Source: Candidatus Gastranaerophilales bacterium (lineage in GTDB: Bacteria; Cyanobacteriota; Vampirovibrionia; Gastranaerophilales; Gastranaerophilaceae). From it: a stretch of DNA of 64,000 bases. The stretch lies in contig JAFQOV010000003.1 in NCBI GenBank assembly GCA_017402995.1, forward strand, positions 62,001 to 126,000, in the 5' to 3' direction. Below, piece by piece: positions 1 through 64,000 of this stretch (positions within the stretch are counted from its first letter, which is position 1; every line of letters begins with the position of its first letter). The position numbers and the translations under genes were made by a program. Below the pieces are notes generated by a model. That model ran no database searches. It was not told the DNA's origin and saw nothing but the letters and a program-made list of their open reading frames with translations.

Positions 1-576
1 GAAAAAGATAGTTTAGACATCTCTAAATTTGTTTTTGATGGCAAAGAATTTAAACCTCAACGCTTGTCTCAAAGCGAGCTTTCCTCTGTTTTTCCAGGTG
101 TAGAAGTAATCAATATTGATAACTTTCAAAGCTATAATATTTTGGTTGAAAAAGACAATAAAGTTGCTTCGTACATCATTGTTTCCAAATATTCAAAAAA
201 TTATGACGATTTTGTGTTATCTCCATTAAAGGGTGATTTTTATCAGCTTACTTTACCAAATATGTTTAAAGTAGATTCCCTAGAAGACGCTGAAATTGCT
301 TTCCATGATAAAAACGTTGAGCCAGATTCAATTTCTGAAAACTCGCCTGTATATAAATTCATTTTGCATACAAAAGGACAAAAATATACGAGTTTAAATA
401 ACGAGGGCATATCTGCTTATGATGAAAAAACAGCTAATGATGAAAATGTAGAGCAACAACATAAAGCAAATATTATGCCGAAAATTGAAAGTACAGAAAT
501 TGAAAAAACTGACGAGGAGCTTTTAAATAATCAACCGCCTTCTCAAGTTTTAGATGAACCAAATGATGACGAATAA
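1..576 (+). CDS. Hypothetical protein, 5' end outside the window
   Basis: The reading frame is open from the first base, so the true start lies upstream; the TTG at 64 is only an internal codon. The visible 191 residues have a mixed alpha/beta N-terminal part and a polar, acidic C-terminal tail from about residue 130 (rich in E, N, Q, P), likely disordered. No signal peptide or known motif can be seen in what remains. It ends just before a bidirectional terminator shared with ftsH. I do not recognise the family and offer no function. Confidence 0.7.
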   Translation, partial: EKDSLDISKFVFDGKEFKPQRLSQSELSSVFPGVEVINIDNFQSYNILVEKDNKVASYIIVSKYSKNYDDFVLSPLKGDFYQLTLPNMFKVDSLEDAEIAFHDKNVEPDSISENSPVYKFILHTKGQKYTSLNNEGISAYDEKTANDENVEQQHKANIMPKIESTEIEKTDEELLNNQPPSQVLDEPNDDE

Positions 577-600
577 AAAAGCGCCTTTTAGGCGCTTTTA
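577..600. terminator. Bidirectional intrinsic terminator
   Basis: GC-rich stem gcgcc/ggcgc with a TTTTA loop, flanked by A-run on the left and T-run on the right, so it can serve the + strand gene ending at 576 and ftsH ending at 608 on the - strand. Confidence 0.85.
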
Positions 601-607
601 ATATTTT

Positions 608-2494
608 TTATTCTTCTCTTCTTTGTTTAACTTTTTCAACAAGTTCATCAAACTCTTCTGCATTTATGCTTTCATGTTCTAATAAAGACATTGCAAGCTC
701 GTTTAAAATATCTCTGTTTTCTTCAAGAACTTGTTTTGCAACTTTATATCTTTCGTCAATGATTTTTTTGACTTCGTTATCTAATTCAAAAGCAACTTGT
801 TCAGAATAGTCTTTTGTTTGACCAAAATCTCTACCCATAAAGACATGTTCTTGTGGTTCACCATAGGTCATATTACCCATTTTATCTGACATACCCCATT
901 GTGTAACCATTTTTCTCGCAATTTTTGTAGCTCTTTGCATGTCGTTTGATGCGCCTGTTGAAACATTATCGCCATAAACAAGCTCTTCTGCTACTCTTCC
1001 GCCTAATAAATCTGTAATATGTGCTAATAATTTTGCGCGAGTTTGGTGTTTTGAATCGTCTTTTGGCGTATACCAAGTTAAACCAAGCGCGCGACCTCTT
1101 GGAATGATTGAGATTTTTTGGACTTCTTCACAATCTTCAACCATTTTCAAGATTACAGCGTGTCCTGCTTCGTGGTAGCTTGTTCTTTCTTTATCTTCTT
1201 GTGTTAAAACAGTAGATTTCTTTTCAATACCTGCAATTACTCTGTCGATTGATTTATCAATGTCGTTCATTGTAATTTCTTCGCCATTGTTTCTTGCTGC
1301 TAAAAGTGCTGCTTCGTTTAATAAGTTTTTAAGGTCTGCACCTGTGAAGCCTGGGACTCTTTTTGCGAGTAATTTTAAATCGACATCACCTGCGAGTTTT
1401 TTATTTTTTGCATGTACTTGTAAAATCTCTTCTCTGCCTTTAACGTCTGGTTCGTTAACATAGATTTGCCTATCGAAACGACCAGGTCTTAATAATGCGC
1501 TATCTAGGATATCAGGCCTATTTGTAGCTGCAATTACGATAATATTTGTATTTTCGTCGAAGCCGTCCATTTCAACAAGTAATTGGTTTAATGTTTGTTC
1601 GCGTTCGTCATGTCCACCGCCCATGCCAGCGCCCCTTTGACGACCAACAGCGTCGATTTCATCAATGAAAATCATGCAAGGTTGATGTTTTTTAGCTTGC
1701 TCAAATAAATCACGAACTCTGCTTGCGCCAACACCGACAAACATTTCAACAAAATCTGAACCAGAGATTGAGAAAAATGGAACACCAGCCTCGCCTGCTA
1801 CTGCTTTTGCCATAAGTGTTTTACCAGTACCTGGAGCGCCGACCAATAATACACCTTTTGGAATTTTGGCACCAAGTTTTGTATATTTTTCGCTATTTTT
1901 TAAGAAGTCAACAATTTCTTCAAGCTCTTGTCTTTCTTCATCAATACCTGCGACATCATTAAAAGTAATTTTAATTTTGTCATCTGCTAACATTTTTGCT
2001 TTTGATTTTCCGAAATTCAGCGCAGATGAGCCAGTTTGTTGAATGCCTTTTAAAATTAAAATAATCATTATTACAACAAAAATTATTGGAACAATAACCG
2101 AGCCAATCATGCTCATCCAAGAACCATCTTGCGGTTTTGCAACGATAATTTCAACATTTTTTTCTTTTAAAAGATTATATAAATTATTATCGTTTTCTAT
2201 GATTTGTACTTTAAATTGTTCTTTTGGTGTTTGTTGAACTTTGCTCAAACCAAAAGGATTTGCAGGGGTTTTTTCTTGTTCTTTTTTTTCAATTGCTTCC
2301 TGTTTAGGAGTTGCCGTGATTGTGTTTCCAGAAATCATGACGCTCTCAATTTTGTTCATTTGAACTTTGTTTAAAAATTGAGTGTAGGAGATTTCACTTG
2401 TTGCTGTTGTTGGCCCTTCAAATGCTATTGAAAGTAATGCGATTAGGATAATTGCTACAATAACAACTATGCCTGTTGATTGATTTTTGTTCAT
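608..2494 (-). CDS. ftsH: ATP-dependent zinc metalloprotease FtsH
   Basis: Membrane-anchored AAA+ protease that unfolds and degrades membrane and regulatory proteins as a hexamer. Seen: TM1 at about residues 8-25, a periplasmic domain with a K/E/P/Q-rich insert (about 63-93), TM2 at about 128-149, Walker A GAPGTGKT at 219-226, Walker B IFIDEID near 276, the SRH region with [19 protein letters not shown], and the zinc site HEAGH at 441-445. Length 628 aa is normal for the family. A Shine-Dalgarno AAGAGGGG lies 3 nt before the ATG. It is divergent from folK (about 100 bp shared upstream region). Confidence 0.98.
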
Positions 2495-2595
2495 ATACCC
2501 CTCTTAAAATTAATTATTTTCTATTGGTTGTGTATTGATATTATAACAAAAGAATTATAAAATGTTAATTATAAACAAGAAAGAAATGGTAAATA

Positions 2596-3105
2596 ATGGC
2601 ACGTGTATTTTTATCACTAGGTTCAAATGTTGGCGATAGGCTTGTAAATATTCAACAAGCAGTTGCGTCGTTAGGCATGTGCGATAAAATCAAAATTGTT
2701 AAATCATCTTCTTTTTATGAAACTGAACCTTGGGGAAATAAAAATCAGCCTTGGTTTTTAAATGCAGCAGTTGCGCTTGATACGGATTTTTCTTGCGAAG
2801 AATTACTTGCATATTGCCAAATAATCGAAGATAAACTTGGAAGAGTCAGAAACACAAAAGAAAAGTGGCAAGAGCGCACAATAGATATTGATATTTTAAT
2901 GTATGATAATTTAATCAAAGCAACTCCAAAATTGACTGTTCCACACCCATTTATGCACGAAAGAGCTTTTGTTTTGGTGCCAATGCTAGAAGTAAAATCT
3001 GATTTAATTCACCCTGTTTTTAACAAGACAATTAATGAATTATATGATGAATTAGATAATCCAGAGGACGTTTTTTTGTATGGAACATTGCCTCAAACCT
3101 TCTAG
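2596..3105 (+). CDS. folK: 2-amino-4-hydroxy-6-hydroxymethyldihydropteridine diphosphokinase (HPPK)
   Basis: Transfers pyrophosphate from ATP to the pterin substrate in folate synthesis; its product is used by FolP (DHPS), encoded separately at 30.2 kb. Seen: N-terminal LSLGSNVGDR, SSFYETEPWG, and the signature RTIDIDILMYD followed by VPHPFMHERAFVLVPM, all characteristic of HPPK. Length 169 aa is typical. No strong Shine-Dalgarno is visible before the ATG. Its 3' end overlaps the next gene by 26 nt, so the two are probably co-transcribed. Confidence 0.95.
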   Translation: MARVFLSLGSNVGDRLVNIQQAVASLGMCDKIKIVKSSSFYETEPWGNKNQPWFLNAAVALDTDFSCEELLAYCQIIEDKLGRVRNTKEKWQERTIDIDILMYDNLIKATPKLTVPHPFMHERAFVLVPMLEVKSDLIHPVFNKTINELYDELDNPEDVFLYGTLPQTF

Positions 3106-4189
3106 AATTGCAATTGTTGGCGCGGGTCCAAGTGGAATGTATTGTGCGCTAAATATTTTATCTAAATTTACAGAGTTATCTTTTAATAATTATAAGCTTA
3201 CTGTTTTTGATAAAGCGCCAGCTTTAAGAACACTTTTGCCAACAGGCAATGGCAGATGCAATATTACAAATTCAATCTCTGATGTTCGTGAATTTTGCGC
3301 AAATTATCCAAGAGGTGAAAAATTTTTATATTCAATTTTTTCAAAACATTTTTCATATGATTCTTTAGATTTTTTCAATTCAATCGGTATTAAAACCTAT
3401 GCTCAAGATGATGGGCGAATTTTTCCTGTTTCAAATTCGGCAAAAGATGTTAAAGATAAAATGTTGAATGAATTTTTTAAATATAAAAATGCAAAACTTT
3501 CAAACAAAAAAATTGAAAGTAGGGCTGATTTAAAAGATTTTGATTTTATTGTAATTGCTTGTGGTTCAAGAGGGGTAGATAATTTAATTTCGTCTTTCAA
3601 TCATAGCGTTGTTGAATTTAAACCTGCTTTGTGTGCTTTAAATATTGAAAATAATATTTATCCAAAAGGCGTTAGTGTGCAATCACTTGATGGTGATTTT
3701 ATATTTACAGATAAAGGTATTTCAGGGCCCTTGGCTTTTAAAATTTCTTCTATTAATTCGCGCAAAACTATGCCATATGAAATTAAAATCAGGCTTTTTG
3801 ATGCTCAAAATTTGATTGATGAAATAAAATTAAATCCTAAAAAATCTATAACAAATATTCTTTCAAAATTTGTTCCAAAATCATTTGCACAGGCGCTTGT
3901 TCAAGATGATGATAAAAATTGTTGCGAGGTATCTAAACTCAAACTTGAAGAATATTCTAACTTAAATTTAAAAGTGGTATCGCACGGGCTAAATGGCGAA
4001 ATAGTTAATTCTGGCGGGGTTAAATTAGACGAATTAGACAAAAATTGCCGCTCTAAAATCCATAATAATTTATGGTTTTGCGGCGAAGTATTAGATATTG
4101 ATGGCTTTTGCGGTGGATTCAATTTGCAAAATTGTTGGTCAAGTGCTTATTGCGTAGCGCAAGATGTTGTTAAATCTTGTCTTGGTTAG
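3080..4189 (+). CDS. BaiN/HI0933-family NAD(P)/FAD-dependent oxidoreductase
   Basis: Flavoprotein of the HI0933/YhiN/BaiN family, which has an N-terminal Rossmann FAD-binding fold. Seen: dinucleotide motif GAGPSG at 14-19, the family hallmark TGNGRCNITN near 55, the ATG(usually)/CGSRG region near 155, and the C-terminal FAD-contact block CGEVLDIDGFCGGFNLQNCWSSAY. Length 369 aa is slightly shorter than most members (about 390-420). It starts inside folK (26 nt overlap) and ends overlapping the convergent MerR gene by 20 nt. Substrate cannot be inferred from sequence. Confidence 0.9.
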   Translation: MEHCLKPSRIAIVGAGPSGMYCALNILSKFTELSFNNYKLTVFDKAPALRTLLPTGNGRCNITNSISDVREFCANYPRGEKFLYSIFSKHFSYDSLDFFNSIGIKTYAQDDGRIFPVSNSAKDVKDKMLNEFFKYKNAKLSNKKIESRADLKDFDFIVIACGSRGVDNLISSFNHSVVEFKPALCALNIENNIYPKGVSVQSLDGDFIFTDKGISGPLAFKISSINSRKTMPYEIKIRLFDAQNLIDEIKLNPKKSITNILSKFVPKSFAQALVQDDDKNCCEVSKLKLEEYSNLNLKVVSHGLNGEIVNSGGVKLDELDKNCRSKIHNNLWFCGEVLDIDGFCGGFNLQNCWSSAYCVAQDVVKSCLG

Positions 4190-4571
4190 CTTTTGGGCGC
4201 CCTCTTTTTGAAGTTTTTTCAATATTTAACTTTTGCATTTCAAGGTTAATATTTGCTGATTTTGCAATTTTTTCGATATATTCAATGTAATCTTCAGGTT
4301 TGATTTTAAGTTTTTCTAAAAAAGCCAAGATTAATTTGACGCCAGATAAATTTAAAGCCAAATTTTTTGTTAAAAATTGGATTGCTTTAGCTTTTTCAAA
4401 ATCATCAAGAGAATAGTATCTTCTGTTGCCTTCTGTTCTTTTTGGAGACAATATCCCTTCTTTGTCATATATTCTTAAAGTTCTTTGGTGCACCCCAAGA
4501 CTTTGCGCAATTGCGCCAATTGGCAAAAAAGAAAGCTCTGTTTTAATTGTTTTTTTAATATCTTTTTTCAT
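4170..4571 (-). CDS. MerR-family transcriptional regulator (HspR-like)
   Basis: N-terminal winged-helix DNA-binding domain with the MerR signature: FLPIGAIAQSLGVHQRTLRIYDKEGILSPKRTEGNRRYYSLDDF (about residues 15-58). The replacement of the usual R-Y-Y/E by LRIYDKEG and the short effector domain without cysteines resemble HspR-type regulators rather than metal sensors. The C-terminus is basic (RGRPKANQDK), AT-hook like. 133 aa. A GGAAA element lies just before the ATG. The next gene on the same strand upstream is rimO, 19 nt away, so it may be the distal gene of a rimO transcript. Target genes are unknown. Confidence 0.85.
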   Translation of the reverse strand: MKKDIKKTIKTELSFLPIGAIAQSLGVHQRTLRIYDKEGILSPKRTEGNRRYYSLDDFEKAKAIQFLTKNLALNLSGVKLILAFLEKLKIKPEDYIEYIEKIAKSANINLEMQKLNIEKTSKRGRPKANQDKI

Positions 4572-4590
4572 TTTCCAGACAACTTTATTT

Positions 4591-5895
4591 CTATACTATT
4601 CCATACATATCATAATGTGTTACTTTTTTGATTGTCACTTCAACAATTTCCCCAGGAGTTAAATATTCCTCTGTTTTAATATAAACTAATCCATCAACCT
4701 CGGGTGCGTCTTTGTAACTTCTTGCTATAACGTCGCCATTAGAATGTATTTCTTCTATTATACACTGAATTTTCTTATTTATGTATTTTTTATTTATTTC
4801 AAGAGAAATATTTTTTTGCAGCTTCATTAAAGCATTTTTCCTTTGTTTTTTAATAGTTGCTTTAATTTGCGGTTTCAAGCCATAAGCATATGTATTTTTT
4901 TCTCTTGAATATGCAAAAACGCCTGCTTTATCAAATTTTGTATCTTTGATAAAATCATACAAGTCTTGGAATTCTTCTTCTGTTTCACCTGGGTAGCCAA
5001 CAATAAATGTTGTTCTGATTGAAACATTTTTAATTTTTTGTCTTAATTTTTTAATGAATTTTCGATAGTCTATGCTTGGGCGTTTCATTCTTTTTAAAAC
5101 GTCTAGGTTTGAATGTTGAAGCGGAATATCGATATATTTCACAACTTTATCTAATGAATTTATGGCTTCCATTAATTCGTCATTGAAATTTGTCGGATAA
5201 GCGTACATTACCCTAATCCAATTTAGATTTTCAATTTTATTTAATTCTCTTAAAAGCTCTGGAAGCATTGGTTTTTTATATAAATCTAAACCATAGCTTG
5301 TTGTATCTTGGGCGATTAAAATAATCTCAGATACTCCCTTGTTTGCAAGCTCTTGCGCTTCAGACACAATATTTTCAATTGTTCTTGATTTGTATTTGCC
5401 TCTTAATTGCGGTATTACGCAATATCCACAGTTATAGTAGCAACCTTCCGCAATTTTTAAATAGCTAGATGAACCAACTGTGATTTGTTCTCTTTTAATA
5501 TTTTCACAATATTCATAGTCTGGAGTTTTTTTAATTGAGCTAAAGTTTTTATTTTCAATTGCTTCAACAATTTTGTCATAGTCACATGTGCCTATGTAGT
5601 TTGTGATTTCTGGCAAAAGTTCTTTTAATTCTTCTTTATATTTTTGAACAAGACAACCCGTCAAGATAATTCTCTTGCCTTGAGAAATCATTTCCATAAT
5701 CGCTTGAATGCTTTCTTTTTCGGCATCTTGAATAAAAGAACAAGTGTTTATGATTACGGTTTTGATATTTTTATCTTCGTAATCCAAGCTATATTTATAG
5801 CCTGCTTTTACCAAAAAACCAAGCATTAACTCCATATCAATTAAATTTTTGGCACAGCCAAATTGAATAATTCCGATAGTTTCTTTTTTTGCCAT
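4591..5895 (-). CDS. rimO: Ribosomal protein uS12 methylthiotransferase RimO
   Basis: Radical SAM enzyme that methylthiolates an aspartate of ribosomal protein S12. Seen: N-terminal UPF0004 domain with cysteines C14, C52 and C81 for the auxiliary cluster, radical SAM motif CYYNCGYC (C152, C156, C159), and a C-terminal TRAM domain ending in an aromatic/acidic tail (VDGLVYI...VTHYDMYGIV). The FGCAKN start and IPLQHS motif separate it from MiaB. Length 434 aa is normal. It follows the membrane-protein gene by 2 nt on the same strand, so they are one transcript. Confidence 0.93.
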   Translation of the reverse strand: MAKKETIGIIQFGCAKNLIDMELMLGFLVKAGYKYSLDYEDKNIKTVIINTCSFIQDAEKESIQAIMEMISQGKRIILTGCLVQKYKEELKELLPEITNYIGTCDYDKIVEAIENKNFSSIKKTPDYEYCENIKREQITVGSSSYLKIAEGCYYNCGYCVIPQLRGKYKSRTIENIVSEAQELANKGVSEIILIAQDTTSYGLDLYKKPMLPELLRELNKIENLNWIRVMYAYPTNFNDELMEAINSLDKVVKYIDIPLQHSNLDVLKRMKRPSIDYRKFIKKLRQKIKNVSIRTTFIVGYPGETEEEFQDLYDFIKDTKFDKAGVFAYSREKNTYAYGLKPQIKATIKKQRKNALMKLQKNISLEINKKYINKKIQCIIEEIHSNGDVIARSYKDAPEVDGLVYIKTEEYLTPGEIVEVTIKKVTHYDMYGIV

Positions 5896-5897
5896 TT

Positions 5898-7487
5898 TTA
5901 TTTCTTTATTTTAAATATTAATACTTTAAATTTATCTTCTATGATTGTTTTTCTCTCATAATTATCCATAATATATTCACAAAAGTCTATACCATAATCG
6001 TAACAAATCGTTTTTGCACCATATTCGTGTGTGTTTCTTGGGTAGAAAATTATCCAATCGGTTTTGTTTTCGTTTAATTTTTGAATAATATTTTCTTCGC
6101 CAAATGTTTCAAAATCCAATGGTGTAAAAGTTGAATTGTAATAGTTCCAAGGTTTTTTATGTATAAAGTTAAAAATTTGTCCTTCTGGTATTACAATTAA
6201 ATTTTCATCTTTTTGAATATTTGTTTTGATATATTCATTTGTTTTTTTAAATGTTTCAAAATCGTCTTTATTTAACTGAATTTGCCCAATTGTAGTTTTT
6301 AAGCCTATTTTTTGATTTTTTGCAAAATAGTTAATATTTTCAATATTAAACCCGATTAAAAATATAATTAGAAAATAAACTAGCCATTTTTTGTTTAATA
6401 CTTTTAAAAATAAAACGTATAAAACCATTATTATTAGCGCAAAACCAAAGTTAGAATAGGAAAATGTGCTTGTTTTAAATAGGCATTTAAAGTTTAGTGC
6501 CAGCGTAAAGATAACTAATAGAATTTCAGGGGAAGATAAAAGTTTTTTTCTTAGGGTTATAAAAAATATTGGGATTAAAATCAAAATTGATAAATTAAAA
6601 ACATTGTAAAAATGAATTATTGAAAAAGGTAAAATTAAAGACATTGTTGCAAAAATTTGCTCTTTTTTAAAAAACTGATACGAAATAAATGAAAAAAACA
6701 GTACAATAAACAGGTTTTTAAGGTTAAATAAAAATTGGTTTATTTCAAAAAAAGAGCCCATTCCCTTGTAAAAATATGCAATAGCACTGGTTTTTGCCAT
6801 TGTTGTAATATAATTTGCGTTTTTAATTATGTCGTCAATTGGAATTTGATTTATTGCTATATAAAGTAAATTTAAAATTGGGAAAAATAAAATCCAAAAA
6901 GAGTTCTTTAAGAATTTTTCTTTTTTAAATAAAAGCGAAAATATTGAAATTAAGCCAAAAATTATAAAAAATTCTATTTTATTTACGAAAATAAAGCCTA
7001 ATGACAAAAATAAAAGATTTTTTTTGTCATATAACAAACTAAAAATTACCAAATAGCACCCTAAAACAGCCCAAAGGGTTGAAAAGGAATAGGGAAAGAC
7101 AAAAGAAAAAGTTGAGTTTGAGAAAATGGATAATGTTAAAAATAAAAACGAAAAGAAAAATGACTGTTTTTCGTTTAAAAATTTTCTTGAAATTATATAA
7201 AATAAAATCAAAATTGTATATGAAATTATATTAGCTAATATCAGCAAAGAATTTACATTTTGAGTAAATTTTAAAATTATTGAGTTAATAAAATAACCAA
7301 AAAAACCATAGATTAGAAAAATATCAGAATATAATTTTTCGCCATTGTTCATTTGAAGCGGGATATAACATTCTCTTGAAAAATCTATTAAAATATTGCC
7401 GAATTTTCCAAAGAAAAAAAATGCAAATAATGTAAATAATATGGTCAAAATTAACAGTGATATTTTGTCATTTTTTGTAGCATTCAT
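5898..7487 (-). CDS. Multi-pass membrane protein, GT-C glycosyltransferase-like
   Basis: About a dozen hydrophobic segments, then a soluble C-terminal part (from about residue 420). The first extracytoplasmic loop reads DFSRECYIPLQMNNGEKLYSDIFLIYG, which matches the usual pattern of GT-C enzymes (acidic residue, then 'GxxLYxD...YG'). GT-C proteins use polyprenyl-phosphate sugars to glycosylate lipids or proteins; substrate unknown here. I chose the ATG at 7487 (529 aa) because the longer frame runs antisense into the next gene and because a TATAAA box sits exactly 6 nt before this ATG with TTGCCC 18 nt further up. Followed by rimO after 2 nt. Confidence 0.65.
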   Translation of the reverse strand: MNATKNDKISLLILTILFTLFAFFFFGKFGNILIDFSRECYIPLQMNNGEKLYSDIFLIYGFFGYFINSIILKFTQNVNSLLILANIISYTILILFYIISRKFLNEKQSFFFSFLFLTLSIFSNSTFSFVFPYSFSTLWAVLGCYLVIFSLLYDKKNLLFLSLGFIFVNKIEFFIIFGLISIFSLLFKKEKFLKNSFWILFFPILNLLYIAINQIPIDDIIKNANYITTMAKTSAIAYFYKGMGSFFEINQFLFNLKNLFIVLFFSFISYQFFKKEQIFATMSLILPFSIIHFYNVFNLSILILIPIFFITLRKKLLSSPEILLVIFTLALNFKCLFKTSTFSYSNFGFALIIMVLYVLFLKVLNKKWLVYFLIIFLIGFNIENINYFAKNQKIGLKTTIGQIQLNKDDFETFKKTNEYIKTNIQKDENLIVIPEGQIFNFIHKKPWNYYNSTFTPLDFETFGEENIIQKLNENKTDWIIFYPRNTHEYGAKTICYDYGIDFCEYIMDNYERKTIIEDKFKVLIFKIKK

Positions 7488-7493
7488 TTCCTT

Positions 7494-7523
7494 TTTATAG
7501 CAAATTTTTGGCTTTTTGGGCAA
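7494..7523 (-). promoter_or_regulatory. Putative leaderless promoter of the 5898-7487 gene
   Basis: On the minus strand TTGCCC (7518-7523), 18-nt spacer, TATAAA (7494-7499), then 6 nt to the ATG at 7487. The predicted start of transcription would fall at the start codon. The -35 box overlaps, on the other strand, the GGCAAT element of the divergent promoter. Confidence 0.5.
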
Positions 7524-7553
7524 TTTTTTAACAAAAAAATACTTTATTATAAT
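7519..7553 (+). promoter_or_regulatory. GGCAAT-N23-TATAAT promoter
   Basis: GGCAAT at 7519-7524, 23 nt, then TATAAT at 7548-7553, with ACTTTAT directly before the -10. The same arrangement with the identical 23-nt spacing occurs at 8100-8134 (+) and 15004-15038 (-). Confidence 0.6.
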
Positions 7554-7572
7554 AAGTAAAAAGGAGTGCGCA

Positions 7573-7974
7573 ATGAGTACATTTAATTTAAGACCAATTT
7601 CAGATATGGGCGGACAAAAGGTTTTAGGCATGTCTGGTTCATTAAACGGTTATATTAATACTGGAAACGCTTATGATCCAAGATATAACGCCCCTGATTC
7701 TGTTGAAATTTCAAATAAAGCAAAAACAAAACGTAAATTAAAAGACTTTTTAACTTTGATTGGGATTGCCGGTGGTACGACTGCAGCAATTATTCTTGGT
7801 AAAAATGGAAAATTAACAGGAATTAAAAAAGCTGCTGGAGAATTTTTTGAAAAAATTAAAACATCTTTTAAAGATATGAAATTGCCATCTAAAGAGAAAG
7901 TTTTTGAAACTGTCAAAAAGCCATTTGTTGCAATTAAAGAAGCATTTCAAAAACTTTTCAAAAAATCAGTTTAA
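7573..7974 (+). CDS. Small membrane-anchored protein with NAYxPR motif
   Basis: 133 aa from the ATG preceded by AAGGAG (7561-7566). Residues 1-50 are polar and contain NAYDPR (32-37); a lysine-rich stretch (49-56) is followed by one hydrophobic helix (about 58-76), and the remainder is an amphipathic lysine-rich tail. The order NAYxPR - basic stretch - hydrophobic helix is repeated in the 382-aa protein at 48.5-49.7 kb, so the two N-termini look homologous. No signal peptide. Transcribed alone from its own promoter to a terminator. Function unknown. Confidence 0.8.
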   Translation: MSTFNLRPISDMGGQKVLGMSGSLNGYINTGNAYDPRYNAPDSVEISNKAKTKRKLKDFLTLIGIAGGTTAAIILGKNGKLTGIKKAAGEFFEKIKTSFKDMKLPSKEKVFETVKKPFVAIKEAFQKLFKKSV

Positions 7975-7975
7975 A

Positions 7976-8001
7976 CAAATCACCCCTCGGGGTGATTTTT
8001 T
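7976..8001 (+). terminator. Intrinsic terminator
   Basis: Stem atcaccc/gggtgat with a short CTC-type loop followed by TTTTTT, right after the stop codon at 7974. Confidence 0.85.
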
Positions 8002-8012
8002 ATATCTTGTTA

Positions 8013-8029
8013 TGTTACAAATCTTAACA
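8013..8029. promoter_or_regulatory. 17-bp palindrome TGTTA-N7-TAACA
   Basis: TGTTACAAATCTTAACA, extended to a longer inverted repeat (TTATGTTA...TAACATAA). Near-identical 17-mers lie upstream of the two coiled-coil genes (15066-15082 and 18131-18147). A probable operator for a dimeric regulator; it lies 136 nt before the 79-aa gene. Confidence 0.5.
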
Positions 8030-8099
8030 TAAAAATTCAAGCTATTAGAGACTTTTGGCGATTTTTAAATCAGGATATATACTTTTTAAATAAAAAATA

Positions 8100-8134
8100 G
8101 GCAATAATTCAATATAAAAATACTTTATTAAAAT
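8100..8134 (+). promoter_or_regulatory. GGCAAT-N23-TAAAAT promoter
   Basis: GGCAAT at 8100-8105, 23 nt, TAAAAT at 8129-8134, with ACTTTAT before the -10. Preceded by an AT-rich block (TTTTTAAATAAAAAA) that is also found in the same place upstream of the 14.9-kb gene. Followed by a GA-rich leader (GAGAGAG...) to the ATG at 8165. Confidence 0.6.
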
Positions 8135-8164
8135 ATAGAGAGAGAATTAAAGAGAGAACGAGAG

Positions 8165-8404
8165 ATGTCAGCAGAAGCAGTATCATTTAACCCATTTACA
8201 GCAACTTTTGATAAAGAAGCACTTATGGATAATTTAAACCAAATTGATTCAAGAGATTTAAGAACAAGATTTAAAAATACGCAAGATCCAATCACACTTG
8301 CATTTAAAACATTTGATAATGTGCCAATCAAAACATTGGCAAAAGACTTTATTAAGGAAAGCTTTTTTGACTTAGTAAGTTTTGTAACTGATTTATGCAA
8401 ATAA
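8165..8404 (+). CDS. Small hypothetical protein (79 aa)
   Basis: 79 residues, polar and helical, with no signal peptide or transmembrane segment; the C-terminal third is amphipathic (FIKESFFDLVSFVTDLCK). I support it as a gene because it sits between a conserved promoter (8100-8134) and a good terminator (8439-8465), and because a purine-rich leader precedes the ATG. A longer antisense frame covers the same bases but has no such signals. Its promoter region resembles that of the coiled-coil gene at 14.4-14.9 kb, so the two may be expressed together. No recognised domain. Confidence 0.7.
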   Translation: MSAEAVSFNPFTATFDKEALMDNLNQIDSRDLRTRFKNTQDPITLAFKTFDNVPIKTLAKDFIKESFFDLVSFVTDLCK

Positions 8405-8438
8405 TTTTGCAACAAAGGGGGAATATAGGTAGGTTTAC

Positions 8439-8466
8439 AAATGACGCAATAGCGTCATTTTTTTTA
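8439..8466 (+). terminator. Intrinsic terminator
   Basis: Stem aaatgacgc/gcgtcattt with loop AATA, followed by a run of T, 35 nt after the 79-aa gene. Confidence 0.9.
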
Positions 8467-8517
8467 GCAAATTTTTATATTTAGGCGTTTTAAATATTTG
8501 CTGATAAAGGAAAAAAT

Positions 8518-9615
8518 ATGATTACATCAATTCAAAACTATAACTTAAAATCTGTTAATTTTACAGGTAAAACGTCTAAAAACACTCCTAAAACCAAAGA
8601 TTCATACGAAGATTACAATGACATCAATAGAGGACGTCTATATTCTTCAAAATCTTTAATTGGCAAATCAATTATTGCTTATTATGGTTTATCTTCTAAG
8701 TTGAACCCAGAGGTTTCTCGTGCTTCTGCGCCGATTTACAAAGCTGCTGAATATAAAAAGCAAATTTTGCCAAAAATGTTGAGTAATGTTCAAGAAGATG
8801 TTGATACGTTTTTAAGTGCTGCAAATAAATATTCTCACTTTAAAAGAACGCTAGAAAATTGTAATCCTGTATATGCTTTTGAAGATATTCCAGAATGGAT
8901 TAGCGCAGACAAGTTTTTTGGCTTTGAGGGTTCAAGAGTCTATTATAAAAAACAAAGCGCACATTCAAGATATTCAACTACTGACGAAACAGTTAATGTT
9001 CCATCTCGCTTAATGCTTGGCGTTAAGGCTGATTCAAAAGGCGAGGCAAGAAGTGCAAAATATATCTATGATTTTGATGACGGCGTTGTTTATCACAATG
9101 CAAGAATAACTGACAATCAAATTTTTGCAAGCAAAATCGCAATTGTTGAACCAAAAGAAGCATATGAACCCGTGTTTAAATTTGCAAAAGTTTTAGATAG
9201 AGCGGTGGTTTTATCAAACGCAAATATTGATAAAATAGGAACAATTAAAGCAGATTCAATGTCTTTAATTAAAACAAAAAGAAATGATGATATTGAAGAA
9301 GTGAAGACTTATCATAATCCTGTAATTCATCAAGATGTTTTTTCTGCAGGATTATATGAAGCCTATACAAGACCGGCTGATTTTACGATTAGTGCTGATG
9401 CTACATTTGGCGCAAAATATAATCGTTCATTTGAGCGCACAGGTGTGTTTGAATTAAACCCTGTTGAAACAATTTTTGGAAATGATTTCACATCAGAGTC
9501 TGACGCTATGTTGACGCCAGTTGCAAACGGGCTTTTTAAAGCATATTCTTATCCAAAATATTCTGATGGTGAATATCAATTTGTTGCAAAAAGAGTTTTA
9601 GATTTCCGTAAATAA
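8518..9615 (+). CDS. Hypothetical protein with N-terminal FxG tag
   Basis: 365 aa. The first 17 residues end in VNFTG (F15-G17), the short tag seen in several other proteins of this window; it is followed by a polar linker (KTSKNTPKTKD) and then a globular, mixed alpha/beta body with many aromatic residues. No Sec signal peptide, no transmembrane helix, no catalytic motif that I recognise. A Shine-Dalgarno AAAGG precedes the ATG. The gene is monocistronic, ending at a bidirectional terminator shared with fusA. Probably a lineage-specific protein; function unknown. Confidence 0.8.
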   Translation: MITSIQNYNLKSVNFTGKTSKNTPKTKDSYEDYNDINRGRLYSSKSLIGKSIIAYYGLSSKLNPEVSRASAPIYKAAEYKKQILPKMLSNVQEDVDTFLSAANKYSHFKRTLENCNPVYAFEDIPEWISADKFFGFEGSRVYYKKQSAHSRYSTTDETVNVPSRLMLGVKADSKGEARSAKYIYDFDDGVVYHNARITDNQIFASKIAIVEPKEAYEPVFKFAKVLDRAVVLSNANIDKIGTIKADSMSLIKTKRNDDIEEVKTYHNPVIHQDVFSAGLYEAYTRPADFTISADATFGAKYNRSFERTGVFELNPVETIFGNDFTSESDAMLTPVANGLFKAYSYPKYSDGEYQFVAKRVLDFRK

Positions 9616-9629
9616 TTTATTTTATATAT

Positions 9630-9665
9630 AAAAAAATCCCTGAGTGATTAGCTCAGGGATTTTGC
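9630..9665. terminator. Bidirectional intrinsic terminator
   Basis: Long stem aaaatccctgag/ctcagggatttt (about 9633-9664) with A-run before and T-run after, between the gene ending at 9615 and fusA ending at 9680. Confidence 0.9.
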
Positions 9666-9679
9666 TTTTAGTTATTTTC

Positions 9680-11767
9680 TTATTCAGCACTTGCAGATTT
9701 TGAAATGATTTCTTTTTCAATATTTGCAGGCACTTGTTCGTAACATTTGAATTCCATAGAGAATGTGCCACGACCTTGAGTGTTTGAACGTAGGTCTGTT
9801 GCATAACCGAACATGTTAGCCAATGGAACAATACCACGAACGATAACGTTACCAGTATTACCAAGAGGTTCTTGACCTTCAATTCTACCACGACGTCTTG
9901 AAATATCACCAATGATTGTACCTGTGAATTCGTCTGGAATTTCGATTTCAACTTTCATCATTGGTTCAAGAATACAAGGTTGAGATTTTTTAGTACCTTC
10001 TTTAATAGCCATAGAACCAGCGATTTTGAACGCCATTTCTGAAGAGTCGACTTCGTGGAATGAACCATCATAAAGCTCAACTTTAACGTCAATCATTGGA
10101 TATCCAGCTAAGATACCGCCTTCAAGAGCTTCTTCCATACCTTTTCTTGCAGGTTCAATATATTCTTTAGGAATAGCACCACCAACGATTTTGTTTTCAA
10201 ATACGAAACCTTCGTTTTCGCCAGCTGGGCTGATTTTGATTTTAACGTGACCATATTGACCTTTACCACCTGATTGACGGATGAATTTAGAGTCTTGGTC
10301 AGCTGTGCCTCTGATTGTTTCACGGTATGCAACTTGTGGTTTACCAATGTTAGCTTCAACTTTGAATTCTCTTAACATACGGTCAACGATAATATCAAGG
10401 TGAAGTTCGCCCATACCAGAAATAATTGTTTGACCAGTTTCTGCGTCTGATTTAACTCTGAAAGATGGATCTTCTTCAGCAAGTTTTTGTAAAGCAATAC
10501 CCATTTTGTCTTGGTCAGCTTTTGTTTTTGGTTCGATAGCAACAGAAATAACAGGTTCTGGGAATGTCATTCTTTCAAGGATAATTGGAGCTTTTTCGTC
10601 ACACAATGTATCACCTGTTGTTGTATCTTTTAAACCAACTGCTGCACAAATGTCACCAGCAAAGATTTCGTTTTCTTCAATACGTTGGTCAGCATACATA
10701 CGAACCAAACGAGAAATTCTTTCTTTTTTGCCGTTTGTAGCGTTTAATACGTATGAACCTGAAGCGATTGAACCAGAATATATTCTCATGAAAGTTAAAC
10801 GGCCAACAAATGGGTCTGTCATAACTTTGAATGCTAAAGCTGAGAATGGTTCTTCGTCTGATGAATGTCTTTCTGTTTTTGTTCCGTCTTCTAATTCGCC
10901 TTCAATAGCTTTAACGTCAAGTGGAGATGGCATGTACCAAACAACGTTGTTTAATAATAATTGAACACCTTTGTTTTTAAATGCTGTACCACAGTTAACA
11001 GGAACAATTTTGTTGTCGCAAACTGCTTTTCTTAATGCAGCTTTTAATTCTGGAACAGTGATTGTAGATGGATCTTCGAAGAATTTTTCCATTAAGATAT
11101 CATCTTCACCAGCAATTGCTTCAACCATTTCGTCTCTGTATTGTTGAGCTTTTTCAGCTAATTCAGCAGGAATATCTGTAACTTGGATATCTGTACCAAG
11201 GTCATTTGTATAAATATGAGCTTTCATTTCAAATAGGTCGACAATACCTTTGAAAGAATCTTCTGCTCCGATTGGAAGTTGAATTGGAATAGCATTTGCA
11301 TTTAATCTATTTCTTAATTGGTCAACTACACGGTAGAAATCTGCACCAGTTCTGTCCATTTTGTTAACAAATACCATACGTGGTACTTCGTATCTGTTAG
11401 CTTGTCTCCAAACTGTTTCAGATTGTGATTGAACACCACCAACGGCACAGAAAACAGCAACAACGCCGTCTAATACACGTAATGAACGTTCAACTTCGAT
11501 TGTGAAGTCAACGTGACCAGGGGTGTCAATGATATTGATTTGGTGATCCATCCAAGAAGCTGTTACAGCAGCAGATTGGATTGTGATACCTCTTTCTCTT
11601 TCTTGTTCCATGAAGTCTGTTACAGCAGCACCTTCGTGGGTTTCACCGATTTTGTGAGTTTTACCTGTATAGAACAAAATACGCTCAGTGGTAGTTGTTT
11701 TACCAGCGTCAATATGCGCTGCAATACCAATATTGCGGATTTTTTCCAATGGAGTTTTTCTTGGCAT
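9680..11767 (-). CDS. fusA: Elongation factor G
   Basis: Translocation GTPase of the ribosome. Seen: G1 AHIDAGKT at 17-24, switch I RGITIQSA near 60, G3 DTPGHVDF at 81-88, G4 NKMD at 135-138, and domains II-V with the conserved GMGELHLDI and RRGRIEGQ stretches. Length 695 aa matches EF-G. AGGAAAG precedes the ATG. Unusually it is not next to rpsL, rpsG or tuf; it appears as a single-gene transcript. Base and codon usage look more optimised and less AT-rich than neighbours, as expected for a highly expressed gene. Confidence 0.98.
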
Positions 11768-11847
11768 ATTTTCTTTCCTTTTTTAAATAGTATCTATTCT
11801 AATATATTTTAATTTTCGCACAAACATAGCCCTTGGCAAGAACTTAA

Positions 11848-13677
11848 TTATCGTTTTTCATATGTCACAAAAATCCAACCCGAAAAGCGTTTTTCCATCA
11901 ATTCTGTAATTGAATTAATATTTGCTTTAATCTCTTTTCTTTTTTCGTACTTTTTAAGCTCAATTGGTGTGTATTGTTCAATTTTTGTTGGAATATAATA
12001 ATTTTCAATTTCTTTTACAATTTTTTTTGTAATATAGCTTTGAATTATTTCCCCAAGGGTATTTTGGTTTAATTTAGAATCTTCTTTTTCTAAAATATTT
12101 TTAATGTTGTCCGTGTTTGTTAAATGGTAATCGTAATCTAGTTTTAACTTGTTTTCGATTTCTTTTTGAGTTTGAATGAAGCCTGTTGAATTTGAATTGT
12201 AGATTAAAATTAAATTTTCGTTGTTTTTGTTTTTTTCAAATAATATTTTTTTTATTTCATTTTTAAAATCGTTTGATATTTTTTCTTGTATAATTAGGGG
12301 TTTTATAACTTCTTTAATATTTTTCTTATTTAATTTTTCTTCAATTTCTTTGCCAAAAACTAAGCCGATTATTTTTTTGTTGTGACTTCCTTGCAGATGC
12401 TCATAATCAAAAGGGATAATATTTTTCTCTTTATAATAATATTTTGCAAACCTAGCGACATCAAATAATACAATCGGTGTTGAATTATCAATTTTTTCAA
12501 TGAAATTGTCAATATTTCCATAAGGCTTTGTTTTAAATTCGCGTTTTTCAAGCGGATAAACATTTGTAATTATTAACTGAGAAAATATTAAATATCCAAT
12601 TAAAAAATATTTCATTTTATTTTTAATTTCAAAAATTCCAATGACGCTTAAAATAATTAAAGCTAAACCAGCTGGGAAAAAATAAATTGGTATAAAACCA
12701 TTGATTTCAAATGACACAAATATTATTAAAATAACTAAAAATGAAATACCTAGGCAAAACAGTTGCTTGTTTTCTTGTTTTTTAATTGCTTTTGAAATTC
12801 CATAAATTCCTATTAAAACAGGGATTAAAGATAGAAAAATAAAAGCAAGAAGCGAAATAATATCGTTTGAATTATTTAAAAATGAATATAATAAAACTAA
12901 ACTTTCAACGGACTCATTATTGCAAGAGTAGTTTAAAAGAGGTGAAAAATAATCATTTAATAAAACGTATAAACTTGAAAAACAAACTGCAGGATAGTCG
13001 CCATGTGGGCTTATGATTGCACTAAGTGCGGTTTTTGTTTGGATAAATAAAATTGGCAAATATATTAAAAAACCGATTAAAGAGACAAATAAATCTTTTA
13101 AAATTTTAATTTCTTTTTTTGAAAAATACAAAATTAAATATTCTAAAAATACAAATATAAAGCCATATGTGAAAGATAAACAAATTAAAAAGTTTGTTAA
13201 AATAAGCCATTTTCTGCTTTTTTCGTTTTTTAAATAGTCAGTAAGAAATAAAATTGCTATTGAAACCAATAAAAAACTTAAGCAATAAAATTTGATAAAG
13301 TTTGTGATTGAAATTTGCAAGTGATTAACCGACAAAATCAAGGCTAAAAACAAGCCAACCTGTTTGTTTTTAAGCTTTTTACCTATCTTATAGAAAACAA
13401 AAATATTAATTAAAGAAAAAAGGATATTTAAAAATCTTAAATAGATATATGGTTCATCAAATTTTAAAAAAATATGACAAATAAAATAATATAAAGGTGC
13501 GTGAAAATCTTCATTTGCAAGTGCTTTTAAGGTTTCAAGAGGGGTTAAATTTGCAAGGGATATAATTGCAAATTCGTCATAGTTATAACCAGAGATAAAG
13601 GTATCTATGTTTATTCTTAAAAAGGCTCCAAGAGCAATAATTAAAATTATAATCCAGTTTTTCTTTAAAAATTTCAT
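11848..13677 (-). CDS. GT39/ArnT-like GT-C membrane glycosyltransferase
   Basis: Integral membrane protein of 609 aa with about 11-12 hydrophobic segments in the first 400 residues and a soluble lysine/asparagine-rich C-terminal domain. The first loop contains YDEFAIISLA and, further on, HAPLYYFICH, matching the D-E...HxPLYY pattern of family-39-type GT-C enzymes. These transfer a sugar from a polyprenyl-phosphate carrier on the outer face of the membrane; acceptor unknown. The start has no Shine-Dalgarno, but TAAAAT lies exactly 6 nt before the ATG. Stands alone between fusA and the EF-hand gene. Confidence 0.7.
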   Translation of the reverse strand: MKFLKKNWIIILIIALGAFLRINIDTFISGYNYDEFAIISLANLTPLETLKALANEDFHAPLYYFICHIFLKFDEPYIYLRFLNILFSLINIFVFYKIGKKLKNKQVGLFLALILSVNHLQISITNFIKFYCLSFLLVSIAILFLTDYLKNEKSRKWLILTNFLICLSFTYGFIFVFLEYLILYFSKKEIKILKDLFVSLIGFLIYLPILFIQTKTALSAIISPHGDYPAVCFSSLYVLLNDYFSPLLNYSCNNESVESLVLLYSFLNNSNDIISLLAFIFLSLIPVLIGIYGISKAIKKQENKQLFCLGISFLVILIIFVSFEINGFIPIYFFPAGLALIILSVIGIFEIKNKMKYFLIGYLIFSQLIITNVYPLEKREFKTKPYGNIDNFIEKIDNSTPIVLFDVARFAKYYYKEKNIIPFDYEHLQGSHNKKIIGLVFGKEIEEKLNKKNIKEVIKPLIIQEKISNDFKNEIKKILFEKNKNNENLILIYNSNSTGFIQTQKEIENKLKLDYDYHLTNTDNIKNILEKEDSKLNQNTLGEIIQSYITKKIVKEIENYYIPTKIEQYTPIELKKYEKRKEIKANINSITELMEKRFSGWIFVTYEKR

Positions 13678-13683
13678 AGATTA

Positions 13684-13689
13684 ATTTTA
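13684..13689 (-). promoter_or_regulatory. -10 box 6 nt from ATG (leaderless candidate)
   Basis: TAAAAT on the minus strand, 6 nt before the start codon of the 11848-13677 gene; no Shine-Dalgarno in between. Confidence 0.4.
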
Positions 13690-13794
13690 GCAAATTTGCT
13701 TTTATGAGCTTGAAATTTAATAAATTTTCATACAAATTAAGGGTTTACTTTTTCAAAAAAAATATTAATATATAAAAAAATAGTGAGGTATTGT

Positions 13795-14328
13795 ATGAAT
13801 TTATTAGGTTCTAGTCTTTTTACAAGTGCAATTTCAGGGTTAAATACAAATTATCTTTTAATGCTAAACGGGGCTGATGGTTTAACATTAGATAACATTT
13901 TAAATCCGGAAAACGATACAATTAGATATACCGTTAATCAAACATTTAGAAGTTACATGATGAACAATTTTAATCAAATTGATATGGATGGCGACGGAAA
14001 AATTGGCATTAACGACGTTAATGGTTATGTTACTAAATTAAAAACTCAAGGTATGACGTATAACGAATTAACTCAGCTTTGCGCAAATGGTGGAAATACA
14101 ATGTCTAGTCTTTTAGATACTGTTTTATCAAATTTCAATGAAATTGATGCAAACCATGATGGCAGAGTAACTCAAGGCGAAATTAATGCTTATCGTGTTA
14201 AGCAAGATATTAAAGAGGTTAAAGAAAAATATCCAAGAATTGACCCCACAAAAATGTCTATGTTTTACGAAACAAAAGTTTCTCAAACCGAGTCAACATC
14301 AAGTAAACAAGACAAAGTATTTAATTAA
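13795..14328 (+). CDS. EF-hand calcium-binding protein
   Basis: 177 aa from the ATG at 13795, which has GTGAGG 6-7 nt upstream; the in-frame GTG at 13783 overlaps that site and is not used in my call. Two canonical EF-hand loops: DMDGDGKIGINDV (about 66-78) and DANHDGRVTQGEI (about 125-137), each with D at positions 1, 3 or equivalents and the G at position 6. The 59-residue spacing is that of paired EF-hands rather than of dockerin duplicates. N-terminus MNLLGSSLFTSAIS is mildly hydrophobic but not a clear signal peptide. Followed by a strong terminator. Role unknown; calcium binding is inferred from the loops. Confidence 0.88.
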   Translation: MNLLGSSLFTSAISGLNTNYLLMLNGADGLTLDNILNPENDTIRYTVNQTFRSYMMNNFNQIDMDGDGKIGINDVNGYVTKLKTQGMTYNELTQLCANGGNTMSSLLDTVLSNFNEIDANHDGRVTQGEINAYRVKQDIKEVKEKYPRIDPTKMSMFYETKVSQTESTSSKQDKVFN

Positions 14329-14332
14329 TAAT

Positions 14333-14362
14333 AAAAGGCTGAAGTTTCCTTCAGCCTTTTTT
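14333..14362 (+). terminator. Intrinsic terminator
   Basis: Stem aaaaggctgaag/cttcagcctttt with loop TTTC and a T-run, 5 nt after the EF-hand gene. Confidence 0.92.
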
Positions 14363-14418
14363 ATTTAAACAAGATTAAAGAGATTTTAAATTAAATTTTA
14401 TTTAGCTTGCGAGCTTAA

Positions 14419-14946
14419 CTATTTCAAGCTGATTACGCTGTTTTGAATTTCTTGGCTTACAGCTTCTTTTACTGCTTGAAGTTCTGCTGCTACTGCTTCC
14501 ATTTCTGTTTCGACTGCGACTTTTTGGTCTTCAATCATAGCTTCTCTGTCTGCTGATTCTTGTTCAAGCATTGCAAGTTCAGTGTCGAAGTGAGCTGCTG
14601 ACTCATTAATTGCTTGTGTTGAATCTTCTTTGATTGCTTCAACTTGCGTATTTAAGTCATCAATTTCTGCTTGTAAATCTAGCGCTTGTTGGCTGTTTGG
14701 ATCAAGCCCTCTTTTTGCTTCACGTTTTTCTTTAATTGTGTTGTAAATGCTTGCGCTGTCTTCTCTTTGTGCTTTGTTGAGCGCTCTGCTTTCTCTCATT
14801 TTGTCGTTGTTGATAAGCGTTTGCTCATACATTTTGTTTCGTGCCATCGCACGTTGTTCTCTAGATAATTGTAAATCTTGTAATTGTAAATCTGAATGAG
14901 TTCTTTGTAACTCTTTCTTTCTTAGGGATAATGTAACCCAGCCCAT
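14419..14946 (-). CDS. Coiled-coil protein with MGWVTL N-terminus, paralogue 1
   Basis: 175 aa, almost wholly alpha-helical and rich in A, E, Q, K, with heptad-like patterning from about residue 25 to 170 and no cysteine. The first ten residues MGWVTLSLRK are shared with the protein at 17.6-18.0 kb (MGWVTLTLRK), as are scattered positions further on (SREQRAMARN / SRTIRANSRQ) and the end of the chain. No signal peptide. GAGGTAC lies before the ATG in both genes. Its promoter shows GGCAAT-N23-TATAGT and, further up, the TGTTA-N7-TAACA palindrome. Function unknown; the fixed N-terminus suggests a docking or targeting segment. Confidence 0.82.
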   Translation of the reverse strand: MGWVTLSLRKKELQRTHSDLQLQDLQLSREQRAMARNKMYEQTLINNDKMRESRALNKAQREDSASIYNTIKEKREAKRGLDPNSQQALDLQAEIDDLNTQVEAIKEDSTQAINESAAHFDTELAMLEQESADREAMIEDQKVAVETEMEAVAAELQAVKEAVSQEIQNSVISLK

Positions 14947-15003
14947 CGTGTACCTCTCTTTTCTTGTTTAATTACTCTTTTAAAATGTGTGTTTAACTCT
15001 CGT

Positions 15004-15038
15004 ACTATAATAAAGTTTTTTTGCTCAAAATAATTGCC
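15004..15038 (-). promoter_or_regulatory. GGCAAT-N23-TATAGT promoter
   Basis: On the minus strand GGCAAT (15033-15038), 23 nt, TATAGT (15004-15009), with ACTTTAT before the -10. Third copy of the arrangement; leader of about 50 nt to the ATG at 14946. Confidence 0.6.
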
Positions 15039-15065
15039 TTTTTTATTTAAAAAAGACATATTTTC

Positions 15066-15082
15066 TGTTACAAAACTTAACA
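15066..15082. promoter_or_regulatory. 17-bp palindrome TGTTA-N7-TAACA
   Basis: TGTTACAAAACTTAACA, located between the end of rsmD and the promoter of the 14.4-14.9 kb gene. Differs from the copy at 8013-8029 by one base and from that at 18131-18147 by one base. Confidence 0.5.
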
Positions 15083-15089
15083 ATACGAA

Positions 15090-15611
15090 TTAGCCAACAA
15101 ACGAAATCAAGCACCTGCCGTACTTTTTCGCCTTTACTACATTGAGAGGTGAATTAATATTATCTAATATATTTTGTATATCAAAATGGCGTTGTTCATC
15201 AAATTCAACAACAATAATTCCACCTTTTTCTAATAAATCTTGTGCTTTTTTTATGATTTTTTCATAATCCATATCCCAAGGCGGATCAATATAGATTACA
15301 TCATATTTTGAGCTATCTTTATATTTTAGCGCGTCTATGATTGTAATATCGGCTTTTAGGTTAATATTTTGGTAATTTTTCTTTATTATTGCTGCATTTT
15401 TTGGATTTTGCTCAATTTCTTTAACGCTATATCCCCTTGAAATTGCCTCTAAGCCCATTAAGCCGCTTCCTGCAAACATATCAAGAAAACTATTATATTC
15501 ATATTGATTAAGCATATTAAAAACGCCCTGACGCACTTTAGAAAGCGTTGGTTTGACGTTTGTTGGAACTTCGATTTTTCTTCCTTTATATTGCCCACCT
15601 GTCAGATACAA
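15090..15611 (-). CDS. rsmD: 16S rRNA (guanine966-N2)-methyltransferase RsmD
   Basis: SAM-dependent RNA methyltransferase. Seen: N-terminal GGQYKGRKIEVP and PTLSKVRQGVFNML, SAM motif FLDMFAGSGLMGLEA, and the catalytic DPPW motif (IYIDPPWD). Length 173 aa is typical. I use the TTG at 15611, preceded by AAAGGAG at a good distance. It is not followed by coaD, its usual partner in many genomes. Divergent from the flavoenzyme gene with only 32 nt between the starts. Confidence 0.9.
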   Translation of the reverse strand: MYLTGGQYKGRKIEVPTNVKPTLSKVRQGVFNMLNQYEYNSFLDMFAGSGLMGLEAISRGYSVKEIEQNPKNAAIIKKNYQNINLKADITIIDALKYKDSSKYDVIYIDPPWDMDYEKIIKKAQDLLEKGGIIVVEFDEQRHFDIQNILDNINSPLNVVKAKKYGRCLISFVG

Positions 15612-15643
15612 TATTTTTCTCCTTTGTTTAATATTAATTTATC

Positions 15644-17011
15644 ATGAAAAAAATTATCGTTATAGGTGGCGGTGCAGCAGGCGCAAAAGCTGCCTCTAAA
15701 GCCAAAAGGTTAAACCCAACCAATCAAGTTGATTTATATACGCAATATGACAAAATTGCTTTTTCTTTGTGTGGTTTGCCTTATTTTATCGAAGGAAGTG
15801 TTTCTGATATTAATAAATTAATAATTAAAACACCATCAGACTTTGAAAAAATGGGTATAAATGTATATTTGAACCATGAGTTGCAAAAAATTTACCCAGA
15901 AGATAAATGTGTTTTAATTAATTCAAATCACATTTTTTATGACGAATTAATCCTTGCGCTTGGCGCAAAGGTGCATATTCCGCCAATTGAAAACATAAAT
16001 CTTAAAAATGTTTTTCATTTGCGAGATTTAGAAGACGGGCTTGCAATCAAAGAAAAAATGAAAAATTCTTCATCTGTTTTAATTATTGGTGGCGGATATA
16101 TTGCTATTGAACTTGTCGAAGCTTTTCTTGTTAATGGATTAAAGGTTATTTTGGTCGAAGTTAATGAAAAACTTGCACACGATTTTGACTCTGATTTTTC
16201 GGATTTAATTTTTAATACAATTCAAAATCATTCTAAAGATAATCTTGAAATTCATCTTTCGTGCGAAATTAATAATTTTACATATAATCAAGAGGATAAC
16301 TCTTTCAAAAGCGCGATTTCATCAATTGGCAAGGAGTTTTTTGCGGATTTTTGTGTCCTTGCAACAGGGGCAATTCCAAACGTTGAAGTTGCAAAAAATT
16401 CAGGTGTGCATATTGGAATTACAGGTGGAATTGAAGTAGATAATAAAATGAGAACAAATTTTGAAAATATATATGCTTGCGGTGATTGCGTTCAAAAAAC
16501 TTGCATAATTACGCGTCAACCTTGTTATGTTGGACTTGGTTCAACAGCAAACAAAGAAGGTAGAGTTGCCGCGTTGTCTGCTGATGGTGCAAGTTGTTGC
16601 GAAGTTTTTGATGGTGTATTAAATTCTGTTATTACTCGTTTTTTTGATTTCACTTTTTCAAAAACTGGTTTAACAATCAAAAAAGCTAAAGAATATGCCC
16701 AATTTGTAAATCTTGAACCAATATTTTATACAGTAACAAAGAAAGATAAAGCGGGCTACATGCCTGACGCGAACGAATTAACTATTAAAGTCGTTGCCGA
16801 TAAACGAAGTGGTGAATTGCTCGGCGCGCAAGCGATTGGATATAGCCAAAATGTTTTACCAAGAATTAATACAATAACTTCTCTTTTGAAATCGCGCTCA
16901 ACAGTAGATGACCTTTTGCACTTGGATTTGCCTTATTCTCCACCATATTCAGCCACAATTGATCCTATTTTAACTTGTGCATATAAACTAAAAGACATGA
17001 TTAAAAAATAG
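15644..17011 (+). CDS. CoA-disulfide reductase / NADH oxidase family flavoenzyme
   Basis: FAD-dependent pyridine nucleotide-disulfide oxidoreductase of the single-cysteine class. Seen: FAD-binding GGGAAGAKAA at 8-17, the redox-active cysteine in SLCGLPY (C43), NAD-binding GGGYIAIELVE near 150, FAD-contact ACGDC near 282, and the C-terminal dimerisation domain. The SxCG cysteine is shared by CoA-disulfide reductases, NADH oxidases and NADH peroxidases, which sequence alone does not separate. 455 aa. No Shine-Dalgarno precedes the ATG. Followed after 21 nt by the nucleotide kinase gene. Likely role: thiol redox balance or oxygen detoxification. Confidence 0.88.
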   Translation: MKKIIVIGGGAAGAKAASKAKRLNPTNQVDLYTQYDKIAFSLCGLPYFIEGSVSDINKLIIKTPSDFEKMGINVYLNHELQKIYPEDKCVLINSNHIFYDELILALGAKVHIPPIENINLKNVFHLRDLEDGLAIKEKMKNSSSVLIIGGGYIAIELVEAFLVNGLKVILVEVNEKLAHDFDSDFSDLIFNTIQNHSKDNLEIHLSCEINNFTYNQEDNSFKSAISSIGKEFFADFCVLATGAIPNVEVAKNSGVHIGITGGIEVDNKMRTNFENIYACGDCVQKTCIITRQPCYVGLGSTANKEGRVAALSADGASCCEVFDGVLNSVITRFFDFTFSKTGLTIKKAKEYAQFVNLEPIFYTVTKKDKAGYMPDANELTIKVVADKRSGELLGAQAIGYSQNVLPRINTITSLLKSRSTVDDLLHLDLPYSPPYSATIDPILTCAYKLKDMIKK

Positions 17012-17020
17012 TTTTTATAT

Positions 17021-17026
17021 TATAAT
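17021..17026 (+). promoter_or_regulatory. -10 box 6 nt from ATG (leaderless candidate)
   Basis: TATAAT at 17021-17026 with 6 nt to the ATG at 17033 and no Shine-Dalgarno. Confidence 0.4.
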
Positions 17027-17032
17027 TTTTCT

Positions 17033-17551
17033 ATGAATAAAATAATTGTAATATCAGGAAAACAATATTCAGGAAAAGATACCTTAGCAAAGATTTTGCT
17101 TCAAAAAATGCCCGATTTTAAACGCATTGGGATTGGAGATGCAATTAAAATTCAATTTGGAAAAGAAAACAATTTAACTTTCGAAGAAATTGAAGCACAA
17201 AAACATCTTTATCGCGAAAAATTGATTGAGCTTGGCAATTGGGGCAGAGCTCAAGATAAAAATTATTGGCTTAATAATCTATCTAATATGGATAATATTA
17301 TTGTTCCTGATGTGCGAGTTGAAGATGAAATTAACTTTTTTAAATCCAAAAATGCTTTTTTGGTTAGAGTTAACTCTTCTTTTGAAAATCGCTCAAAACG
17401 CGGTGTGATTGTAAATAATGATGATGATACAGAAACAGCTCTAGACAACTATCAGGCTTGGAATATTGTTGTTGAAAATAATTCAACATATGAAGAATTA
17501 CAAAAACAAGCTGACGTTGTCATCAGCTTGTTTTTAAAACATATTAATTAA
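17033..17551 (+). CDS. P-loop (deoxy)nucleoside monophosphate kinase-like protein
   Basis: 172 aa with Walker A GKQYSGKDT at about 9-17, the GKxxSGKD(T) form seen in phage-type dNMP kinases and in the phosphomevalonate kinase/dNMP kinase P-loop group. Further features: IGIGDAIK, a lid-like basic region (NRSKRG, about 120-125) and DVRVEDEINFF (about 93-103), typical of that fold. It phosphorylates a small substrate with ATP; which one cannot be told. The transcript is probably independent, since TATAAT sits 6 nt before the ATG. Convergent with the coiled-coil gene that ends 4 nt beyond it. Confidence 0.7.
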   Translation: MNKIIVISGKQYSGKDTLAKILLQKMPDFKRIGIGDAIKIQFGKENNLTFEEIEAQKHLYREKLIELGNWGRAQDKNYWLNNLSNMDNIIVPDVRVEDEINFFKSKNAFLVRVNSSFENRSKRGVIVNNDDDTETALDNYQAWNIVVENNSTYEELQKQADVVISLFLKHIN

Positions 17552-17555
17552 TTTA

Positions 17556-18035
17556 CTAGCCTAACTTGATTTTTTGAGCTTCAATTTCGCTTGAGATTGC
17601 TTCATTTACTGCTTCAAGTTCAGCGTTCCATGCCTGCAAGTTTGCTTCTAAAATTACTTGTTGGTCAGACATTCTTTGTTCTCTGTCAGTCGCTTCTTCT
17701 TCAAGGTTTTGCAAAATAATATCATATTCATCTTGAAGATTTACTTTTGCTTCTTGGAAATCTTCTTGAGCTTGCTTGAACTCTTCGCTCCATTGTTCAT
17801 ATCCTGGATCGCTAACGCTCATGCTTTTGCGTTCTTCTTCAAGTGCTAAATATCCAGTATCTTCTTTTGCGTCTTTAATTAATCTTTGTAGTTCGTTTTG
17901 TTTTAATGTTTGGTCAAGTGATAATTGTCTAGAATTTGCACGAATGGTACGTGACATTCTTGTGTCATCAGACTGACCATCATGAATACTTTGTCTTAAA
18001 CTTTCTTTTCTAAGTGTTAATGTTACCCAGCCCAT
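17556..18035 (-). CDS. Coiled-coil protein with MGWVTL N-terminus, paralogue 2
   Basis: 159 aa, helical, glutamate/glutamine-rich, with no cysteine and no signal peptide. Shares MGWVTLTLRK and the general pattern of the chain with the 175-aa protein 2.6 kb away, but identity in the rod is low, so the duplication is old or under relaxed constraint except at the N-terminus. Leader carries GAGGTAC before the ATG, as in paralogue 1, and the TGTTA-N7-TAATA palindrome lies about 96 nt upstream. Its -10 region (ACTTTATATATA) resembles, but does not fully match, the GGCAAT-type promoter. Function unknown. Confidence 0.82.
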   Translation of the reverse strand: MGWVTLTLRKESLRQSIHDGQSDDTRMSRTIRANSRQLSLDQTLKQNELQRLIKDAKEDTGYLALEEERKSMSVSDPGYEQWSEEFKQAQEDFQEAKVNLQDEYDIILQNLEEEATDREQRMSDQQVILEANLQAWNAELEAVNEAISSEIEAQKIKLG

Positions 18036-18130
18036 TTTGTACCTCGTTTCTTTTTTTGTAATTATCGACCATCTTGTTTACATATATATAAAGTATATAC
18101 TCGATACATAATTTCAGAGTTGAGTTATTT

Positions 18131-18147
18131 TGTTACAAAACTTAATA
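18131..18147. promoter_or_regulatory. 17-bp palindrome TGTTA-N7-TAATA
   Basis: TGTTACAAAACTTAATA, third copy of the element, between the uridine-kinase-like gene and the coiled-coil gene at 17.6-18.0 kb. Confidence 0.45.
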
Positions 18148-18166
18148 TAAAATCTGAAAACCCTTG

Positions 18167-19033
18167 CTATTCTTCACAAAAGTTGTTTGTAATTAAGTTA
18201 ACATATTCAATCATATGCGTAAAATATTCCAAATCGCATTCGCCATTAATCAAAATATCGCATTTGCTTTTGTTTGGAATGATATATTTTTTACCAGCAT
18301 TAAGGATATATTCCCAATGCTTAATTGCATTCAATTCGTCTTGGTTTCTTGTTTTGGCACGGTTCATAAAACGATTTTTGCGCTCTTGCTCATCTAAATC
18401 GATATATACTCTAATATCAAAAATGTCTTGAACTTCGTCAAAAATTGAGCACATACCTTCAACAATGATGATTTTGTTTGTTTTGACATCAATCGCTTTT
18501 GCTACCGATTTTCCACTGCCATTAACTAAATATTCGGGCGATTTAATATCCTGACCTTGTTGAAGTTTTAAAACATCTTCTCTTAAAAGCTCTAAATCAA
18601 AGTTTTTAGGCGAATCAATATCGTAACCGCTATCTCTTAAAAGGTCAAAATTGCCATATTTTTCAATTTCTTTTGAAATATCCTTAAAATAGTTGTCTGC
18701 TGTTAAAATTGTGATTGGCAGATTTAAAATATCAATACAATCAGAAATTTTTCTACAAATTGTTGATTTTCCGCTTGCACTTTCACCTGTTAAGGCAATT
18801 AAAATCTTGTCTTTTGGTCTGTCGATTAATCTATTTGTAAAGTTTTCAAGAAAATCTTTTTTATATTCCAAAATCATTTGCTTGTCAGATTTCTTATCGT
18901 AGTTAATAATCTGTTTGAATTTTGTTTGCAAATAGAAAGCCAACAAAGAGCGACCTGCACGAGTTTGACAGTTTGGCTTTTGGATTTTATCCTTTAGTTG
19001 ATTATTTAAATGATTTTGTACTAATGTGTCCAT
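18167..19033 (-). CDS. Uridine kinase-like P-loop kinase
   Basis: 288 aa. A roughly 80-residue N-terminal extension (helical, basic) precedes a kinase core with Walker A GESASGKST (about 90-98), DNYFKD (typical Udk substrate loop), SPKNFDLELLREDVLKL, and IIVEGMCSIFDE, where Udk has IxxEGI. A lid with RNRFMNRAKTRNQ follows. This fits the uridine kinase/phosphoribulokinase superfamily; the extension and long spacing mean that the nucleoside specificity is not certain. TATAAT lies 7 nt before the ATG, with no Shine-Dalgarno. Downstream of rnpA on the same strand, 16 nt after its end. Confidence 0.75.
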   Translation of the reverse strand: MDTLVQNHLNNQLKDKIQKPNCQTRAGRSLLAFYLQTKFKQIINYDKKSDKQMILEYKKDFLENFTNRLIDRPKDKILIALTGESASGKSTICRKISDCIDILNLPITILTADNYFKDISKEIEKYGNFDLLRDSGYDIDSPKNFDLELLREDVLKLQQGQDIKSPEYLVNGSGKSVAKAIDVKTNKIIIVEGMCSIFDEVQDIFDIRVYIDLDEQERKNRFMNRAKTRNQDELNAIKHWEYILNAGKKYIIPNKSKCDILINGECDLEYFTHMIEYVNLITNNFCEE

Positions 19034-19049
19034 TATGCTTATTATAATA

Positions 19050-19421
19050 TTACTGAATTTTTTTAATTGCTAGTTTTTCTAATAATATTAAGATTGTGTT
19101 ACGAATTTCTTCAAATGTTTTTTCAAGAATTTCTTCTTTTGCAAAAAATATAAGGCTTTGATATTGGTTTAATGTTTCACATTCTTCATTTTTAAACATT
19201 AGCCTGATATTTTCTCTCATCAATCTTTTGATTTTATTTCTTTTTACGGCTCTTTTGTGAACCTTTTTAGATACAACAAAACCTACCCTGGTGGGGCAGT
19301 TTTTGTCTTGTTTTATTTTTCCTGCATATAGAATCATTAAATCGTCAGATACTGAGTTTCCGTTTCTATATGTTGCGCTGAAAGCTTTTTTGGATTTCAG
19401 CCTGTTTTCGCTTCTAAGCAC
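19050..19421 (-). CDS. rnpA: Ribonuclease P protein component
   Basis: Protein subunit of RNase P, which matures tRNA 5' ends. Seen: N-terminal LRSENRLKSKKAFSATYRNG, and the RNA-binding RNR region RVGFVVSKKVHKRAVKRNKIKRLMRE (about 43-68). 123 aa is normal. It starts 2 nt after rpmH, the classical rpmH-rnpA pair, but here the usual yidD/yidC downstream genes are replaced by a uridine-kinase-like gene, and no dnaA is adjacent. Confidence 0.95.
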   Translation of the reverse strand: MLRSENRLKSKKAFSATYRNGNSVSDDLMILYAGKIKQDKNCPTRVGFVVSKKVHKRAVKRNKIKRLMRENIRLMFKNEECETLNQYQSLIFFAKEEILEKTFEEIRNTILILLEKLAIKKIQ

Positions 19422-19423
19422 TA

Positions 19424-19576
19424 TTATGCGCGAGTTTTAGCTGTAATTGCTAATTTATGACGACCTTTTGCGCGTCTTGAATTCATTACGCGTCTGCCGT
19501 TTTTAGTTGCCATTCTAGCTCTAAAACCGCTCACATTTTGTCTTTTTCTTTTAGTACCTTCTAAAGTACGACGCAT
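19424..19576 (-). CDS. rpmH: 50S ribosomal protein bL34
   Basis: 50 aa: [20 protein letters not shown] at the start and [17 protein letters not shown] in the second half are typical of L34, although the usual start MKRTFQPS is altered. I place the start at 19576 because AAGGAG stands 7 nt before that ATG; a longer frame starting at 19618 has no such site. The gene upstream region is shared with divergent proC and has TTGACA boxes on both strands. Confidence 0.95.
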
Positions 19577-19611
19577 TTTATTTCTCCTTGTGATTAAGTT
19601 TTTATAAGTTT

Positions 19612-19670
19612 TTGACATTGTTGTAATGTCGGTATTTACTATACTATATTAGACAAAATAAGGTGTCAAG
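19612..19670. promoter_or_regulatory. Divergent promoter region proC / rpmH
   Basis: TTGACA on the + strand at 19612-19617 with TTTACT 17 nt downstream (19635-19640), and TTGACA on the - strand at 19665-19670 with TATAGT/TAGTAT 15-17 nt downstream. The two promoters overlap. Confidence 0.45.
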
Positions 19671-19673
19671 GCT

Positions 19674-20489
19674 ATGGGTTTAAATGTTAAGCAAGGTATT
19701 AAGTTGGGTGTAATTGGTTGTGGTAAAATGGCAAGTTCGATTTTGGGTGGTCTTGCAAAAAACCGTTTTATGCCAAACGAAAACATTTTCGTTTTTGATA
19801 CAGATATGGAAGCAAGCGGAAAGCTTTGCCAAAAATATGATTTTACAGAGAGTTTTTCAATTTCTGATCTTGTTTCTAATGTTGATATTATTTTAATTGC
19901 AACAAAGCCGTTCGTAATTGGTGAAGTTTTGTCTGAAATTAAAGAACATTATGACGAACAGCTCATTTTGTCAATTCTTGCGGGTGTAAAAATTAAAAAA
20001 TATACTTCTGCTTTAAAAAATGCAAAAGTTATTAGAATAATGCCAAATACTCCAGCTTTAGTTAACGCTGGAATGAGCGCTATTTGCGCAGGAAATAACG
20101 TAGCGGACTATGAAATTGATTTTGCTTTTGATTTAATGGCAAATTGCGGAAAAGTAATTAAAACAACAGAAGATAAAATGGATATTATTACCGCTTTATC
20201 TGGTTCTGGACCCGCTTTTTATTATAAAATTATTGATTGCTTGGCTCAATCTGCGCAAAAATTGGGTCTGTCAAAAGATGAAGCTTCGCTTTTATCTGCA
20301 CAAACTGCTTTTGGCTCAGCTAAAATGTTAATTGAAAATAATTTTGAAGCGCAAAAATTAATCAATAATGTTACAACTCCAGGTGGCTGTACCGAAGTTG
20401 GAAATATTGTTTTAAACAATTCAAATCTTCAAGAAATTTTTGATGAAACGATTGAAAAAACAATGCAAAAAGCGATAGAGCTTGGTTAA
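19674..20489 (+). CDS. proC: Pyrroline-5-carboxylate reductase
   Basis: Last step of proline synthesis, reducing P5C with NAD(P)H. Seen: Rossmann GVIGCGKMASSILGG (about 11-25), RIMPNTPALVNAGMSA, and the C-terminal signature LSGSGPAFYYKIIDCLAQSA...TTPGGCTEVGN, the P5CR pattern. 271 aa is typical. AAGG lies before the ATG. Followed by uvrB after 31 nt, but uvrB has its own probable promoter. Confidence 0.95.
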   Translation: MGLNVKQGIKLGVIGCGKMASSILGGLAKNRFMPNENIFVFDTDMEASGKLCQKYDFTESFSISDLVSNVDIILIATKPFVIGEVLSEIKEHYDEQLILSILAGVKIKKYTSALKNAKVIRIMPNTPALVNAGMSAICAGNNVADYEIDFAFDLMANCGKVIKTTEDKMDIITALSGSGPAFYYKIIDCLAQSAQKLGLSKDEASLLSAQTAFGSAKMLIENNFEAQKLINNVTTPGGCTEVGNIVLNNSNLQEIFDETIEKTMQKAIELG

Positions 20490-20508
20490 TTTAGCTTTAT
20501 TTATGTGC

Positions 20509-20514
20509 TAATAT
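20509..20514 (+). promoter_or_regulatory. -10 box 6 nt from ATG of uvrB (leaderless candidate)
   Basis: TAATAT followed by 6 nt and the ATG at 20521; no Shine-Dalgarno. Confidence 0.35.
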
Positions 20515-20520
20515 CTTATT

Positions 20521-22509
20521 ATGAAGCAGAATCTTTTTAAAATTCATTCGAATATGACGCCTTCTGGCGACCAGCCTCGTGCAATTGAAGCGCTTGTTCA
20601 AGGTTTAAAGCAAGATATTCCTTCGCAAACTTTGCTTGGGGTGACTGGGTCTGGTAAAACTTTTACCATTGCAAATGTTATTGAGAAAATTCAAAAACCA
20701 ACCCTTGTAATTGCCCACAATAAAACTCTTGCTGCGCAATTATATAATGAATTTAAAGAGTTGTTTCCAAATAATGCTGTTGAATACTTCATCTCATATT
20801 ATGATTATTACCAGCCAGAAGCCTATATTCCAAGAACAGACACTTATATTGAAAAATCTGCAACTATAAATGATGAAATCGACAGGCTTCGTCACAATAC
20901 AACAAGAAGTTTATATGAAAGAAATGACGTTATTGTCGTTGCTTCTGTTTCTTGTATTTATGGCTTAGGGTTGCCTGAAAACTATTTTAAAGGCACGGTC
21001 ACACTTGCACTGGGTGCCGAAATATCCAGAAAAGATTTACTTACCTATCTTGTTGGTGTTCGTTATGAAAGAAATGACGTTGAATTAAAGCGCTCGACTT
21101 TTAGAGTCCGCGGAGATGTTGTTGAAATCATGCCAAGTTATGAAAAAGTAATTAATAGAATTTCTTTCTTTGGAGATGAAATCGAATCAATCACAAGAAT
21201 TGACGCTTTAACTGGTGAGATACTTGAAAAACCGTCTGAAATTGTGATTTATCCTGCCGTTCATTATATTTCATATGATGAAGAGGTTGATGAAACTCTT
21301 GATTTAATTAGAAACGAATTAAACAATCGACTTGTTGAATTAAATAATGAAAATAAAATTGTAGAGGCGCAAAGGCTTTCTCAGCGCGTAAATTACGATA
21401 TTGAAATGATTAAAGAGATGGGCTATTGTTCTGGAATTGAAAATTATTCAAGAATTATCGAAAGACGCCCCGAAGGTACGCCACCTGCGACATTGCTTGA
21501 TTATTTTGGTGACGATTTTTTGGTTGTAATAGATGAATCGCACGTTACTATTCCGCAATTAAAAGGTATGTTTTTTGGAGACAGAGCAAGAAAGGACGTG
21601 TTGGTTGATTATGGTTTTCGCTTGCCTTGTGCGCGAGATAACCGTCCTTTAACTTTTGATGAATTTTATTCTAAAATTAATCAAAAAATTTTTATCTCGG
21701 CAACTCCAGCTGATTTTGAAAAAAAAGAAAGTGCTCAAATTGTCGAGCAAATTATTCGCCCAACTGGTTTGCTTGACCCAGAAATCGAAGTTCGCCCAAC
21801 AATTAATCAAGTTAAGGATTTAATTGGTGAAATTAAAACTGTTGTTGAGAAAAAAGAGCGCGTTTTAATTACAACTTTAACTAAAAAAATGGCAGAAGAA
21901 CTAACGACATATTTACAAAATCAGGGCTTAAAAGTTCGCTATTTACACTCCGAAGTGAAATCTTTAGAACGTGTTGAGATTTTGCGCGATTTAAGACTTG
22001 GCGAGTTTGATGTATTGGTTGGGGTTAATCTTTTAAGAGAAGGGCTGGATATCCCTGAAGTTTCTTTGGTTGCCATAATGGACGCTGACAAAGAAGGTTT
22101 TTTAAGATGCGAGACATCATTAATCCAAACAATTGGTAGAAGCGCAAGAAACGCTAATGGCAAGGTTTTAATGTATGCTGATAAAATCACAGATTCTATG
22201 AATTTAGCAATCGAAGAAACAAAACGTCGTCGTGCTTTGCAAGTTGAATATAATCAAAAACATAATATTATTCCAAAAACAATTAAAAAATCGATTGAAA
22301 ATAATTTATTATCGCTTGTTCAAAGCTATCGAAGTATTGAAGATGTTGTAGCGCAACAAATGGTTGAATTAAACGTTGAAACGAGGGATTTACCAAAATT
22401 ATTAGATAAATTAGAGCGTGATATGCACAAAGCTGCAAAATTGCTTGATTTTGAGCGTGCTATTCAATTAAGAGATGAGATTAAAAAAATCAAGAGCTTG
22501 ATTGAATAG
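20521..22509 (+). CDS. uvrB: Excinuclease ABC subunit B
   Basis: Damage-verifying helicase of nucleotide excision repair. Seen: Walker A GVTGSGKT at 40-47, the beta-hairpin [10 protein letters not shown] at about 93-102, DEID and DESH motifs, helicase motif [11 protein letters not shown], and the C-terminal UVR helix pair ([26 protein letters not shown]), which contacts UvrC. 662 aa is normal. Its partner uvrC is 5 kb away on the other strand. No Shine-Dalgarno. Confidence 0.97.
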
Positions 22510-22519
22510 TTGATAAAAA

Positions 22520-22545
22520 AACAAGGGAAAAAATCCCCTTGAATG
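22520..22545 (-). terminator. Intrinsic terminator of prepilin cassette A
   Basis: Read on the minus strand: stem CAAGGG/CCCTTG with an A/T loop, followed by a run of seven T. It lies 20 nt beyond the end of the secreted-protein gene. Confidence 0.75.
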
Positions 22546-22564
22546 AAAATAATATGAAAAATTT

Positions 22565-23017
22565 TTATGACGTTGCTTTTATGATGAAATTCACAGAGCC
22601 TGTTGCGCCACCACCGCCACCAGAAGAGCTGCCTTCATCAACTATGCAGTAGTGGTAGATAAAACCAATGCCATACAAAGCGCCATAGCGGGGACTTGGG
22701 ACACCGGAATTACCTTTAGAATCATATGCTGAATAGCGCAATACCCACCCATCGTACGTGCTGTTGTACCAAATAAGATTGTCGGAAGTTGCCCTGACTT
22801 GAGTATAAACCATTTGCGTATCATAGAATTCATATAATACTCCTGTGACTTCTTTACCTACTTTTGTTATTGTTGTCCCGCTTAGAGCTGTTGCCATATA
22901 TGAATCCGCATGGGTTTCAAATTGCGGTACGTACTCTTCCCAACAGCTTACACTCTTTGCACTCGCCAAATTACACCCTAAAATTAATCCAAAAAATATA
23001 ATTAAAATCTTCTTCAT
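22565..23017 (-). CDS. Secreted protein of prepilin cassette A (SCWEEY family)
   Basis: 150 aa with a Sec signal peptide (MKKILIIFFGLILGCNLASA, cleavage about 20). The mature protein begins KSVSCWEEY, has a variable tyrosine/serine-rich middle, and ends with YHYCIVDEGSSSGGGGG and VNFIIKATS. The same two ends flank a different middle in cassette B (42900-43418). I start at the ATG at 23017, one nucleotide after the stop codon of the prepilin gene, so translation is probably coupled. Conserved cysteines C24 (mature C4) and the C of YCIVD could form a disulfide. Role unknown; likely exported with, or displayed by, the adjacent prepilin. Confidence 0.82.
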   Translation of the reverse strand: MKKILIIFFGLILGCNLASAKSVSCWEEYVPQFETHADSYMATALSGTTITKVGKEVTGVLYEFYDTQMVYTQVRATSDNLIWYNSTYDGWVLRYSAYDSKGNSGVPSPRYGALYGIGFIYHYCIVDEGSSSGGGGGATGSVNFIIKATS

Positions 23018-23018
23018 C

Positions 23019-23375
23019 TTAATCCCTAACCCTTCCGTTTGTGTTTTCTGTTGCTGTTGCGCCTTTGACAATCAACCCTCTCATATCAGGTGTTTTGGTA
23101 TCATCTAAAAATGTCCTAAGTTCGTCATATTTTGTATCACTTGGAATTGTTGCGCCATTACAAAGTAACCACCCCTCAGGTGCGCTATCTTCTAGCCACA
23201 TCACAACTGTACCAACAGGAACTGAACCAGAAACAACAGAAGATTTAACTTCAATATTTTTGGTCATCTTCTTTGTAATTACAGGTACAAAAGCCGAAAG
23301 TAAAACAGAAACCACGACAAGCGTAATTAGCATCTCAACGAGTGAGAACGCTCTTGAACATACTATTTTTATCAT
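23019..23375 (-). CDS. Type IV prepilin-like protein fused to a phage tail-collar-like domain (cassette A)
   Basis: 118 aa. Short basic leader MIKIVCSRA then F10SLVEML with the Glu at position +5 and a hydrophobic helix to about residue 30: a class III/type IV prepilin signal, with Ala in place of Gly before the cleavage site. After a short linker, residues 52-101 read PVGTVVMW...SAPEGWLLCNG...YDELRTFL...PDMRG, the pattern of phage tail-collar domains (Pfam PF07484). Paralogue of 43429-43785. GGATAAT precedes the ATG. The promoter contains an 18-nt A run in its spacer. No pilin assembly genes are in the window. Confidence 0.85.
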   Translation of the reverse strand: MIKIVCSRAFSLVEMLITLVVVSVLLSAFVPVITKKMTKNIEVKSSVVSGSVPVGTVVMWLEDSAPEGWLLCNGATIPSDTKYDELRTFLDDTKTPDMRGLIVKGATATENTNGRVRD

Positions 23376-23418
23376 ATTATCCTTTGTGTTTTAGTAAAAT
23401 ATTATCTATTTTGAAATG

Positions 23419-23450
23419 ATTATATCGTTTTTTTTTTTTTTTTTTGACAA
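23419..23450 (-). promoter_or_regulatory. Promoter of prepilin cassette A with 18-nt A/T run in spacer
   Basis: On the minus strand: TTGTCA (23445-23450), 20-nt spacer consisting largely of an A run (the T run is 23428-23445 on the + strand, 18 nt), and a perfect TATAAT (23419-23424). The paralogous promoter at 43829-43855 has a 13-nt run and a 15-nt spacer. Confidence 0.7.
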
Positions 23451-23787
23451 GAGGGTTTTTGAAAATTCTAAAAAATTTTTATTTTAAAGGGCTTCGCCCT
23501 TGTTTATTTTTTCAAGTCCTTCAGACTTCTTTGTTTTTCTTTTTATTTATAAAGGGCTTTCGCCCTTGTTCATTTTCTTTTTCTTTCGTCAAGCGCCGAT
23601 GAAAGAAAAAGAAAATAGAACCAAAAGAAAAAGAAATATCGGCTTGGTTATATTATTACATTCTAGAGACGCACTAAGTTCAATATTTGTGCTTTCGGGA
23701 ACTCGTGGCTTCGCCACTCAAACAACCCTTTCGCACAAACATTTCACTAAGTGCGTATGCTTTTTGTTTAATTAACTTCCCCTTGTC

Positions 23788-23808
23788 ACCCTGAACTCGT
23801 TTCAGGGT
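23788..23808 (-). repeat. REP-like palindrome, copy 1
   Basis: ACCCTGAAC-TC-GTTTCAGGGT. On the minus strand it reads AGACCCTGAAACGAGTTCAG then GGTGACA, the same plan as copy 2. Confidence 0.6.
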
Positions 23809-23840
23809 CTTAGCAATTTTCGTTACGTGTGATAGTTTTT

Positions 23841-23868
23841 AAGATGCTGAAACAAGTTCAGCATGACA
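23841..23868 (+). repeat. REP-like palindrome, copy 2 (inverted relative to copy 1)
   Basis: AGATGCTGAAACAAGTTCAG followed by CATGACA. The core CTGAAAC(A/G)AGTTCAG and the trailing TGACA match copy 1 in opposite orientation, giving a BIME-like pair. Confidence 0.6.
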
Positions 23869-23973
23869 GTTGGTAGTTTAATTTCCACAAGCGATAAACT
23901 TAACGACGCTCCTCGGGAATAAAATAAAACCTGAGAGGAATTTTTAAACGTTATGCACATTACAAGAGGAAAA

Positions 23974-24000
23974 ATTAAAGCGGGTAAAACCCGCTTTAAT
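23974..24000 (-). terminator. Intrinsic terminator of the kdsD-like gene
   Basis: Stem attaaagcggg/cccgctttaat with loop TAAAA; on the minus strand followed by TTTTTCC. It begins within the stop codon region. A near-identical stem ends valS at 44035-44055. Confidence 0.85.
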
Positions 24001-24974
24001 TATCTAATTCCAACTTTTAACAAATCGTGAATATGTATTGTTCCGATTGGTTTTTCGTCTTCAACAACGAAAATATTTGTAATTTTCTTTTCGTTTAAAA
24101 TTTTAACAACTTCTGTTGCAAAAAGCTCTTTATCAATCGTGATTGGGTTTTTGGTCATGATATCTTTTGCAGTTGCAGTTTTTAAATCTTCATTTAAACA
24201 TCTTCTCAAGTCACCATCTGTGAACATGCCTTTTAATTTACCTTCGTCATCAACAAAACCAACGCAACCAAGGCGTTTTGAAGTCATTTCCATGATGATT
24301 TCATTTACTGTTGCATTCAAATTTAATATTGGCATTTCATCATTGGTGTGCATTAAATCTTTTGCTTTTTGCAAGATTGAACCAAGTTTTCCACCAGGGT
24401 GTCTTTGGTTGAATTGCGCTTTTGAAAAGCCTCTGCGCTCAATCATTGCAGTTGTGATAACGTCACCTAAAACCAAAGTTGCAGTTGTAGATGAAGTTGG
24501 GGCAAGTCCAAGAGGGCAAGCTTCTTTTGAATTTGGAAGTTTTAAAACAATATCTCCAGCCTTTCCAAGAGAGCTTTCAGGGTTTTTTGTAATGGCAATT
24601 AATTTAATGCCAAATCTTTTTGAATAGTTCAAAATGTCGATTAATTCTCTTGATTCGCCACTGTTTGAAATTGCAATAATTACGTCGTCATCTGTGACCA
24701 TGCCTAAATCGCCATGGCTTGCTTCTGCGGGGTGTACAAAAAATGATGGTGTTCCGCAAGACGCAAGAGAAGCGGCAATTTTTTTGCCAATATGTCCAGA
24801 TTTACCCATGCCAGAGATGATAACCCTTCCTTTTGCGCTATCAATTAAATCGAGCGCTTTAGTCAAATTTTCATCTAATGAATTTTTAAGTTCATTAATT
24901 GCTTCAATTTCGCAATCAATTGTTTTATAAGCGTTTAAAATATCTGAATTTTGAAGTTTATTAATGATTTGCAT
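24000..24974 (-). CDS. kdsD: D-arabinose 5-phosphate isomerase (KdsD/KpsF family)
   Basis: Converts ribulose-5-phosphate to arabinose-5-phosphate, the first step to Kdo of the LPS inner core. Seen: SIS domain with SGMGKSGHIGKKIAASLAS and SNSGESREL, HPAEASHGDLGM, then two CBS domains (from about residue 200) with GMFTDGDLRRCL. 324 aa from the ATG at 24974, chosen because GGGGGA lies 4 nt before it; an upstream in-frame ATG has no such site. Monocistronic. Together with the TolC-like gene it supports a diderm envelope. Confidence 0.92.
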   Translation of the reverse strand: MQIINKLQNSDILNAYKTIDCEIEAINELKNSLDENLTKALDLIDSAKGRVIISGMGKSGHIGKKIAASLASCGTPSFFVHPAEASHGDLGMVTDDDVIIAISNSGESRELIDILNYSKRFGIKLIAITKNPESSLGKAGDIVLKLPNSKEACPLGLAPTSSTTATLVLGDVITTAMIERRGFSKAQFNQRHPGGKLGSILQKAKDLMHTNDEMPILNLNATVNEIIMEMTSKRLGCVGFVDDEGKLKGMFTDGDLRRCLNEDLKTATAKDIMTKNPITIDKELFATEVVKILNEKKITNIFVVEDEKPIGTIHIHDLLKVGIR

Positions 24975-25099
24975 TTTTCCCCCTAGGCTTTTATTTAATT
25001 GTATATTAAATATCAAAATGTGTTAATATTATTTTAACAAATATCAATTTTTTTTCTTCACTTGTTTTTATATAAATACAGGAAGGTGTTTATTTTTAC

Positions 25100-26494
25100 A
25101 TGATTAATCGTGTCGACAACAACATTAAAGCAAATAAGGTTTCGTATATTAATGCGCAAAACCCTATTAAATCTTGTTCGCCAAGTTTTTGTGCAAACGG
25201 ATTTTTCAACCTTCCATCTTTAACAAATAAAAGCTTAAGCCCTGTAAACACAAAGCTTACACCCGAAGAAGAAAAAAAATATACATATTTATTAAATTAT
25301 TTAAAAAACACTCCTGTTAGCCAAAATTCGCAAAATTTAACTTGCGCAAAACAATTGGATTTATTACTTAAAAATGGCAAATTGCTCTCAAAATCTTCTC
25401 ATGACAATTCAACAATGCTTGACAATTTGTTTGACATTGCAAACACAAAAAGAGCAAATGGTTTAAATCCAGAAACGTTGATTTCATCAACACTTGACGC
25501 GGTTTGCAATCCAAAAGTTGTTACTCAAACTTTTGGTGACATTCCGCAACAAGAAAAATTGGCAATTTTAAAAAGCTTGCCAAACAATTCACCTTTAAAA
25601 CAAGACCCTGGTGCAATGGACGTTAATGCTAGTGGTACTTGTGCTGCAGCTTCAATTGAAGTTACAATGGCGGATAAATATCCGGCTGAATTTGCTCGCT
25701 GGGTTTCAAAGTTGTCTAGCGAAGAAAAAGCTGTTGAACTAAACGTTAAATTAGATTCATTATCTAAAAATAAGCTTGACGCAATTACGATATTAAACAT
25801 TTTAGAAGCTAAAAAGAAAAACTTTAGTTTTGATAAAGTCAAAGTCGACGTTAAAACTGATGATAACGCCTATATTCGCGCTAATATTCAAAACAATCAT
25901 TGGGATAAGGGCGAAAGAAGCGTGGTTGATGTGTTAATTCAAAGTGCAATTATGCAACTTGGTTCGCAAAATACGTATGACGCTTTGACAGATACTAGAG
26001 GTGGTAATTTCAATTCTCATTCTCAAGGCTTGATTGAAATTGAAAAAACTTTTGTTGAATCTTTAATTAAAAATAAAGAAATCACATCTTTGGTATATCA
26101 ACAAATTGATGAAGATCAAAATCTAGTTGGATATAATTGTTCTTTTGATAAAATTCAAAAACATATCACAGATACAATTGATTCTGGCGATAATGTAATT
26201 ATTGGCTATGTTTTAACAAATGAAACATCTGGAAAAGTGGCTTCTGGAGCGTATAACCAAGCTGTTGATGGTTTACCAAACAAAGTTATTAATGGACATG
26301 AAATCACAATTGTTGACTATAAAAAAGATGCAAGTGGAAAATTAACCTTCATCTGTGTTGATACAGATGATGATAATCCTGAATATGTTGAATATAGCGC
26401 TGATTGGCTTCTTCCAAAGCTTCACCATGGTGGTTTTCCGGCGCATATCGTTGAAGCAGATGAAAAAGAAATCATGAAAAATATGAATAATTAA
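25100..26494 (+). CDS. Putative papain-fold cysteine hydrolase, lineage-specific
   Basis: 464 aa. N-terminus has a tag-like SPSFCANG (28-34), resembling the FxG tag of neighbours, and no Sec signal. A helical region (52-165) precedes DVNASGTCAAASIEVTM (C181 after a small-residue turn, at the start of a helix), and much later NGHEITIVDYK (H400) and FICVDTDDD (D421/D423). Cys at a helix N-terminus, then His at the start of a strand, then Asp in the following strand is the order expected of papain-like peptidases and transglutaminases. The assignment is an inference from these three blocks only. No close partner gene; it ends overlapping the convergent gene by 4 nt. Confidence 0.5.
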   Translation: MINRVDNNIKANKVSYINAQNPIKSCSPSFCANGFFNLPSLTNKSLSPVNTKLTPEEEKKYTYLLNYLKNTPVSQNSQNLTCAKQLDLLLKNGKLLSKSSHDNSTMLDNLFDIANTKRANGLNPETLISSTLDAVCNPKVVTQTFGDIPQQEKLAILKSLPNNSPLKQDPGAMDVNASGTCAAASIEVTMADKYPAEFARWVSKLSSEEKAVELNVKLDSLSKNKLDAITILNILEAKKKNFSFDKVKVDVKTDDNAYIRANIQNNHWDKGERSVVDVLIQSAIMQLGSQNTYDALTDTRGGNFNSHSQGLIEIEKTFVESLIKNKEITSLVYQQIDEDQNLVGYNCSFDKIQKHITDTIDSGDNVIIGYVLTNETSGKVASGAYNQAVDGLPNKVINGHEITIVDYKKDASGKLTFICVDTDDDNPEYVEYSADWLLPKLHHGGFPAHIVEADEKEIMKNMNN

Positions 26495-27633
26495 AATTCA
26501 AATTTCTTTCTATAGCTGAAACATTTTTCTTCTTTGGTGTCCATTTTGCAATGCAATTTGCATGAATCTGGTTGTTCGTCATATGTATAGCGATAGACTT
26601 CGCTTGCCAAATAAACAGAGCCGCGAGACCTCATATTAACTGTTGTTTGGACAAGTTTATCATCAGAAAAATAATATTTTAAATCAGAGCTTTCTTCGCC
26701 AAGAGCGCTTCTTTGGTAGTTGTTTTCAATATTTAAAACGTTTTTTCCATGGTTTCTTAAGGTAAATCTTTTTCCAACTCTTTTTGCACCATGGACATCT
26801 TGCGAAATGTCGTAATGAACTTCGTCTGGTTCAAATTCGCCTGCTGGAGAAAAGACATATTTTACGTCGCAATTTTTTTCATCAAGGCTATTTTTTCTTA
26901 AATTAAATTTAAGCTCTTTTAATTTATTTGGGAAATATTCGCTAAATTCAAAAATTTCATCAATTCTGACGCAATCTTTTGCATAGGAATCAATACCATT
27001 TGTGATTGAAAGCAATTGGTTTTCTTTAAATTTAAGAACAGATTTAGCGCTATACGATTCAAATAATTCACCTGTTTCTTCGTAATCTATGCGGATTTCG
27101 GTGTTTTTAAATTTATGTTGTTTGATGATATCTTGTTTGCCATTTTCTTTATAAATTTTAATTTCGCTTGGCAAACCATTTTCAAACAATGTTTTTCTTT
27201 TTAAATGTCCATGTTTGTCATATTCATTCATTGAAGAAACATTTGTTTTTTGGTTTATGCGTGTAAAGCTAAATTCGACAAATGAGCCATCTAGGTTTTC
27301 AATTCTTCTGAAATTACTGTGCAAGCCGACTGTTGCAATGTCATAAACTTGTTTAATATTTTTATCTGCATATTCTTTTGTTAAAAACGCAGTTTCAATA
27401 TTTTCTTTAATTTTTGGCAAAATACCAATACTTTGATATTCATTTTGTTTTAGTTGATATTGCGCGTCGCGTTGATATTTTTTAGCTTTTCTTAAATATT
27501 CTTTTTTCTCGCTTCTGTCAAAAAGCCCGCTAAAACTAACGCTATCTTGCGCTTGTACGTTAATTTTTGGGGTTGAATTTCCGCGTCGAGTTCGAATTAG
27601 GGGTGAATAGATTGATATATTTTGAATTTTCAT
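26491..27633 (-). CDS. Hypothetical protein with N-terminal FxG tag
   Basis: 380 aa. Begins MKIQNISIYS and carries VSFSG at 32-36, then a short lysine/glutamine-rich helix (41-70) and a long body made mostly of beta-strand-like segments with the recurrent look of YD/DGxxxxR repeats (for example NEYDKHGHLKRKTLFENG, KIYKENGKQDI), reminiscent of MORN/antitoxin-repeat sheets, though I cannot align regular repeats. No signal peptide or transmembrane helix. GTGAGG precedes the ATG. Function unknown. Confidence 0.78.
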   Translation of the reverse strand: MKIQNISIYSPLIRTRRGNSTPKINVQAQDSVSFSGLFDRSEKKEYLRKAKKYQRDAQYQLKQNEYQSIGILPKIKENIETAFLTKEYADKNIKQVYDIATVGLHSNFRRIENLDGSFVEFSFTRINQKTNVSSMNEYDKHGHLKRKTLFENGLPSEIKIYKENGKQDIIKQHKFKNTEIRIDYEETGELFESYSAKSVLKFKENQLLSITNGIDSYAKDCVRIDEIFEFSEYFPNKLKELKFNLRKNSLDEKNCDVKYVFSPAGEFEPDEVHYDISQDVHGAKRVGKRFTLRNHGKNVLNIENNYQRSALGEESSDLKYYFSDDKLVQTTVNMRSRGSVYLASEVYRYTYDEQPDSCKLHCKMDTKEEKCFSYRKKFEF

Positions 27634-27705
27634 ATTGCCTCACTTTGTTTTTATAAAACGCGAAAATATTTTTTGTTGTTTTTTGTGAAAATTGGCAATA
27701 AAAAA

Positions 27706-27777
27706 AGGCGACACCCAGATTCGAACTGGGGGATAAGAGCTTTGCAGGCTCCTGCCTTACCACTTGGCCATGTCGCC
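27706..27777 (-). tRNA. tRNA-Cys(GCA)
   Basis: Acceptor stem GGCGACA/TGTCGCC, discriminator T (U73, as usual for tRNA-Cys), anticodon stem GGAGC/GCTCT with loop CTGCAAA giving anticodon GCA, and T-arm with TTCGAAT. The CCA end is not encoded. 72 nt, minus strand, between an FxG-tagged gene and uvrC. Confidence 0.95.
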
Positions 27778-27831
27778 TTGACCTTATTTAATGTTATAAA
27801 ATAAAGGATATTTGTCAAGGGCAAGTTGGGT

Positions 27832-29502
27832 CTATTTCAACATATTTTTACTTCGCGTTTGCCTATGGAAAGTAATTGCAAAGCGGTGAGCTTCGTCTCT
27901 AATTCTTTGAAAAAGGTGCAAAGCAGGGGAATTAATTGCAAAAAGTACAGGCTCTTTTTTGTTAGGCAAAAAGACCTCCTCTTCTCTTTTTGCAAGTGAA
28001 ACAATATTTAATTTAAGTTCAAATTCTTTCATAATCTGAATTACAGATGATAATTGCCCTTTTCCACCGTCAATTATAATCAAATCTGGTGCTTGAATTT
28101 GACCAGATTTAATTCTTTTAAAGCGTCTGGATAAAATTTCGCGCATAGATTTAAAATCGTCTACTTCACCTTTTTGCAAGGTTCTTAGCTTATATTTTCT
28201 ATATTTTGATTTTTTTGGTTGCCCATTTTCAAAATATACGCCTGAAGCGACTGTGTTTGTCCCTTGAATGTGCGAGATATCGTAACATTCAATCGTGTGC
28301 GGAAAAATTGGCAGATTTAATTTTTCTTGAATATATAAACCAATTTCGTTGTAATCGTTTTGAATATTTGATAATTCTTTTAATTTTGTTTGTTCTAAAT
28401 TATAATCAGAATTTTTTTGCGCCAAAGATAAAAGTTCTTTGTCCTTTTTGGTCGTTGCTTTAATGATTTTAACTTCCTTATTCAAGCGCAAAGAAAGCCA
28501 TTTTGTATATATTTCAATGTCTGGAAAAATATCGGAAAGTATTATTTTTGTTGGTAATTCTTTGTCATTTAACATGATGTAATATTCGCGAATTGCACTT
28601 GCAATCATTTCTTCAAAATCATTTTCTTCGTTTAAATTCGTAAATGAGAAATCTTTTTTGTTGATTAATCTGCCTTGGCGAATTTGTAAAATGCTGACGC
28701 AGATTATATTTGAAGAGTTTGAAATTGCGATATAATCATGGTTTGCTTTTTGTGTTTCAAAAACAACGTGTTGTTTTTCCATTGTTTTTTCAATGTCTAA
28801 AATGCTGTTTCGCATTAAAAGAGCGGTTTCAAAATCTTGCTTTTTGCTTGATTTTTCCATTTGTTCTTTTAATTTTTTGATTAATTCTTTTCTTTTTCCA
28901 GATAAAAACAATTCAACGTTTTTGATTATTTTTTCGTAATCTTCTTTTGAAATTTTCTTTTGACAAGGCGCACAGCACTGGTTTATGTCGTAATATAAGC
29001 AAGGGCGAGATTTATATTTTGGAGTGGTACATTTTTTAATTGGAAAAAGTTTGTTTATTACTTCTAGAGTTGCATGCATTGCTCGAATATCCGTATATGG
29101 ACCATAATAGCGCCCTTTGAGTGCGTTTTTGTTCGCTTTTCTAATTACTGTCAGGCGTGGATATTCTTCTTTTGTTATTAAAAAATAAGGAAATTTTTTA
29201 TCGTCTTTTAATAAAATATTATATTTAGGTTTGTGTTTTTTGATTAATTCATTTTCTAAAATTAGCGCTTCAACTTCTGAATTTACAACAATACATTCAA
29301 TTTTTTGGATTTGTGGAACCATCACCTGAAGCTTTGGTGAATCTTTTTTGTCGCCAATAAAATAGCTAGAAACACGATTATAGAGGTTTTTTGCCTTGCC
29401 AATGTAGATTATTTCGCCTGTTGCATCAAAATATTGATAGCAACCGGGCAATTTCGGCATTAGCTTAACCTGTTTTTTGATTTCCTCTGAAATACCTCTC
29501 AT
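27832..29502 (-). CDS. uvrC: Excinuclease ABC subunit C, lacking the C-terminal helix-hairpin-helix domain
   Basis: Dual-incision nuclease of nucleotide excision repair. Seen: GIY-YIG domain (LPGCYQYFDATGEIIYIGKAKNLYNRVSSYF, about 16-46), a cysteine cluster typical of UvrC (PCLYYDINQCCAPC), UVR motif (about 205-235), and the RNase H-like C-terminal nuclease with ECYDISHIQGT, IIDGGKGQLS and DEAHRFAITFHR. The chain stops 10 residues later (556 aa versus about 600-610 usually), so the (HhH)2 DNA-binding domain is absent. No remnant of it is readable downstream, so I see no simple frameshift. TACACT lies 6 nt before the ATG. Confidence 0.95.
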   Translation of the reverse strand: MRGISEEIKKQVKLMPKLPGCYQYFDATGEIIYIGKAKNLYNRVSSYFIGDKKDSPKLQVMVPQIQKIECIVVNSEVEALILENELIKKHKPKYNILLKDDKKFPYFLITKEEYPRLTVIRKANKNALKGRYYGPYTDIRAMHATLEVINKLFPIKKCTTPKYKSRPCLYYDINQCCAPCQKKISKEDYEKIIKNVELFLSGKRKELIKKLKEQMEKSSKKQDFETALLMRNSILDIEKTMEKQHVVFETQKANHDYIAISNSSNIICVSILQIRQGRLINKKDFSFTNLNEENDFEEMIASAIREYYIMLNDKELPTKIILSDIFPDIEIYTKWLSLRLNKEVKIIKATTKKDKELLSLAQKNSDYNLEQTKLKELSNIQNDYNEIGLYIQEKLNLPIFPHTIECYDISHIQGTNTVASGVYFENGQPKKSKYRKYKLRTLQKGEVDDFKSMREILSRRFKRIKSGQIQAPDLIIIDGGKGQLSSVIQIMKEFELKLNIVSLAKREEEVFLPNKKEPVLFAINSPALHLFQRIRDEAHRFAITFHRQTRSKNMLK

Positions 29503-29609
29503 ATGAATAGTGTATCATATTTTTTGATGTTATAAAAAATAAATTTGGGGAATAGTGTTACTAAAGTAGTATACTAATGCATTGCTAGTCAAGGAAAGTC
29601 AGGTAGATT

Positions 29610-29897
29610 ATGATATTGGAATTTAAGGTAGACGAATTGTCTGTACAGGGTGCGTGGCTCAAGACTCTATACGATTTAATTGAAGAACTTAACTGTAAAT
29701 GTCAAACATTTATGGAAGAAAAATATAACACGAATCGAAACTGTTTCGCTCCAATTCGTGTTATCAAAATTTTTGGTTCTAATTCAATGTTGAGTTGGTT
29801 AAAATTGAGAATTGAAAGATATAACCATTATATTGATTCAATGAATTCTCAAGATGTTTTCTTTGCTTCATTTATTGATGAAGAAGAAAACGTTTAG
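29610..29897 (+). CDS. Small hypothetical protein (95 aa)
   Basis: 95 residues, mixed helix/strand, with four cysteines/aromatic clusters but no clear metal motif (ELNCKCQTF, NRNCFAP). No signal peptide. AGGTAG is the only purine-rich site close to the ATG. Placed between uvrC and rplY, convergent with rplY (stop codons overlap by 4 nt). Not recognised. Confidence 0.7.
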   Translation: MILEFKVDELSVQGAWLKTLYDLIEELNCKCQTFMEEKYNTNRNCFAPIRVIKIFGSNSMLSWLKLRIERYNHYIDSMNSQDVFFASFIDEEENV

Positions 29898-30172
29898 ATA
29901 ACTGCAAATTCAACATTTAACATTTCGTTTGTTGCATAGTTAACTTGTAATTCTTGGATTTTAGCATTGAATTTTTCTTTTCCAAGAGTTAATTCCCAAG
30001 TGCCTTCTTGGTTGTTTTTGTATGCCATCTCAAAATCATGTGTATTGATTTGAATGCTTTTTGCTTCAATTCCTTTGCCATAGATTGAGCCAGGTAAAAA
30101 GCCGTTAGCTCTGATTTGGCGAGGGTTTTTATCTGCTTCGCGATTGTCGATTTTTAATTTAGCGTTTGCCAT
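29894..30172 (-). CDS. rplY: 50S ribosomal protein bL25 (short form)
   Basis: 92 aa corresponding to the 5S rRNA-binding domain: KIDNREADKNPRQIRANGFLPGSIYGKG near the N-terminus and VEFAVI at the end. Only the short form (as in E. coli) is present; the CTC extension is absent. AAGGAG stands 5 nt before the ATG. Confidence 0.88.
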   Translation of the reverse strand: MANAKLKIDNREADKNPRQIRANGFLPGSIYGKGIEAKSIQINTHDFEMAYKNNQEGTWELTLGKEKFNAKIQELQVNYATNEMLNVEFAVI

Positions 30173-30247
30173 TTTATTCTCCTTGACTTAATGTTATGCT
30201 TAATTTATTAATATAGTGTATTTTAATTATATTTGTAAAACAAAAAA

Positions 30248-31411
30248 ATGCAATTTTTATCGAAAATAGTTTTAAAAAAGTTTATAAAACCTGAGATTTC
30301 TTCCGTCGGTTTTGATGAAAGTTATATTGAAACTGCGACAAAAAAACATTTATTTTTATCAATTAAAATTTTTGATGTTACCCCTTCGCAAGCAACAATA
30401 ATCAAGCAAACAGCCCTTTCTTGCGGGTGCGATTGTGCTGTGAATAGAGGGGTGATTGATTGTTCCGTTAGTTTTTCAGATTGCATTTTATCTGGCACTT
30501 TAGCTCAAATTAAAAATGTTGCTAAAAAACTTGCGCCGCAACCTTTTTCGTTGTCAAAATTGTCTCAAATTTTACTTGAGCAATTGAAAATTGAGGAAAA
30601 TAAGACTTTTAAATCTAAAATTGTTGGAATTTTAAATTTGACACCAAACTCTTTTTCTGATGGCGGAGAATATTTAGAAATCGAAAAAGCAATTAACCAT
30701 TCAATAGATATGATTGAAGCAGGTGCAGATGTTATTGATATCGGCGCGCAATCTACAAAACCAAAAACAGAGCTTGTTTCTGTAATGTATGAAATTGAAA
30801 AAGTTATTCCAATTGTAACTGCGCTTAAAACAGCATATCCACATGTTGAATTAAGTGTTGATACAATGAGTTTAAGCTGTGCAAAAGCTTCAATTGACGC
30901 TGGCGCTGATATAATTAATGATGTTTCTTTTTTGTCTAATCCAGAAATTGCATCATTAGTTGCAAAAAACAACAAAAAACTTGTAATAATGCACTCTCGC
31001 GGTAATTCATATACAATGGACAATCTTACAAATTATGATAATTTAGTTGATGAAATTTATAAAGAGCTTTATGAAAAAACTCAATTTGCGCAATCTTTTG
31101 GCTTAGATAAAAATTCAATTATTGTTGACGTTGGTTTTGGTTTTGCAAAAACAATTAATCAAAATTTTGAATTGTTGTCAAAAATTAAAGAGTTTAAATC
31201 ATTGGGATATCCTGTTTTTGCTGGTGTTTCAAGAAAACGCTTTTTGCAAGATGTTATTAATACAAAAGAGCCAAAAGATTCTGATATTCAAACACTTTTA
31301 GCAACAAGCTATTTAATTCAAAATGAAATCGATTATATCAGAGTGCACAACGTTGAATTAACACGCCAAGCAGTTTTATTTAACGATAGATTAATGAACT
31401 ATAATTCATAG
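30248..31411 (+). CDS. folP: Dihydropteroate synthase
   Basis: Condenses the FolK product with p-aminobenzoate. Seen: an N-terminal extension of about 120 residues with several cysteines, found in a subset of bacterial DHPS, then the TIM-barrel signatures GILNLTPNSFSDGG (about 127-140) and GADVIDIGAQSTKP (about 158-171), DVSFL, and the phosphate-binding GVSRKRF near the C-terminus. The usual GGESTRPG is changed to GAQSTKPK. 387 aa. The substrate-binding motifs are intact. Convergent with the YkgJ-type gene, overlapping by 6 nt. Confidence 0.92.
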   Translation: MQFLSKIVLKKFIKPEISSVGFDESYIETATKKHLFLSIKIFDVTPSQATIIKQTALSCGCDCAVNRGVIDCSVSFSDCILSGTLAQIKNVAKKLAPQPFSLSKLSQILLEQLKIEENKTFKSKIVGILNLTPNSFSDGGEYLEIEKAINHSIDMIEAGADVIDIGAQSTKPKTELVSVMYEIEKVIPIVTALKTAYPHVELSVDTMSLSCAKASIDAGADIINDVSFLSNPEIASLVAKNNKKLVIMHSRGNSYTMDNLTNYDNLVDEIYKELYEKTQFAQSFGLDKNSIIVDVGFGFAKTINQNFELLSKIKEFKSLGYPVFAGVSRKRFLQDVINTKEPKDSDIQTLLATSYLIQNEIDYIRVHNVELTRQAVLFNDRLMNYNS

Positions 31412-31864
31412 TTGTTCAAATTTTTTAACTGGTTTTTTAGATATTTTCTTGAATACTTCGTCAAATTTTTCAATTGGTTCAAATCTATACCCACAACCTT
31501 CTTTTAAACATGCACCCATCATGAAAATTTCTTCTGATGGATAATTTGAACAGATTGTTGGTCTTTTTTTGTGCGCTTTGCAGAGTCTTTTTTCTTTGTC
31601 AAATCTTTGACAAGTAAAAATTAAGCCAAATTCATCTTTACCAATGATATCAATGTGTTGATAAAAGCTATATTTGTCGATTTTTTTGATTTCTTCAAAC
31701 TCTTCTTCTGTTTGTATAATTTCGTTTTTGTGTCGAACGTAAATATTTTCACAACAACACCCGCATTGTAAACATTTTCCAAAGCGGTAATATCTTTTTT
31801 TTAAAATTTTAAGATGAAATTGTTTTTTTAAAAAAGACAGAAACTTATTCATTGAAGACATCAT
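31406..31864 (-). CDS. YkgJ-family cysteine-cluster protein
   Basis: 152 aa. Contains CLQCGCCCENIYV (about 33-45), then TCQRFDKEKRLCKAHKKRPTICSNYP and, near the end, CLKEGCGYRFEP: the Cx2CGxCC...C...C...RPxxCxxYP pattern of the YkgJ (PF03692) zinc/iron-chelating family. Members are thought to bind a metal or cluster; role unknown. N-terminus is basic and not a signal peptide. The gene overlaps the upstream 111-aa gene by 20 nt, so the two are co-transcribed. A second possible start, 4 residues in, cannot be excluded. Confidence 0.85.
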   Translation of the reverse strand: MMSSMNKFLSFLKKQFHLKILKKRYYRFGKCLQCGCCCENIYVRHKNEIIQTEEEFEEIKKIDKYSFYQHIDIIGKDEFGLIFTCQRFDKEKRLCKAHKKRPTICSNYPSEEIFMMGACLKEGCGYRFEPIEKFDEVFKKISKKPVKKFEQL

Positions 31865-32180
31865 TTAGAAAATCTTTGCTGTTTAAAATTTCCATCAAAA
31901 CATCATCATTATCTATTGAAAATTGACCGTTAAAAACCTTGTCCAGCACAAGTTTTGTGGCTTCTTGTTCATCTGTTTGTTTTAAGATTTCGCCAAAATA
32001 ATTTACATCAATTTCTCTTTGATATTTTTGCATTGCTAATGATGAAATGTCAGATTGGTCGATAAAAAAGCCTTTATCGTCATCTTCAAAAGGATTTGTT
32101 ACCCCTAAGCCTTTGATTTTTTCTAAACCTTGGCTTTGAGCTATGGTTTCTGATATATTGCCTTGAATTTTATCCAGCAT
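31845..32180 (-). CDS. Small acidic hypothetical protein (111 aa)
   Basis: 111 residues, acidic, helical, with NPFEDDDKGFF (about 29-39) and no cysteine, signal peptide or known motif. AACTTGGGG-type purines (CTTGGGGAA) lie shortly before the ATG. Its end overlaps the YkgJ-type gene by 20 nt, which ties the two together. Not recognised. Confidence 0.7.
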   Translation of the reverse strand: MLDKIQGNISETIAQSQGLEKIKGLGVTNPFEDDDKGFFIDQSDISSLAMQKYQREIDVNYFGEILKQTDEQEATKLVLDKVFNGQFSIDNDDVLMEILNSKDFLNDVFNE

Positions 32181-32310
32181 ATTTCCCCAAGTAACCTTTA
32201 CGTCATCATTATTTACTAAACTAATTCAATTTTAATCCATCTAAAGATTAATTTATTTAAATTATAACCTCTTTTTTATTTGTATGCAATTTTTTGAAAG
32301 GAAATTTGGG

Positions 32311-32907
32311 CTATTTGATTGAGATTTTCTTTCCAAGATAATCCTGTTCACAAAATTCATATTCATTAATATAATTAATTGCTTCTTGTGCTGAATTTGC
32401 CACAAAATAGAGCCCTTTTGAGCTTAGATGCGCGAAATTTTCACCTATTATTGTGTCAAAAAATTTGATTAAATTATCATAAAAACCATTGGTGTTTAAA
32501 AAAACTATTGGCTTATTATTATAACCAAGTTGTTTTTGAACAAGCATTTCTGAAATTTCTTCTAATGTCCCAAAACCGCCTGCAAGTGCAATTACAGCTT
32601 GTGATAATTCGTCCATTTTTGCTTTTCTTTCGCGCATTCCTTTAGTTAAAATAAATTTTGAGCAATCCCCTGGTTTTATTCCGTAGTTATATAATTTTTC
32701 GGGCATTACTCCTGTGACTTCGCTTCCGTGTTGTTTTGCTGTGTTTGCGCATTCGCCCATTAATCCTAAATCTGAAGCACCATAAATCAAATCGTAATGG
32801 TTTTGAGCGATTAATTTGCCTAGTTCATATGCTTCTTGAAAATATATTTTATCGACGTTGTTACTTGCACTCGCAAATACGCAAACTGTATTTATTTTGT
32901 TGTTCAT
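32311..32907 (-). CDS. LOG-family protein (TIGR00730-type nucleotide phosphoribohydrolase)
   Basis: 198 aa from the ATG at 32907; the frame stays open far upstream but there it runs antisense through the initiator tRNA and its repeats, so the long version is not real. Seen: VCVFASASNNVDKIYFQEAYELGK, a Rossmann-like start; GLMGECANTA; and AGGFGTLEEISEML, the family motif PGGxGTxxE with Ala in place of Pro. Family members hydrolyse nucleoside monophosphates (as cytokinin-activating LOG enzymes do). AGAGGATAAA precedes the ATG. Confidence 0.9.
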   Translation of the reverse strand: MNNKINTVCVFASASNNVDKIYFQEAYELGKLIAQNHYDLIYGASDLGLMGECANTAKQHGSEVTGVMPEKLYNYGIKPGDCSKFILTKGMRERKAKMDELSQAVIALAGGFGTLEEISEMLVQKQLGYNNKPIVFLNTNGFYDNLIKFFDTIIGENFAHLSSKGLYFVANSAQEAINYINEYEFCEQDYLGKKISIK

Positions 32908-33034
32908 TTTATCCTCTGAAAACTGACTATAATTGAATTTTAATATATTTTTGTAGTTATGTGTAATTTGTTGCAATAAATTAATACTTGATTTTTTGAA
33001 TTTATCAGGCATAATATAAATACAACTCAGATAT

Positions 33035-33111
<77 letters not shown>

Positions 33112-33209
33112 TTTACACCACTCAGAAATGAGTGGTTTTTTAATGCTGGATTTGAACCTTATATTTTTAAAGGCTCCACTTTGTTCGCCTAGTCCAGCAC
33201 CCGCAACCA
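33112..33209 (+). repeat. tRNA-tail tandem repeat, unit 1 (98 bp)
   Basis: Order: TTTACA, terminator hairpin CCACTC-AGAAAT-GAGTGG plus T-run, an antisense copy of the tRNA T-arm (GCTGGATTTGAACC), a 34-nt spacer, and a copy of the 17-nt tRNA 3' end TCCAGCACCCGCAACCA. Identical to unit 2. Confidence 0.9.
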
Positions 33210-33307
33210 TTTACACCACTCAGAAATGAGTGGTTTTTTAATGCTGGATTTGAACCTTATATTTTTAAAGGCTCCACTTTGTTCGCCTAGTCCAGCACCC
33301 GCAACCA
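33210..33307 (+). repeat. tRNA-tail tandem repeat, unit 2 (98 bp)
   Basis: Base-for-base the same as unit 1, including the terminator hairpin, antisense T-arm and 3'-end copy. Confidence 0.9.
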
Positions 33308-33408
33308 TTTACAAGGAAGTCCAAAAGGCTTCCTTTTTTTAATGCTGGATTTGAACCTTATATTTTTAAAGGCTCCACTTTGTTCGCCTAGTCCAGCACC
33401 CGCAACCA
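33308..33408 (+). repeat. tRNA-tail tandem repeat, unit 3 (101 bp, different terminator)
   Basis: Antisense T-arm, spacer and tRNA 3' end match units 1 and 2, but the hairpin is replaced by GGAAG-TCCAAAAGG-CTTCC with a longer T-run. The exchange of the hairpin with conserved flanks suggests that each unit once ended a separate tRNA transcript. 33409-33447 holds nothing else that I can name. Confidence 0.88.
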
Positions 33409-33447
33409 TTTAAAAAGCTATTTTGAGTAATTCTTTTAGTATAAAAT

Positions 33448-34761
33448 TTAGCAAAAGATAGGTGGTTCTTCAAAAGTTTGATTACTTGGCTTCAAGTTTT
33501 TCATATCTAATTTCAACCAATTACCCCTATCTGCGCTAATTGGCTCTGCTAAGTGCACAAATTCGCGACATTCTGTATTGTTGTCAATGAAAAATCTTTC
33601 ATCACACATTACTTCAAACTGATATGTATCTTGCATTTTATCAAGTTCAAATGAGTTAAACGATTGTGCTAAATGTTGCATTACCCATTGACCAACACCA
33701 CAGCCGTAGTTTTCTTCGCCTGCTTTATTTACTGCTTTTGCAACAGTTCCTGTTACAATCATGCCATTTGAGCCTTCATTTTTCTTGATAATCGCCAAGC
33801 GAGCTAGTGCAAGGCAATATTTATCAATCGCATTTCTTCTTGCGGTGTCAAATTTTTCTTTGTGCTCATCTTTGACTTTCAAGGTGAAGGTTTCGTCATC
33901 TTCGTATGTTACAATAAAATGTTTTGTTTCTAGTAATTTCTTTTTAAGTTTTTCCGTTTTGACATTTTTTGGATAATCAACAGTTTCGTTCAAGGTGAAT
34001 TCTGCTTTTTGACATGCTTTAATGTCTTCAATTATTTCATCATTAAAGCCCATTGCTTTGCAGAAATTTTCAATCAAGGCTGGAGCTGAGGCGCCTGCTT
34101 TAGAAACTTTTTGAAGCGCCAAGCTTTGGCTTAAGCAACTTGAACCAGATGATTTAATTACAACTTTGTCTTTATCTACAACTTCAATGTTAGATATTCC
34201 GCAGCCTCCACCCGTAATGCAAGCCGTATAATATCTTCCTTCTTTTAGCATGTCGTTTTCATATAATTTTTTGGTCATTGCAAGCCCTGTTCCAAGCGCA
34301 TCTTGCAAGATTTTGAATTGCATATCAGGTGCTATTTTAATTCCATTTTCAACCAATTTTTCTTTTAAATTTGTAAAATCGACATCTTTTAATGCTTTAT
34401 TTTCGAAATTTCTATAATTCGGAAGATAAAAAGCGCGATTGTTTGATGTGTAACTTGGGAGGAAAATTGCCAAATTTTTAAGTAAATTTTCTTTTTCTGG
34501 ATATTTTCTGTTTTTAATTATTTGCTCTGTTGCTTTTTGAATTCTTTTGATTTTTGCGATTAAAAGCGAAATAAAATCATCTCCATCAACAAATTTATTT
34601 TTTCCAAGATTATTCACAGTTGTGTTTTCTGTAAAAATAGGCTCGTCTTTTTCGGTTGTAGCGTAATATATTTTACAAGAACCTTCGCGCTGTGAGCCGC
34701 CTATATCAAAGGTTAGGTTGCTTTTAAAATTTGGTTGATGTGTGTTAAAATTAATTTTCAT
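33448..34761 (-). CDS. FxG-tagged protein, possible ASKHA/ROK-type sugar kinase
   Basis: 437 aa. N-terminus MKINFNTHQPNFKSN is a variant of the FxG tag. The body shows an ordered set of motifs that could be an actin-like (ASKHA) fold: FDIGGSQREGS (18-28), LQDALGTGLAMTKKLY (152-167), ITGGGCGISNIEV (182-194) and a C-terminal GMIVTGTVAKAV. They parallel the phosphate-1, connect/catalytic Asp, phosphate-2 and adenosine motifs of ROK/glucokinases, but each deviates from consensus. No signal peptide. It follows the 447-aa gene by 2 nt, last in a three-gene operon. Kinase activity is a guess; pseudokinase or unrelated fold is possible. Confidence 0.55.
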   Translation of the reverse strand: MKINFNTHQPNFKSNLTFDIGGSQREGSCKIYYATTEKDEPIFTENTTVNNLGKNKFVDGDDFISLLIAKIKRIQKATEQIIKNRKYPEKENLLKNLAIFLPSYTSNNRAFYLPNYRNFENKALKDVDFTNLKEKLVENGIKIAPDMQFKILQDALGTGLAMTKKLYENDMLKEGRYYTACITGGGCGISNIEVVDKDKVVIKSSGSSCLSQSLALQKVSKAGASAPALIENFCKAMGFNDEIIEDIKACQKAEFTLNETVDYPKNVKTEKLKKKLLETKHFIVTYEDDETFTLKVKDEHKEKFDTARRNAIDKYCLALARLAIIKKNEGSNGMIVTGTVAKAVNKAGEENYGCGVGQWVMQHLAQSFNSFELDKMQDTYQFEVMCDERFFIDNNTECREFVHLAEPISADRGNWLKLDMKNLKPSNQTFEEPPIFC

Positions 34762-34763
34762 TT

Positions 34764-36107
34764 TTAATCTTCCCTGAAAACATAGCGTTCTTTTTGATTT
34801 TCTAAAAAATCAATTGTTGATGGCGCAAATTCCCCAATTTTGCCAGTAATTCTGTCTTTTGCAAGGTCAAAATAATTGATAATTATGTCGTCTTGAGCAT
34901 CTTTAAAATGAGCATAATGTTTGTCAAAATCAATCATTTCTTCGTCAATCCACTCATCTGTTTCGTTTAAAATTTTCAAAAGCGTTTCGGCGGCAATTGT
35001 ATCGTATTTTTGTGTTATTGGATTAAAGGCAAAATTGAAAAGCGTTTCAAAATTTAAATCATCAATGGAATATTTTTCTGTGAATGCAACCATTAAATCT
35101 GCTATTTTTTGCGCATTTTCTTTATCTTTTGCTTGATATTTTGCTAGTGTATTTCCAATCTCATCTAGTGGCATTGGCATTGTGTCGTAATTTTTTGCTA
35201 ATTGCACAAGAGTTTTAATAAATGGTATATTAATCTCGCCAAGTTCTCGTTTTGAAATTTGCAAGAAATCTTTTAACATGCCGTTTGTATCAAAATCGTC
35301 TTCAATATCGTTTATGTTTTCAATAATAAATTTCTTATCTTTTCCATTTGAATAGTCAAATCCTGCTTTTGTTTGGCTTAAATACAAATAATCTATGCAG
35401 AAATCTTTTGCATGTTGAGTAAGGTTTTCTTCGTTTTCTTGTTTAAATAGCCCCAAAATTTCGCTTGCAAGCTCTTGTTTTAAATCTTCATCAGGTATTT
35501 TTGAAACAACGTTTCTCACAAATGCGTCATTTGGTTGTTTTTTAGATAATTCTTCAAGAAGAATTTTTTGCATTTCCTCATCTTCCATCATCTGTGCAAA
35601 TTCTTCATCATCTTCATCAACTTGCGTAAATTCGTCTGGCGCGTCAAAATCGTCTGTGTTGTCAAATTCGTCGTCAATATCTGGGTAATCGCCTGCTAAA
35701 TTTTCAAAAAATTCAATATTTTTTTGAAGTCTGATAATTTCTTCTATCATTTTATTTTTAAACATAGAAGCAAATTTTAAAACAACCATGCCATCAGGGT
35801 TTCCGTCTTTATCTGCAAAAAGATTTTTATAATCTTTATTATCGATTTCGATTATTTTTGACCTGTTGTTTGTATATTGAGCTGAAATATATAGCTTTTC
35901 TATTGTGCCATCTTTTGCATATTTCGGCATATAAACAACGGCTTCTTCTTTGCCTTTAAAAGAAATATTATTTTGCGCATGATAATATTTTGGCTCTATA
36001 TATCTATCCTCGTGCGTTTTTAAGGTTTGTGCTTTAGATATATTGTTGAGTTTTTTATTTTGTTTTGAATATATATTTAAGTTATTTGCTATTTTGTTAA
36101 TCTTCAT
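34764..36107 (-). CDS. Hypothetical protein with N-terminal FxG tag and acidic region
   Basis: 447 aa. Starts MKINKIANNL, with NNISFKG at 46-52 followed by a lysine-glutamate turn. A region of roughly residues 138-180 is highly acidic (D/E runs), and the remainder is helical with no recognised motif. No signal peptide or membrane helix. Middle gene of an operon: starts 11 nt inside the upstream 191-aa gene and ends 2 nt before the kinase-like gene, so the three products are likely made together. Confidence 0.75.
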   Translation of the reverse strand: MKINKIANNLNIYSKQNKKLNNISKAQTLKTHEDRYIEPKYYHAQNNISFKGKEEAVVYMPKYAKDGTIEKLYISAQYTNNRSKIIEIDNKDYKNLFADKDGNPDGMVVLKFASMFKNKMIEEIIRLQKNIEFFENLAGDYPDIDDEFDNTDDFDAPDEFTQVDEDDEEFAQMMEDEEMQKILLEELSKKQPNDAFVRNVVSKIPDEDLKQELASEILGLFKQENEENLTQHAKDFCIDYLYLSQTKAGFDYSNGKDKKFIIENINDIEDDFDTNGMLKDFLQISKRELGEINIPFIKTLVQLAKNYDTMPMPLDEIGNTLAKYQAKDKENAQKIADLMVAFTEKYSIDDLNFETLFNFAFNPITQKYDTIAAETLLKILNETDEWIDEEMIDFDKHYAHFKDAQDDIIINYFDLAKDRITGKIGEFAPSTIDFLENQKERYVFRED

Positions 36108-36672
36108 TGTTTTTTGCTTTGATGATGGAGTATTCTAAAATGTCACCATTTGCATTGGTAACTTTTTTATAGATATTTCCAGATGGATATTTAACAGTGC
36201 GGATTTTTTCGCCATTAGGTCTATTTTCTTTTAGGATATAGACTTCTTTTCCATCTTCTCTATAAAAACTTTTTTTAATTGATGTTGGAATATTTTCTTT
36301 TGCATCTTTTCCCCAATATTCCATACTTGTGCGGGTTGCAAACTCTTTATCGTCTGGTTTGTGGATAAATCTATCTATTGATTTAGATTTTGCATTTCCT
36401 GTAATATAAAACCTTCTTGTTGGGTAATAATATGTTGTCATTGTTGTGCCGTCAGGTTTTGCGCAATATGCAACAGCTAAAAAATCGGCGTCATTAATTC
36501 CTTTTGCAATTCCACCAATTGTGCCATTTTTGCTCACGCCATGTTTGAAAGAATCAAGTTGGTTTGGGTGTGCGCTATAAATTTGGTTTTGAGCGTTTAA
36601 CATCTCAGACAACTGCTCTTGGTTGATTTTTATGTTGCTAAAAAGTGAGGGTGATAATGGTTGTATATTCAT
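36097..36672 (-). CDS. Hypothetical protein (191 aa), first gene of FxG operon
   Basis: 191 aa beginning MNIQPLSPSLFSNIKINQ; the F-S-N at 11-13 may be a degenerate tag. The C-terminal half has short strand-turn repeats of the type REDGKEVYILKENRPNGEKIRTVKYPSGNIYKK, similar in look to the 380-aa protein at 26.5-27.6 kb. No signal peptide. AAGGAAG lies 4-5 nt before the ATG. It overlaps the 447-aa gene by 11 nt. Confidence 0.72.
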   Translation of the reverse strand: MNIQPLSPSLFSNIKINQEQLSEMLNAQNQIYSAHPNQLDSFKHGVSKNGTIGGIAKGINDADFLAVAYCAKPDGTTMTTYYYPTRRFYITGNAKSKSIDRFIHKPDDKEFATRTSMEYWGKDAKENIPTSIKKSFYREDGKEVYILKENRPNGEKIRTVKYPSGNIYKKVTNANGDILEYSIIKAKNNED

Positions 36673-36747
36673 CTTTCTTCCTTTGTTTTATATTGTTAAA
36701 ACCTGTAAAAAATAAAGCTTGCTTTTTTTAATATGTTTTTATAAAAA

Positions 36748-36795
36748 CTGCGACTATTTTAACGCATGGTTAATTAAAATAATCGCAGCTATTTT
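36748..36795 (-). terminator. Intrinsic terminator between the two FxG operons
   Basis: Near-perfect inverted repeat CTGCGA(C/T)TATTTTAA pairing across an 11-nt loop (36748-36788). Read on the minus strand it is followed by TTTTTATAAAAA, ending the transcript of the 5'-nucleotidase-like gene. Confidence 0.75.
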
Positions 36796-36814
36796 TATTT
36801 TAAATTTTGAAAAA

Positions 36815-38767
36815 CTATTTAATACGTTCTTCTTTATACATTTCAGGAATTGGAATATTGTGCATTTTTCCATTTCTTGCTTTGTATTTAATGCAGAATT
36901 CTTGATTTTCTTCTTTTGCTGTTTCGTAACTTCTCATCATGACTTCTGCAATTGTTCTTGGAACATTTGTATAAAGATACTGTTTAATTTCTTCGCCTTT
37001 TTTGTCGTTTTCTGCCCATTTTTCATCTTCCAAATAATCCATAAACAATTGGTGATATGTATAATTTGTAGATGTAAATCTGTCACGAATTTTTTTAGGC
37101 ATTTCAATATCGTTTTTAGTTAAATATTTATCTGCAATTGCAATTTTATATTCTTTTTTAGGGTCAATTTCGCTGAAGCCATTGCCTTTGCGGACTAAAA
37201 TATTTTTTCTTTTTGTTAATTCGTTTACTTCACCTTTTGCGGCAGCAACTGCTAATGCAGAACGGTCAATTTGAATATCTGACCAGTGGATAATTGTGTT
37301 TCTGCGTGGGTTATCAATGTTTTGTTTGATATTTTCCCAAATGACATCAATTAGCTCTTGACCAGTGATTTTGCCAGCTTTAACGGTAGATAAGTCTTCG
37401 CTAACGCCGTCAAAAACTTTCATTAAATCAAATGTATTTGCACCATTTTTCAAACCACCACGAATGATTGATGATTGAACCCCAACGATATCTAAATCCT
37501 CTTGCCCTTTTGTTTCAGACAATTTTTGTTTCAATAAAGTTGTTAGGAAGTTTGCAAGTTGTGAGTTTTTGAAACGAATTGTTTCTGTATATGACAAATC
37601 GCAAGGATTTTCAGGGTCATCATCATCTGGTAGTGTAATGATTGGCAGAGTTTCTTCTTTATATGTTGTATATATGTTCTTTTTAAGTTTAATATCTTCT
37701 TGCGTATAGCCATTAATTAAGCGTTTAAGAGCGTTTGTTTGGTTTTCGCCAAGCTTGTATTGGTTTGTTTGGAAAACAACGTCTTCTCTTTCAATTGAGC
37801 CATCATCTTCGATTTGTAAAGAAATTGCTTTTAAAATTTTGTTGTCTTCACCTAGTGATGAGATATTTGTATTACCCTTTCTTGTTGTTGCAATATCATG
37901 TTTGTGACCATCTAAAATCTCATTAATTTCTGGGATTTCATCTCTCACCATTTTAGATAGTCCAGTACCCATGTGAGATGATAAAATGATAATTCCATCT
38001 GGATATCTTTTTTTGAAATCGTCAACTTTTTCGCGAATTGATTGAATTGTATTACCAATCATTTCTTTTGTAAATTTCGCATCTTTTTTGTCATGATTTT
38101 CTACAAATTTTGTACCTTCAATTAATCCTGGGTTATAAAAATCAAAAGCCGGAATTGTTGCGCCAAGGACCATTAAATGATGTTTTTTATTTTCATCTTT
38201 ATCGTCATCAATTGTATATTCCTTTGAGCTGACAAAGTTTGAGTTTGGTCTGTCAAAGCCATATTTTTTCAAATATGGTGATTTTTCACCATCAACGTTT
38301 GTCATGATAGTTGTTAAGCCTTCAACAGAATTTAAAATTTCATATAGTTTTTTGTCGCCACCATCAAAACAGTGGTTTCCAGGTGTATATAAAGCGTCAA
38401 AGTTTGCCTCAGGTGCGATATTTTCGCCTGTAATTCCATTTTCTGCCAATGTTTTAGATGTGATGTTTGCTTGTTTTTTGATTTTTAAAATCAATAGGCG
38501 CAAAAAGTCTTTTTGAACTTCAAAGTTTGTCAGGCCTTCGTTTGTTCTCCAGCCTTTTTTGTTTCCGTTAATGAAGTAGTCGCCTGCATTAATATATAGG
38601 TTTAATGTGCTTTTTTCTTCGCTTTTTTGGAAAAATCTGTCTCTATTTTCTTTGATTGTATTGTATGTTTCAGGCAAGTTGGCAATGTTGCCGTGGTTGT
38701 CTGAATTTGCAACGATGTTAATTCGGGCACCTTTAAATGTGCTATTTGAAATGTTACCTACTCTCAT
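36815..38767 (-). CDS. FxG-tagged metallophosphoesterase, 5'-nucleotidase family
   Basis: 650 aa. N-terminus MRVGNISNSTFKG (F11-G13) replaces the Sec signal peptide usual in this family. Metal-site motifs in order: NSDNHGN (about 20-26), NAGDYF (about 61-66), PGNHCFDGG (about 130-138), LSSHMG (about 256-261) and DGHKHD (about 280-285). The C-terminal domain resembles the substrate-binding 5'-nucleotidase domain (GVQSSIIRGGLKNG, KAGKITGQELIDVI), so nucleotide or cyclic-nucleotide hydrolysis is likely. GAGGATATC precedes the ATG, 8 nt after the nucleotidyltransferase gene, so both are in one operon. Confidence 0.88.
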   Translation of the reverse strand: MRVGNISNSTFKGARINIVANSDNHGNIANLPETYNTIKENRDRFFQKSEEKSTLNLYINAGDYFINGNKKGWRTNEGLTNFEVQKDFLRLLILKIKKQANITSKTLAENGITGENIAPEANFDALYTPGNHCFDGGDKKLYEILNSVEGLTTIMTNVDGEKSPYLKKYGFDRPNSNFVSSKEYTIDDDKDENKKHHLMVLGATIPAFDFYNPGLIEGTKFVENHDKKDAKFTKEMIGNTIQSIREKVDDFKKRYPDGIIILSSHMGTGLSKMVRDEIPEINEILDGHKHDIATTRKGNTNISSLGEDNKILKAISLQIEDDGSIEREDVVFQTNQYKLGENQTNALKRLINGYTQEDIKLKKNIYTTYKEETLPIITLPDDDDPENPCDLSYTETIRFKNSQLANFLTTLLKQKLSETKGQEDLDIVGVQSSIIRGGLKNGANTFDLMKVFDGVSEDLSTVKAGKITGQELIDVIWENIKQNIDNPRRNTIIHWSDIQIDRSALAVAAAKGEVNELTKRKNILVRKGNGFSEIDPKKEYKIAIADKYLTKNDIEMPKKIRDRFTSTNYTYHQLFMDYLEDEKWAENDKKGEEIKQYLYTNVPRTIAEVMMRSYETAKEENQEFCIKYKARNGKMHNIPIPEMYKEERIK

Positions 38768-38775
38768 GATATCCT

Positions 38776-40215
38776 CTACCCTTCTGAATAAATTATTGAA
38801 TTTTCTAATTGAATTTCGTACTTATCTAAAAACTCGTTTAATCTTGCCTTTGTTTTTGCGTCAAAGGTAATGTTTCCATATCTATCCACGTTTTTGCCAA
38901 TAGTTTCTCTCATCTCGCTTGGCAAATTAGAAAAAGCGCCATGTTTAACATTTTTCATCTCAGCGCTAAAATCTTTCTCTGAACCTAAGTCAGACCATGT
39001 ATCGCTTGATGGTTTTTCATATGCCATCATTCTTAAAGCGTTGCCGTCTTTGTCTTTTAGCTCTTCATTTCCTAAGGCTTTAACCAAGTTTCCAATTACT
39101 GTTCTTGAAAAATCTACTTTACCTTCAAAATCTTTAAATTTTTCTGGATTGTTGATGTAGTTTTCTTTTAACCAAGTTAAAGCTTGCGGAGAAATGACAT
39201 AAGGTCCAACAACACCTAAATATTCATTATCTGTGTTTGGAATTGCAAAAGAATCCAAAATTTCTTTTTCTTTTGGTTTTTCGTAAAAATCTGTAATTTC
39301 TAAATTATCTTTTGATTTAACTTTGGCTGCGCCCAATGATTGAACTCTGTCGCGGTTTACAGGCAAAGTTAACAATGTGAAACCAGAGTTATTTTTTTCG
39401 TGATGTTGAATTAATTTTGTAATATCAATATCAGAGAAGTTGTCTCCCCAAGAGAAAACTAGTGGTTTTGTTGTTGGGATTTTGCCGCTTGCTAAGCCTT
39501 CAAAGAAAGCGTAAGCGCTGCCTTGAGCAGGAGTTACAGGGATAAAATCATATCCTTTATTTAGTTTTGATGTTTTTGCGTAATTTGTTAAAACAGCTTG
39601 AACAAGACTCATTTGTTCGCCATTTAATGTTGCAGGGATTTTAGAAGCTGGCTTTGTTACGCCACCTTGTAAAAGCGTAATGTCGCGATATCTTGTTCCG
39701 TCGCCATCACTTGGAATATAGAAATTGTAATCATCTTTAATTTTTGCCGTTTCTTCGCGGTTAATGTAGTTTTTTTGCACAATTGCATTCATGCCTTTGT
39801 CAAAAAAGTCTGAATATGCTTTTTTCATTGTTTCGTCTTCGCCTGTTTCGTCTTTGCGAATTGAACCGTAAATTCTACCTTTAAAAGATAAATCGTCTTT
39901 AATTCCTACCCAAAGAGTTTGTTGGTGCGAAGTTAAGCGAGTGTTAGGTTTGATTAATATTTTTAAATCTTTAAATTCTGGATCTGTTGGAGTTAATATA
40001 AATTTTGAGCCAATTTTTTCATTTGAAATATTTTTAACATTAAACATGTTATTTACGTCAATAACTTCTAATGTTTGCGTGCCAATTCCTGCAAATTTTC
40101 CAACTTCATAGTTTTTTGGTTTACAATCACAATTTCCTTGAATATAGCCATTAGCCTCATGTTTTGTGATTTTTCGACCAAAATTTGTACCATTCATAAT
40201 TGGCATTATTTTCAT
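38776..40215 (-). CDS. FxG-tagged sugar-phosphate nucleotidyltransferase
   Basis: 479 aa from the ATG at 40215, which has AGGAGA 7 nt upstream; a TTG 18 nt earlier overlaps that site. N-terminus MKIMPIMNGTNFGRK carries the tag. A roughly 140-residue N-terminal domain precedes a nucleotidyltransferase core: PSDGDGTRYRDITLLQGGVTKPASKIP (signature GxGTRxxxLT...KP), SWGDNFSDID (metal Asp), ITDFYEKPKEKEI and YVISPQAL. That fits RmlA/GlgC-type pyrophosphorylases, though the first glycine motif is altered (SDGDGTR rather than AGGxGTR). First gene of an operon with the 5'-nucleotidase-like protein. Confidence 0.8.
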   Translation of the reverse strand: MKIMPIMNGTNFGRKITKHEANGYIQGNCDCKPKNYEVGKFAGIGTQTLEVIDVNNMFNVKNISNEKIGSKFILTPTDPEFKDLKILIKPNTRLTSHQQTLWVGIKDDLSFKGRIYGSIRKDETGEDETMKKAYSDFFDKGMNAIVQKNYINREETAKIKDDYNFYIPSDGDGTRYRDITLLQGGVTKPASKIPATLNGEQMSLVQAVLTNYAKTSKLNKGYDFIPVTPAQGSAYAFFEGLASGKIPTTKPLVFSWGDNFSDIDITKLIQHHEKNNSGFTLLTLPVNRDRVQSLGAAKVKSKDNLEITDFYEKPKEKEILDSFAIPNTDNEYLGVVGPYVISPQALTWLKENYINNPEKFKDFEGKVDFSRTVIGNLVKALGNEELKDKDGNALRMMAYEKPSSDTWSDLGSEKDFSAEMKNVKHGAFSNLPSEMRETIGKNVDRYGNITFDAKTKARLNEFLDKYEIQLENSIIYSEG

Positions 40216-40291
40216 ATTAAATTCTCCTAACAACTTTGCGTATTTCTATTAAACCATGTAAATAAAAAATTTTGCGCAAATATAAATATAA

Positions 40292-42148
40292 ATGCGCAAA
40301 AAAAATGTTTGGACTTTGCCAAACATTCATAAACACGAGGATATCAAGAGAGAGAGTAAAAAATACCTTTTTTCAATCGCATTGTTTAATTTTAGTGTCG
40401 ATTATATTTTCCTAATTAATTTTCCTTATCTATATTCTTATAAAGTATTTTTTTCTAAATTAATTGACTTTTTTATTTTATTTTGGTTAACAAAACTTAA
40501 TATCTATGTAAAGATATTTGAAAAACCAGACCACAAGCGAAAAAACAACTATCATATAACTATGAAATACGATAAAATTAAACCCTTTATATTTTACTTT
40601 TGTGCGTTTATTTTAATTTTTGCGCTCTCAATTAAGTATCATACGCTTGATTTTGACCTTTGGGATAGGTTAATTATGGGCAAATGTGTGTTTCAAACGG
40701 GGCATGTTTGCTTTAATGACATAATTTCTTATACAAGCACACACACTTGGTTTGACCCAGAGTGGCTTTCAAGTGCTTTTATCTATTTAATTCAACTAAA
40801 ATTCGGCATATTGGGATTAGTTTTTTTGAAGGCAATTTTTTTGCTTTTAATTGTTGCATTAATAAATTTTTCAATAAGAAATTTGTCTCAAAACGTCATA
40901 AAACCCTATAACTATGGCTATTTGCTTATTTTGATTTTTGTAATGTATCAGTCTGGAATTCTTTTTTCAACTGTCAGATGTCAGCTTTTAACCTTTGTTT
41001 TGCTCGCGTTTTGGATATTTTTGCTTGAAAAAATTAGAAAAGGAAACGAAAAACTTTTGTTTTTAATGCCTTTAATCATGCTCTTTTGGTTAAACACCCA
41101 TGGTGCATGCATTGCGGGCGTTGGGGTGTTTTTTCTTTATATAATTGGTGAGGCACTAAATAAAAAGCCAATCAAAAAGCTTGTAATAGCCTACTTTTTC
41201 ACTTGTTTAATGTTTTTTATTAACCCTTGGGGGATAGATTATCTTAAATTTATTTTTGACAGCTCTTATCTTGATCGCTGCTGGATTTCAGAGTGGCAAT
41301 CAAGTTTTTCTGGGCAAGTTTTTAGCTTTTCATACTATAAATTTTTGTTGTTGTTAGTTTGGATTTTTGAAATATTTAATATTTTTAAAAACAAATTAAA
41401 ATATAAAGACTTAGATAAAACAAAGCTGATTGTTCTTTTCGTTTTGAGTGTCCTTTCAGCTAAATATATAAAGCATATTTGGCTTTTTATGACCATAATT
41501 TCAATATATTATTACTCTGATTTTTATAAAATCTATAACTTTTTTATGGAAAAAGTTAAAAATTATCTGCAAATTGAGGATAATTCAATTCTTTTAATTA
41601 AAAAGTTTAAAGAAACTGCTTTTGTTGTTGCAGTTTTGGCGTTTTCCTCTTTTGTGATTTTTAAAGAATTTAATAAGTTTGTTATTGATAAAAATTTTTA
41701 TAACACATATCCTGTAAAAATTTCTGAGTTTATTCGCGCAAATAACCTGAAAGGTAATGTTTTAGCACCTTTTCATGTTAGCTCGTTTTTAGGATATAAA
41801 CTCTATCCGAATATTAAAATCCATATGGATGGCAGACAAGAGCAGGTCTATACACCAGAAATATTTGATGAAATGATGTTTTTCTTTTTAAATGCAACTG
41901 ATGACCCTGCATTTGTTTTGAAAAAATATGATATAAATATTTTAATCTTGCAAAAAGATTACAAGATTTTATCTGATAAAGATAAATTTAAAGATTATTA
42001 TCATGTCTTAGATGATGGTCAATATGAGCTATATTTGAAAAATACTTTGAAACGTTTTAAGTTTATAGAACCAAAATTGAATAGAAAAATGTATCAAAAA
42101 AATCTGTTTAAGACTAATATTGATTTTAAGAGAAGTGAAAATGAATAA
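40292..42148 (+). CDS. Multi-pass membrane protein, GT-C-like
   Basis: At most 618 aa; the start is unsure. The ATG at 40292 has no Shine-Dalgarno (TATAAA is 5 nt upstream), and an internal ATG at 40562 would give 528 aa beginning MKYDKIKPFIFYF, where the family-like part starts. About ten hydrophobic segments, first loop DFDLWDRLIMGKCVFQTGHV and SYTSTHTWFDPEWLSS, then a soluble C-terminal domain with NIKIHMDGRQEQVYTPE. The pattern suggests a polyprenyl-phosphate-sugar-dependent GT-C enzyme. It overlaps the DPM1-like gene by 8 nt (ATGAATAA), supporting a donor-synthase/transferase pair. Confidence 0.7.
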   Translation: MRKKNVWTLPNIHKHEDIKRESKKYLFSIALFNFSVDYIFLINFPYLYSYKVFFSKLIDFFILFWLTKLNIYVKIFEKPDHKRKNNYHITMKYDKIKPFIFYFCAFILIFALSIKYHTLDFDLWDRLIMGKCVFQTGHVCFNDIISYTSTHTWFDPEWLSSAFIYLIQLKFGILGLVFLKAIFLLLIVALINFSIRNLSQNVIKPYNYGYLLILIFVMYQSGILFSTVRCQLLTFVLLAFWIFLLEKIRKGNEKLLFLMPLIMLFWLNTHGACIAGVGVFFLYIIGEALNKKPIKKLVIAYFFTCLMFFINPWGIDYLKFIFDSSYLDRCWISEWQSSFSGQVFSFSYYKFLLLLVWIFEIFNIFKNKLKYKDLDKTKLIVLFVLSVLSAKYIKHIWLFMTIISIYYYSDFYKIYNFFMEKVKNYLQIEDNSILLIKKFKETAFVVAVLAFSSFVIFKEFNKFVIDKNFYNTYPVKISEFIRANNLKGNVLAPFHVSSFLGYKLYPNIKIHMDGRQEQVYTPEIFDEMMFFFLNATDDPAFVLKKYDINILILQKDYKILSDKDKFKDYYHVLDDGQYELYLKNTLKRFKFIEPKLNRKMYQKNLFKTNIDFKRSENE

Positions 42149-42842
42149 AATAATTATTATTCCAACATATAATGAAGAAGAAAATATTGAAAAAATAATC
42201 CTTGAAATTCAAAAATTGAATTGTCCATTGCTTGTTGTTGACGACAATTCGGCAGATAAGACAAGAGAAATTGTCGGAAAATATGTTGATGATAAAAATA
42301 TTTTCATCTTAAAAAGAGCAGGCAAAATGGGGCTTGCAAGTGCATATATTGATGGATTTAGATTTGCCATTCAAAAAGGGTTTGATTGTTTTGTTGAAAT
42401 GGACGCCGATTTTTCGCATAATCCAAAATATTTACCAACCATGTTTAAAGAGCTTGAAGAAAATGACGTTGTTATTGGTTCAAGAAATGTTAAAGATGGT
42501 GGAGTTTTAGGTTGGAGTTTTTTGAGAAATTTCATTTCAAAAGGCGGTTCAATTTATTCTCAAATTGTTTTAAATTGCCCGATTAAAGATCTGACGGGTG
42601 GGTTTAATGGTTGGAAAAAAGAAGTATTAGACGCAATTGGGCTTGAAAATATTATTTCAAAAGGATATTGTTTTCAAATTGAAATGAAGTATCGTGCATT
42701 TAAAAAAGGTTTTAAAATCAAAGAATTTCCTATTATTTTTGAAGATAGGAAATTTGGCAAGTCAAAAATGAACAAGGCAATATTTTTTGAAGCTTTGTTG
42801 AATGTTTTAAAAATCAGGTTTAATATAAGAAAAGGGGTATAA
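42141..42842 (+). CDS. Polyprenol-phosphate sugar synthase (DPM1-like GT2)
   Basis: 233 aa. Family 2 glycosyltransferase with IPTYNEEENIEKII at the N-terminus, VVDDNSADKTREI, MDADFSHNPKYLP (DxD motif) and the DPM1 hallmarks VIGSRNVKDGG...W...R...SKGG and DLTGGFNGWKK. Enzymes of this type charge polyprenyl phosphate with mannose or glucose from a nucleotide sugar, without membrane helices, as here. Starts inside the GT-C-like gene (8-nt overlap), so their functions are probably linked. The start at 42141 is preceded by AGAAGTGAAA. Confidence 0.9.
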   Translation: MNKIIIIPTYNEEENIEKIILEIQKLNCPLLVVDDNSADKTREIVGKYVDDKNIFILKRAGKMGLASAYIDGFRFAIQKGFDCFVEMDADFSHNPKYLPTMFKELEENDVVIGSRNVKDGGVLGWSFLRNFISKGGSIYSQIVLNCPIKDLTGGFNGWKKEVLDAIGLENIISKGYCFQIEMKYRAFKKGFKIKEFPIIFEDRKFGKSKMNKAIFFEALLNVLKIRFNIRKGV

Positions 42843-42850
42843 ACCCCATG
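42833..42850 (-). terminator. Possible terminator of prepilin cassette B
   Basis: Stem GGGG/CCCC (ggggtataaacccc) which, on the minus strand, is followed by CTTTTCTT. Overlaps the stop codon of the DPM1-like gene; the weak T-run makes it less sure. Confidence 0.4.
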
Positions 42851-42873
42851 ATAAAAATAATATGAAAAATTGT

Positions 42874-42903
42874 TTGCAAGGTTTTTAATCTTGCAATTTT
42901 TAT
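42874..42903 (+). terminator. Intrinsic terminator of the DPM1-like gene
   Basis: TTGCAAG/CTTGCAA stem around a 9-nt loop (42874-42896), then TTTTTAT. Confidence 0.7.
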
Positions 42904-43418
42904 GATGTTGCTTTGATTAAAAACACAACCGGTGCAGAAAGGATTGTGCCACCGCCACCGCCAGAGGAAGAATTGTCTACTATGCAATAAGTGTATATTG
43001 TGTAGCCTATTGTTCTAATATCGCCTCGATTGCCCAAGTAGAAATACCCAGATGAGTCTCCTTTCGAGGTATTATTACCAGAATAGTAACGATAATAGTA
43101 GTAATAATATGGAACATATGTGCCAGTTTTATCGTCATGTTCTGTCAGATCAACTAATTCAAGTGGTATTCTGCTTGTGTGATATGTTGGTGCCATAGCT
43201 GTATCGTAATATGTATTTTGTTCGGTGTGTATGGTAAGTTCGTAAATTTTTGATGTTAAAATTGGGGTAATTCCAGCATTAATTAATGCAGTACGCAATG
43301 CTGAAGTTGCCGGTTCTGTTTTGTTTGTTGTTGCATATTCCTCCCAGCAACTAACGCCTGCTGCGTTTGCAAAATTGCAACATAAAATTAAACTCAAAAT
43401 TATTAATATCTTTTTCAT
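42900..43418 (-). CDS. Secreted protein of prepilin cassette B (SCWEEY family)
   Basis: 172 aa with a Sec signal peptide (MKKILIILSLILCCNFANAA). The mature part begins GVSCWEEY, passes through a tyrosine-rich middle (PYYYYYYRYYSGNN, about 104-117), and ends with YTYCIVDNSSSGGGGG and VVFLIKATS. Both ends are those of the cassette A protein; the middle is not. The prepilin gene ends 10 nt upstream. A role as a pilus- or surface-associated variable protein is inferred from the context only. Confidence 0.82.
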   Translation of the reverse strand: MKKILIILSLILCCNFANAAGVSCWEEYATTNKTEPATSALRTALINAGITPILTSKIYELTIHTEQNTYYDTAMAPTYHTSRIPLELVDLTEHDDKTGTYVPYYYYYYRYYSGNNTSKGDSSGYFYLGNRGDIRTIGYTIYTYCIVDNSSSGGGGGTILSAPVVFLIKATS

Positions 43419-43428
43419 CTAAACTCCT

Positions 43429-43785
43429 TTATTCATTTGCTTTTGCAATATCTGTTGCATCTGCACCTTTAATTACATAACCGCTAAAATCTGGAACGGT
43501 AGTTTTACCTAAAAATGCTCTTAATGCGTCATATTTTGAACCACTCGGAATTGTTCTTCCGTCACAAACTAGCCAATCGTCATTTGGCGCTGTTTGCCCA
43601 AGGTAAATTACAATTGTACCAAGTGGAGCGCCATCTCCCCCAGCAATTGTTGATTTGACCTCAATATTTTTAGTCAATTTCTTTGTAATTACAGGTACAA
43701 AAGCCGAAAGTAAAATTGAAACCACGACAAGCGTAATTAGCATCTCAACTAATGAGAATGCTCTCAAAAAAGTATTTTTTATCAT
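43429..43785 (-). CDS. Type IV prepilin-like protein fused to a phage tail-collar-like domain (cassette B)
   Basis: 118 aa, the same length as the cassette A paralogue. MIKNTFLRA|FSLVEML prepilin signal; the first 46 residues are nearly the same as in cassette A, whereas the collar-like part (PLGTIVIYL...TAPNDDWLVCDG...YDALRAFL...PDFSG) has diverged and has a different C-terminal tail. Conserved anchor and variable head suggest domain diversification. The leader before the ATG (GATAAT) and about 50 bp of upstream DNA are almost identical to cassette A. Confidence 0.85.
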   Translation of the reverse strand: MIKNTFLRAFSLVEMLITLVVVSILLSAFVPVITKKLTKNIEVKSTIAGGDGAPLGTIVIYLGQTAPNDDWLVCDGRTIPSGSKYDALRAFLGKTTVPDFSGYVIKGADATDIAKANE

Positions 43786-43828
43786 ATTATCCTTTGTGTT
43801 TTAGTAAAATATTTTCTATTTTGAAATG

Positions 43829-43855
43829 ATTATATCGTTTTTTTTTTTTTGACAA
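43829..43855 (-). promoter_or_regulatory. Promoter of prepilin cassette B with 13-nt A/T run in spacer
   Basis: On the minus strand: TTGTCA (43850-43855), 15-nt spacer made mainly of an A run (T run 43838-43850 on the + strand, 13 nt), TATAAT (43829-43834). Confidence 0.7.
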
Positions 43856-43891
43856 GGGGTATTTTGAAAAATTGCAAAATTATTTCATTTT
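43851..43891 (+). repeat. Direct repeat, copy 1
   Basis: Begins GACAAGGGGTATTTTGAAAA and continues through ATTGCAAAATTATTTCAT. Copy 2 is at 43983-44019, one A shorter. Between them lie about 90 bp of GC-richer palindromic sequence with a gggac-TTC-gtccc hairpin and CAAATC/GATTTG arms. Confidence 0.75.
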
Positions 43892-43982
43892 GGCTCCTGA
43901 GGGACTTCGTCCCACGTCGCCGTCGTAGTGCTATCGTCAAATCTCAACGATTTGCCGATTTAGCACCGGCTCCGCTTTTTTT

Positions 43983-44019
43983 GACAAGGGGTATTTTGAA
44001 AATTGCAAAATTATTTCAT
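43983..44019 (+). repeat. Direct repeat, copy 2
   Basis: GACAAGGGGTATTTTGAAAA then TTGCAAAATTATTTCAT, preceded by a run of T as copy 1 is, and followed by the valS terminator. Confidence 0.75.
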
Positions 44020-44034
44020 CTTGCGCATAAGTAA

Positions 44035-44055
44035 AAAGCGGGTAAAACCCGCTTT
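44035..44055 (-). terminator. Intrinsic terminator of valS
   Basis: Stem aaagcggg/cccgcttt with loop TAAAA, followed on the minus strand by TTTTAC. Same stem as at 23974-24000. Confidence 0.8.
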
Positions 44056-44058
44056 AAA

Positions 44059-46671
44059 CTAACTTAATTTCTTAATTGTCTCTTCAATCAATCCAATCTC
44101 AGATAACAACTCTTCTTTTCTTTCCTTAGTCTTATCGACGACTTCTTTTGGCGCGCTTGAAACAAATTTTTCATTATTTAAACGACCGTTGATTGATTTT
44201 AACTCGATTTCAAGTTTTTCAATTTTTTTCTGTTGTCTTTTGATTTCTTGGTCTAAATCAATCAAATCTGCCAAAGGAATCGTGATTTTAGTATCTTCAA
44301 CAACACATGTTGCAGACTTTTCAGAGTTTGGATTTTTTTCAAATTTAACATCTTCAACTTTTGCAAGACGTTTTAGGTATGGAATAATTTGAGAATATAA
44401 TTCTTCATTGTTATCAATTGAAATGTTAATCATTGAACCAAGAGGAATATTAAACTCGGCTCTAACGTTTCTTAAAGCTTTAATTAATTCAAAAACTGTT
44501 TCCATATTTTTTGCGTCTTTGAAGGTTAATTTTTCGTCAAATTGAGGATATTGAGTGAATAATATGCCGACTTTATCTTTTTCAATTGGCATTTTTTGCC
44601 AAATTGCTTCTGTAATGTGTGGCATGATTGGGTGTAATAGTCTTAAATAATTTTCTAAGATATATACCAATACTGCTTCGTTTTTCTCAATTTTTGATAA
44701 TTCAACATACCAATCGCAATATTTATTCCAGAAGAAATCATATAAAACAGTTGCAACTTCACCAATTCTATATGTTTCAAGGTTTTCGTTAACAATTTTT
44801 GCAACTTCATTAAATTCGTTTAAAATCCACTTATCCGCTAAAGACAAATTAGCTAAGTCTAGTTTTAGCTCTTCTTTTGGCTTTGTTAAGTTCATTAAAA
44901 CGAAGCGTGAAGCGTTCCAAACTTTGTTTGCAAAGTTTCTGCCAAATTCAAATTTTTCATCACTGATTTTAATGTCTTGACCGCCATATGTGCAAAGAGA
45001 GGTCAAAGTGAAGCGAAGTGCGTCTGTGCCATATTTTTCAATTAAATCAACAGGGTCAATTGTGTTTCCTTTTGATTTAGACATTTTTTGACCGTGTTCA
45101 TCTCTTATAAGACCGTGGATATATACAGTTGAAAATGGCGCAACGTCAGTGAATTCAAGTCCCATTGTAATCATTCTTGCAACCCAGAAGAAAATAATAT
45201 CAAAACCGGTTACAAGAGTGTTTGTAGGATAGAATTTTTTGTAATCTTCGCTAGTTTTGACTGGCCAGCCCATTGTTTCAAATGGCCATAAACCAGAAGA
45301 AAACCAAGTGTCTAAGACATCTGTATCTTGAGTATAATTATTTGGGTCTGGATTTTCTAGTGCAACAACCATTTCACCTGTTTGATTGTGATAATATGCA
45401 GGAACTCTATGTCCCCACCAAAGTTGACGAGAAATACACCAATCGCGGATATTTTCCATCCACATTAAATAGTTCTTTTCCCAACGTTGAGGGATAAATT
45501 TAATTGTGCCATCTTTAACAACTTCAATTGCGCGTTTTGCCAATGGCTCCATTTTAACAAACCATTGTTTTGATAATAATGGCTCAATTGTTGTATTACA
45601 TCTTTGGCATTTGCCAACGTTGTGTACATGTTTTGTGATTTTAATTAATACTTGATTTTCTTCAAGCATTTTAACTGTTTTTTCGCGAGCTTCTTCCCTT
45701 GTTAAACCTTGAATTTGAGGTGGAACAAACTCGTTTTTCATCATGCAGCCTTTTTCGTCAATAACCTTGATTTGAGGTAGGTTGTGGCGCAAGCCAACTT
45801 CAAAGTCGTTTGGATCGTGTGCTGGTGTGATTTTTAGAGCACCTGTACCAAAAGATTTGTCAACGTAATCGTCTGCAATGATTGGAATAGCACGACCAGT
45901 TAATGGCATAACACATTCTTTGCCGATTAAATCTTTATATTTATAATCTGTTGGATTAACAGCAATTGCAACGTCACCAAACATTGTTTCTGGGCGAGTT
46001 GTTGCAATAACGATTGCGCCCATTTCGTCTTTTAGCGCATATGAAATTTCCCAAAGGTTGCCGTCTTCTGTTTCATAATTTGTTTCAATGTCTGAGATTG
46101 CGCTTTGGCAACGAGGACACCAGTTAACAATGTAGCTGCCTTTATAGATTAAACCTTTGTTGTATAAGTCTACGAAAACTTTTTTAACAGCGTTTGAACA
46201 GCCTTCGTCAAGTGTAAATCTTTTTCTTGAAAGGTCAAAACTTGCACCTAAGATTTTAAATTGTTCTAAAATTCTGTTTTTGTGTTCTTCTGCCCATTCC
46301 CAAGTTTTTGCCAAAAATCTTTCTCTGCCTAAATCATGACGAGAGATGCCTTCTTTTGCAAGGTTTTTTTCAATTACGTTTTGAGTTGCAATACCTGCAT
46401 GGTCGCAACCTGGCATCCAAAGAACTTCTTTTTGCAACATTCTATTGTAGCGAATTAAAATGTCTTGCAATGTGCCGTCAAGTGCATGTCCCATATGTAG
46501 AACGCCTGTGACGTTCGGTGGTGGAATAACGATTGAATATGCTTCTTTGTCTGATTTTGCGTCTGCTTTGAAGCAATCATTTTCTTCCCAAAATTTATAG
46601 GTTTCAACTTCAATATCACGAGCCGAATAAACCGTTGCAAGTTCTTGATTTTCTGTTTTTAATTCACTCAT
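44059..46671 (-). CDS. valS: Valyl-tRNA synthetase
   Basis: Class I aminoacyl-tRNA synthetase. Seen: HMGH (59-62, the HIGH motif) after PPPNVTGVL, editing domain with TTRPETMFGDVAIAV and the GTGALKITPAHDPNDFEVG block, KMSKS in GQKMSKSKGNTIDPVD at about 528, the anticodon-binding domain, and a C-terminal coiled coil (LDQEIKRQQKKIEKLEIEL). 870 aa is typical. AAGGAAGAAAAG precedes the ATG. Single gene. Confidence 0.97.
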   Translation of the reverse strand: MSELKTENQELATVYSARDIEVETYKFWEENDCFKADAKSDKEAYSIVIPPPNVTGVLHMGHALDGTLQDILIRYNRMLQKEVLWMPGCDHAGIATQNVIEKNLAKEGISRHDLGRERFLAKTWEWAEEHKNRILEQFKILGASFDLSRKRFTLDEGCSNAVKKVFVDLYNKGLIYKGSYIVNWCPRCQSAISDIETNYETEDGNLWEISYALKDEMGAIVIATTRPETMFGDVAIAVNPTDYKYKDLIGKECVMPLTGRAIPIIADDYVDKSFGTGALKITPAHDPNDFEVGLRHNLPQIKVIDEKGCMMKNEFVPPQIQGLTREEAREKTVKMLEENQVLIKITKHVHNVGKCQRCNTTIEPLLSKQWFVKMEPLAKRAIEVVKDGTIKFIPQRWEKNYLMWMENIRDWCISRQLWWGHRVPAYYHNQTGEMVVALENPDPNNYTQDTDVLDTWFSSGLWPFETMGWPVKTSEDYKKFYPTNTLVTGFDIIFFWVARMITMGLEFTDVAPFSTVYIHGLIRDEHGQKMSKSKGNTIDPVDLIEKYGTDALRFTLTSLCTYGGQDIKISDEKFEFGRNFANKVWNASRFVLMNLTKPKEELKLDLANLSLADKWILNEFNEVAKIVNENLETYRIGEVATVLYDFFWNKYCDWYVELSKIEKNEAVLVYILENYLRLLHPIMPHITEAIWQKMPIEKDKVGILFTQYPQFDEKLTFKDAKNMETVFELIKALRNVRAEFNIPLGSMINISIDNNEELYSQIIPYLKRLAKVEDVKFEKNPNSEKSATCVVEDTKITIPLADLIDLDQEIKRQQKKIEKLEIELKSINGRLNNEKFVSSAPKEVVDKTKERKEELLSEIGLIEETIKKLS

Positions 46672-46756
46672 CTTTTCTTCCTTAAATATTTGTTAATAAT
46701 AACTTATCACAAAAGTATTAGCCAATAAAGATATTATTATCTTTATTATTATTAAA

Positions 46757-46762
46757 TAAAAT
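46757..46762 (+). promoter_or_regulatory. -10 box 6 nt from ATG (leaderless candidate)
   Basis: TAAAAT followed by 6 nt and the ATG of the TolC-like gene; no Shine-Dalgarno. Confidence 0.35.
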
Positions 46763-46768
46763 ATTCAA

Positions 46769-48220
46769 ATGCGAAAAGTCTATCATATCCTATTTTTTGC
46801 ATTATTTATTTTTCAATTTGCTCTTTGTAAGGAAGAGCTTTTTGACTTGCCTGTGGATTTAGAAAAAAAGACAAAAGTCTGTAATTTGTCTGAGTTTTGT
46901 GATGAATATATTAAAGATATAGATATTGAAAAATATATCAAAGATGAACTTAAAAGTGATTATATTATTGTGAGTTTAGATGAGTGCCTTGATATTGCTT
47001 TAAAAAATAATTTTGATATAAAAATTAAAGACCATTCATATTTAAGTTCAAAATATGAATATAAATATGCTATGTCTAATTTTTTGCCAATATTATCTTT
47101 CACAACCTATTTAACAGATTACAGGGGAAATATCTTAGTTGGTGGAATTTTAGACGATACTTTCCATGAAACTGCGTTATCCGTCAATGCAACAATTGCA
47201 CATCAATTAACTGAAGGCGGAAGGCAAATTTTCCAAGCGAACGCTCTTCGTGCGCTAAAGCGCGCAACTAGACATGACTATCATTATACGATTTCTCAAA
47301 CCGTTTTTTACGCTTTTAAATATTATTATGAAATGCTTTTAGCAAAGTTAAATATTGAAATTTATTTGAGAAATTTAATTGAGAGAAATGCGCAATTAAA
47401 ATTGGCTCAAAACTTAAATAATTCTGGTTTTGGCACAAAATTTGACGTTATTCGCTCAGAAAATGAAAAAGCAGAAGCAAAAATAGACCTTTTAGGCGCG
47501 CTTAATCAGTTTCGAATTTCACAATCAAAATTAGCATATATTTTAGGGATTGACCCAAAAACTTCTTTAATGCCTTTTGAAAAAGAGGTTGATAGCCTTG
47601 AACTTTTAGATGATGGTGTCATGCTTGAACATTATATTGAAATGGCGCTAAATTACAGGGAAGATTTAAAAGAATATAAGGATTTAATTACTTTTGAAAA
47701 GCAGACAAAAAATATGTTGATGACTGATTTTGTTCCAAAACCTTCTATTAATGTTCAAGGGCAATATCAAGGTACTATTGGAAACGTCATTAAACCAAAC
47801 TATATTGTCACACTTTATTTATCATGGCTTCCAGATTCAAATTCGATTTGGGGAAGTTTGGCAAAAATTAGAAGCCAAAAAGAGAAAATTAAAATTAAAA
47901 TTTTGCAATATCAAAATAGATATAGATTAATTCAAGAGCAAATTGTGCAAAATTTTTCAAATGTCGATTTTAATAAAAAGCAGATGTTAATTGCAAAAAA
48001 GCGCGTCGATTTTTCGCAAGAAAGTATTAAACTTGCAATGATTAGGTTTAATTATGGAAAAGGAATTTTGCTTGATGTAATTCAAGCGCAAAGCCAAATG
48101 ACGCAGGCTAGAGTTGAATATGTTTCATCAATAATTAAATATAATATCTCTCAAGCGCAATTATTGTTTGATTGTGGAAAAATAAATAAAGATGACATAA
48201 TAAAAATTTATTCTCCATAA
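46769..48220 (+). CDS. TolC-family outer membrane channel protein
   Basis: 483 aa with a signal peptide (MRKVYHILFFALFIFQFALC; the Cys at 20 could also be a lipobox end, though the context FALC is weak). Two OEP-type repeats: LDECLDIALKNNFDIKI...at about 70-90 and a second helical half with MALNYREDLKEY near 295, plus long amphipathic helices and the C-terminal NYGKGILLDVIQAQSQMTQARVEYVSSIIKYNISQAQLLFDCG, characteristic of TolC-like exporters. It forms the outer-membrane duct for efflux or type I secretion. No inner-membrane partner is adjacent. Confidence 0.85.
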   Translation: MRKVYHILFFALFIFQFALCKEELFDLPVDLEKKTKVCNLSEFCDEYIKDIDIEKYIKDELKSDYIIVSLDECLDIALKNNFDIKIKDHSYLSSKYEYKYAMSNFLPILSFTTYLTDYRGNILVGGILDDTFHETALSVNATIAHQLTEGGRQIFQANALRALKRATRHDYHYTISQTVFYAFKYYYEMLLAKLNIEIYLRNLIERNAQLKLAQNLNNSGFGTKFDVIRSENEKAEAKIDLLGALNQFRISQSKLAYILGIDPKTSLMPFEKEVDSLELLDDGVMLEHYIEMALNYREDLKEYKDLITFEKQTKNMLMTDFVPKPSINVQGQYQGTIGNVIKPNYIVTLYLSWLPDSNSIWGSLAKIRSQKEKIKIKILQYQNRYRLIQEQIVQNFSNVDFNKKQMLIAKKRVDFSQESIKLAMIRFNYGKGILLDVIQAQSQMTQARVEYVSSIIKYNISQAQLLFDCGKINKDDIIKIYSP

Positions 48221-48239
48221 GATTAATTCATTTATTCTA

Positions 48240-48268
48240 TTGCCATTAAGATTTCTTTTCTATATAAT
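48240..48268 (+). promoter_or_regulatory. Sigma-70-type promoter of the ferredoxin gene
   Basis: TTGCCA (48240-48245), 17-nt spacer, TATAAT (48263-48268), 30 nt before the ATG, with AAGGAG in the leader. Confidence 0.65.
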
Positions 48269-48298
48269 CAAATAGTATTTTATTTAAGGAGATTTTCA

Positions 48299-48478
48299 AT
48301 GAAAGTTATTATTGAAGACGGTTGTATCGCTTGCGGCGCTTGCGAATCATTCTGCCCAGACGTATTCAAAATGGAAGATGTTTGTGTTGTTGATGAAGCA
48401 AACATTGCTGGTAACGAAGATTCAATCAAAGATGCAGCAGATGCATGCCCAGTAAGCGTTATTTCTGTTGTTGAATAA
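48299..48478 (+). CDS. Ferredoxin, single [4Fe-4S] type
   Basis: 59 aa: electron carrier. CIACGAC (C9, C12, C15) with a fourth Cys in CP (C19), and a distal DACPVSVI (C51). C9, C12, C15 and C51 are the expected cluster ligands, so one cluster only; the second half has no CxxCxxC. Acidic overall (many D and E). AAGGAG is 8 nt before the ATG and a good promoter lies upstream. Followed by a terminator, so it is monocistronic. Codon use looks highly optimised, suggesting strong expression. Confidence 0.95.
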   Translation: MKVIIEDGCIACGACESFCPDVFKMEDVCVVDEANIAGNEDSIKDAADACPVSVISVVE

Positions 48479-48491
48479 TTATAACGTTAAT

Positions 48492-48525
48492 AAAAATGCG
48501 CTTCTTTTTTAAGAGGCGCATTTTT
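48492..48525. terminator. Bidirectional intrinsic terminator
   Basis: Stem aaaaatgcgc..tctt/aaga..gcgcattttt with a TTTT-type loop, between the ferredoxin gene and the convergent 382-aa gene. Confidence 0.85.
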
Positions 48526-49673
48526 TATGCTTGTTTATCTAAATTCTGATTTTGCGCTATCAGGTTTTGTTTTTGCGCATGCTTTGTGACAAATTTATCT
48601 ATTGTTCCAGCAACAATTGAGGCGATTTGACCAGTTGCAAAACCAAACAACAGAGCTTTTCCGCCACTCATACATTTTGCTGTTCCATAAATTGCACTTG
48701 CAAGAGTGGTTAATAATGGAATGCCAAGGTTAATTACTGTGGATTTTCTTTCTTCTTTTGTATCTGACGCTGCAACTGAACCACCCAACAAACCAAGAGA
48801 TGCAATGATACCAAGAGCGTCTGTGCCTGCATTTCCAAGGTTTGTATCTCTTAAGCGCTCGAATACTTCTGCGCCATTTTCAAGTTTGATTTTGTTAAAT
48901 TTATCGATTGCTGCTTTTAATTCTTCGCTTGCATTTTCTGGTATTTCAATTTGTTTTAGATATTTTGCTCTAACACTGGCAAGCTTATCTTCTGACATAA
49001 TTCCATCTGTCATTTTATGAGCAAATTCAGATAACCCTTTTTTGCTAAATGTTTTTTTAGTAATTAAGCCGTCAGTAATTCTGCCATCTTTGTAAATGCC
49101 TTCTTGAATTGCACTATCAAGTTTTGAATACCATTTTTCAAAGTTTTCTGGCAAGCCTTCAATATTTGCTTTGCCTTTTAATTTATGAACTTCAGCTAAT
49201 GCGTCGTCAAATGTTTTTTGATATTTATTTTTAGATAATTTTCTATAAACGTTTGCCAGCTTTTCATTTGCGCTATCGACAAATCCGATTTTTTTAGATT
49301 TCAACCATTTTGAAAATCTTGTCCAATAATCATCTTTGACATTTGAAAAGTTTACAAGAGCATTTACGGTTTTTTTGGTTGCCTTGTTGTTTGCGACTGC
49401 GTCTCCAAGCTCTTTTACATTGATTTTTCCGCGTGCTGCTTGAATGCCAAAAACGCTAGCTAAAGATAATAATGATGCGCCAATAAAACTAAGTGTTAAA
49501 ATTTTTCTTATTTTTTTATGTTTTTGTTTTTTGATTTCTTTTGGGTCGTTATAATATTGTACTTCATGCCTTGGAGCATAAGCATTTGTCAAAAATTGTT
49601 TATTCGAAGAATAGTCAACTTTTGAAAAACCATTATATAAATTCACACTATTTGGCACACTTTGACTTATCAT
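48525..49673 (-). CDS. Membrane protein with NAYxPR motif (382 aa)
   Basis: 382 aa. N-terminal NAYAPR (30-35), then a lysine-rich stretch (KEIKKQKHKKIRK, 45-57) and a hydrophobic helix (about 59-77): the same order as in the 133-aa protein at 7.6 kb. A helical charged middle follows (90-280), and the C-terminal quarter has two glycine-rich hydrophobic segments (about 290-310 and 325-365). No cleavable signal peptide. Not recognised beyond this likeness. No Shine-Dalgarno is evident before the ATG. Confidence 0.78.
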   Translation of the reverse strand: MISQSVPNSVNLYNGFSKVDYSSNKQFLTNAYAPRHEVQYYNDPKEIKKQKHKKIRKILTLSFIGASLLSLASVFGIQAARGKINVKELGDAVANNKATKKTVNALVNFSNVKDDYWTRFSKWLKSKKIGFVDSANEKLANVYRKLSKNKYQKTFDDALAEVHKLKGKANIEGLPENFEKWYSKLDSAIQEGIYKDGRITDGLITKKTFSKKGLSEFAHKMTDGIMSEDKLASVRAKYLKQIEIPENASEELKAAIDKFNKIKLENGAEVFERLRDTNLGNAGTDALGIIASLGLLGGSVAASDTKEERKSTVINLGIPLLTTLASAIYGTAKCMSGGKALLFGFATGQIASIVAGTIDKFVTKHAQKQNLIAQNQNLDKQA

Positions 49674-49713
49674 ATATATTTAAAAACAAATTCTTGTAAA
49701 AAATTGTCATTTT

Positions 49714-50847
49714 TTACGATTTTTTCCTTTTTTGTTTTTTATTTTTTTCTTTTTGTTTTGCAAGTTGTTTGATGTCTAGTTTTGCATTATCTATTGAATA
49801 TTTTGCGAGCGGTTTTTTGGTTTTTCTATCGTAAAAAACAAGCCAATGTTTTGCTTTTTTGTCATTTACACAGAAAGAAAGTTTGCCCGCAACCCTATCT
49901 CCTGGGTTTATTGATTTAAACCACAAAGATGTATCGCCAAAGGGGCTTGGGAAATATACTTGTTGATTTTGTGCAACGAGTGCTATATCAAAAGTTGAAA
50001 AAGTATAGTCTGAATAATTGTCTATTCCTAAAGAAAGCGTGATTGTGTTTTCGTTTTCAAATGGGTCTTTTTCAAAATTAACCGAGTTAATTCTGACTTT
50101 TAAGTTTTCTAAGAATAATTCTTCTTGTCTAAAGGCATTTGGTGAAAAAACTGGCATATCAATGCTTTCTTGGACAGTAATTTTGATTTCATCACCTGGT
50201 GCAATTGAAAAACCGTCGCCTTTTTTAATAATTGCACATGTTAAACCAATCACACTCCCGATTGCAGCGCCACCAGCTAATGTATAGCCGTTTGAGGCAA
50301 CTGCTGCGCCAAGTCCAAGCATGTTGAGCGCAACAAAACCGCCTGCAACTCCGCCAAGAAGAGTATAGCCAGTGTGATGAGCAATAGATTTTACTGTGCT
50401 TTTAGCTAGGCTATCTTTTGTTGAAAAGCTTGCTTGAATTGGAATTTGCCTGCCATCTGGTGTGACCATATAGTCAAAATCAACATTAACCCAGCCGTCA
50501 CGCCCCATGTTTTTTGGATTTTCAATATATTTAACAATTCCATGTGCAATTGTTCCGGTTGGAATAATCACACCTTTATCTGTTTCAACATCAGATGAAA
50601 CTTCAGCAAAAAATTCATCTCCTTCAAGGGTGAAGCCAGAGCTTAAAACTTGCGAAACAGTAAGGTTTATATTGCTTTTTTCGTCTAATTTTTCAACTTC
50701 GCCCGTGAAGAGCTCTTTATCGAGAGCTTGTTGGTTTTCGCCTTGTTTTTCAACATATCCAGAAATTGGGTCGCAAAAAGCAATTTGCAAATTTAAAAAT
50801 GCAAATAATAAAACACATGCAATGTTTTTTTGAATTTTTATCCCCAT
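49714..50847 (-). CDS. Exported hypothetical protein with glycine-zipper-like segment
   Basis: 377 aa with a signal peptide (MGIKIQKNIACVLLFAFLNLQIAFC, ending about 25). Region about 150-205 is rich in G/A and hydrophobic (HTGYTLLGGVAGGFVALNMLGLGAAVASNG), like a glycine zipper, embedded between beta-rich parts. The C-terminal domain (about 245-355) looks like an Ig-like/DUF4352-type sandwich (ITLSLGIDNYSDYTFSTFDIAL...WLVFYDR), and the tail is very basic (KQKEKNKKQKRKKS). Probably envelope-associated. TATAAT lies 7 nt before the ATG. Confidence 0.75.
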   Translation of the reverse strand: MGIKIQKNIACVLLFAFLNLQIAFCDPISGYVEKQGENQQALDKELFTGEVEKLDEKSNINLTVSQVLSSGFTLEGDEFFAEVSSDVETDKGVIIPTGTIAHGIVKYIENPKNMGRDGWVNVDFDYMVTPDGRQIPIQASFSTKDSLAKSTVKSIAHHTGYTLLGGVAGGFVALNMLGLGAAVASNGYTLAGGAAIGSVIGLTCAIIKKGDGFSIAPGDEIKITVQESIDMPVFSPNAFRQEELFLENLKVRINSVNFEKDPFENENTITLSLGIDNYSDYTFSTFDIALVAQNQQVYFPSPFGDTSLWFKSINPGDRVAGKLSFCVNDKKAKHWLVFYDRKTKKPLAKYSIDNAKLDIKQLAKQKEKNKKQKRKKS

Positions 50848-50854
50848 ATTTCAA

Positions 50855-50860
50855 ATTATA
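50855..50860 (-). promoter_or_regulatory. -10 box 7 nt from ATG (leaderless candidate)
   Basis: TATAAT on the minus strand with 7 nt to the ATG at 50847; no Shine-Dalgarno in between. Confidence 0.35.
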
Positions 50861-50946
50861 TTATGTATTATTAAAAAAGAAAACTTTATAATTCGTTTTT
50901 TCCTATTTTTAAATTATAATTTTAGTGTAAATATTGAGGTAAAGTT

Positions 50947-51255
50947 ATGGAAAATTGTATTTTTTGTAAGATTTTAAACAAACAAATCCCATCAGAATTT
51001 GTTTACGAAGACGATTATTGCTTTGCAATTAACGACATCAACCCAAAAGCAAATAAACATATTTTAGTTATTCCAAAAGAACATATCGAAAGTTTAAACG
51101 AAATTAGTGATACAAAAATTATTCAAAAATTGTTTGAAGCAATTTTTAAAATCAATGAAAAATTAGGTATTAAAGCTTATCAAACTCATATAAATACAGG
51201 AAAAGAGGCAGGTCAAGAAGTAATGCACCTGCATATTCATATTTTGGCTGATTAA
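50947..51255 (+). CDS. HIT-family nucleotide hydrolase (HinT-like)
   Basis: 102 aa. N-terminal CIFCKILNKQIPSEFVYEDD, a middle FINDINPKA-type block (AINDINPKANKHILVIPKEHI) and the C-terminal histidine triad HLHIHIL, in which the middle His is the nucleophile. HinT-type proteins hydrolyse AMP-lysine or related phosphoramidates. GAGGTAAAG precedes the ATG. It is followed after 1 nt by the MTHFS gene, so they are co-transcribed. Confidence 0.93.
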   Translation: MENCIFCKILNKQIPSEFVYEDDYCFAINDINPKANKHILVIPKEHIESLNEISDTKIIQKLFEAIFKINEKLGIKAYQTHINTGKEAGQEVMHLHIHILAD

Positions 51256-51256
51256 G

Positions 51257-51799
51257 ATGTTACAGATAAAAAACTCAAAAACTGAACTAAGAAAACAAGC
51301 AAAAGATATCCGAAAAAGCTATGTGCAAAGTGGATATCTTGCTGAGTTGTCTAATAAAATTTTGCACAAAATTTTAAATTCATCAGATTTTCAAAGTTCA
51401 AAACATATTGCACTTTATTACCCTTTGCAAGCAGAAATTGATTTAAGAGGGCTATTAAATTGCAAAGATAAGGTTTTTTATCTGCCAAGATGTATTGAAA
51501 ATAATCTAGAATTTGTTAAATTTAGCGGGATAGAAAACTTGAAAGAGGCTCAATTTGGGCTTTTAGAGCCAGATGGAGTTGCAATTAACCCAGAAATACT
51601 CGATATTATTTATATCCCAGCACTTATTGCAAACTCAAGAAAATATCGACTTGGGTATGGAAAAGGCTATTACGATAGATTTTTTGCAAAAAACAAGATA
51701 AATGCAAAAAAAATTATTGTTGTTGCAAAGAAATTAATTAATGACGATTTTTTAGAAGATGATTTTGATATTTGCGCAGATGAGATAATTTGTGAATAA
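51257..51799 (+). CDS. 5-formyltetrahydrofolate cyclo-ligase
   Basis: 180 aa, MTHFS/YgfA family. Returns 5-formyl-THF to the active folate pool. Seen: KTELRKQAKDIRKSY at the start, IALYYPLQAEIDLRGLL, FGLLEPDG and the ATP/Mg signature RLGYGKGYYDRFFAK. Links with folK and folP elsewhere in the window by pathway, not by position. Starts one nucleotide after the HIT gene. Confidence 0.92.
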   Translation: MLQIKNSKTELRKQAKDIRKSYVQSGYLAELSNKILHKILNSSDFQSSKHIALYYPLQAEIDLRGLLNCKDKVFYLPRCIENNLEFVKFSGIENLKEAQFGLLEPDGVAINPEILDIIYIPALIANSRKYRLGYGKGYYDRFFAKNKINAKKIIVVAKKLINDDFLEDDFDICADEIICE

Positions 51800-51810
51800 A
51801 TATAATTTTA

Positions 51811-51839
51811 TTGCCTAAAATTTTAAAATACTTTAAAAT
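51811..51839 (+). promoter_or_regulatory. Leaderless promoter of the PilZ gene
   Basis: TTGCCT (51811-51816), 17-nt spacer, TAAAAT (51834-51839), then 6 nt to the ATG at 51846. Best example of the leaderless arrangement in this window. Confidence 0.55.
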
Positions 51840-51845
51840 CATTTT

Positions 51846-52427
51846 ATGAAGGAAATTAGAAAAGATAATAAATTAATAATTTCTCTAAAAGATAAAAGTC
51901 TTGTTCATGGGGTGGTTTATGACTATTCTGATGACAGATTGCTTATTTTAGTTGATAAAAACGATATTGAAAACGCTAAAAAACTTCAAGAGCTCGACGA
52001 AATCGCTCTTCGTGTTGAAACACATTTAGGCAATAAATTAATGATTAGCACAGTTATTTCTGAATTAAACAAATATAACTGTATCATTATTGAAAATAAC
52101 CCAGAAATTATTGTTGCTCAAAAGCGACAAGCGGTGCGAGTTTCTGTGAATTTTCCATTTTTTGTTAAAAGAGGTACAAAACTTCTTGAATGTCACACGA
52201 CTAATATTTCTGCTGGCGGTTTGGCTTTCACTTCAAAACACAGTTTTGAGCTTGACGAAAACATTAATATCGAATTTCCTGCGAATGTGTTTGACAAAAA
52301 AATCACCACAACTGCGCGTGTTTTAAAAGTTACACCCGATTTCTATGCTGTTAAATTTTTGGATTTAATTCAAAATGATGAGGATAAAATCGTAAAATAT
52401 ATTTTTAAAATGATGGTTAAAAAATAA
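51846..52427 (+). CDS. PilZ-domain protein (YcgR-like)
   Basis: 193 aa. An N-terminal beta domain (about 1-88, like the YcgR PilZN flagellar brake domain) precedes a PilZ domain with the c-di-GMP-binding RQAVR (R94, R98) and NISAGG (N120, S122, G125), matching RxxxR...(D/N)xSxxG. It should bind c-di-GMP and affect motility, pili or exopolysaccharide. No diguanylate cyclase is in the window. Prepilin cassettes are elsewhere, and a link to them is only speculation. Confidence 0.85.
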   Translation: MKEIRKDNKLIISLKDKSLVHGVVYDYSDDRLLILVDKNDIENAKKLQELDEIALRVETHLGNKLMISTVISELNKYNCIIIENNPEIIVAQKRQAVRVSVNFPFFVKRGTKLLECHTTNISAGGLAFTSKHSFELDENINIEFPANVFDKKITTTARVLKVTPDFYAVKFLDLIQNDEDKIVKYIFKMMVKK

Positions 52428-52449
52428 TTACATATAGGACATAATACAA

Positions 52450-54042
52450 TTGGAAGACATTAAACAAATCGAAAAAAATATAACAAAATACACTAAAAAA
52501 GGCGAAATTGCACAAGCTATTGAATACTGTCAAAGTTTGCTTTTAAAAGAACCGCAAGCAACAAATTTGCATATTCGTCTTGGGGATTTGTATCTTGATT
52601 GGCATTTGGATATTTATCAAGCTAAGCAATATATTGACGAGGCAATTTTAGAATATCAAAAAGCTGCTGAGGTTTTAATTGATAACGGCGAAATATACTA
52701 TAAAATTGCAAATGCTCTATATCACAAAGGCGAGCTTGAAAAAGCAATTAACTATTTTAATATTGCAATTGAAAAAGGTAGCTTAAAAGCCCAATGTTAC
52801 TACATGATTTCTAATTGTCTAAAGAAAAAAGACAGGTTCCATGACGCTCTTGAATATATTGATAAAGCGCTAAAACATGCTTTCTTTTCTTCTTCAAGAT
52901 TACATTATTCAAAATTTAGACTTTTAAATTCTTTATATTTCAAAAATAAAAAACAAAAATATAAAGCAATATTAGAGCTATTTTTGTCATATTTAACCTT
53001 GCTATTTGACAAAGAAGCAATCAAAAACATTAAAGCTAAAGCAAAATGGTTTGCAATTTTGCCAGTTTTGTTAAAAGCTGATTCATATATTCACCAAAAC
53101 GATTTTGAAAGCGCTTTTGCTTGCTATTCAACTGCAATTGATAAAATGCCTGGTTTTAGCGCGCTATATGTCGCACTTGGCGATTGTTACAGAAAAGCAG
53201 GAAAATTAGAAGAAGCAATAATTGAATATAAAATGGCTCTTTGGCTAGATTCATTGTCTAACACTGCATATTCTGGGCTTGTGCAAGCTTATGAAGAAAT
53301 CGGCGATTACGATAATGCGATTTTATATTATGAAAAATATATTAAAATTCACCCTTATAATGCTGTTTTACATTCAAATATTGCAAATTTATATTTCATG
53401 AAAGGTGAAGCAGAAACTGCAATTTCGCATTATCAAACAGCTTTATCAATTAACCCAAAACCTGATTGGACAAGTATTGTTGCGCAAACTTTGGGATATA
53501 TACAACAAAATGTCATTAAAAATACGGATTGCGCGATTGCAAATTATCAACTTGCAAACACTTTAACACCAAAAGAAATGGATATTTACGTTTCTTTGGG
53601 TAGCGCTTTTTATGACAATGAAGACTATAAAAACGCTCTAATTGTTTATAGACGTGCATTGGAACTTGAACCAAATAATTCAAAAGTTCACTGTAACATG
53701 GGCTATTTATATTGGGGTATGGGCGATTTAGACGAAGCAATTAAAGAATATCGCTTGTCTATTAAATATGATTCAACATATGATATTGCGCATAATAATT
53801 TAGGTGTAATTTATCTTGATGACTTGGTTCAATTGCAAAATGCGATTGATTGCTTTAATAACGCAATAAACTGTAATCCAAATTACGCATTAGCATATTA
53901 CAATCTTGGCAGATGTTATGCGCTTAAAAATGAAAATATTGAAGCAGCAAAATATTTCCAAATGGCAATGGATGTAAATAATATTACAAATGAAATAGAT
54001 CCAATGGATATTCAAGAGCGTTTGAATAATTTATTTAATTAA
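52450..54042 (+). CDS. TPR-repeat protein (530 aa)
   Basis: 530 aa with about ten tetratricopeptide repeats spread along the chain (e.g. GEIYYKIANALYHKGELEKAINYFNIAIEKG, ALYVALGDCYRKAGKLEEAIIEYKMAL, IDCFNNAINCNPNYALAYYNLGRCYALK). Start is TTG at 52450, with AGGAC 10 nt upstream; no closer ATG exists in frame. No signal peptide. TPR scaffolds mediate protein-protein contacts; the partner is unknown. Follows the PilZ gene by 22 nt. Confidence 0.88.
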   Translation: MEDIKQIEKNITKYTKKGEIAQAIEYCQSLLLKEPQATNLHIRLGDLYLDWHLDIYQAKQYIDEAILEYQKAAEVLIDNGEIYYKIANALYHKGELEKAINYFNIAIEKGSLKAQCYYMISNCLKKKDRFHDALEYIDKALKHAFFSSSRLHYSKFRLLNSLYFKNKKQKYKAILELFLSYLTLLFDKEAIKNIKAKAKWFAILPVLLKADSYIHQNDFESAFACYSTAIDKMPGFSALYVALGDCYRKAGKLEEAIIEYKMALWLDSLSNTAYSGLVQAYEEIGDYDNAILYYEKYIKIHPYNAVLHSNIANLYFMKGEAETAISHYQTALSINPKPDWTSIVAQTLGYIQQNVIKNTDCAIANYQLANTLTPKEMDIYVSLGSAFYDNEDYKNALIVYRRALELEPNNSKVHCNMGYLYWGMGDLDEAIKEYRLSIKYDSTYDIAHNNLGVIYLDDLVQLQNAIDCFNNAINCNPNYALAYYNLGRCYALKNENIEAAKYFQMAMDVNNITNEIDPMDIQERLNNLFN

Positions 54043-54093
54043 TTTCGCCAATTGTGTAATATTTTTTCAGAAAATTTATAGTAGGATTTTTAA

Positions 54094-55059
54094 ATGAAGA
54101 CTTGGGTATATATCATTAAAAGAATTCTGATGAGCTTGCCAATTTTGTTTATGGTTACTCTTTTGAGTTTCTTTTTGATTAGATTATCGCCCATTGATCC
54201 TTTAGCGCAAATGAAGCTTAATCCTTCGATAAGCGCGCAGACTATTGAACAAGAAACTAAAAGATTAGGGCTTGATAAGCCTGTAATTGTACAATACGGT
54301 TTATGGTTAAAAAATTTTATTAAAGGAAACATGGGTTATTGCACAGATAACACAAAAGTTTCAACAAAAATTAAAACCCGAATTTTAAACACATTACTTT
54401 TATCGTTGTTCACAATTTTTTTCTCTTGGATAATTGCAATTCCAATCGGAGTGCTTGCGGCGGTAAACTACAACACATGGTTTGATAAATTAATTACTGT
54501 GTTATCAAGCGTTTTTATGGCGGTTCCTTCCTTTTTCTTTGCCATTTTAATGCTTTTATTTGCCCAAAAAACAGGTCTTTTTCCCCTTGGTGGCTTAACA
54601 AGTTCTAACTTTTCGGATATGACAATATTAGGTCAAATCAAAGATGTTTTATGGCATTTAGCGTTGCCTGTTTTTGTTTTAACAACCATTTCTCTTTCAT
54701 CTTTGGTCAGACAAATGCGCGCAAATATGCTTGATGTTTTAAATTCTGAATATGTTAAATTTGCTATTGCTAAAGGAGTTTCTTTTAAAAAAGTAGTTTT
54801 TAAACATGCTCTAAGAAATGCTATTAATCCAATTATCACCCTTCTTGGTTTTGAATTTGCAGGGTTGTTATCTGGTGCTGCTTTAACTGAATATGTTTTT
54901 CAATATCCAGGGCTTGGAAAATTGATTTTAGAAGCAGTTATGCAATCTGATATTAATCTTGTAATGGCAAGTCTTGTTATCGGTTCTTTTATGCTTATTT
55001 TAGGTAATTTAATAGCAGATATTTTATTAAAACTTACCGATCCGAGAGTGAGGGTCTAG
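54094..55059 (+). CDS. Oligopeptide/dipeptide ABC transporter permease (DppB/OppB type)
   Basis: 321 aa, six membrane helices. N-terminal YIIKRILMSLPILFMVTLLSFFLIRLSPIDP typical of DppB, and the EAA loop (LNSEYVKFAIAKGVSFKKVVFKHALRNAINPII) that docks to the ATPase. TAGGA precedes the ATG. The DppC gene starts on the last base of its stop codon. No ATP-binding or substrate-binding subunit is in the window. Confidence 0.92.
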   Translation: MKTWVYIIKRILMSLPILFMVTLLSFFLIRLSPIDPLAQMKLNPSISAQTIEQETKRLGLDKPVIVQYGLWLKNFIKGNMGYCTDNTKVSTKIKTRILNTLLLSLFTIFFSWIIAIPIGVLAAVNYNTWFDKLITVLSSVFMAVPSFFFAILMLLFAQKTGLFPLGGLTSSNFSDMTILGQIKDVLWHLALPVFVLTTISLSSLVRQMRANMLDVLNSEYVKFAIAKGVSFKKVVFKHALRNAINPIITLLGFEFAGLLSGAALTEYVFQYPGLGKLILEAVMQSDINLVMASLVIGSFMLILGNLIADILLKLTDPRVRV

Positions 55060-56129
55060 TGGTTAAATTTTTTGATTTTTTCTTGAAAATTAAAAAAGAT
55101 AAAGTTGCGTTTATTGCCTTTATTGTTTTGTTTTGGCTATATTTTTTCATTTTGTTTGCCGATTTTTTTGCAATTTGTCCAGATAATTATTCAAATAGAA
55201 CACTTGCTTATCAACCGCCAAATAATATCTATATTTTGGATAAAAATAATAAACTCAAACTTCCATATACTTATAATTACATTAAAACTTTTAATAAAGA
55301 CAATTTATCAATTGAATATAAACAAGATAGATCTCAAAAATATCGCCTAAAATTGTTTGCACATGGCTATAAATATAAACTTTTTAATCTTTTTGAAACG
55401 GATATTCACCTGCTTGGTGCCGAAAAAGGTTGCGAGCTTCATCTTTTAGGTTGTGATATTAACGGTTTTGATGTCTACTCGAGGCTCTTTTTTGGGGGGC
55501 AAGTTTCTTTAACAATTGGATTTTTAGCACTTTTAATTTCTTTTCCAATTGGTGCAATTTATGGCGGCATATCAGGTTATCTTGGTGGTGCTGTAGATAA
55601 AATTTTAATGCGTATTGCAGAAGCAATCATGTCTGTTCCAAGCTTTTATTTGTTAATTATTTTGGCTTCAATTTTGCCTTCTGAAATGACATCTAAACAA
55701 AGATTTGCTCTTATTGTTTCAATCCTTGCTTTTATCGGTTGGGCGGGTTTTTCGCGTGTAATTCGCGGAATGGTTTTGTCAATTAAAAATCAAGAATATG
55801 TCAAGGCTATTGAAACAATTGGCGCCTCAAAAAAAAGAGTAATTTTAAAACACATTTTGCCTCAAACATCTAGCTATATAATAATTGCAATTACTTTATC
55901 TGTTCCATCATATATTTTGGCTGAATCCGGATTAAGCTTTTTAGGACTTGGTATTCAATTGCCAGACGCGAGTTGGGGCAATATGCTCAAAGAAGCACAA
56001 GAGTTTTCTAACATAATTTATCGGCCTTGGCTTTTAACGCCTGGAATTTTAATTTTTATTGCAGTTTTGTCTTTTAATGTGTTAGGCGATAAAATAAGAG
56101 ATATATTAGACCCAAAAACATTAAAATAA
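55059..56129 (+). CDS. Oligopeptide/dipeptide ABC transporter permease (DppC/OppC type)
   Basis: 356 aa, starting with GTG whose G is the last base of the upstream stop. TM1 at about 15-37, then a large extracytoplasmic insert (about 40-135, with HLLGCDINGFDVYSRLFFGG at its end, matching the DppC consensus GTDxxGRDvlSRllyG with LLGCD for GTD), five further helices and the EAA loop EYVKAIETIGASKKRVILKHILPQ. The insert is longer than in typical DppC, resembling OppC/YejE-type permeases. The ATPases must be encoded elsewhere. Confidence 0.92.
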   Translation: MVKFFDFFLKIKKDKVAFIAFIVLFWLYFFILFADFFAICPDNYSNRTLAYQPPNNIYILDKNNKLKLPYTYNYIKTFNKDNLSIEYKQDRSQKYRLKLFAHGYKYKLFNLFETDIHLLGAEKGCELHLLGCDINGFDVYSRLFFGGQVSLTIGFLALLISFPIGAIYGGISGYLGGAVDKILMRIAEAIMSVPSFYLLIILASILPSEMTSKQRFALIVSILAFIGWAGFSRVIRGMVLSIKNQEYVKAIETIGASKKRVILKHILPQTSSYIIIAITLSVPSYILAESGLSFLGLGIQLPDASWGNMLKEAQEFSNIIYRPWLLTPGILIFIAVLSFNVLGDKIRDILDPKTLK

Positions 56130-56147
56130 ACTTATTAGGGGAGAAAG

Positions 56148-56861
56148 ATGCTGGATTTATCAAATTTTATAGACTTAAATGAAGATTTAACAATACTTTT
56201 TCGAATTTCACTTGCTGCAATTTTGGCGTTTATTCCAGGTGTAGAACGCGAATTAACTGGCAAATTTGCGGGGCTTCGAACACATATTTTAGTTTGTGTT
56301 GGGGCATGTATATTCACAATTTTATCAATTTACGGTTTTAAAATGCACATAATCCCAGGGGTTGTCGGAGTAAACGACCCTGCGCGTATCGCTGCTCAAG
56401 TAATTACGGGTATTGGTTTTATTGGTGCTGGTACTGTAATGCGCCATGGGACAAGTGTTTTTGGGATTACAACCGCAGCAACCCTTTGGGTTTGCGCTGC
56501 AATCGGCATGTCGTGTGGGTGCGGGCAATACGCAACAGCAATTTTATCAGCTTTTGTAACGTTAATTGTTTTAATTGCAATTGGAAGATTGGAAAAAACA
56601 GTTCTTTCAAAAAGAAAAATATTCTATACCTTATATGAAGTCACGCTTGGTGCGCAAGTTAATGAATGTGAAAATATTCAAGATGTTTTTCAAACAAATT
56701 TTCATAAGATTATGAAAATTAATAAAAAAATTGTAAATCACGAAAATTTACATTTTTCAGCCGTAATTTCATCTAAAAAATCAATAAAAGAAATTAGCGA
56801 AATCTTTAAAAATGTAGCAAATATTACTTCAATAGAAATCAGAGAGTATCATGATCAATAA
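56148..56861 (+). CDS. MgtC/SapB-family membrane protein
   Basis: 237 aa. Four to five hydrophobic helices with the family signature RISLAAILAFIPGVERELTGKFAGLRTHILVCVGACIFTI and ITGIGFIGAGTVMRHG, then TTAATLWVCAAIGMSCG; a soluble ACT-like C-terminal domain follows (from about 160). The family acts in Mg2+ stress and inhibits F-type ATPase in some pathogens; role here unknown. GGGGAGAAAG precedes the ATG. Overlaps the next gene by 11 nt. Confidence 0.9.
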   Translation: MLDLSNFIDLNEDLTILFRISLAAILAFIPGVERELTGKFAGLRTHILVCVGACIFTILSIYGFKMHIIPGVVGVNDPARIAAQVITGIGFIGAGTVMRHGTSVFGITTAATLWVCAAIGMSCGCGQYATAILSAFVTLIVLIAIGRLEKTVLSKRKIFYTLYEVTLGAQVNECENIQDVFQTNFHKIMKINKKIVNHENLHFSAVISSKKSIKEISEIFKNVANITSIEIREYHDQ

Positions 56862-58119
56862 AAAATTGCACAGCAGAATTCCAGAATATATCACAACAGT
56901 TTTTTTGTCTGTTGTGGTTATGTTTTTTATTTGCTTAGCAGTAGAGATGGATTTGTTATATAAAGTTGAAGAAAGGGTTTACAAAGAAGCCTTCTCGATG
57001 GCAAGTTTGGCAAAGTTTTCATCTATTGATGCTCTGCAAAAAAAGCTTTTAACCGAGCCAAATAACTACATGATTTATATTAAACTTGCACATATCCACG
57101 AAGATTACAGCGACTTTAAAAAAGCAAATCAATACTACGAAAAGGCTTTAAAGCTTTCAAATAAATCAAATTTTTCTTTGTATAATTACGCAATCTTTTT
57201 AGCAAAACAAAAATTTTATACTCTTAGTGCCACTTTTGCTGAAGATTTAATTTTGCATAATAAAAAAGCAATTGAATATAAAGCAAAAATTTATGAAACC
57301 ATGGCTGATAAAATGGAGGCAGATGGCGAGTATCTGGCTGCAACAAAAGCATATCAAGTTGCGCACAAATACGCAAAAAGCCTACATGGAAAAGAATTTT
57401 ACGAACAAATATCCAAAAAATATTCAACTTCTTGTATTGAATTAGCTGATATTAATGTTCAAGACAAAAAAATTGAAGAAGCGATAATGAATTTAAAAAA
57501 TTCATTAAAAATTTATGAAACTGACGTTGCAAAATATAAGCTTGCATTGATTTACAAAGATACAAACACAAAAGAAGCCTACAAACTCTTGGCTGATGTT
57601 TTCAAAAAAAATCCGTTTATGGTAAACCCATACATTTTAAATGAAGTTTTAGAAGATTTAATCGCTCAAGCAAAATCGCAAGGAAACATTTCACTTGCCG
57701 ATTTTTATATTATGAAAAAAAATCGTTTTGAAAAGCAACTGAAAGAAGAATATATCTATAAAGGTGATTTAACGATTGAAAACGCACATATTGTTGTGCA
57801 TAAACCTAATATTTTCTCTAAAAAACATTATTTTTTAAAATTTGACTTAAAAAACAACACAAAAACAATAATAGAAAACTTATATTTTGAATTTGAAGTT
57901 TATATAAATGATAAAAAATATGACGCAAAAAAACATATCATAACTTCATCTAACAAACTTGGATATTACGAAGAGATGAAAGATATTGAAATTAGCTTGC
58001 CACTTGCGCTAGAGCGCAAATTAACGTCTAAAAAACAACATGCAATAATAAAATATTACGCAAGAAAGAAAAAAATCGCACCTTGGATTTTGTTAAAAAT
58101 TGAAGGGGTGAATATTTAA
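56851..58119 (+). CDS. Membrane-anchored TPR protein (422 aa)
   Basis: 422 aa. One N-terminal helix (about 16-34, TTVFLSVVVMFFICLAVEM) anchors the protein, with TPR-like repeats on about 55-280 (YIKLAHIHEDYSDFKKANQYYEKALKL and others). The C-terminal 130 residues form a beta-rich domain (LKFDLKNNTKTIIENLYFEFEVYIN). Starts 11 nt inside the MgtC-type gene. It sits directly upstream of infB, where nusA would often be. Not otherwise recognised. Confidence 0.8.
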   Translation: MINKKLHSRIPEYITTVFLSVVVMFFICLAVEMDLLYKVEERVYKEAFSMASLAKFSSIDALQKKLLTEPNNYMIYIKLAHIHEDYSDFKKANQYYEKALKLSNKSNFSLYNYAIFLAKQKFYTLSATFAEDLILHNKKAIEYKAKIYETMADKMEADGEYLAATKAYQVAHKYAKSLHGKEFYEQISKKYSTSCIELADINVQDKKIEEAIMNLKNSLKIYETDVAKYKLALIYKDTNTKEAYKLLADVFKKNPFMVNPYILNEVLEDLIAQAKSQGNISLADFYIMKKNRFEKQLKEEYIYKGDLTIENAHIVVHKPNIFSKKHYFLKFDLKNNTKTIIENLYFEFEVYINDKKYDAKKHIITSSNKLGYYEEMKDIEISLPLALERKLTSKKQHAIIKYYARKKKIAPWILLKIEGVNI

Positions 58120-58181
58120 CACTTTGCGAAAAACTTTGCTTGTGTTATTTTAAAAGTAGATACGTAACAAATTGGAGCACC

Positions 58182-60686
58182 ATGAGAGTACACGAATTAG
58201 CAAAAGATTTAAATATATCATCAAAAGAACTTATTGAAAAAGCCAATGAGGCGCTTGGATTATCCTTAAAGTCTCATAGTTCAACCATTGGCGATAGCTA
58301 TATTGAAAAAATTAAGGCTTTATATAAAAAAGATGAGCCAAAGAAACCTGCAAACAAGCCAAAAGCTTTTATTGTAAAAAAACAAAAGCCAGACGCTCAA
58401 CCAGTTGTTGAAAAACAAGAAGCTCCAGTTCAATCTTTTAAGACTGTATCTAAACTTGAAATTGTGAGAAGCGCTCCAACTTCTCAAAATATTCAACAAA
58501 AACCAAGACCACGACAAGTTGCGCCAGCTCAAAAACCAGAGGAGCAAAAACAACAAACCGAGTTTAAGCGCCCAGTGGTTGAAAATTCAACAGATAGATT
58601 ACACAAAATTCCTTCAATGACGAAGAGAAATTTTTCAAAACCAGCATTAGAGCAAACAGCTTCAAAAGAAAATAAAGATAAAAAAGAAAACAGACCAGAA
58701 GCTCAAAAGGCTCCATCAGCACCTATTAAAAGACATATTATTTCTCAAGATATGTATAATAATCAAGGGCGCTCAAATAAAAAGAAGAAAAAAGAACACG
58801 ACAACTATAATAAAAAAGAAGAACAAGAAAGAATTAGCTTAGAAAAAGCGGTTCAAAACAAACATAAAAAACACACTCAAGAAACAAAAAACGAAGAAGT
58901 TGTAACTTCTGTTGTTATTGATAGACCAATGACAGTTGGTGAGTTATCTGACAAAATCAAAAAAACTCCAGCTGAAATTGTTAAGTTCTTAATGCTTGAA
59001 GGCATTATGGTTACTGTTAATACACCTATTGATACAGATACTTCTAAAAAAGTTGCTGAGCATTTTGAGCTTGAAGTTTTAGATGAAGATATTGAAGCTT
59101 TCATTGCTCAAGAAGAAGAAAAAGAAGGCGTAAACAAATATCTTTTAAATGCAAAAGAAGAAGATATTGTCAAACGTGCGCCGGTTGTTACTGTTATGGG
59201 ACACGTTGACCACGGTAAAACAACTTTATTAGACTCAATCCGCGCTTCAAAACACAAAATTGTCCAAACCGAAGTTGGCGGTATCACTCAAAGTATTGGT
59301 GCATATACTGTTTGGTTGGATAAAAAGAAAATCGTCTTTATTGATACTCCTGGTCATGAGGCTTTCACTCAAATGCGTTTAAGAGGGGCTCAATCAACAG
59401 ACGTTGCAGTTTTAGTTGTTGCAGCAGATGACGGCGTTATGCCTCAAACTGTTGAATCAATTTCACATGCTAAGTCTGCTGGCGTTCCAATTATTGTTGC
59501 AGTAAATAAAATCGATAAACCTGCTGCAAACCCAGATAAAGTATTACAAGAATTAACAGAACACAATTTAATCCCAGAAAAATGGGGCGGAGATACGATT
59601 TGTGTGCCTGTATCAGCTTTGCAAAAAACAGGTATTGATGAATTATTAGAATACATCTTGCTTGTTTCTGAAATGCAGGAATTAAAAGCAGTTGAAAAAT
59701 GTCCTGCAACCGGCGTTATTATTGAAGCAAACCTAGACAAAGGTAAAGGTCCTGTTGCTACAATGCTTGTGCAAAATGGTACTTTAAAAGTTGGTGATTC
59801 AATCGTCGTTGGCGCAGTTGGTGGTAAAGTTAGAGCTTTATTAGATGACTCTGGAAGAAGAGTTAGAACCGCTGGTCCATCTACTCCTGTTGAAATTTTA
59901 GGTTTAAACGAAGTTCCTCAAGCTGGGGATATTTTCGAAGTCGTTGAAAACGAAAAAACTATGAAAGCTCTAGTTGCCGAAAGAAAACAGCAAGAGCGTT
60001 CTACAAGACTTGAAGCAATGACTGCGGCACACGTTCAAAGAGAAGCAATCGCAGCAGAAAACCAAGTTGCTAATTTGAATTTAATTATCAAAGCAAATAC
60101 AAATGGTTCAGCTGAAGCTGTTTCACATGCTATTCAAAACGTTAAATCTTTAAAAGTTGTTCCAAAAATTGTCCATGCTGGCGTTGGTGATATCTCAGAA
60201 GCCGACGTTATGCTTGCATCTGCGTCAAATGCGATTATTCTTGGTTTCACAGTTAAAGAAGATACAAACGCTTTATTATCTGCGCAAAAAGAAGGCGTAA
60301 AAATTAAAAAATATGATATCATTTATCAAGTTTTAGAAGATGTTGAAAAAACAATGCTTTCTTTACTTTCACCTGAAATTGAAGACGTTGAGCTTGGTAA
60401 AGCAGAAGTCAGAGCTGTGTTCACAGTTGGTAAAACAACAAGAATTGCTGGTTGTTACGTTCTTGAAGGTAAGATTGTACGTTCAAAAACAGCTCGTTTG
60501 TTGAGAAACGGCGAAGAAATATTTAAAGGTGAAATTGACCAATTGAAACGCTTTAAAGATGACGTTAAAGAGGTTAAAGAAGGCTTTGAATGCGGTATTT
60601 CTTTCCATAAGTTCAATGATATTCAAGAAGGTGACATTATTGAAGTTTCAACAACAAAAGAGGTTGAACCTCAAACATTAGTATAG
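58182..60686 (+). CDS. infB: Translation initiation factor IF-2
   Basis: 834 aa from the ATG at 58182 with GGAGCACC before it; an earlier TTG would add 14 residues without a site. N-terminal IF2N MRVHELAKDLNISSKELIEKAN, a long basic/glutamine-rich linker (about 50-240), second IF2N-like RPMTVGELSDKIKKTPAEIVKFLM (about 248-271), G1 GHVDHGKT (340-347), DTPGHEAF, NKIDK, and the C-terminal fMet-tRNA-binding domain. Heads the operon infB-rbfA-truB-gerMN. Confidence 0.97.
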   Translation: MRVHELAKDLNISSKELIEKANEALGLSLKSHSSTIGDSYIEKIKALYKKDEPKKPANKPKAFIVKKQKPDAQPVVEKQEAPVQSFKTVSKLEIVRSAPTSQNIQQKPRPRQVAPAQKPEEQKQQTEFKRPVVENSTDRLHKIPSMTKRNFSKPALEQTASKENKDKKENRPEAQKAPSAPIKRHIISQDMYNNQGRSNKKKKKEHDNYNKKEEQERISLEKAVQNKHKKHTQETKNEEVVTSVVIDRPMTVGELSDKIKKTPAEIVKFLMLEGIMVTVNTPIDTDTSKKVAEHFELEVLDEDIEAFIAQEEEKEGVNKYLLNAKEEDIVKRAPVVTVMGHVDHGKTTLLDSIRASKHKIVQTEVGGITQSIGAYTVWLDKKKIVFIDTPGHEAFTQMRLRGAQSTDVAVLVVAADDGVMPQTVESISHAKSAGVPIIVAVNKIDKPAANPDKVLQELTEHNLIPEKWGGDTICVPVSALQKTGIDELLEYILLVSEMQELKAVEKCPATGVIIEANLDKGKGPVATMLVQNGTLKVGDSIVVGAVGGKVRALLDDSGRRVRTAGPSTPVEILGLNEVPQAGDIFEVVENEKTMKALVAERKQQERSTRLEAMTAAHVQREAIAAENQVANLNLIIKANTNGSAEAVSHAIQNVKSLKVVPKIVHAGVGDISEADVMLASASNAIILGFTVKEDTNALLSAQKEGVKIKKYDIIYQVLEDVEKTMLSLLSPEIEDVELGKAEVRAVFTVGKTTRIAGCYVLEGKIVRSKTARLLRNGEEIFKGEIDQLKRFKDDVKEVKEGFECGISFHKFNDIQEGDIIEVSTTKEVEPQTLV

Positions 60687-60694
60687 GAAAAGTC

Positions 60695-61045
60695 ATGTCA
60701 TTAAGAAACGAAAGAGTTAGAAAAGCGCTAATGCGCGAAATATCAGATATTATTTTTAGAGAAATCAAAGACCCTCAAATTTGTGGCATGGTTTCAATTA
60801 CTGATGTTGATGTATCTTCAGATAATTCAGCTGCAAGAGTTTTTTATAGTGTATATGGTTCTGATGAAGTCAAAACTAAAACTGCGCACGCTCTAGAGCG
60901 TCATGTTGGTCAAATTCGACATGAAGTTGGCAAAAGAATTCGCCTAAGAAAAACTCCAACACTATTATTCATTTTAGATGAATCTCTTGAAAAGGGTGCT
61001 AAAATGATGGAATTAATTAACAAAATCGAGCGCGGCGAAGTTTAA
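60695..61045 (+). CDS. rbfA: Ribosome-binding factor A
   Basis: 116 aa. KH-like 30S maturation factor: RNERVRKALMREISDIIFREIKDPQICGMVSITDVDVSSDNSAARVFYSV and RHEVGKRIRLRKTPTLLFILDES are the family blocks. Between infB (8 nt) and truB (1-nt overlap), the usual position. GGAAAAG precedes the ATG. Confidence 0.95.
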   Translation: MSLRNERVRKALMREISDIIFREIKDPQICGMVSITDVDVSSDNSAARVFYSVYGSDEVKTKTAHALERHVGQIRHEVGKRIRLRKTPTLLFILDESLEKGAKMMELINKIERGEV

Positions 61046-61902
61046 TGTATTTTTTAAACATTTTTAAACCAAAAGGAATTACCTCTTTTGATGTCATAAG
61101 AGAACTTAGAAAGCGATTGAAAATCCGCTCAATTGGTCATTCGGGCACTCTTGATCCACTTGCAAGCGGAGTTTTGCAAGTTGCAGTTGGGTCTGCAACA
61201 AAATTATTAGATTTTTTGCCTTCTGATAAAACTTATATTGCCGAGATTAAATTTGGCTTTGTTTCAACAACATATGATGAAGAAGGCGAGAAAAGCTTTG
61301 TAAAAGAGCCAAAATTTAGTATAGACGAGCTTAAAAATGTTATAAATACCTTTGTTGGAAAAACTCAACAAATTCCGCCAAAATATTCTGCAATCAAGAT
61401 TTCTGGGCAAAAGCTTTGCGATATCGCAAGAAAAAATCCGAGCCAAGAAATAGAAATTAAGCCAAGAGAAATTGAAATATATTCAATTGAGCTATTGGAA
61501 TTTAAAAATGATTTTGCAAAAATTAAAGTCCATTGCAAAAAAGGCGTTTATATCCGTTCACTAGTTAACGATATTGGTGAAAAGCTTTCTTGTGGCGCTT
61601 ACATGACTAATTTAGAAAGAATCAAAGCTGGCAAATTTAATATCGAAAACTCATCTTATCTTGATAGTGATTTAAAGGAAATTAATCCGCTAGATGCGCT
61701 TGATATGGAAATATTTGAGCTTAATGATGAGCAATATTTAAAAATTAGTCATGGTAATTTTATTGAAAACAATCAAAAATTTAAAAATGAATACATTTTA
61801 TTAACAAAAAATAAAAAACTTGTATCAATTGCAAAAATGTCGGATAATTTAATAAAACCTAAGAAATTTTTTGGGGGGCATATAGATGGGTACTTTTTTT
61901 AA
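61045..61902 (+). CDS. truB: tRNA pseudouridine(55) synthase TruB
   Basis: 285 aa. Modifies U55 in the T-loop of tRNAs. Seen: KPKGITSFDVIRELRK, GHSGTLDPLASGVL with the catalytic Asp at 37, and PPKYSAIKISGQKLCDIAR, KGVYIRSLVNDIGEKL. Start ATG overlaps the rbfA stop (TAATG). The C-terminal part is short, as in many bacteria without a PUA domain. The next gene begins 17 nt before its end. Confidence 0.95.
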   Translation: MYFLNIFKPKGITSFDVIRELRKRLKIRSIGHSGTLDPLASGVLQVAVGSATKLLDFLPSDKTYIAEIKFGFVSTTYDEEGEKSFVKEPKFSIDELKNVINTFVGKTQQIPPKYSAIKISGQKLCDIARKNPSQEIEIKPREIEIYSIELLEFKNDFAKIKVHCKKGVYIRSLVNDIGEKLSCGAYMTNLERIKAGKFNIENSSYLDSDLKEINPLDALDMEIFELNDEQYLKISHGNFIENNQKFKNEYILLTKNKKLVSIAKMSDNLIKPKKFFGGHIDGYFF

Positions 61903-62479
61903 AACATTTTTCTTTTGTTTGATTTTATCTTTAGCATTTCTAGGATATAAACTTCTTGGAAACGATAGCTATAATACTGATTTATTTGTTTCAAAAAATT
62001 CATCTGTTTTTGGATTGCACCCTGATGAACCTGAAAAGAAAAACGAAAACCAACCAGAAAACAAGGCAGCTTTGCAAACCAAAAATAACAAATATGAACA
62101 TATTTGCTATTTTTATTCACAAGGTGGAAAGCTACAAAAAACAACAAGAGAGCTTAGTTTTGAGCCATCTGTTGAACATGCTGTGACTTTACTTTTAAAA
62201 GGTCCATATATCGCTGAAACAAAAAAAGGAGTCTATTCAGAAATCCCTGTAAATGTTGATTTGATTGGTATTAAACGCGAAAATAATACAATCATTGTGA
62301 ATTTATCTTCTAATTTTGGAAATGGCGGCGGTACTCAAAGTGTTAATAATAGAATTGCACAGCTTTCTAAGACTGTAAAATATCTTGAACCAAACAAAAA
62401 AATCTATTTATATATTGAAGGAAAAGAAGTTGAATATCTTGGCGGAGACGGGGTCTATGTCAAACAACCACTAGATTAA
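61886..62479 (+). CDS. GerMN-domain protein, membrane-anchored
   Basis: 197 aa. N-terminal hydrophobic anchor (about 5-24), a polar K/N/E-rich linker (about 48-68), and a GerMN domain from about 75: VEHAVTLLLKGP, KKGVYSEIP, VDLIGIKRENNTIIVNLSSNF and GGGTQSVNNRIAQLSKTVKYL, matching the family pattern LxxGP...IP...GTQ...L. GerMN domains occur in envelope lipoproteins such as LpqB and GerM; function is unclear. Overlaps truB by 17 nt and the convergent gene by 4 nt. A GGGGGG site lies in the truB 3' end before the ATG. Confidence 0.85.
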   Translation: MGTFFKTFFFCLILSLAFLGYKLLGNDSYNTDLFVSKNSSVFGLHPDEPEKKNENQPENKAALQTKNNKYEHICYFYSQGGKLQKTTRELSFEPSVEHAVTLLLKGPYIAETKKGVYSEIPVNVDLIGIKRENNTIIVNLSSNFGNGGGTQSVNNRIAQLSKTVKYLEPNKKIYLYIEGKEVEYLGGDGVYVKQPLD

Positions 62480-63270
62480 ACATTTATCCAATTGTTTGGA
62501 GTGTTTTTTGGTTTAAGATTATTTGGATAGATTACTTTTTGATAGTTTTTATCGTTTAAAATTGCTGCCCAAAAGTTTTGAGAATATGAATTTTTAGCTG
62601 AATGAATGATTTTATGTTTGCAATTTTTCAAAAGATAAAATTCCTCTCTATAATCGCTTAATGTTAAAATTTCAAAATCTACATATGATTTAAGTGCAAC
62701 TCTAACATTTTGAGGTGCGAATACAAAGAGTTTTGGCTGTTTTAAATATTTGTTTAATCTTTTTGTAGCGTTGAAAATAAATTCAAAATCAATTTTATTT
62801 TGAAAAAAATCATACCTATTAATAAAAACCCCAATGGAATTTGAATTTTGAATTTGTTCTAAAATGTCGTGGTTGACAATAAAATCGTGGTTTTTAAATT
62901 CAAACATGTTTTTAATGTCGTCAGAAATAAATTCAATATCATCTATTCTAAAGTGGTTTAAATCAAGAATTTTACTTCTTTTTGCAGATTTAGACTTGAT
63001 TTCTTTTTCGATATTGAAACCATTAATATAAACTCTATTTGATAACAAAGAAGCATGGGCTATTTTTTGAACACGATTAGTTGAAACATAATCATAATCA
63101 ACAAAAAGATTTGAAGCCATGTCTTCAAAATTCATGCGTCTTTCTGTGATATTTTCATAACAACATTTGATATTTTTTTGCTTTTCAAAAATTTTGCCAT
63201 ATGCAATAGAGCTTAAATTATCGGCAAAATTGTCTTGATATTTTAAAATTAATAGGTTTTCTTTTGTCAT
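62476..63270 (-). CDS. Divergent GT11-like (fucosyltransferase-type) protein
   Basis: 264 aa, soluble. Compared with alpha-1,2-fucosyltransferases (GT11), the order is kept: GVFINRYDFF (about 148-157) where GT11 has HxRRGDY, LKQPKLFVFAPQNVRVAL, and a C-terminal MxxCKHxIxxxSxFSxWAAxLN-like block LKNCKHKIIHSAKNSYSQNFWAAILNDKNYQKVIYP. The RRGD motif that binds GDP-fucose is degenerate (NRYD), so activity or donor may differ. GGAAG precedes the ATG. Convergent with the GerMN gene. Confidence 0.5.
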   Translation of the reverse strand: MTKENLLILKYQDNFADNLSSIAYGKIFEKQKNIKCCYENITERRMNFEDMASNLFVDYDYVSTNRVQKIAHASLLSNRVYINGFNIEKEIKSKSAKRSKILDLNHFRIDDIEFISDDIKNMFEFKNHDFIVNHDILEQIQNSNSIGVFINRYDFFQNKIDFEFIFNATKRLNKYLKQPKLFVFAPQNVRVALKSYVDFEILTLSDYREEFYLLKNCKHKIIHSAKNSYSQNFWAAILNDKNYQKVIYPNNLKPKNTPNNWINV

Positions 63271-63369
63271 TATTACTTCCGCTAAAAATTAATCAAAAGT
63301 ATGATTTACTTTTAAGTCTAACACAAATATGCTTATATTATCTTGTATTGTAAAAAATGTTGAGGATTT

Positions 63370-63933
63370 ATGAAAAAATTATTTTCTTTTGTATGTATAT
63401 TGTTTCTTGGCGTAATCTCGAGCGCTTGTGTTAATATGTTTGCGGTTTCTGAGCTTAATCAAATTGCAAAAGAATATTTAGACGAAGGTAATGTTCAAGC
63501 TGCAATTTCGAGATTGGAATCGTCTGTTGATTTAGATGGCGAAATCTATGAGTCACGTTATAATTTAGCAGTTTCTTACCTAAGAACAGATAATTGTAAA
63601 GGTGCACAAGAACAAATCGAAGTTGCTCTTACTTTGCGCTCAAATGAACCTGCAGCTTTATATACAGCTGGTGTTGCATATACTTGTGTTGCAACAGAAA
63701 TATATGAAAAGAAAGACAAAGATGGCAATATTGAATTTATCAAATATGATGACCTTCAAAAAGATTACGCTGCAGCATTGGACTACATTAAATATTTAGA
63801 ATTAGCAAATAAAAACTTTGAAAAATATGTCGAATTAATGCCAAATGCTGATGATACAAAAGATGTCATTGTGCAAATTGGATATAACAAAGAAAATATC
63901 GCAAGTCACAAGACAAAATATAACGTAAATTAA
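63370..63933 (+). CDS. TPR lipoprotein
   Basis: 187 aa. Lipobox at the end of a signal sequence: MKKLFSFVCILFLGVISSAC (lipidated Cys 20). Two to three TPR repeats follow (LNQIAKEYLDEGNVQAAISRLESSVDLDGEIYESRYNLAVSYLRTDNCKGAQEQIEVALTL), then a helical C-terminus. Likely tethered to the outer or inner membrane, where it would bind a partner. TGAGGATTT precedes the ATG. Confidence 0.88.
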   Translation: MKKLFSFVCILFLGVISSACVNMFAVSELNQIAKEYLDEGNVQAAISRLESSVDLDGEIYESRYNLAVSYLRTDNCKGAQEQIEVALTLRSNEPAALYTAGVAYTCVATEIYEKKDKDGNIEFIKYDDLQKDYAAALDYIKYLELANKNFEKYVELMPNADDTKDVIVQIGYNKENIASHKTKYNVN

Positions 63934-63934
63934 A

Positions 63935-64000
63935 ATGGAATTAATTATTCATTCGCCGAATAATCCGATTTTTTGTCAAATTTTTGATTTGACTATTAGA
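63935..64000 (+). CDS. Partial CDS, 3' end outside the window
   Basis: ATG one nucleotide after the stop codon of the TPR lipoprotein gene, open to the window edge for 22 codons (MELIIHSPNNPIFCQIFDL...). The tight spacing suggests a translationally coupled operon with the lipoprotein. Too short to assign. Confidence 0.5.
   Translation, partial: MELIIHSPNNPIFCQIFDLTIR

What the first reader, a model, noticed from the sequence alone, without database searches (positions are those of the whole stretch)
25100..26494. Possible new papain-fold hydrolase with C181-H400-D421 order
The blocks DVNASGTCAAAS, NGHEITIVDYK and CVDTDDD are in the order and local setting typical of papain-like enzymes, within a 464-aa protein without a known family that I can name. 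The N-terminal SPSFCANG resembles the FxG tag. If active, and if the tag is a sorting signal, it could be an exported protease or transglutaminase acting in a host or prey environment.
Basis: inference. Interest (0 to 1): 0.55.

Follow-up and report, generated by a model that had tools for sequence, protein, structure and literature searches.

The report
Papain-fold enzyme of gut Gastranaerophilales
Nearly every genome examined from this order of non-photosynthetic gut cyanobacteria carries an unnamed protein with the fold and catalytic residues of papain-type enzymes and an unusual extra segment inside the active-site motif; its substrate is unknown.

Summary
The ORF at 25100-26494 is real, the numbering is right, and C181 and H400 are invariant in 63 of 63 aligned homologues. 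D421 is kept in 62 of 63 (the exception is Asn) and D423 in 63 of 63. The protein is a near-universal, mostly single-copy gene of Candidatus Gastranaerophilales: 236 of 241 genomes, 50 of 50 genera. It has no Pfam, NCBIfam or PDB sequence match. A confident AlphaFold2 model has a papain-like fold, with calpain, staphopain, streptopain and bleomycin hydrolase as structural neighbours. When C181-D421 alone is folded, its ends superpose on the catalytic Cys and Asn of cathepsins and bleomycin hydrolase. Distant relatives carry a Gln six residues before the Cys; here that Gln is Q143, and in the order it lies 24-129 positions before the Cys. Most likely an active papain-fold cysteine hydrolase of a new family with an insert next to the catalytic Cys. 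The exported-effector idea is weak: the FxG tag is not conserved and no signal-peptide-like segment was seen. Substrate and activity are untested.

The parts
25080..25086 (+). Shine-Dalgarno-like AGGAAGG, 13 nt before the ATG
   Evidence: sequence
25100..26494 (+). whole coding sequence, 464 aa plus stop
   Evidence: homologues in 236 of 241 genomes of the order
25100..25234 (+). variable N-terminal tail, residues 1-45, pLDDT under 50; holds SPSFCANG
   Evidence: variable among homologues
25262..25507 (+). helical N-domain, residues 55-136, also matched in distant relatives
   Evidence: secondary structure; profile matches to model positions 27-135 in far relatives
25526..25528 (+). Q143, proposed oxyanion-hole Gln
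   Evidence: invariant in A1; Q in 18 of 18 class relatives and in 17 of 17 far relatives with this position aligned
25529..25639 (+). insert between Q143 and C181 (37 residues here; Q-C spacing 24-129 in 63 homologues; 6 in far relatives)
25640..25642 (+). C181, proposed nucleophile, first residue of helix 181-193
   Evidence: 63/63; aligned with catalytic Cys
25715..26281 (+). long stretch between the Cys helices and the His strand (residues 206-394), with R273, Q281, Y293, D298, G310 invariant in the order
26297..26299 (+). H400, proposed catalytic His in strand 395-409
   Evidence: 63/63; 18/18 class relatives
26360..26362 (+). D421, proposed third catalytic residue (papain Asn position)
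   Evidence: 62/63 D plus one N; aligned with catalytic Asn
26366..26371 (+). D423 and D424, conserved acids of unknown role
   Evidence: 63/63 and 62/63; 17/18 each in class relatives
26423..26428 (+). H442 and H443, conserved pair of unknown role
   Evidence: 62/63 and 63/63; 17/18 and 18/18 in class relatives

Best explanation
The gene encodes a papain-fold cysteine hydrolase, most likely a peptidase, that works as a lineage-core enzyme, probably inside the cell. C181 is the nucleophile, H400 the base, D421 the orienting residue (the Asn of papain) and Q143 the oxyanion-hole donor. A helical N-domain (55-136) precedes the core, and an insert between Q143 and C181 may gate the active site. 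Shown: conservation, predicted fold, equivalence of C181 and D421 with catalytic positions, homology to relatives with Q-x5-C. Inferred: catalysis, peptidase activity, cytoplasmic location, gating by the insert.
For: C181 and H400 63/63, D421 62/63 plus one N, D423 63/63. Confident model, pLDDT 89.8, pTM 0.87. Foldseek's top PDB rows are papain-family enzymes, best E 3.6e-4. VIA: calpain-3 core Z 10.7 over 211 residues at 4.0 A, staphopain C Z 10.5 over 159 at 3.3 A, streptopain 10.3, bleomycin hydrolase 9.9. The C181-D421 fragment (pLDDT 91.2) aligns end to end with human bleomycin hydrolase 73-396, cathepsin L 25-187, cathepsin S 25-184, Der p 1 34-190 and cathepsin B up to 219; C73 appears as the mutated Cys in entry titles, the other catalytic numbers are recalled. 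Far relatives: Gln at exactly C-6 in 17 of 17 where both are aligned and in 32 of 35 by direct reading; A4 consensus GHxVLV and NPWG, with Q, C and H invariant in 16 of 16. Near-universal presence.
Against: No sequence match to a characterised peptidase family reached a cut-off. VIA Z for the fragment is low (best 6.2; 1 of 997 chains at Z 5 or more), so only its end points are used. Foldseek TM-scores are low (0.12-0.50 in the rows shown). No coordinates, so the triad geometry was not measured. No substrate, partner or activity evidence. Two genomes of the family that are 99% complete lack the gene (G075, G110).
Confidence: 0.78

Rival explanations
1. A papain-fold acyl transferase or deamidase (transglutaminase-like, phytochelatin-synthase-like or glutamine deamidase) rather than a peptidase: the same Cys-His-Asp chemistry with a non-water acceptor or a side-chain amide.
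For: The C-H-D order is compatible. The phytochelatin synthase Alr0975 scores Z 9.9, tied with several peptidases. A weak Gln_amidase match in 1 of 16 far relatives, E 0.2.
Against: Nearest structural rows are mostly peptidases. Far relatives carry NPWG/NSWG and Q-x5-C, the calpain/papain style (recalled).
Confidence: 0.25
2. An exported or injected effector acting on host or prey, with the N-terminal tail as a sorting tag.
For: The N-terminal 45 residues are disordered and variable. Some other proteins nearby have SFxG near the N-terminus. Papain-fold enzymes are common effectors (general knowledge).
Against: FxG in 14 of 80 members, shuffles mean 5.2 and maximum 14; the query itself has no FxG in its tail. 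No signal-peptide-like stretch in the query. Present in 236 of 241 genomes of the order. No phage, plasmid or viral-contig relatives.
Confidence: 0.15
3. A pseudo-enzyme that keeps the fold for binding only.
For: Unusual spacing between Q143 and C181; no activity evidence.
Against: Q143, C181, H400 and D/N421 are retained in all 18 class relatives and C181, H400 and D/N421 in all 63 order members.
Confidence: 0.07

Closest known systems
Calpain protease core (peptidase family C2)
   Same: Best VIA rows, Z 10.7 over 211 residues at 4.0 A; far relatives have NPWG as calpains do (calpain motif recalled)
   Different: No Pfam C2 match in the query; Gln and Cys are 38 apart rather than 6; Asp in place of Asn; sequence identity in the calpain rows only 8-14%
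Papain-family enzymes C1A/C1B (cathepsins, bleomycin hydrolase, Pd_dinase)
   Same: Top Foldseek rows; C181 and D421 superpose on catalytic Cys and Asn
   Different: No Pfam match; added helical N-domain and a long middle stretch; no classical propeptide recognised
Staphopain (C47), streptopain (C10), C39 peptidases
   Same: Z 10.5, 10.3 and 9.3; sub-threshold C39-like profile matches in 6 of 37 members, best E 0.032
   Different: Below all cut-offs; different size and insert
Phytochelatin synthase Alr0975
   Same: Fold, Z 9.9
   Different: No sequence match; transpeptidase chemistry untested here

Membership tests
Papain-like fold (clan CA type) | Cys at the start of a helix, later His in a strand, then Asn/Asp after the next strand | tested here: met
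Papain-like fold (clan CA type) | oxyanion-hole Gln a few residues before the Cys (usually C-6; recalled) | tested here: inconclusive
   Q143 is invariant and homologous to the C-6 Gln of far relatives (17 of 17), but lies 38 residues before C181; spatial position not measured
Papain-like fold (clan CA type) | thiol-dependent catalysis | not testable with these tools
   needs the protein
Peptidase C1 (papain family) | match to the family profile above its cut-off | tested here: not met
   no Pfam family for the query at E up to 1
Calpain (peptidase C2) | match to the family profile above its cut-off | tested here: not met
   no match for the query; 1 of 16 far relatives at E 0.12
Peptidase C39 / C39-like | match to the family profile above its cut-off | tested here: not met
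   6 of 37 members sub-threshold, best E 0.032; one far relative E 0.003, 17.8 bits against a cut-off of 22
Transglutaminase core | match to the family profile | tested here: not met
   no Pfam family for the query at E up to 1
Secreted effector with FxG sorting tag | tag conserved at the N-terminus of family members | tested here: not met
   14 of 80 members

The most novel reading that the evidence does not exclude
This is the lineage-core representative of an undescribed papain-fold superfamily of non-photosynthetic relatives of cyanobacteria: an intracellular, switchable protease whose catalytic Cys is separated from its oxyanion Gln by a gating insert, with a second site formed by D423/D424 and H442/H443, perhaps a metal site, that controls it much as calcium controls calpain.
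Probability: 0.15. Interest if true: 0.7.

Novelty: new variant of a known kind. Interest (0 to 1): 0.45.

Why it matters
Gastranaerophilales are common gut bacteria (organism from record titles), and one of their near-universal genes has no name or function in the libraries searched. A papain-type enzyme kept by nearly the whole order, with a departure from the usual Gln-Cys spacing, gives a testable hypothesis for a core lineage function and a seed for a new family model that also covers multi-copy relatives elsewhere in the phylum.

Tried and rejected
Sequence routes that led nowhere: Pfam, NCBIfam and PDB searches with the query; PDB search with the order-level profile (its alkaline phosphatase rows at E 0.044 are taken as chance); NCBIfam scan of 37 members (scattered unrelated names). 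PDB search with the far-relative profile gave 11 rows, best E 0.0075; by name or recalled fold about eight are papain-like, none strong. Viral structures (weak papain-like and lysin rows), viral contigs, phages and plasmids gave nothing that helps. PADLOC: no family for the query. Promoter scan: no excess over shuffles.

Operon or partner idea: rejected. In this genus the divergent neighbour is a SIS/CBS sugar-phosphate isomerase-like gene (23 loci; Pfam); in other genera it is an OLD-type TOPRIM gene (cluster in 56 of 80 loci, within 1 kb in 55; Pfam). The own genome holds that TOPRIM gene about 43 kb away, so neither neighbour is fixed.

FxG sorting tag: FxG is about two-fold denser at positions 30-40 than further in, in 1124 ORFs of the fetched contigs and window (these include the family itself), but within this family it is not conserved. 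D423 as the triad acid: less likely than D421, since D421 aligns with the catalytic Asn and its one exception in the order set is N.

Literature: search listings and passages on peptidases in PMC4451040; none describes this family. Only this open-access library was searched, and no supplement was read.

Rows dropped: one search used 63 of 70 loci (duplicates L068, L069, L070; fragments or truncated frames L027, L048, L063, L067). A1 used 37 of these. A2 used the query plus 65 of 80 loci (8 of unusual length, and 7 - L077, L082, L095, L099, L101, L121, L134 - left out by eye). In some searches, 53 distinct proteins of 57 loci with a match were kept, out of the 60 loci L156-L215. Some far-relative E-values are near threshold; family f8 rests mainly on the Cys block, and its row L182, which crosses stops, is taken as chance.

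Full report
What is there. The ORF 25100-26494 (+) codes for 464 residues. Its 3' end overlaps the convergent gene 26491-27633 by four bases; upstream it is divergent from a SIS/CBS gene. The window lies in a 1.7 Mb genome that is 96% complete. The best matches with a name come from Candidatus Gastranaerophilales assemblies, so the source is a bacterium of that order.

Distribution. The protein occurs once in its own genome, in 27 of 28 genomes of the genus and in 236 of 241 sampled genomes of the order, covering all 50 genera; among good-quality genomes 229 of 231. Most genomes have one match, a few have two or three. A profile finds it in three further families of the class with strong scores (f9, f15, f14) and weakly in f8, which has large genomes (222 of 289 genomes in all, most of them of the same order). 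Across the phylum 142 of 292 genomes match: outside the class the matches are weak and often multiple, up to 19 in one genome. Other phyla were not searched.

Conservation. In 63 order-level homologues C181, H400 and D423 never vary and D421 varies once, to N; in the 37-sequence alignment Q143, E197, R200, R273, Q281, Y293, D298, G310, E401 and H443 are also invariant. In 18 class relatives Q143, C181, H400 and H443 are 18/18, D421 is D in 17 and N in one, D423 and D424 17/18, H442 17/18. Not all order-level invariants hold there: D254 is mostly P and R273 is R in 12 of 18.

Fold. The AlphaFold2 model built on 66 sequences has mean pLDDT 89.8 and pTM 0.87; residues 1-45 are disordered and nearly all else is above 90. 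C181 opens helix 181-193, H400 sits in strand 395-409, D421 follows strand 415-420. Foldseek's first PDB rows are papain-family enzymes, though only two rows reach E 0.001. VIA gives calpain cores Z 10.7, staphopain C 10.5, interpain A and streptopain 10.3, bleomycin hydrolase and a phytochelatin synthase 9.9, C39 transporters 9.3; rows within 1 are tied.

Test of the triad. The aligned ends are 73-396 in human bleomycin hydrolase (2 rows), 25-187 in cathepsin L (3 rows), 25-184 in cathepsin S (2 rows), 34-190 in Der p 1, and an end at 219 in 13 of 14 cathepsin B rows in mature numbering, with starts mostly at 29-33. By recalled numbering these ends are the catalytic Cys (or within four residues of it, in cathepsin B) and Asn; C73 appears as the mutated Cys in entry titles. 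The Z-scores of this fragment are low (best 6.2), so this is positional support only.

The insert. Many far relatives match the profile in pieces, up to positions 134-135 and again from about 167-170, with almost nothing between. Position 134 is Q143 and 172 is C181. In all 17 far relatives with both aligned, the Gln is exactly six residues before the Cys; by direct reading 32 of 35 have Gln there. In the order the spacing is 24-129, with 38 in 31 of 63, and in class relatives 42-49. So Q143 is most likely the oxyanion Gln and the stretch 144-180 an insert, gained in this lineage or lost elsewhere. Far relatives also show GHxVLV and NPWG, where this family has GHEITI and DTDD: the same His, and Asp for Asn.

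What it does. The simplest reading is an active papain-fold cysteine hydrolase kept as a core gene. A peptidase is favoured by the structural neighbours and by the far relatives' motifs; a transferase or deamidase is open. The insert and the helical N-domain could regulate access to the site (inference). D423, D424, H442 and H443 are conserved with no assigned role.

Export. The query has no signal-peptide-like segment (at most 6 of 9 hydrophobic residues in the first 40, a crude count), no FxG in its tail, and family members rarely have one (14 of 80, against a mean of 5.2 in shuffles). I therefore do not support the exported-effector reading, but location was not tested.

Novelty. No library family covers it, and the paper searches (listings only, passages) found no description; this is one open-access library. 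It is a new family within a well-known fold, with an unusual Gln-Cys spacing.

Noticed in passing
L132:8897-9877 (-) and similar places in 56 of the 80 loci L071-L150: A stand-alone OLD-type TOPRIM protein, with no other Pfam domain matched, lies divergently next to this gene in other genera (within 1 kb in 55 of 80 loci; Pfam PF20469; matches GajA/Old models of PADLOC over the TOPRIM part); in the window's genome it sits about 43 kb away.
   Followed up: partly
window 26491-27633 (-): Convergent 380-aa protein with SVSFSG near the N-terminus and no Pfam, NCBIfam or PADLOC match.
   Followed up: partly
window 36818-38767 (-): Protein starting MRVGNISNSTFKGA, with an FxG near the N-terminus and a metallophosphatase-like NSDNHGN (label from the sequence, not from a search).
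   Followed up: no
window 23019-23375 (-): Short protein with a pilin-type N-methylation motif followed by a phage tail collar domain.
   Followed up: no
genomes G356, G358, G376 (among loci L186-L215): Distant papain-fold relatives give 16-19 profile matches per genome, mostly in open frames of 300-900 aa.
   Followed up: partly
L179:31-3138 (+): A far relative of the Cys block lies in an open frame of 8066 aa that also holds a zeta-toxin-like domain.
   Followed up: no
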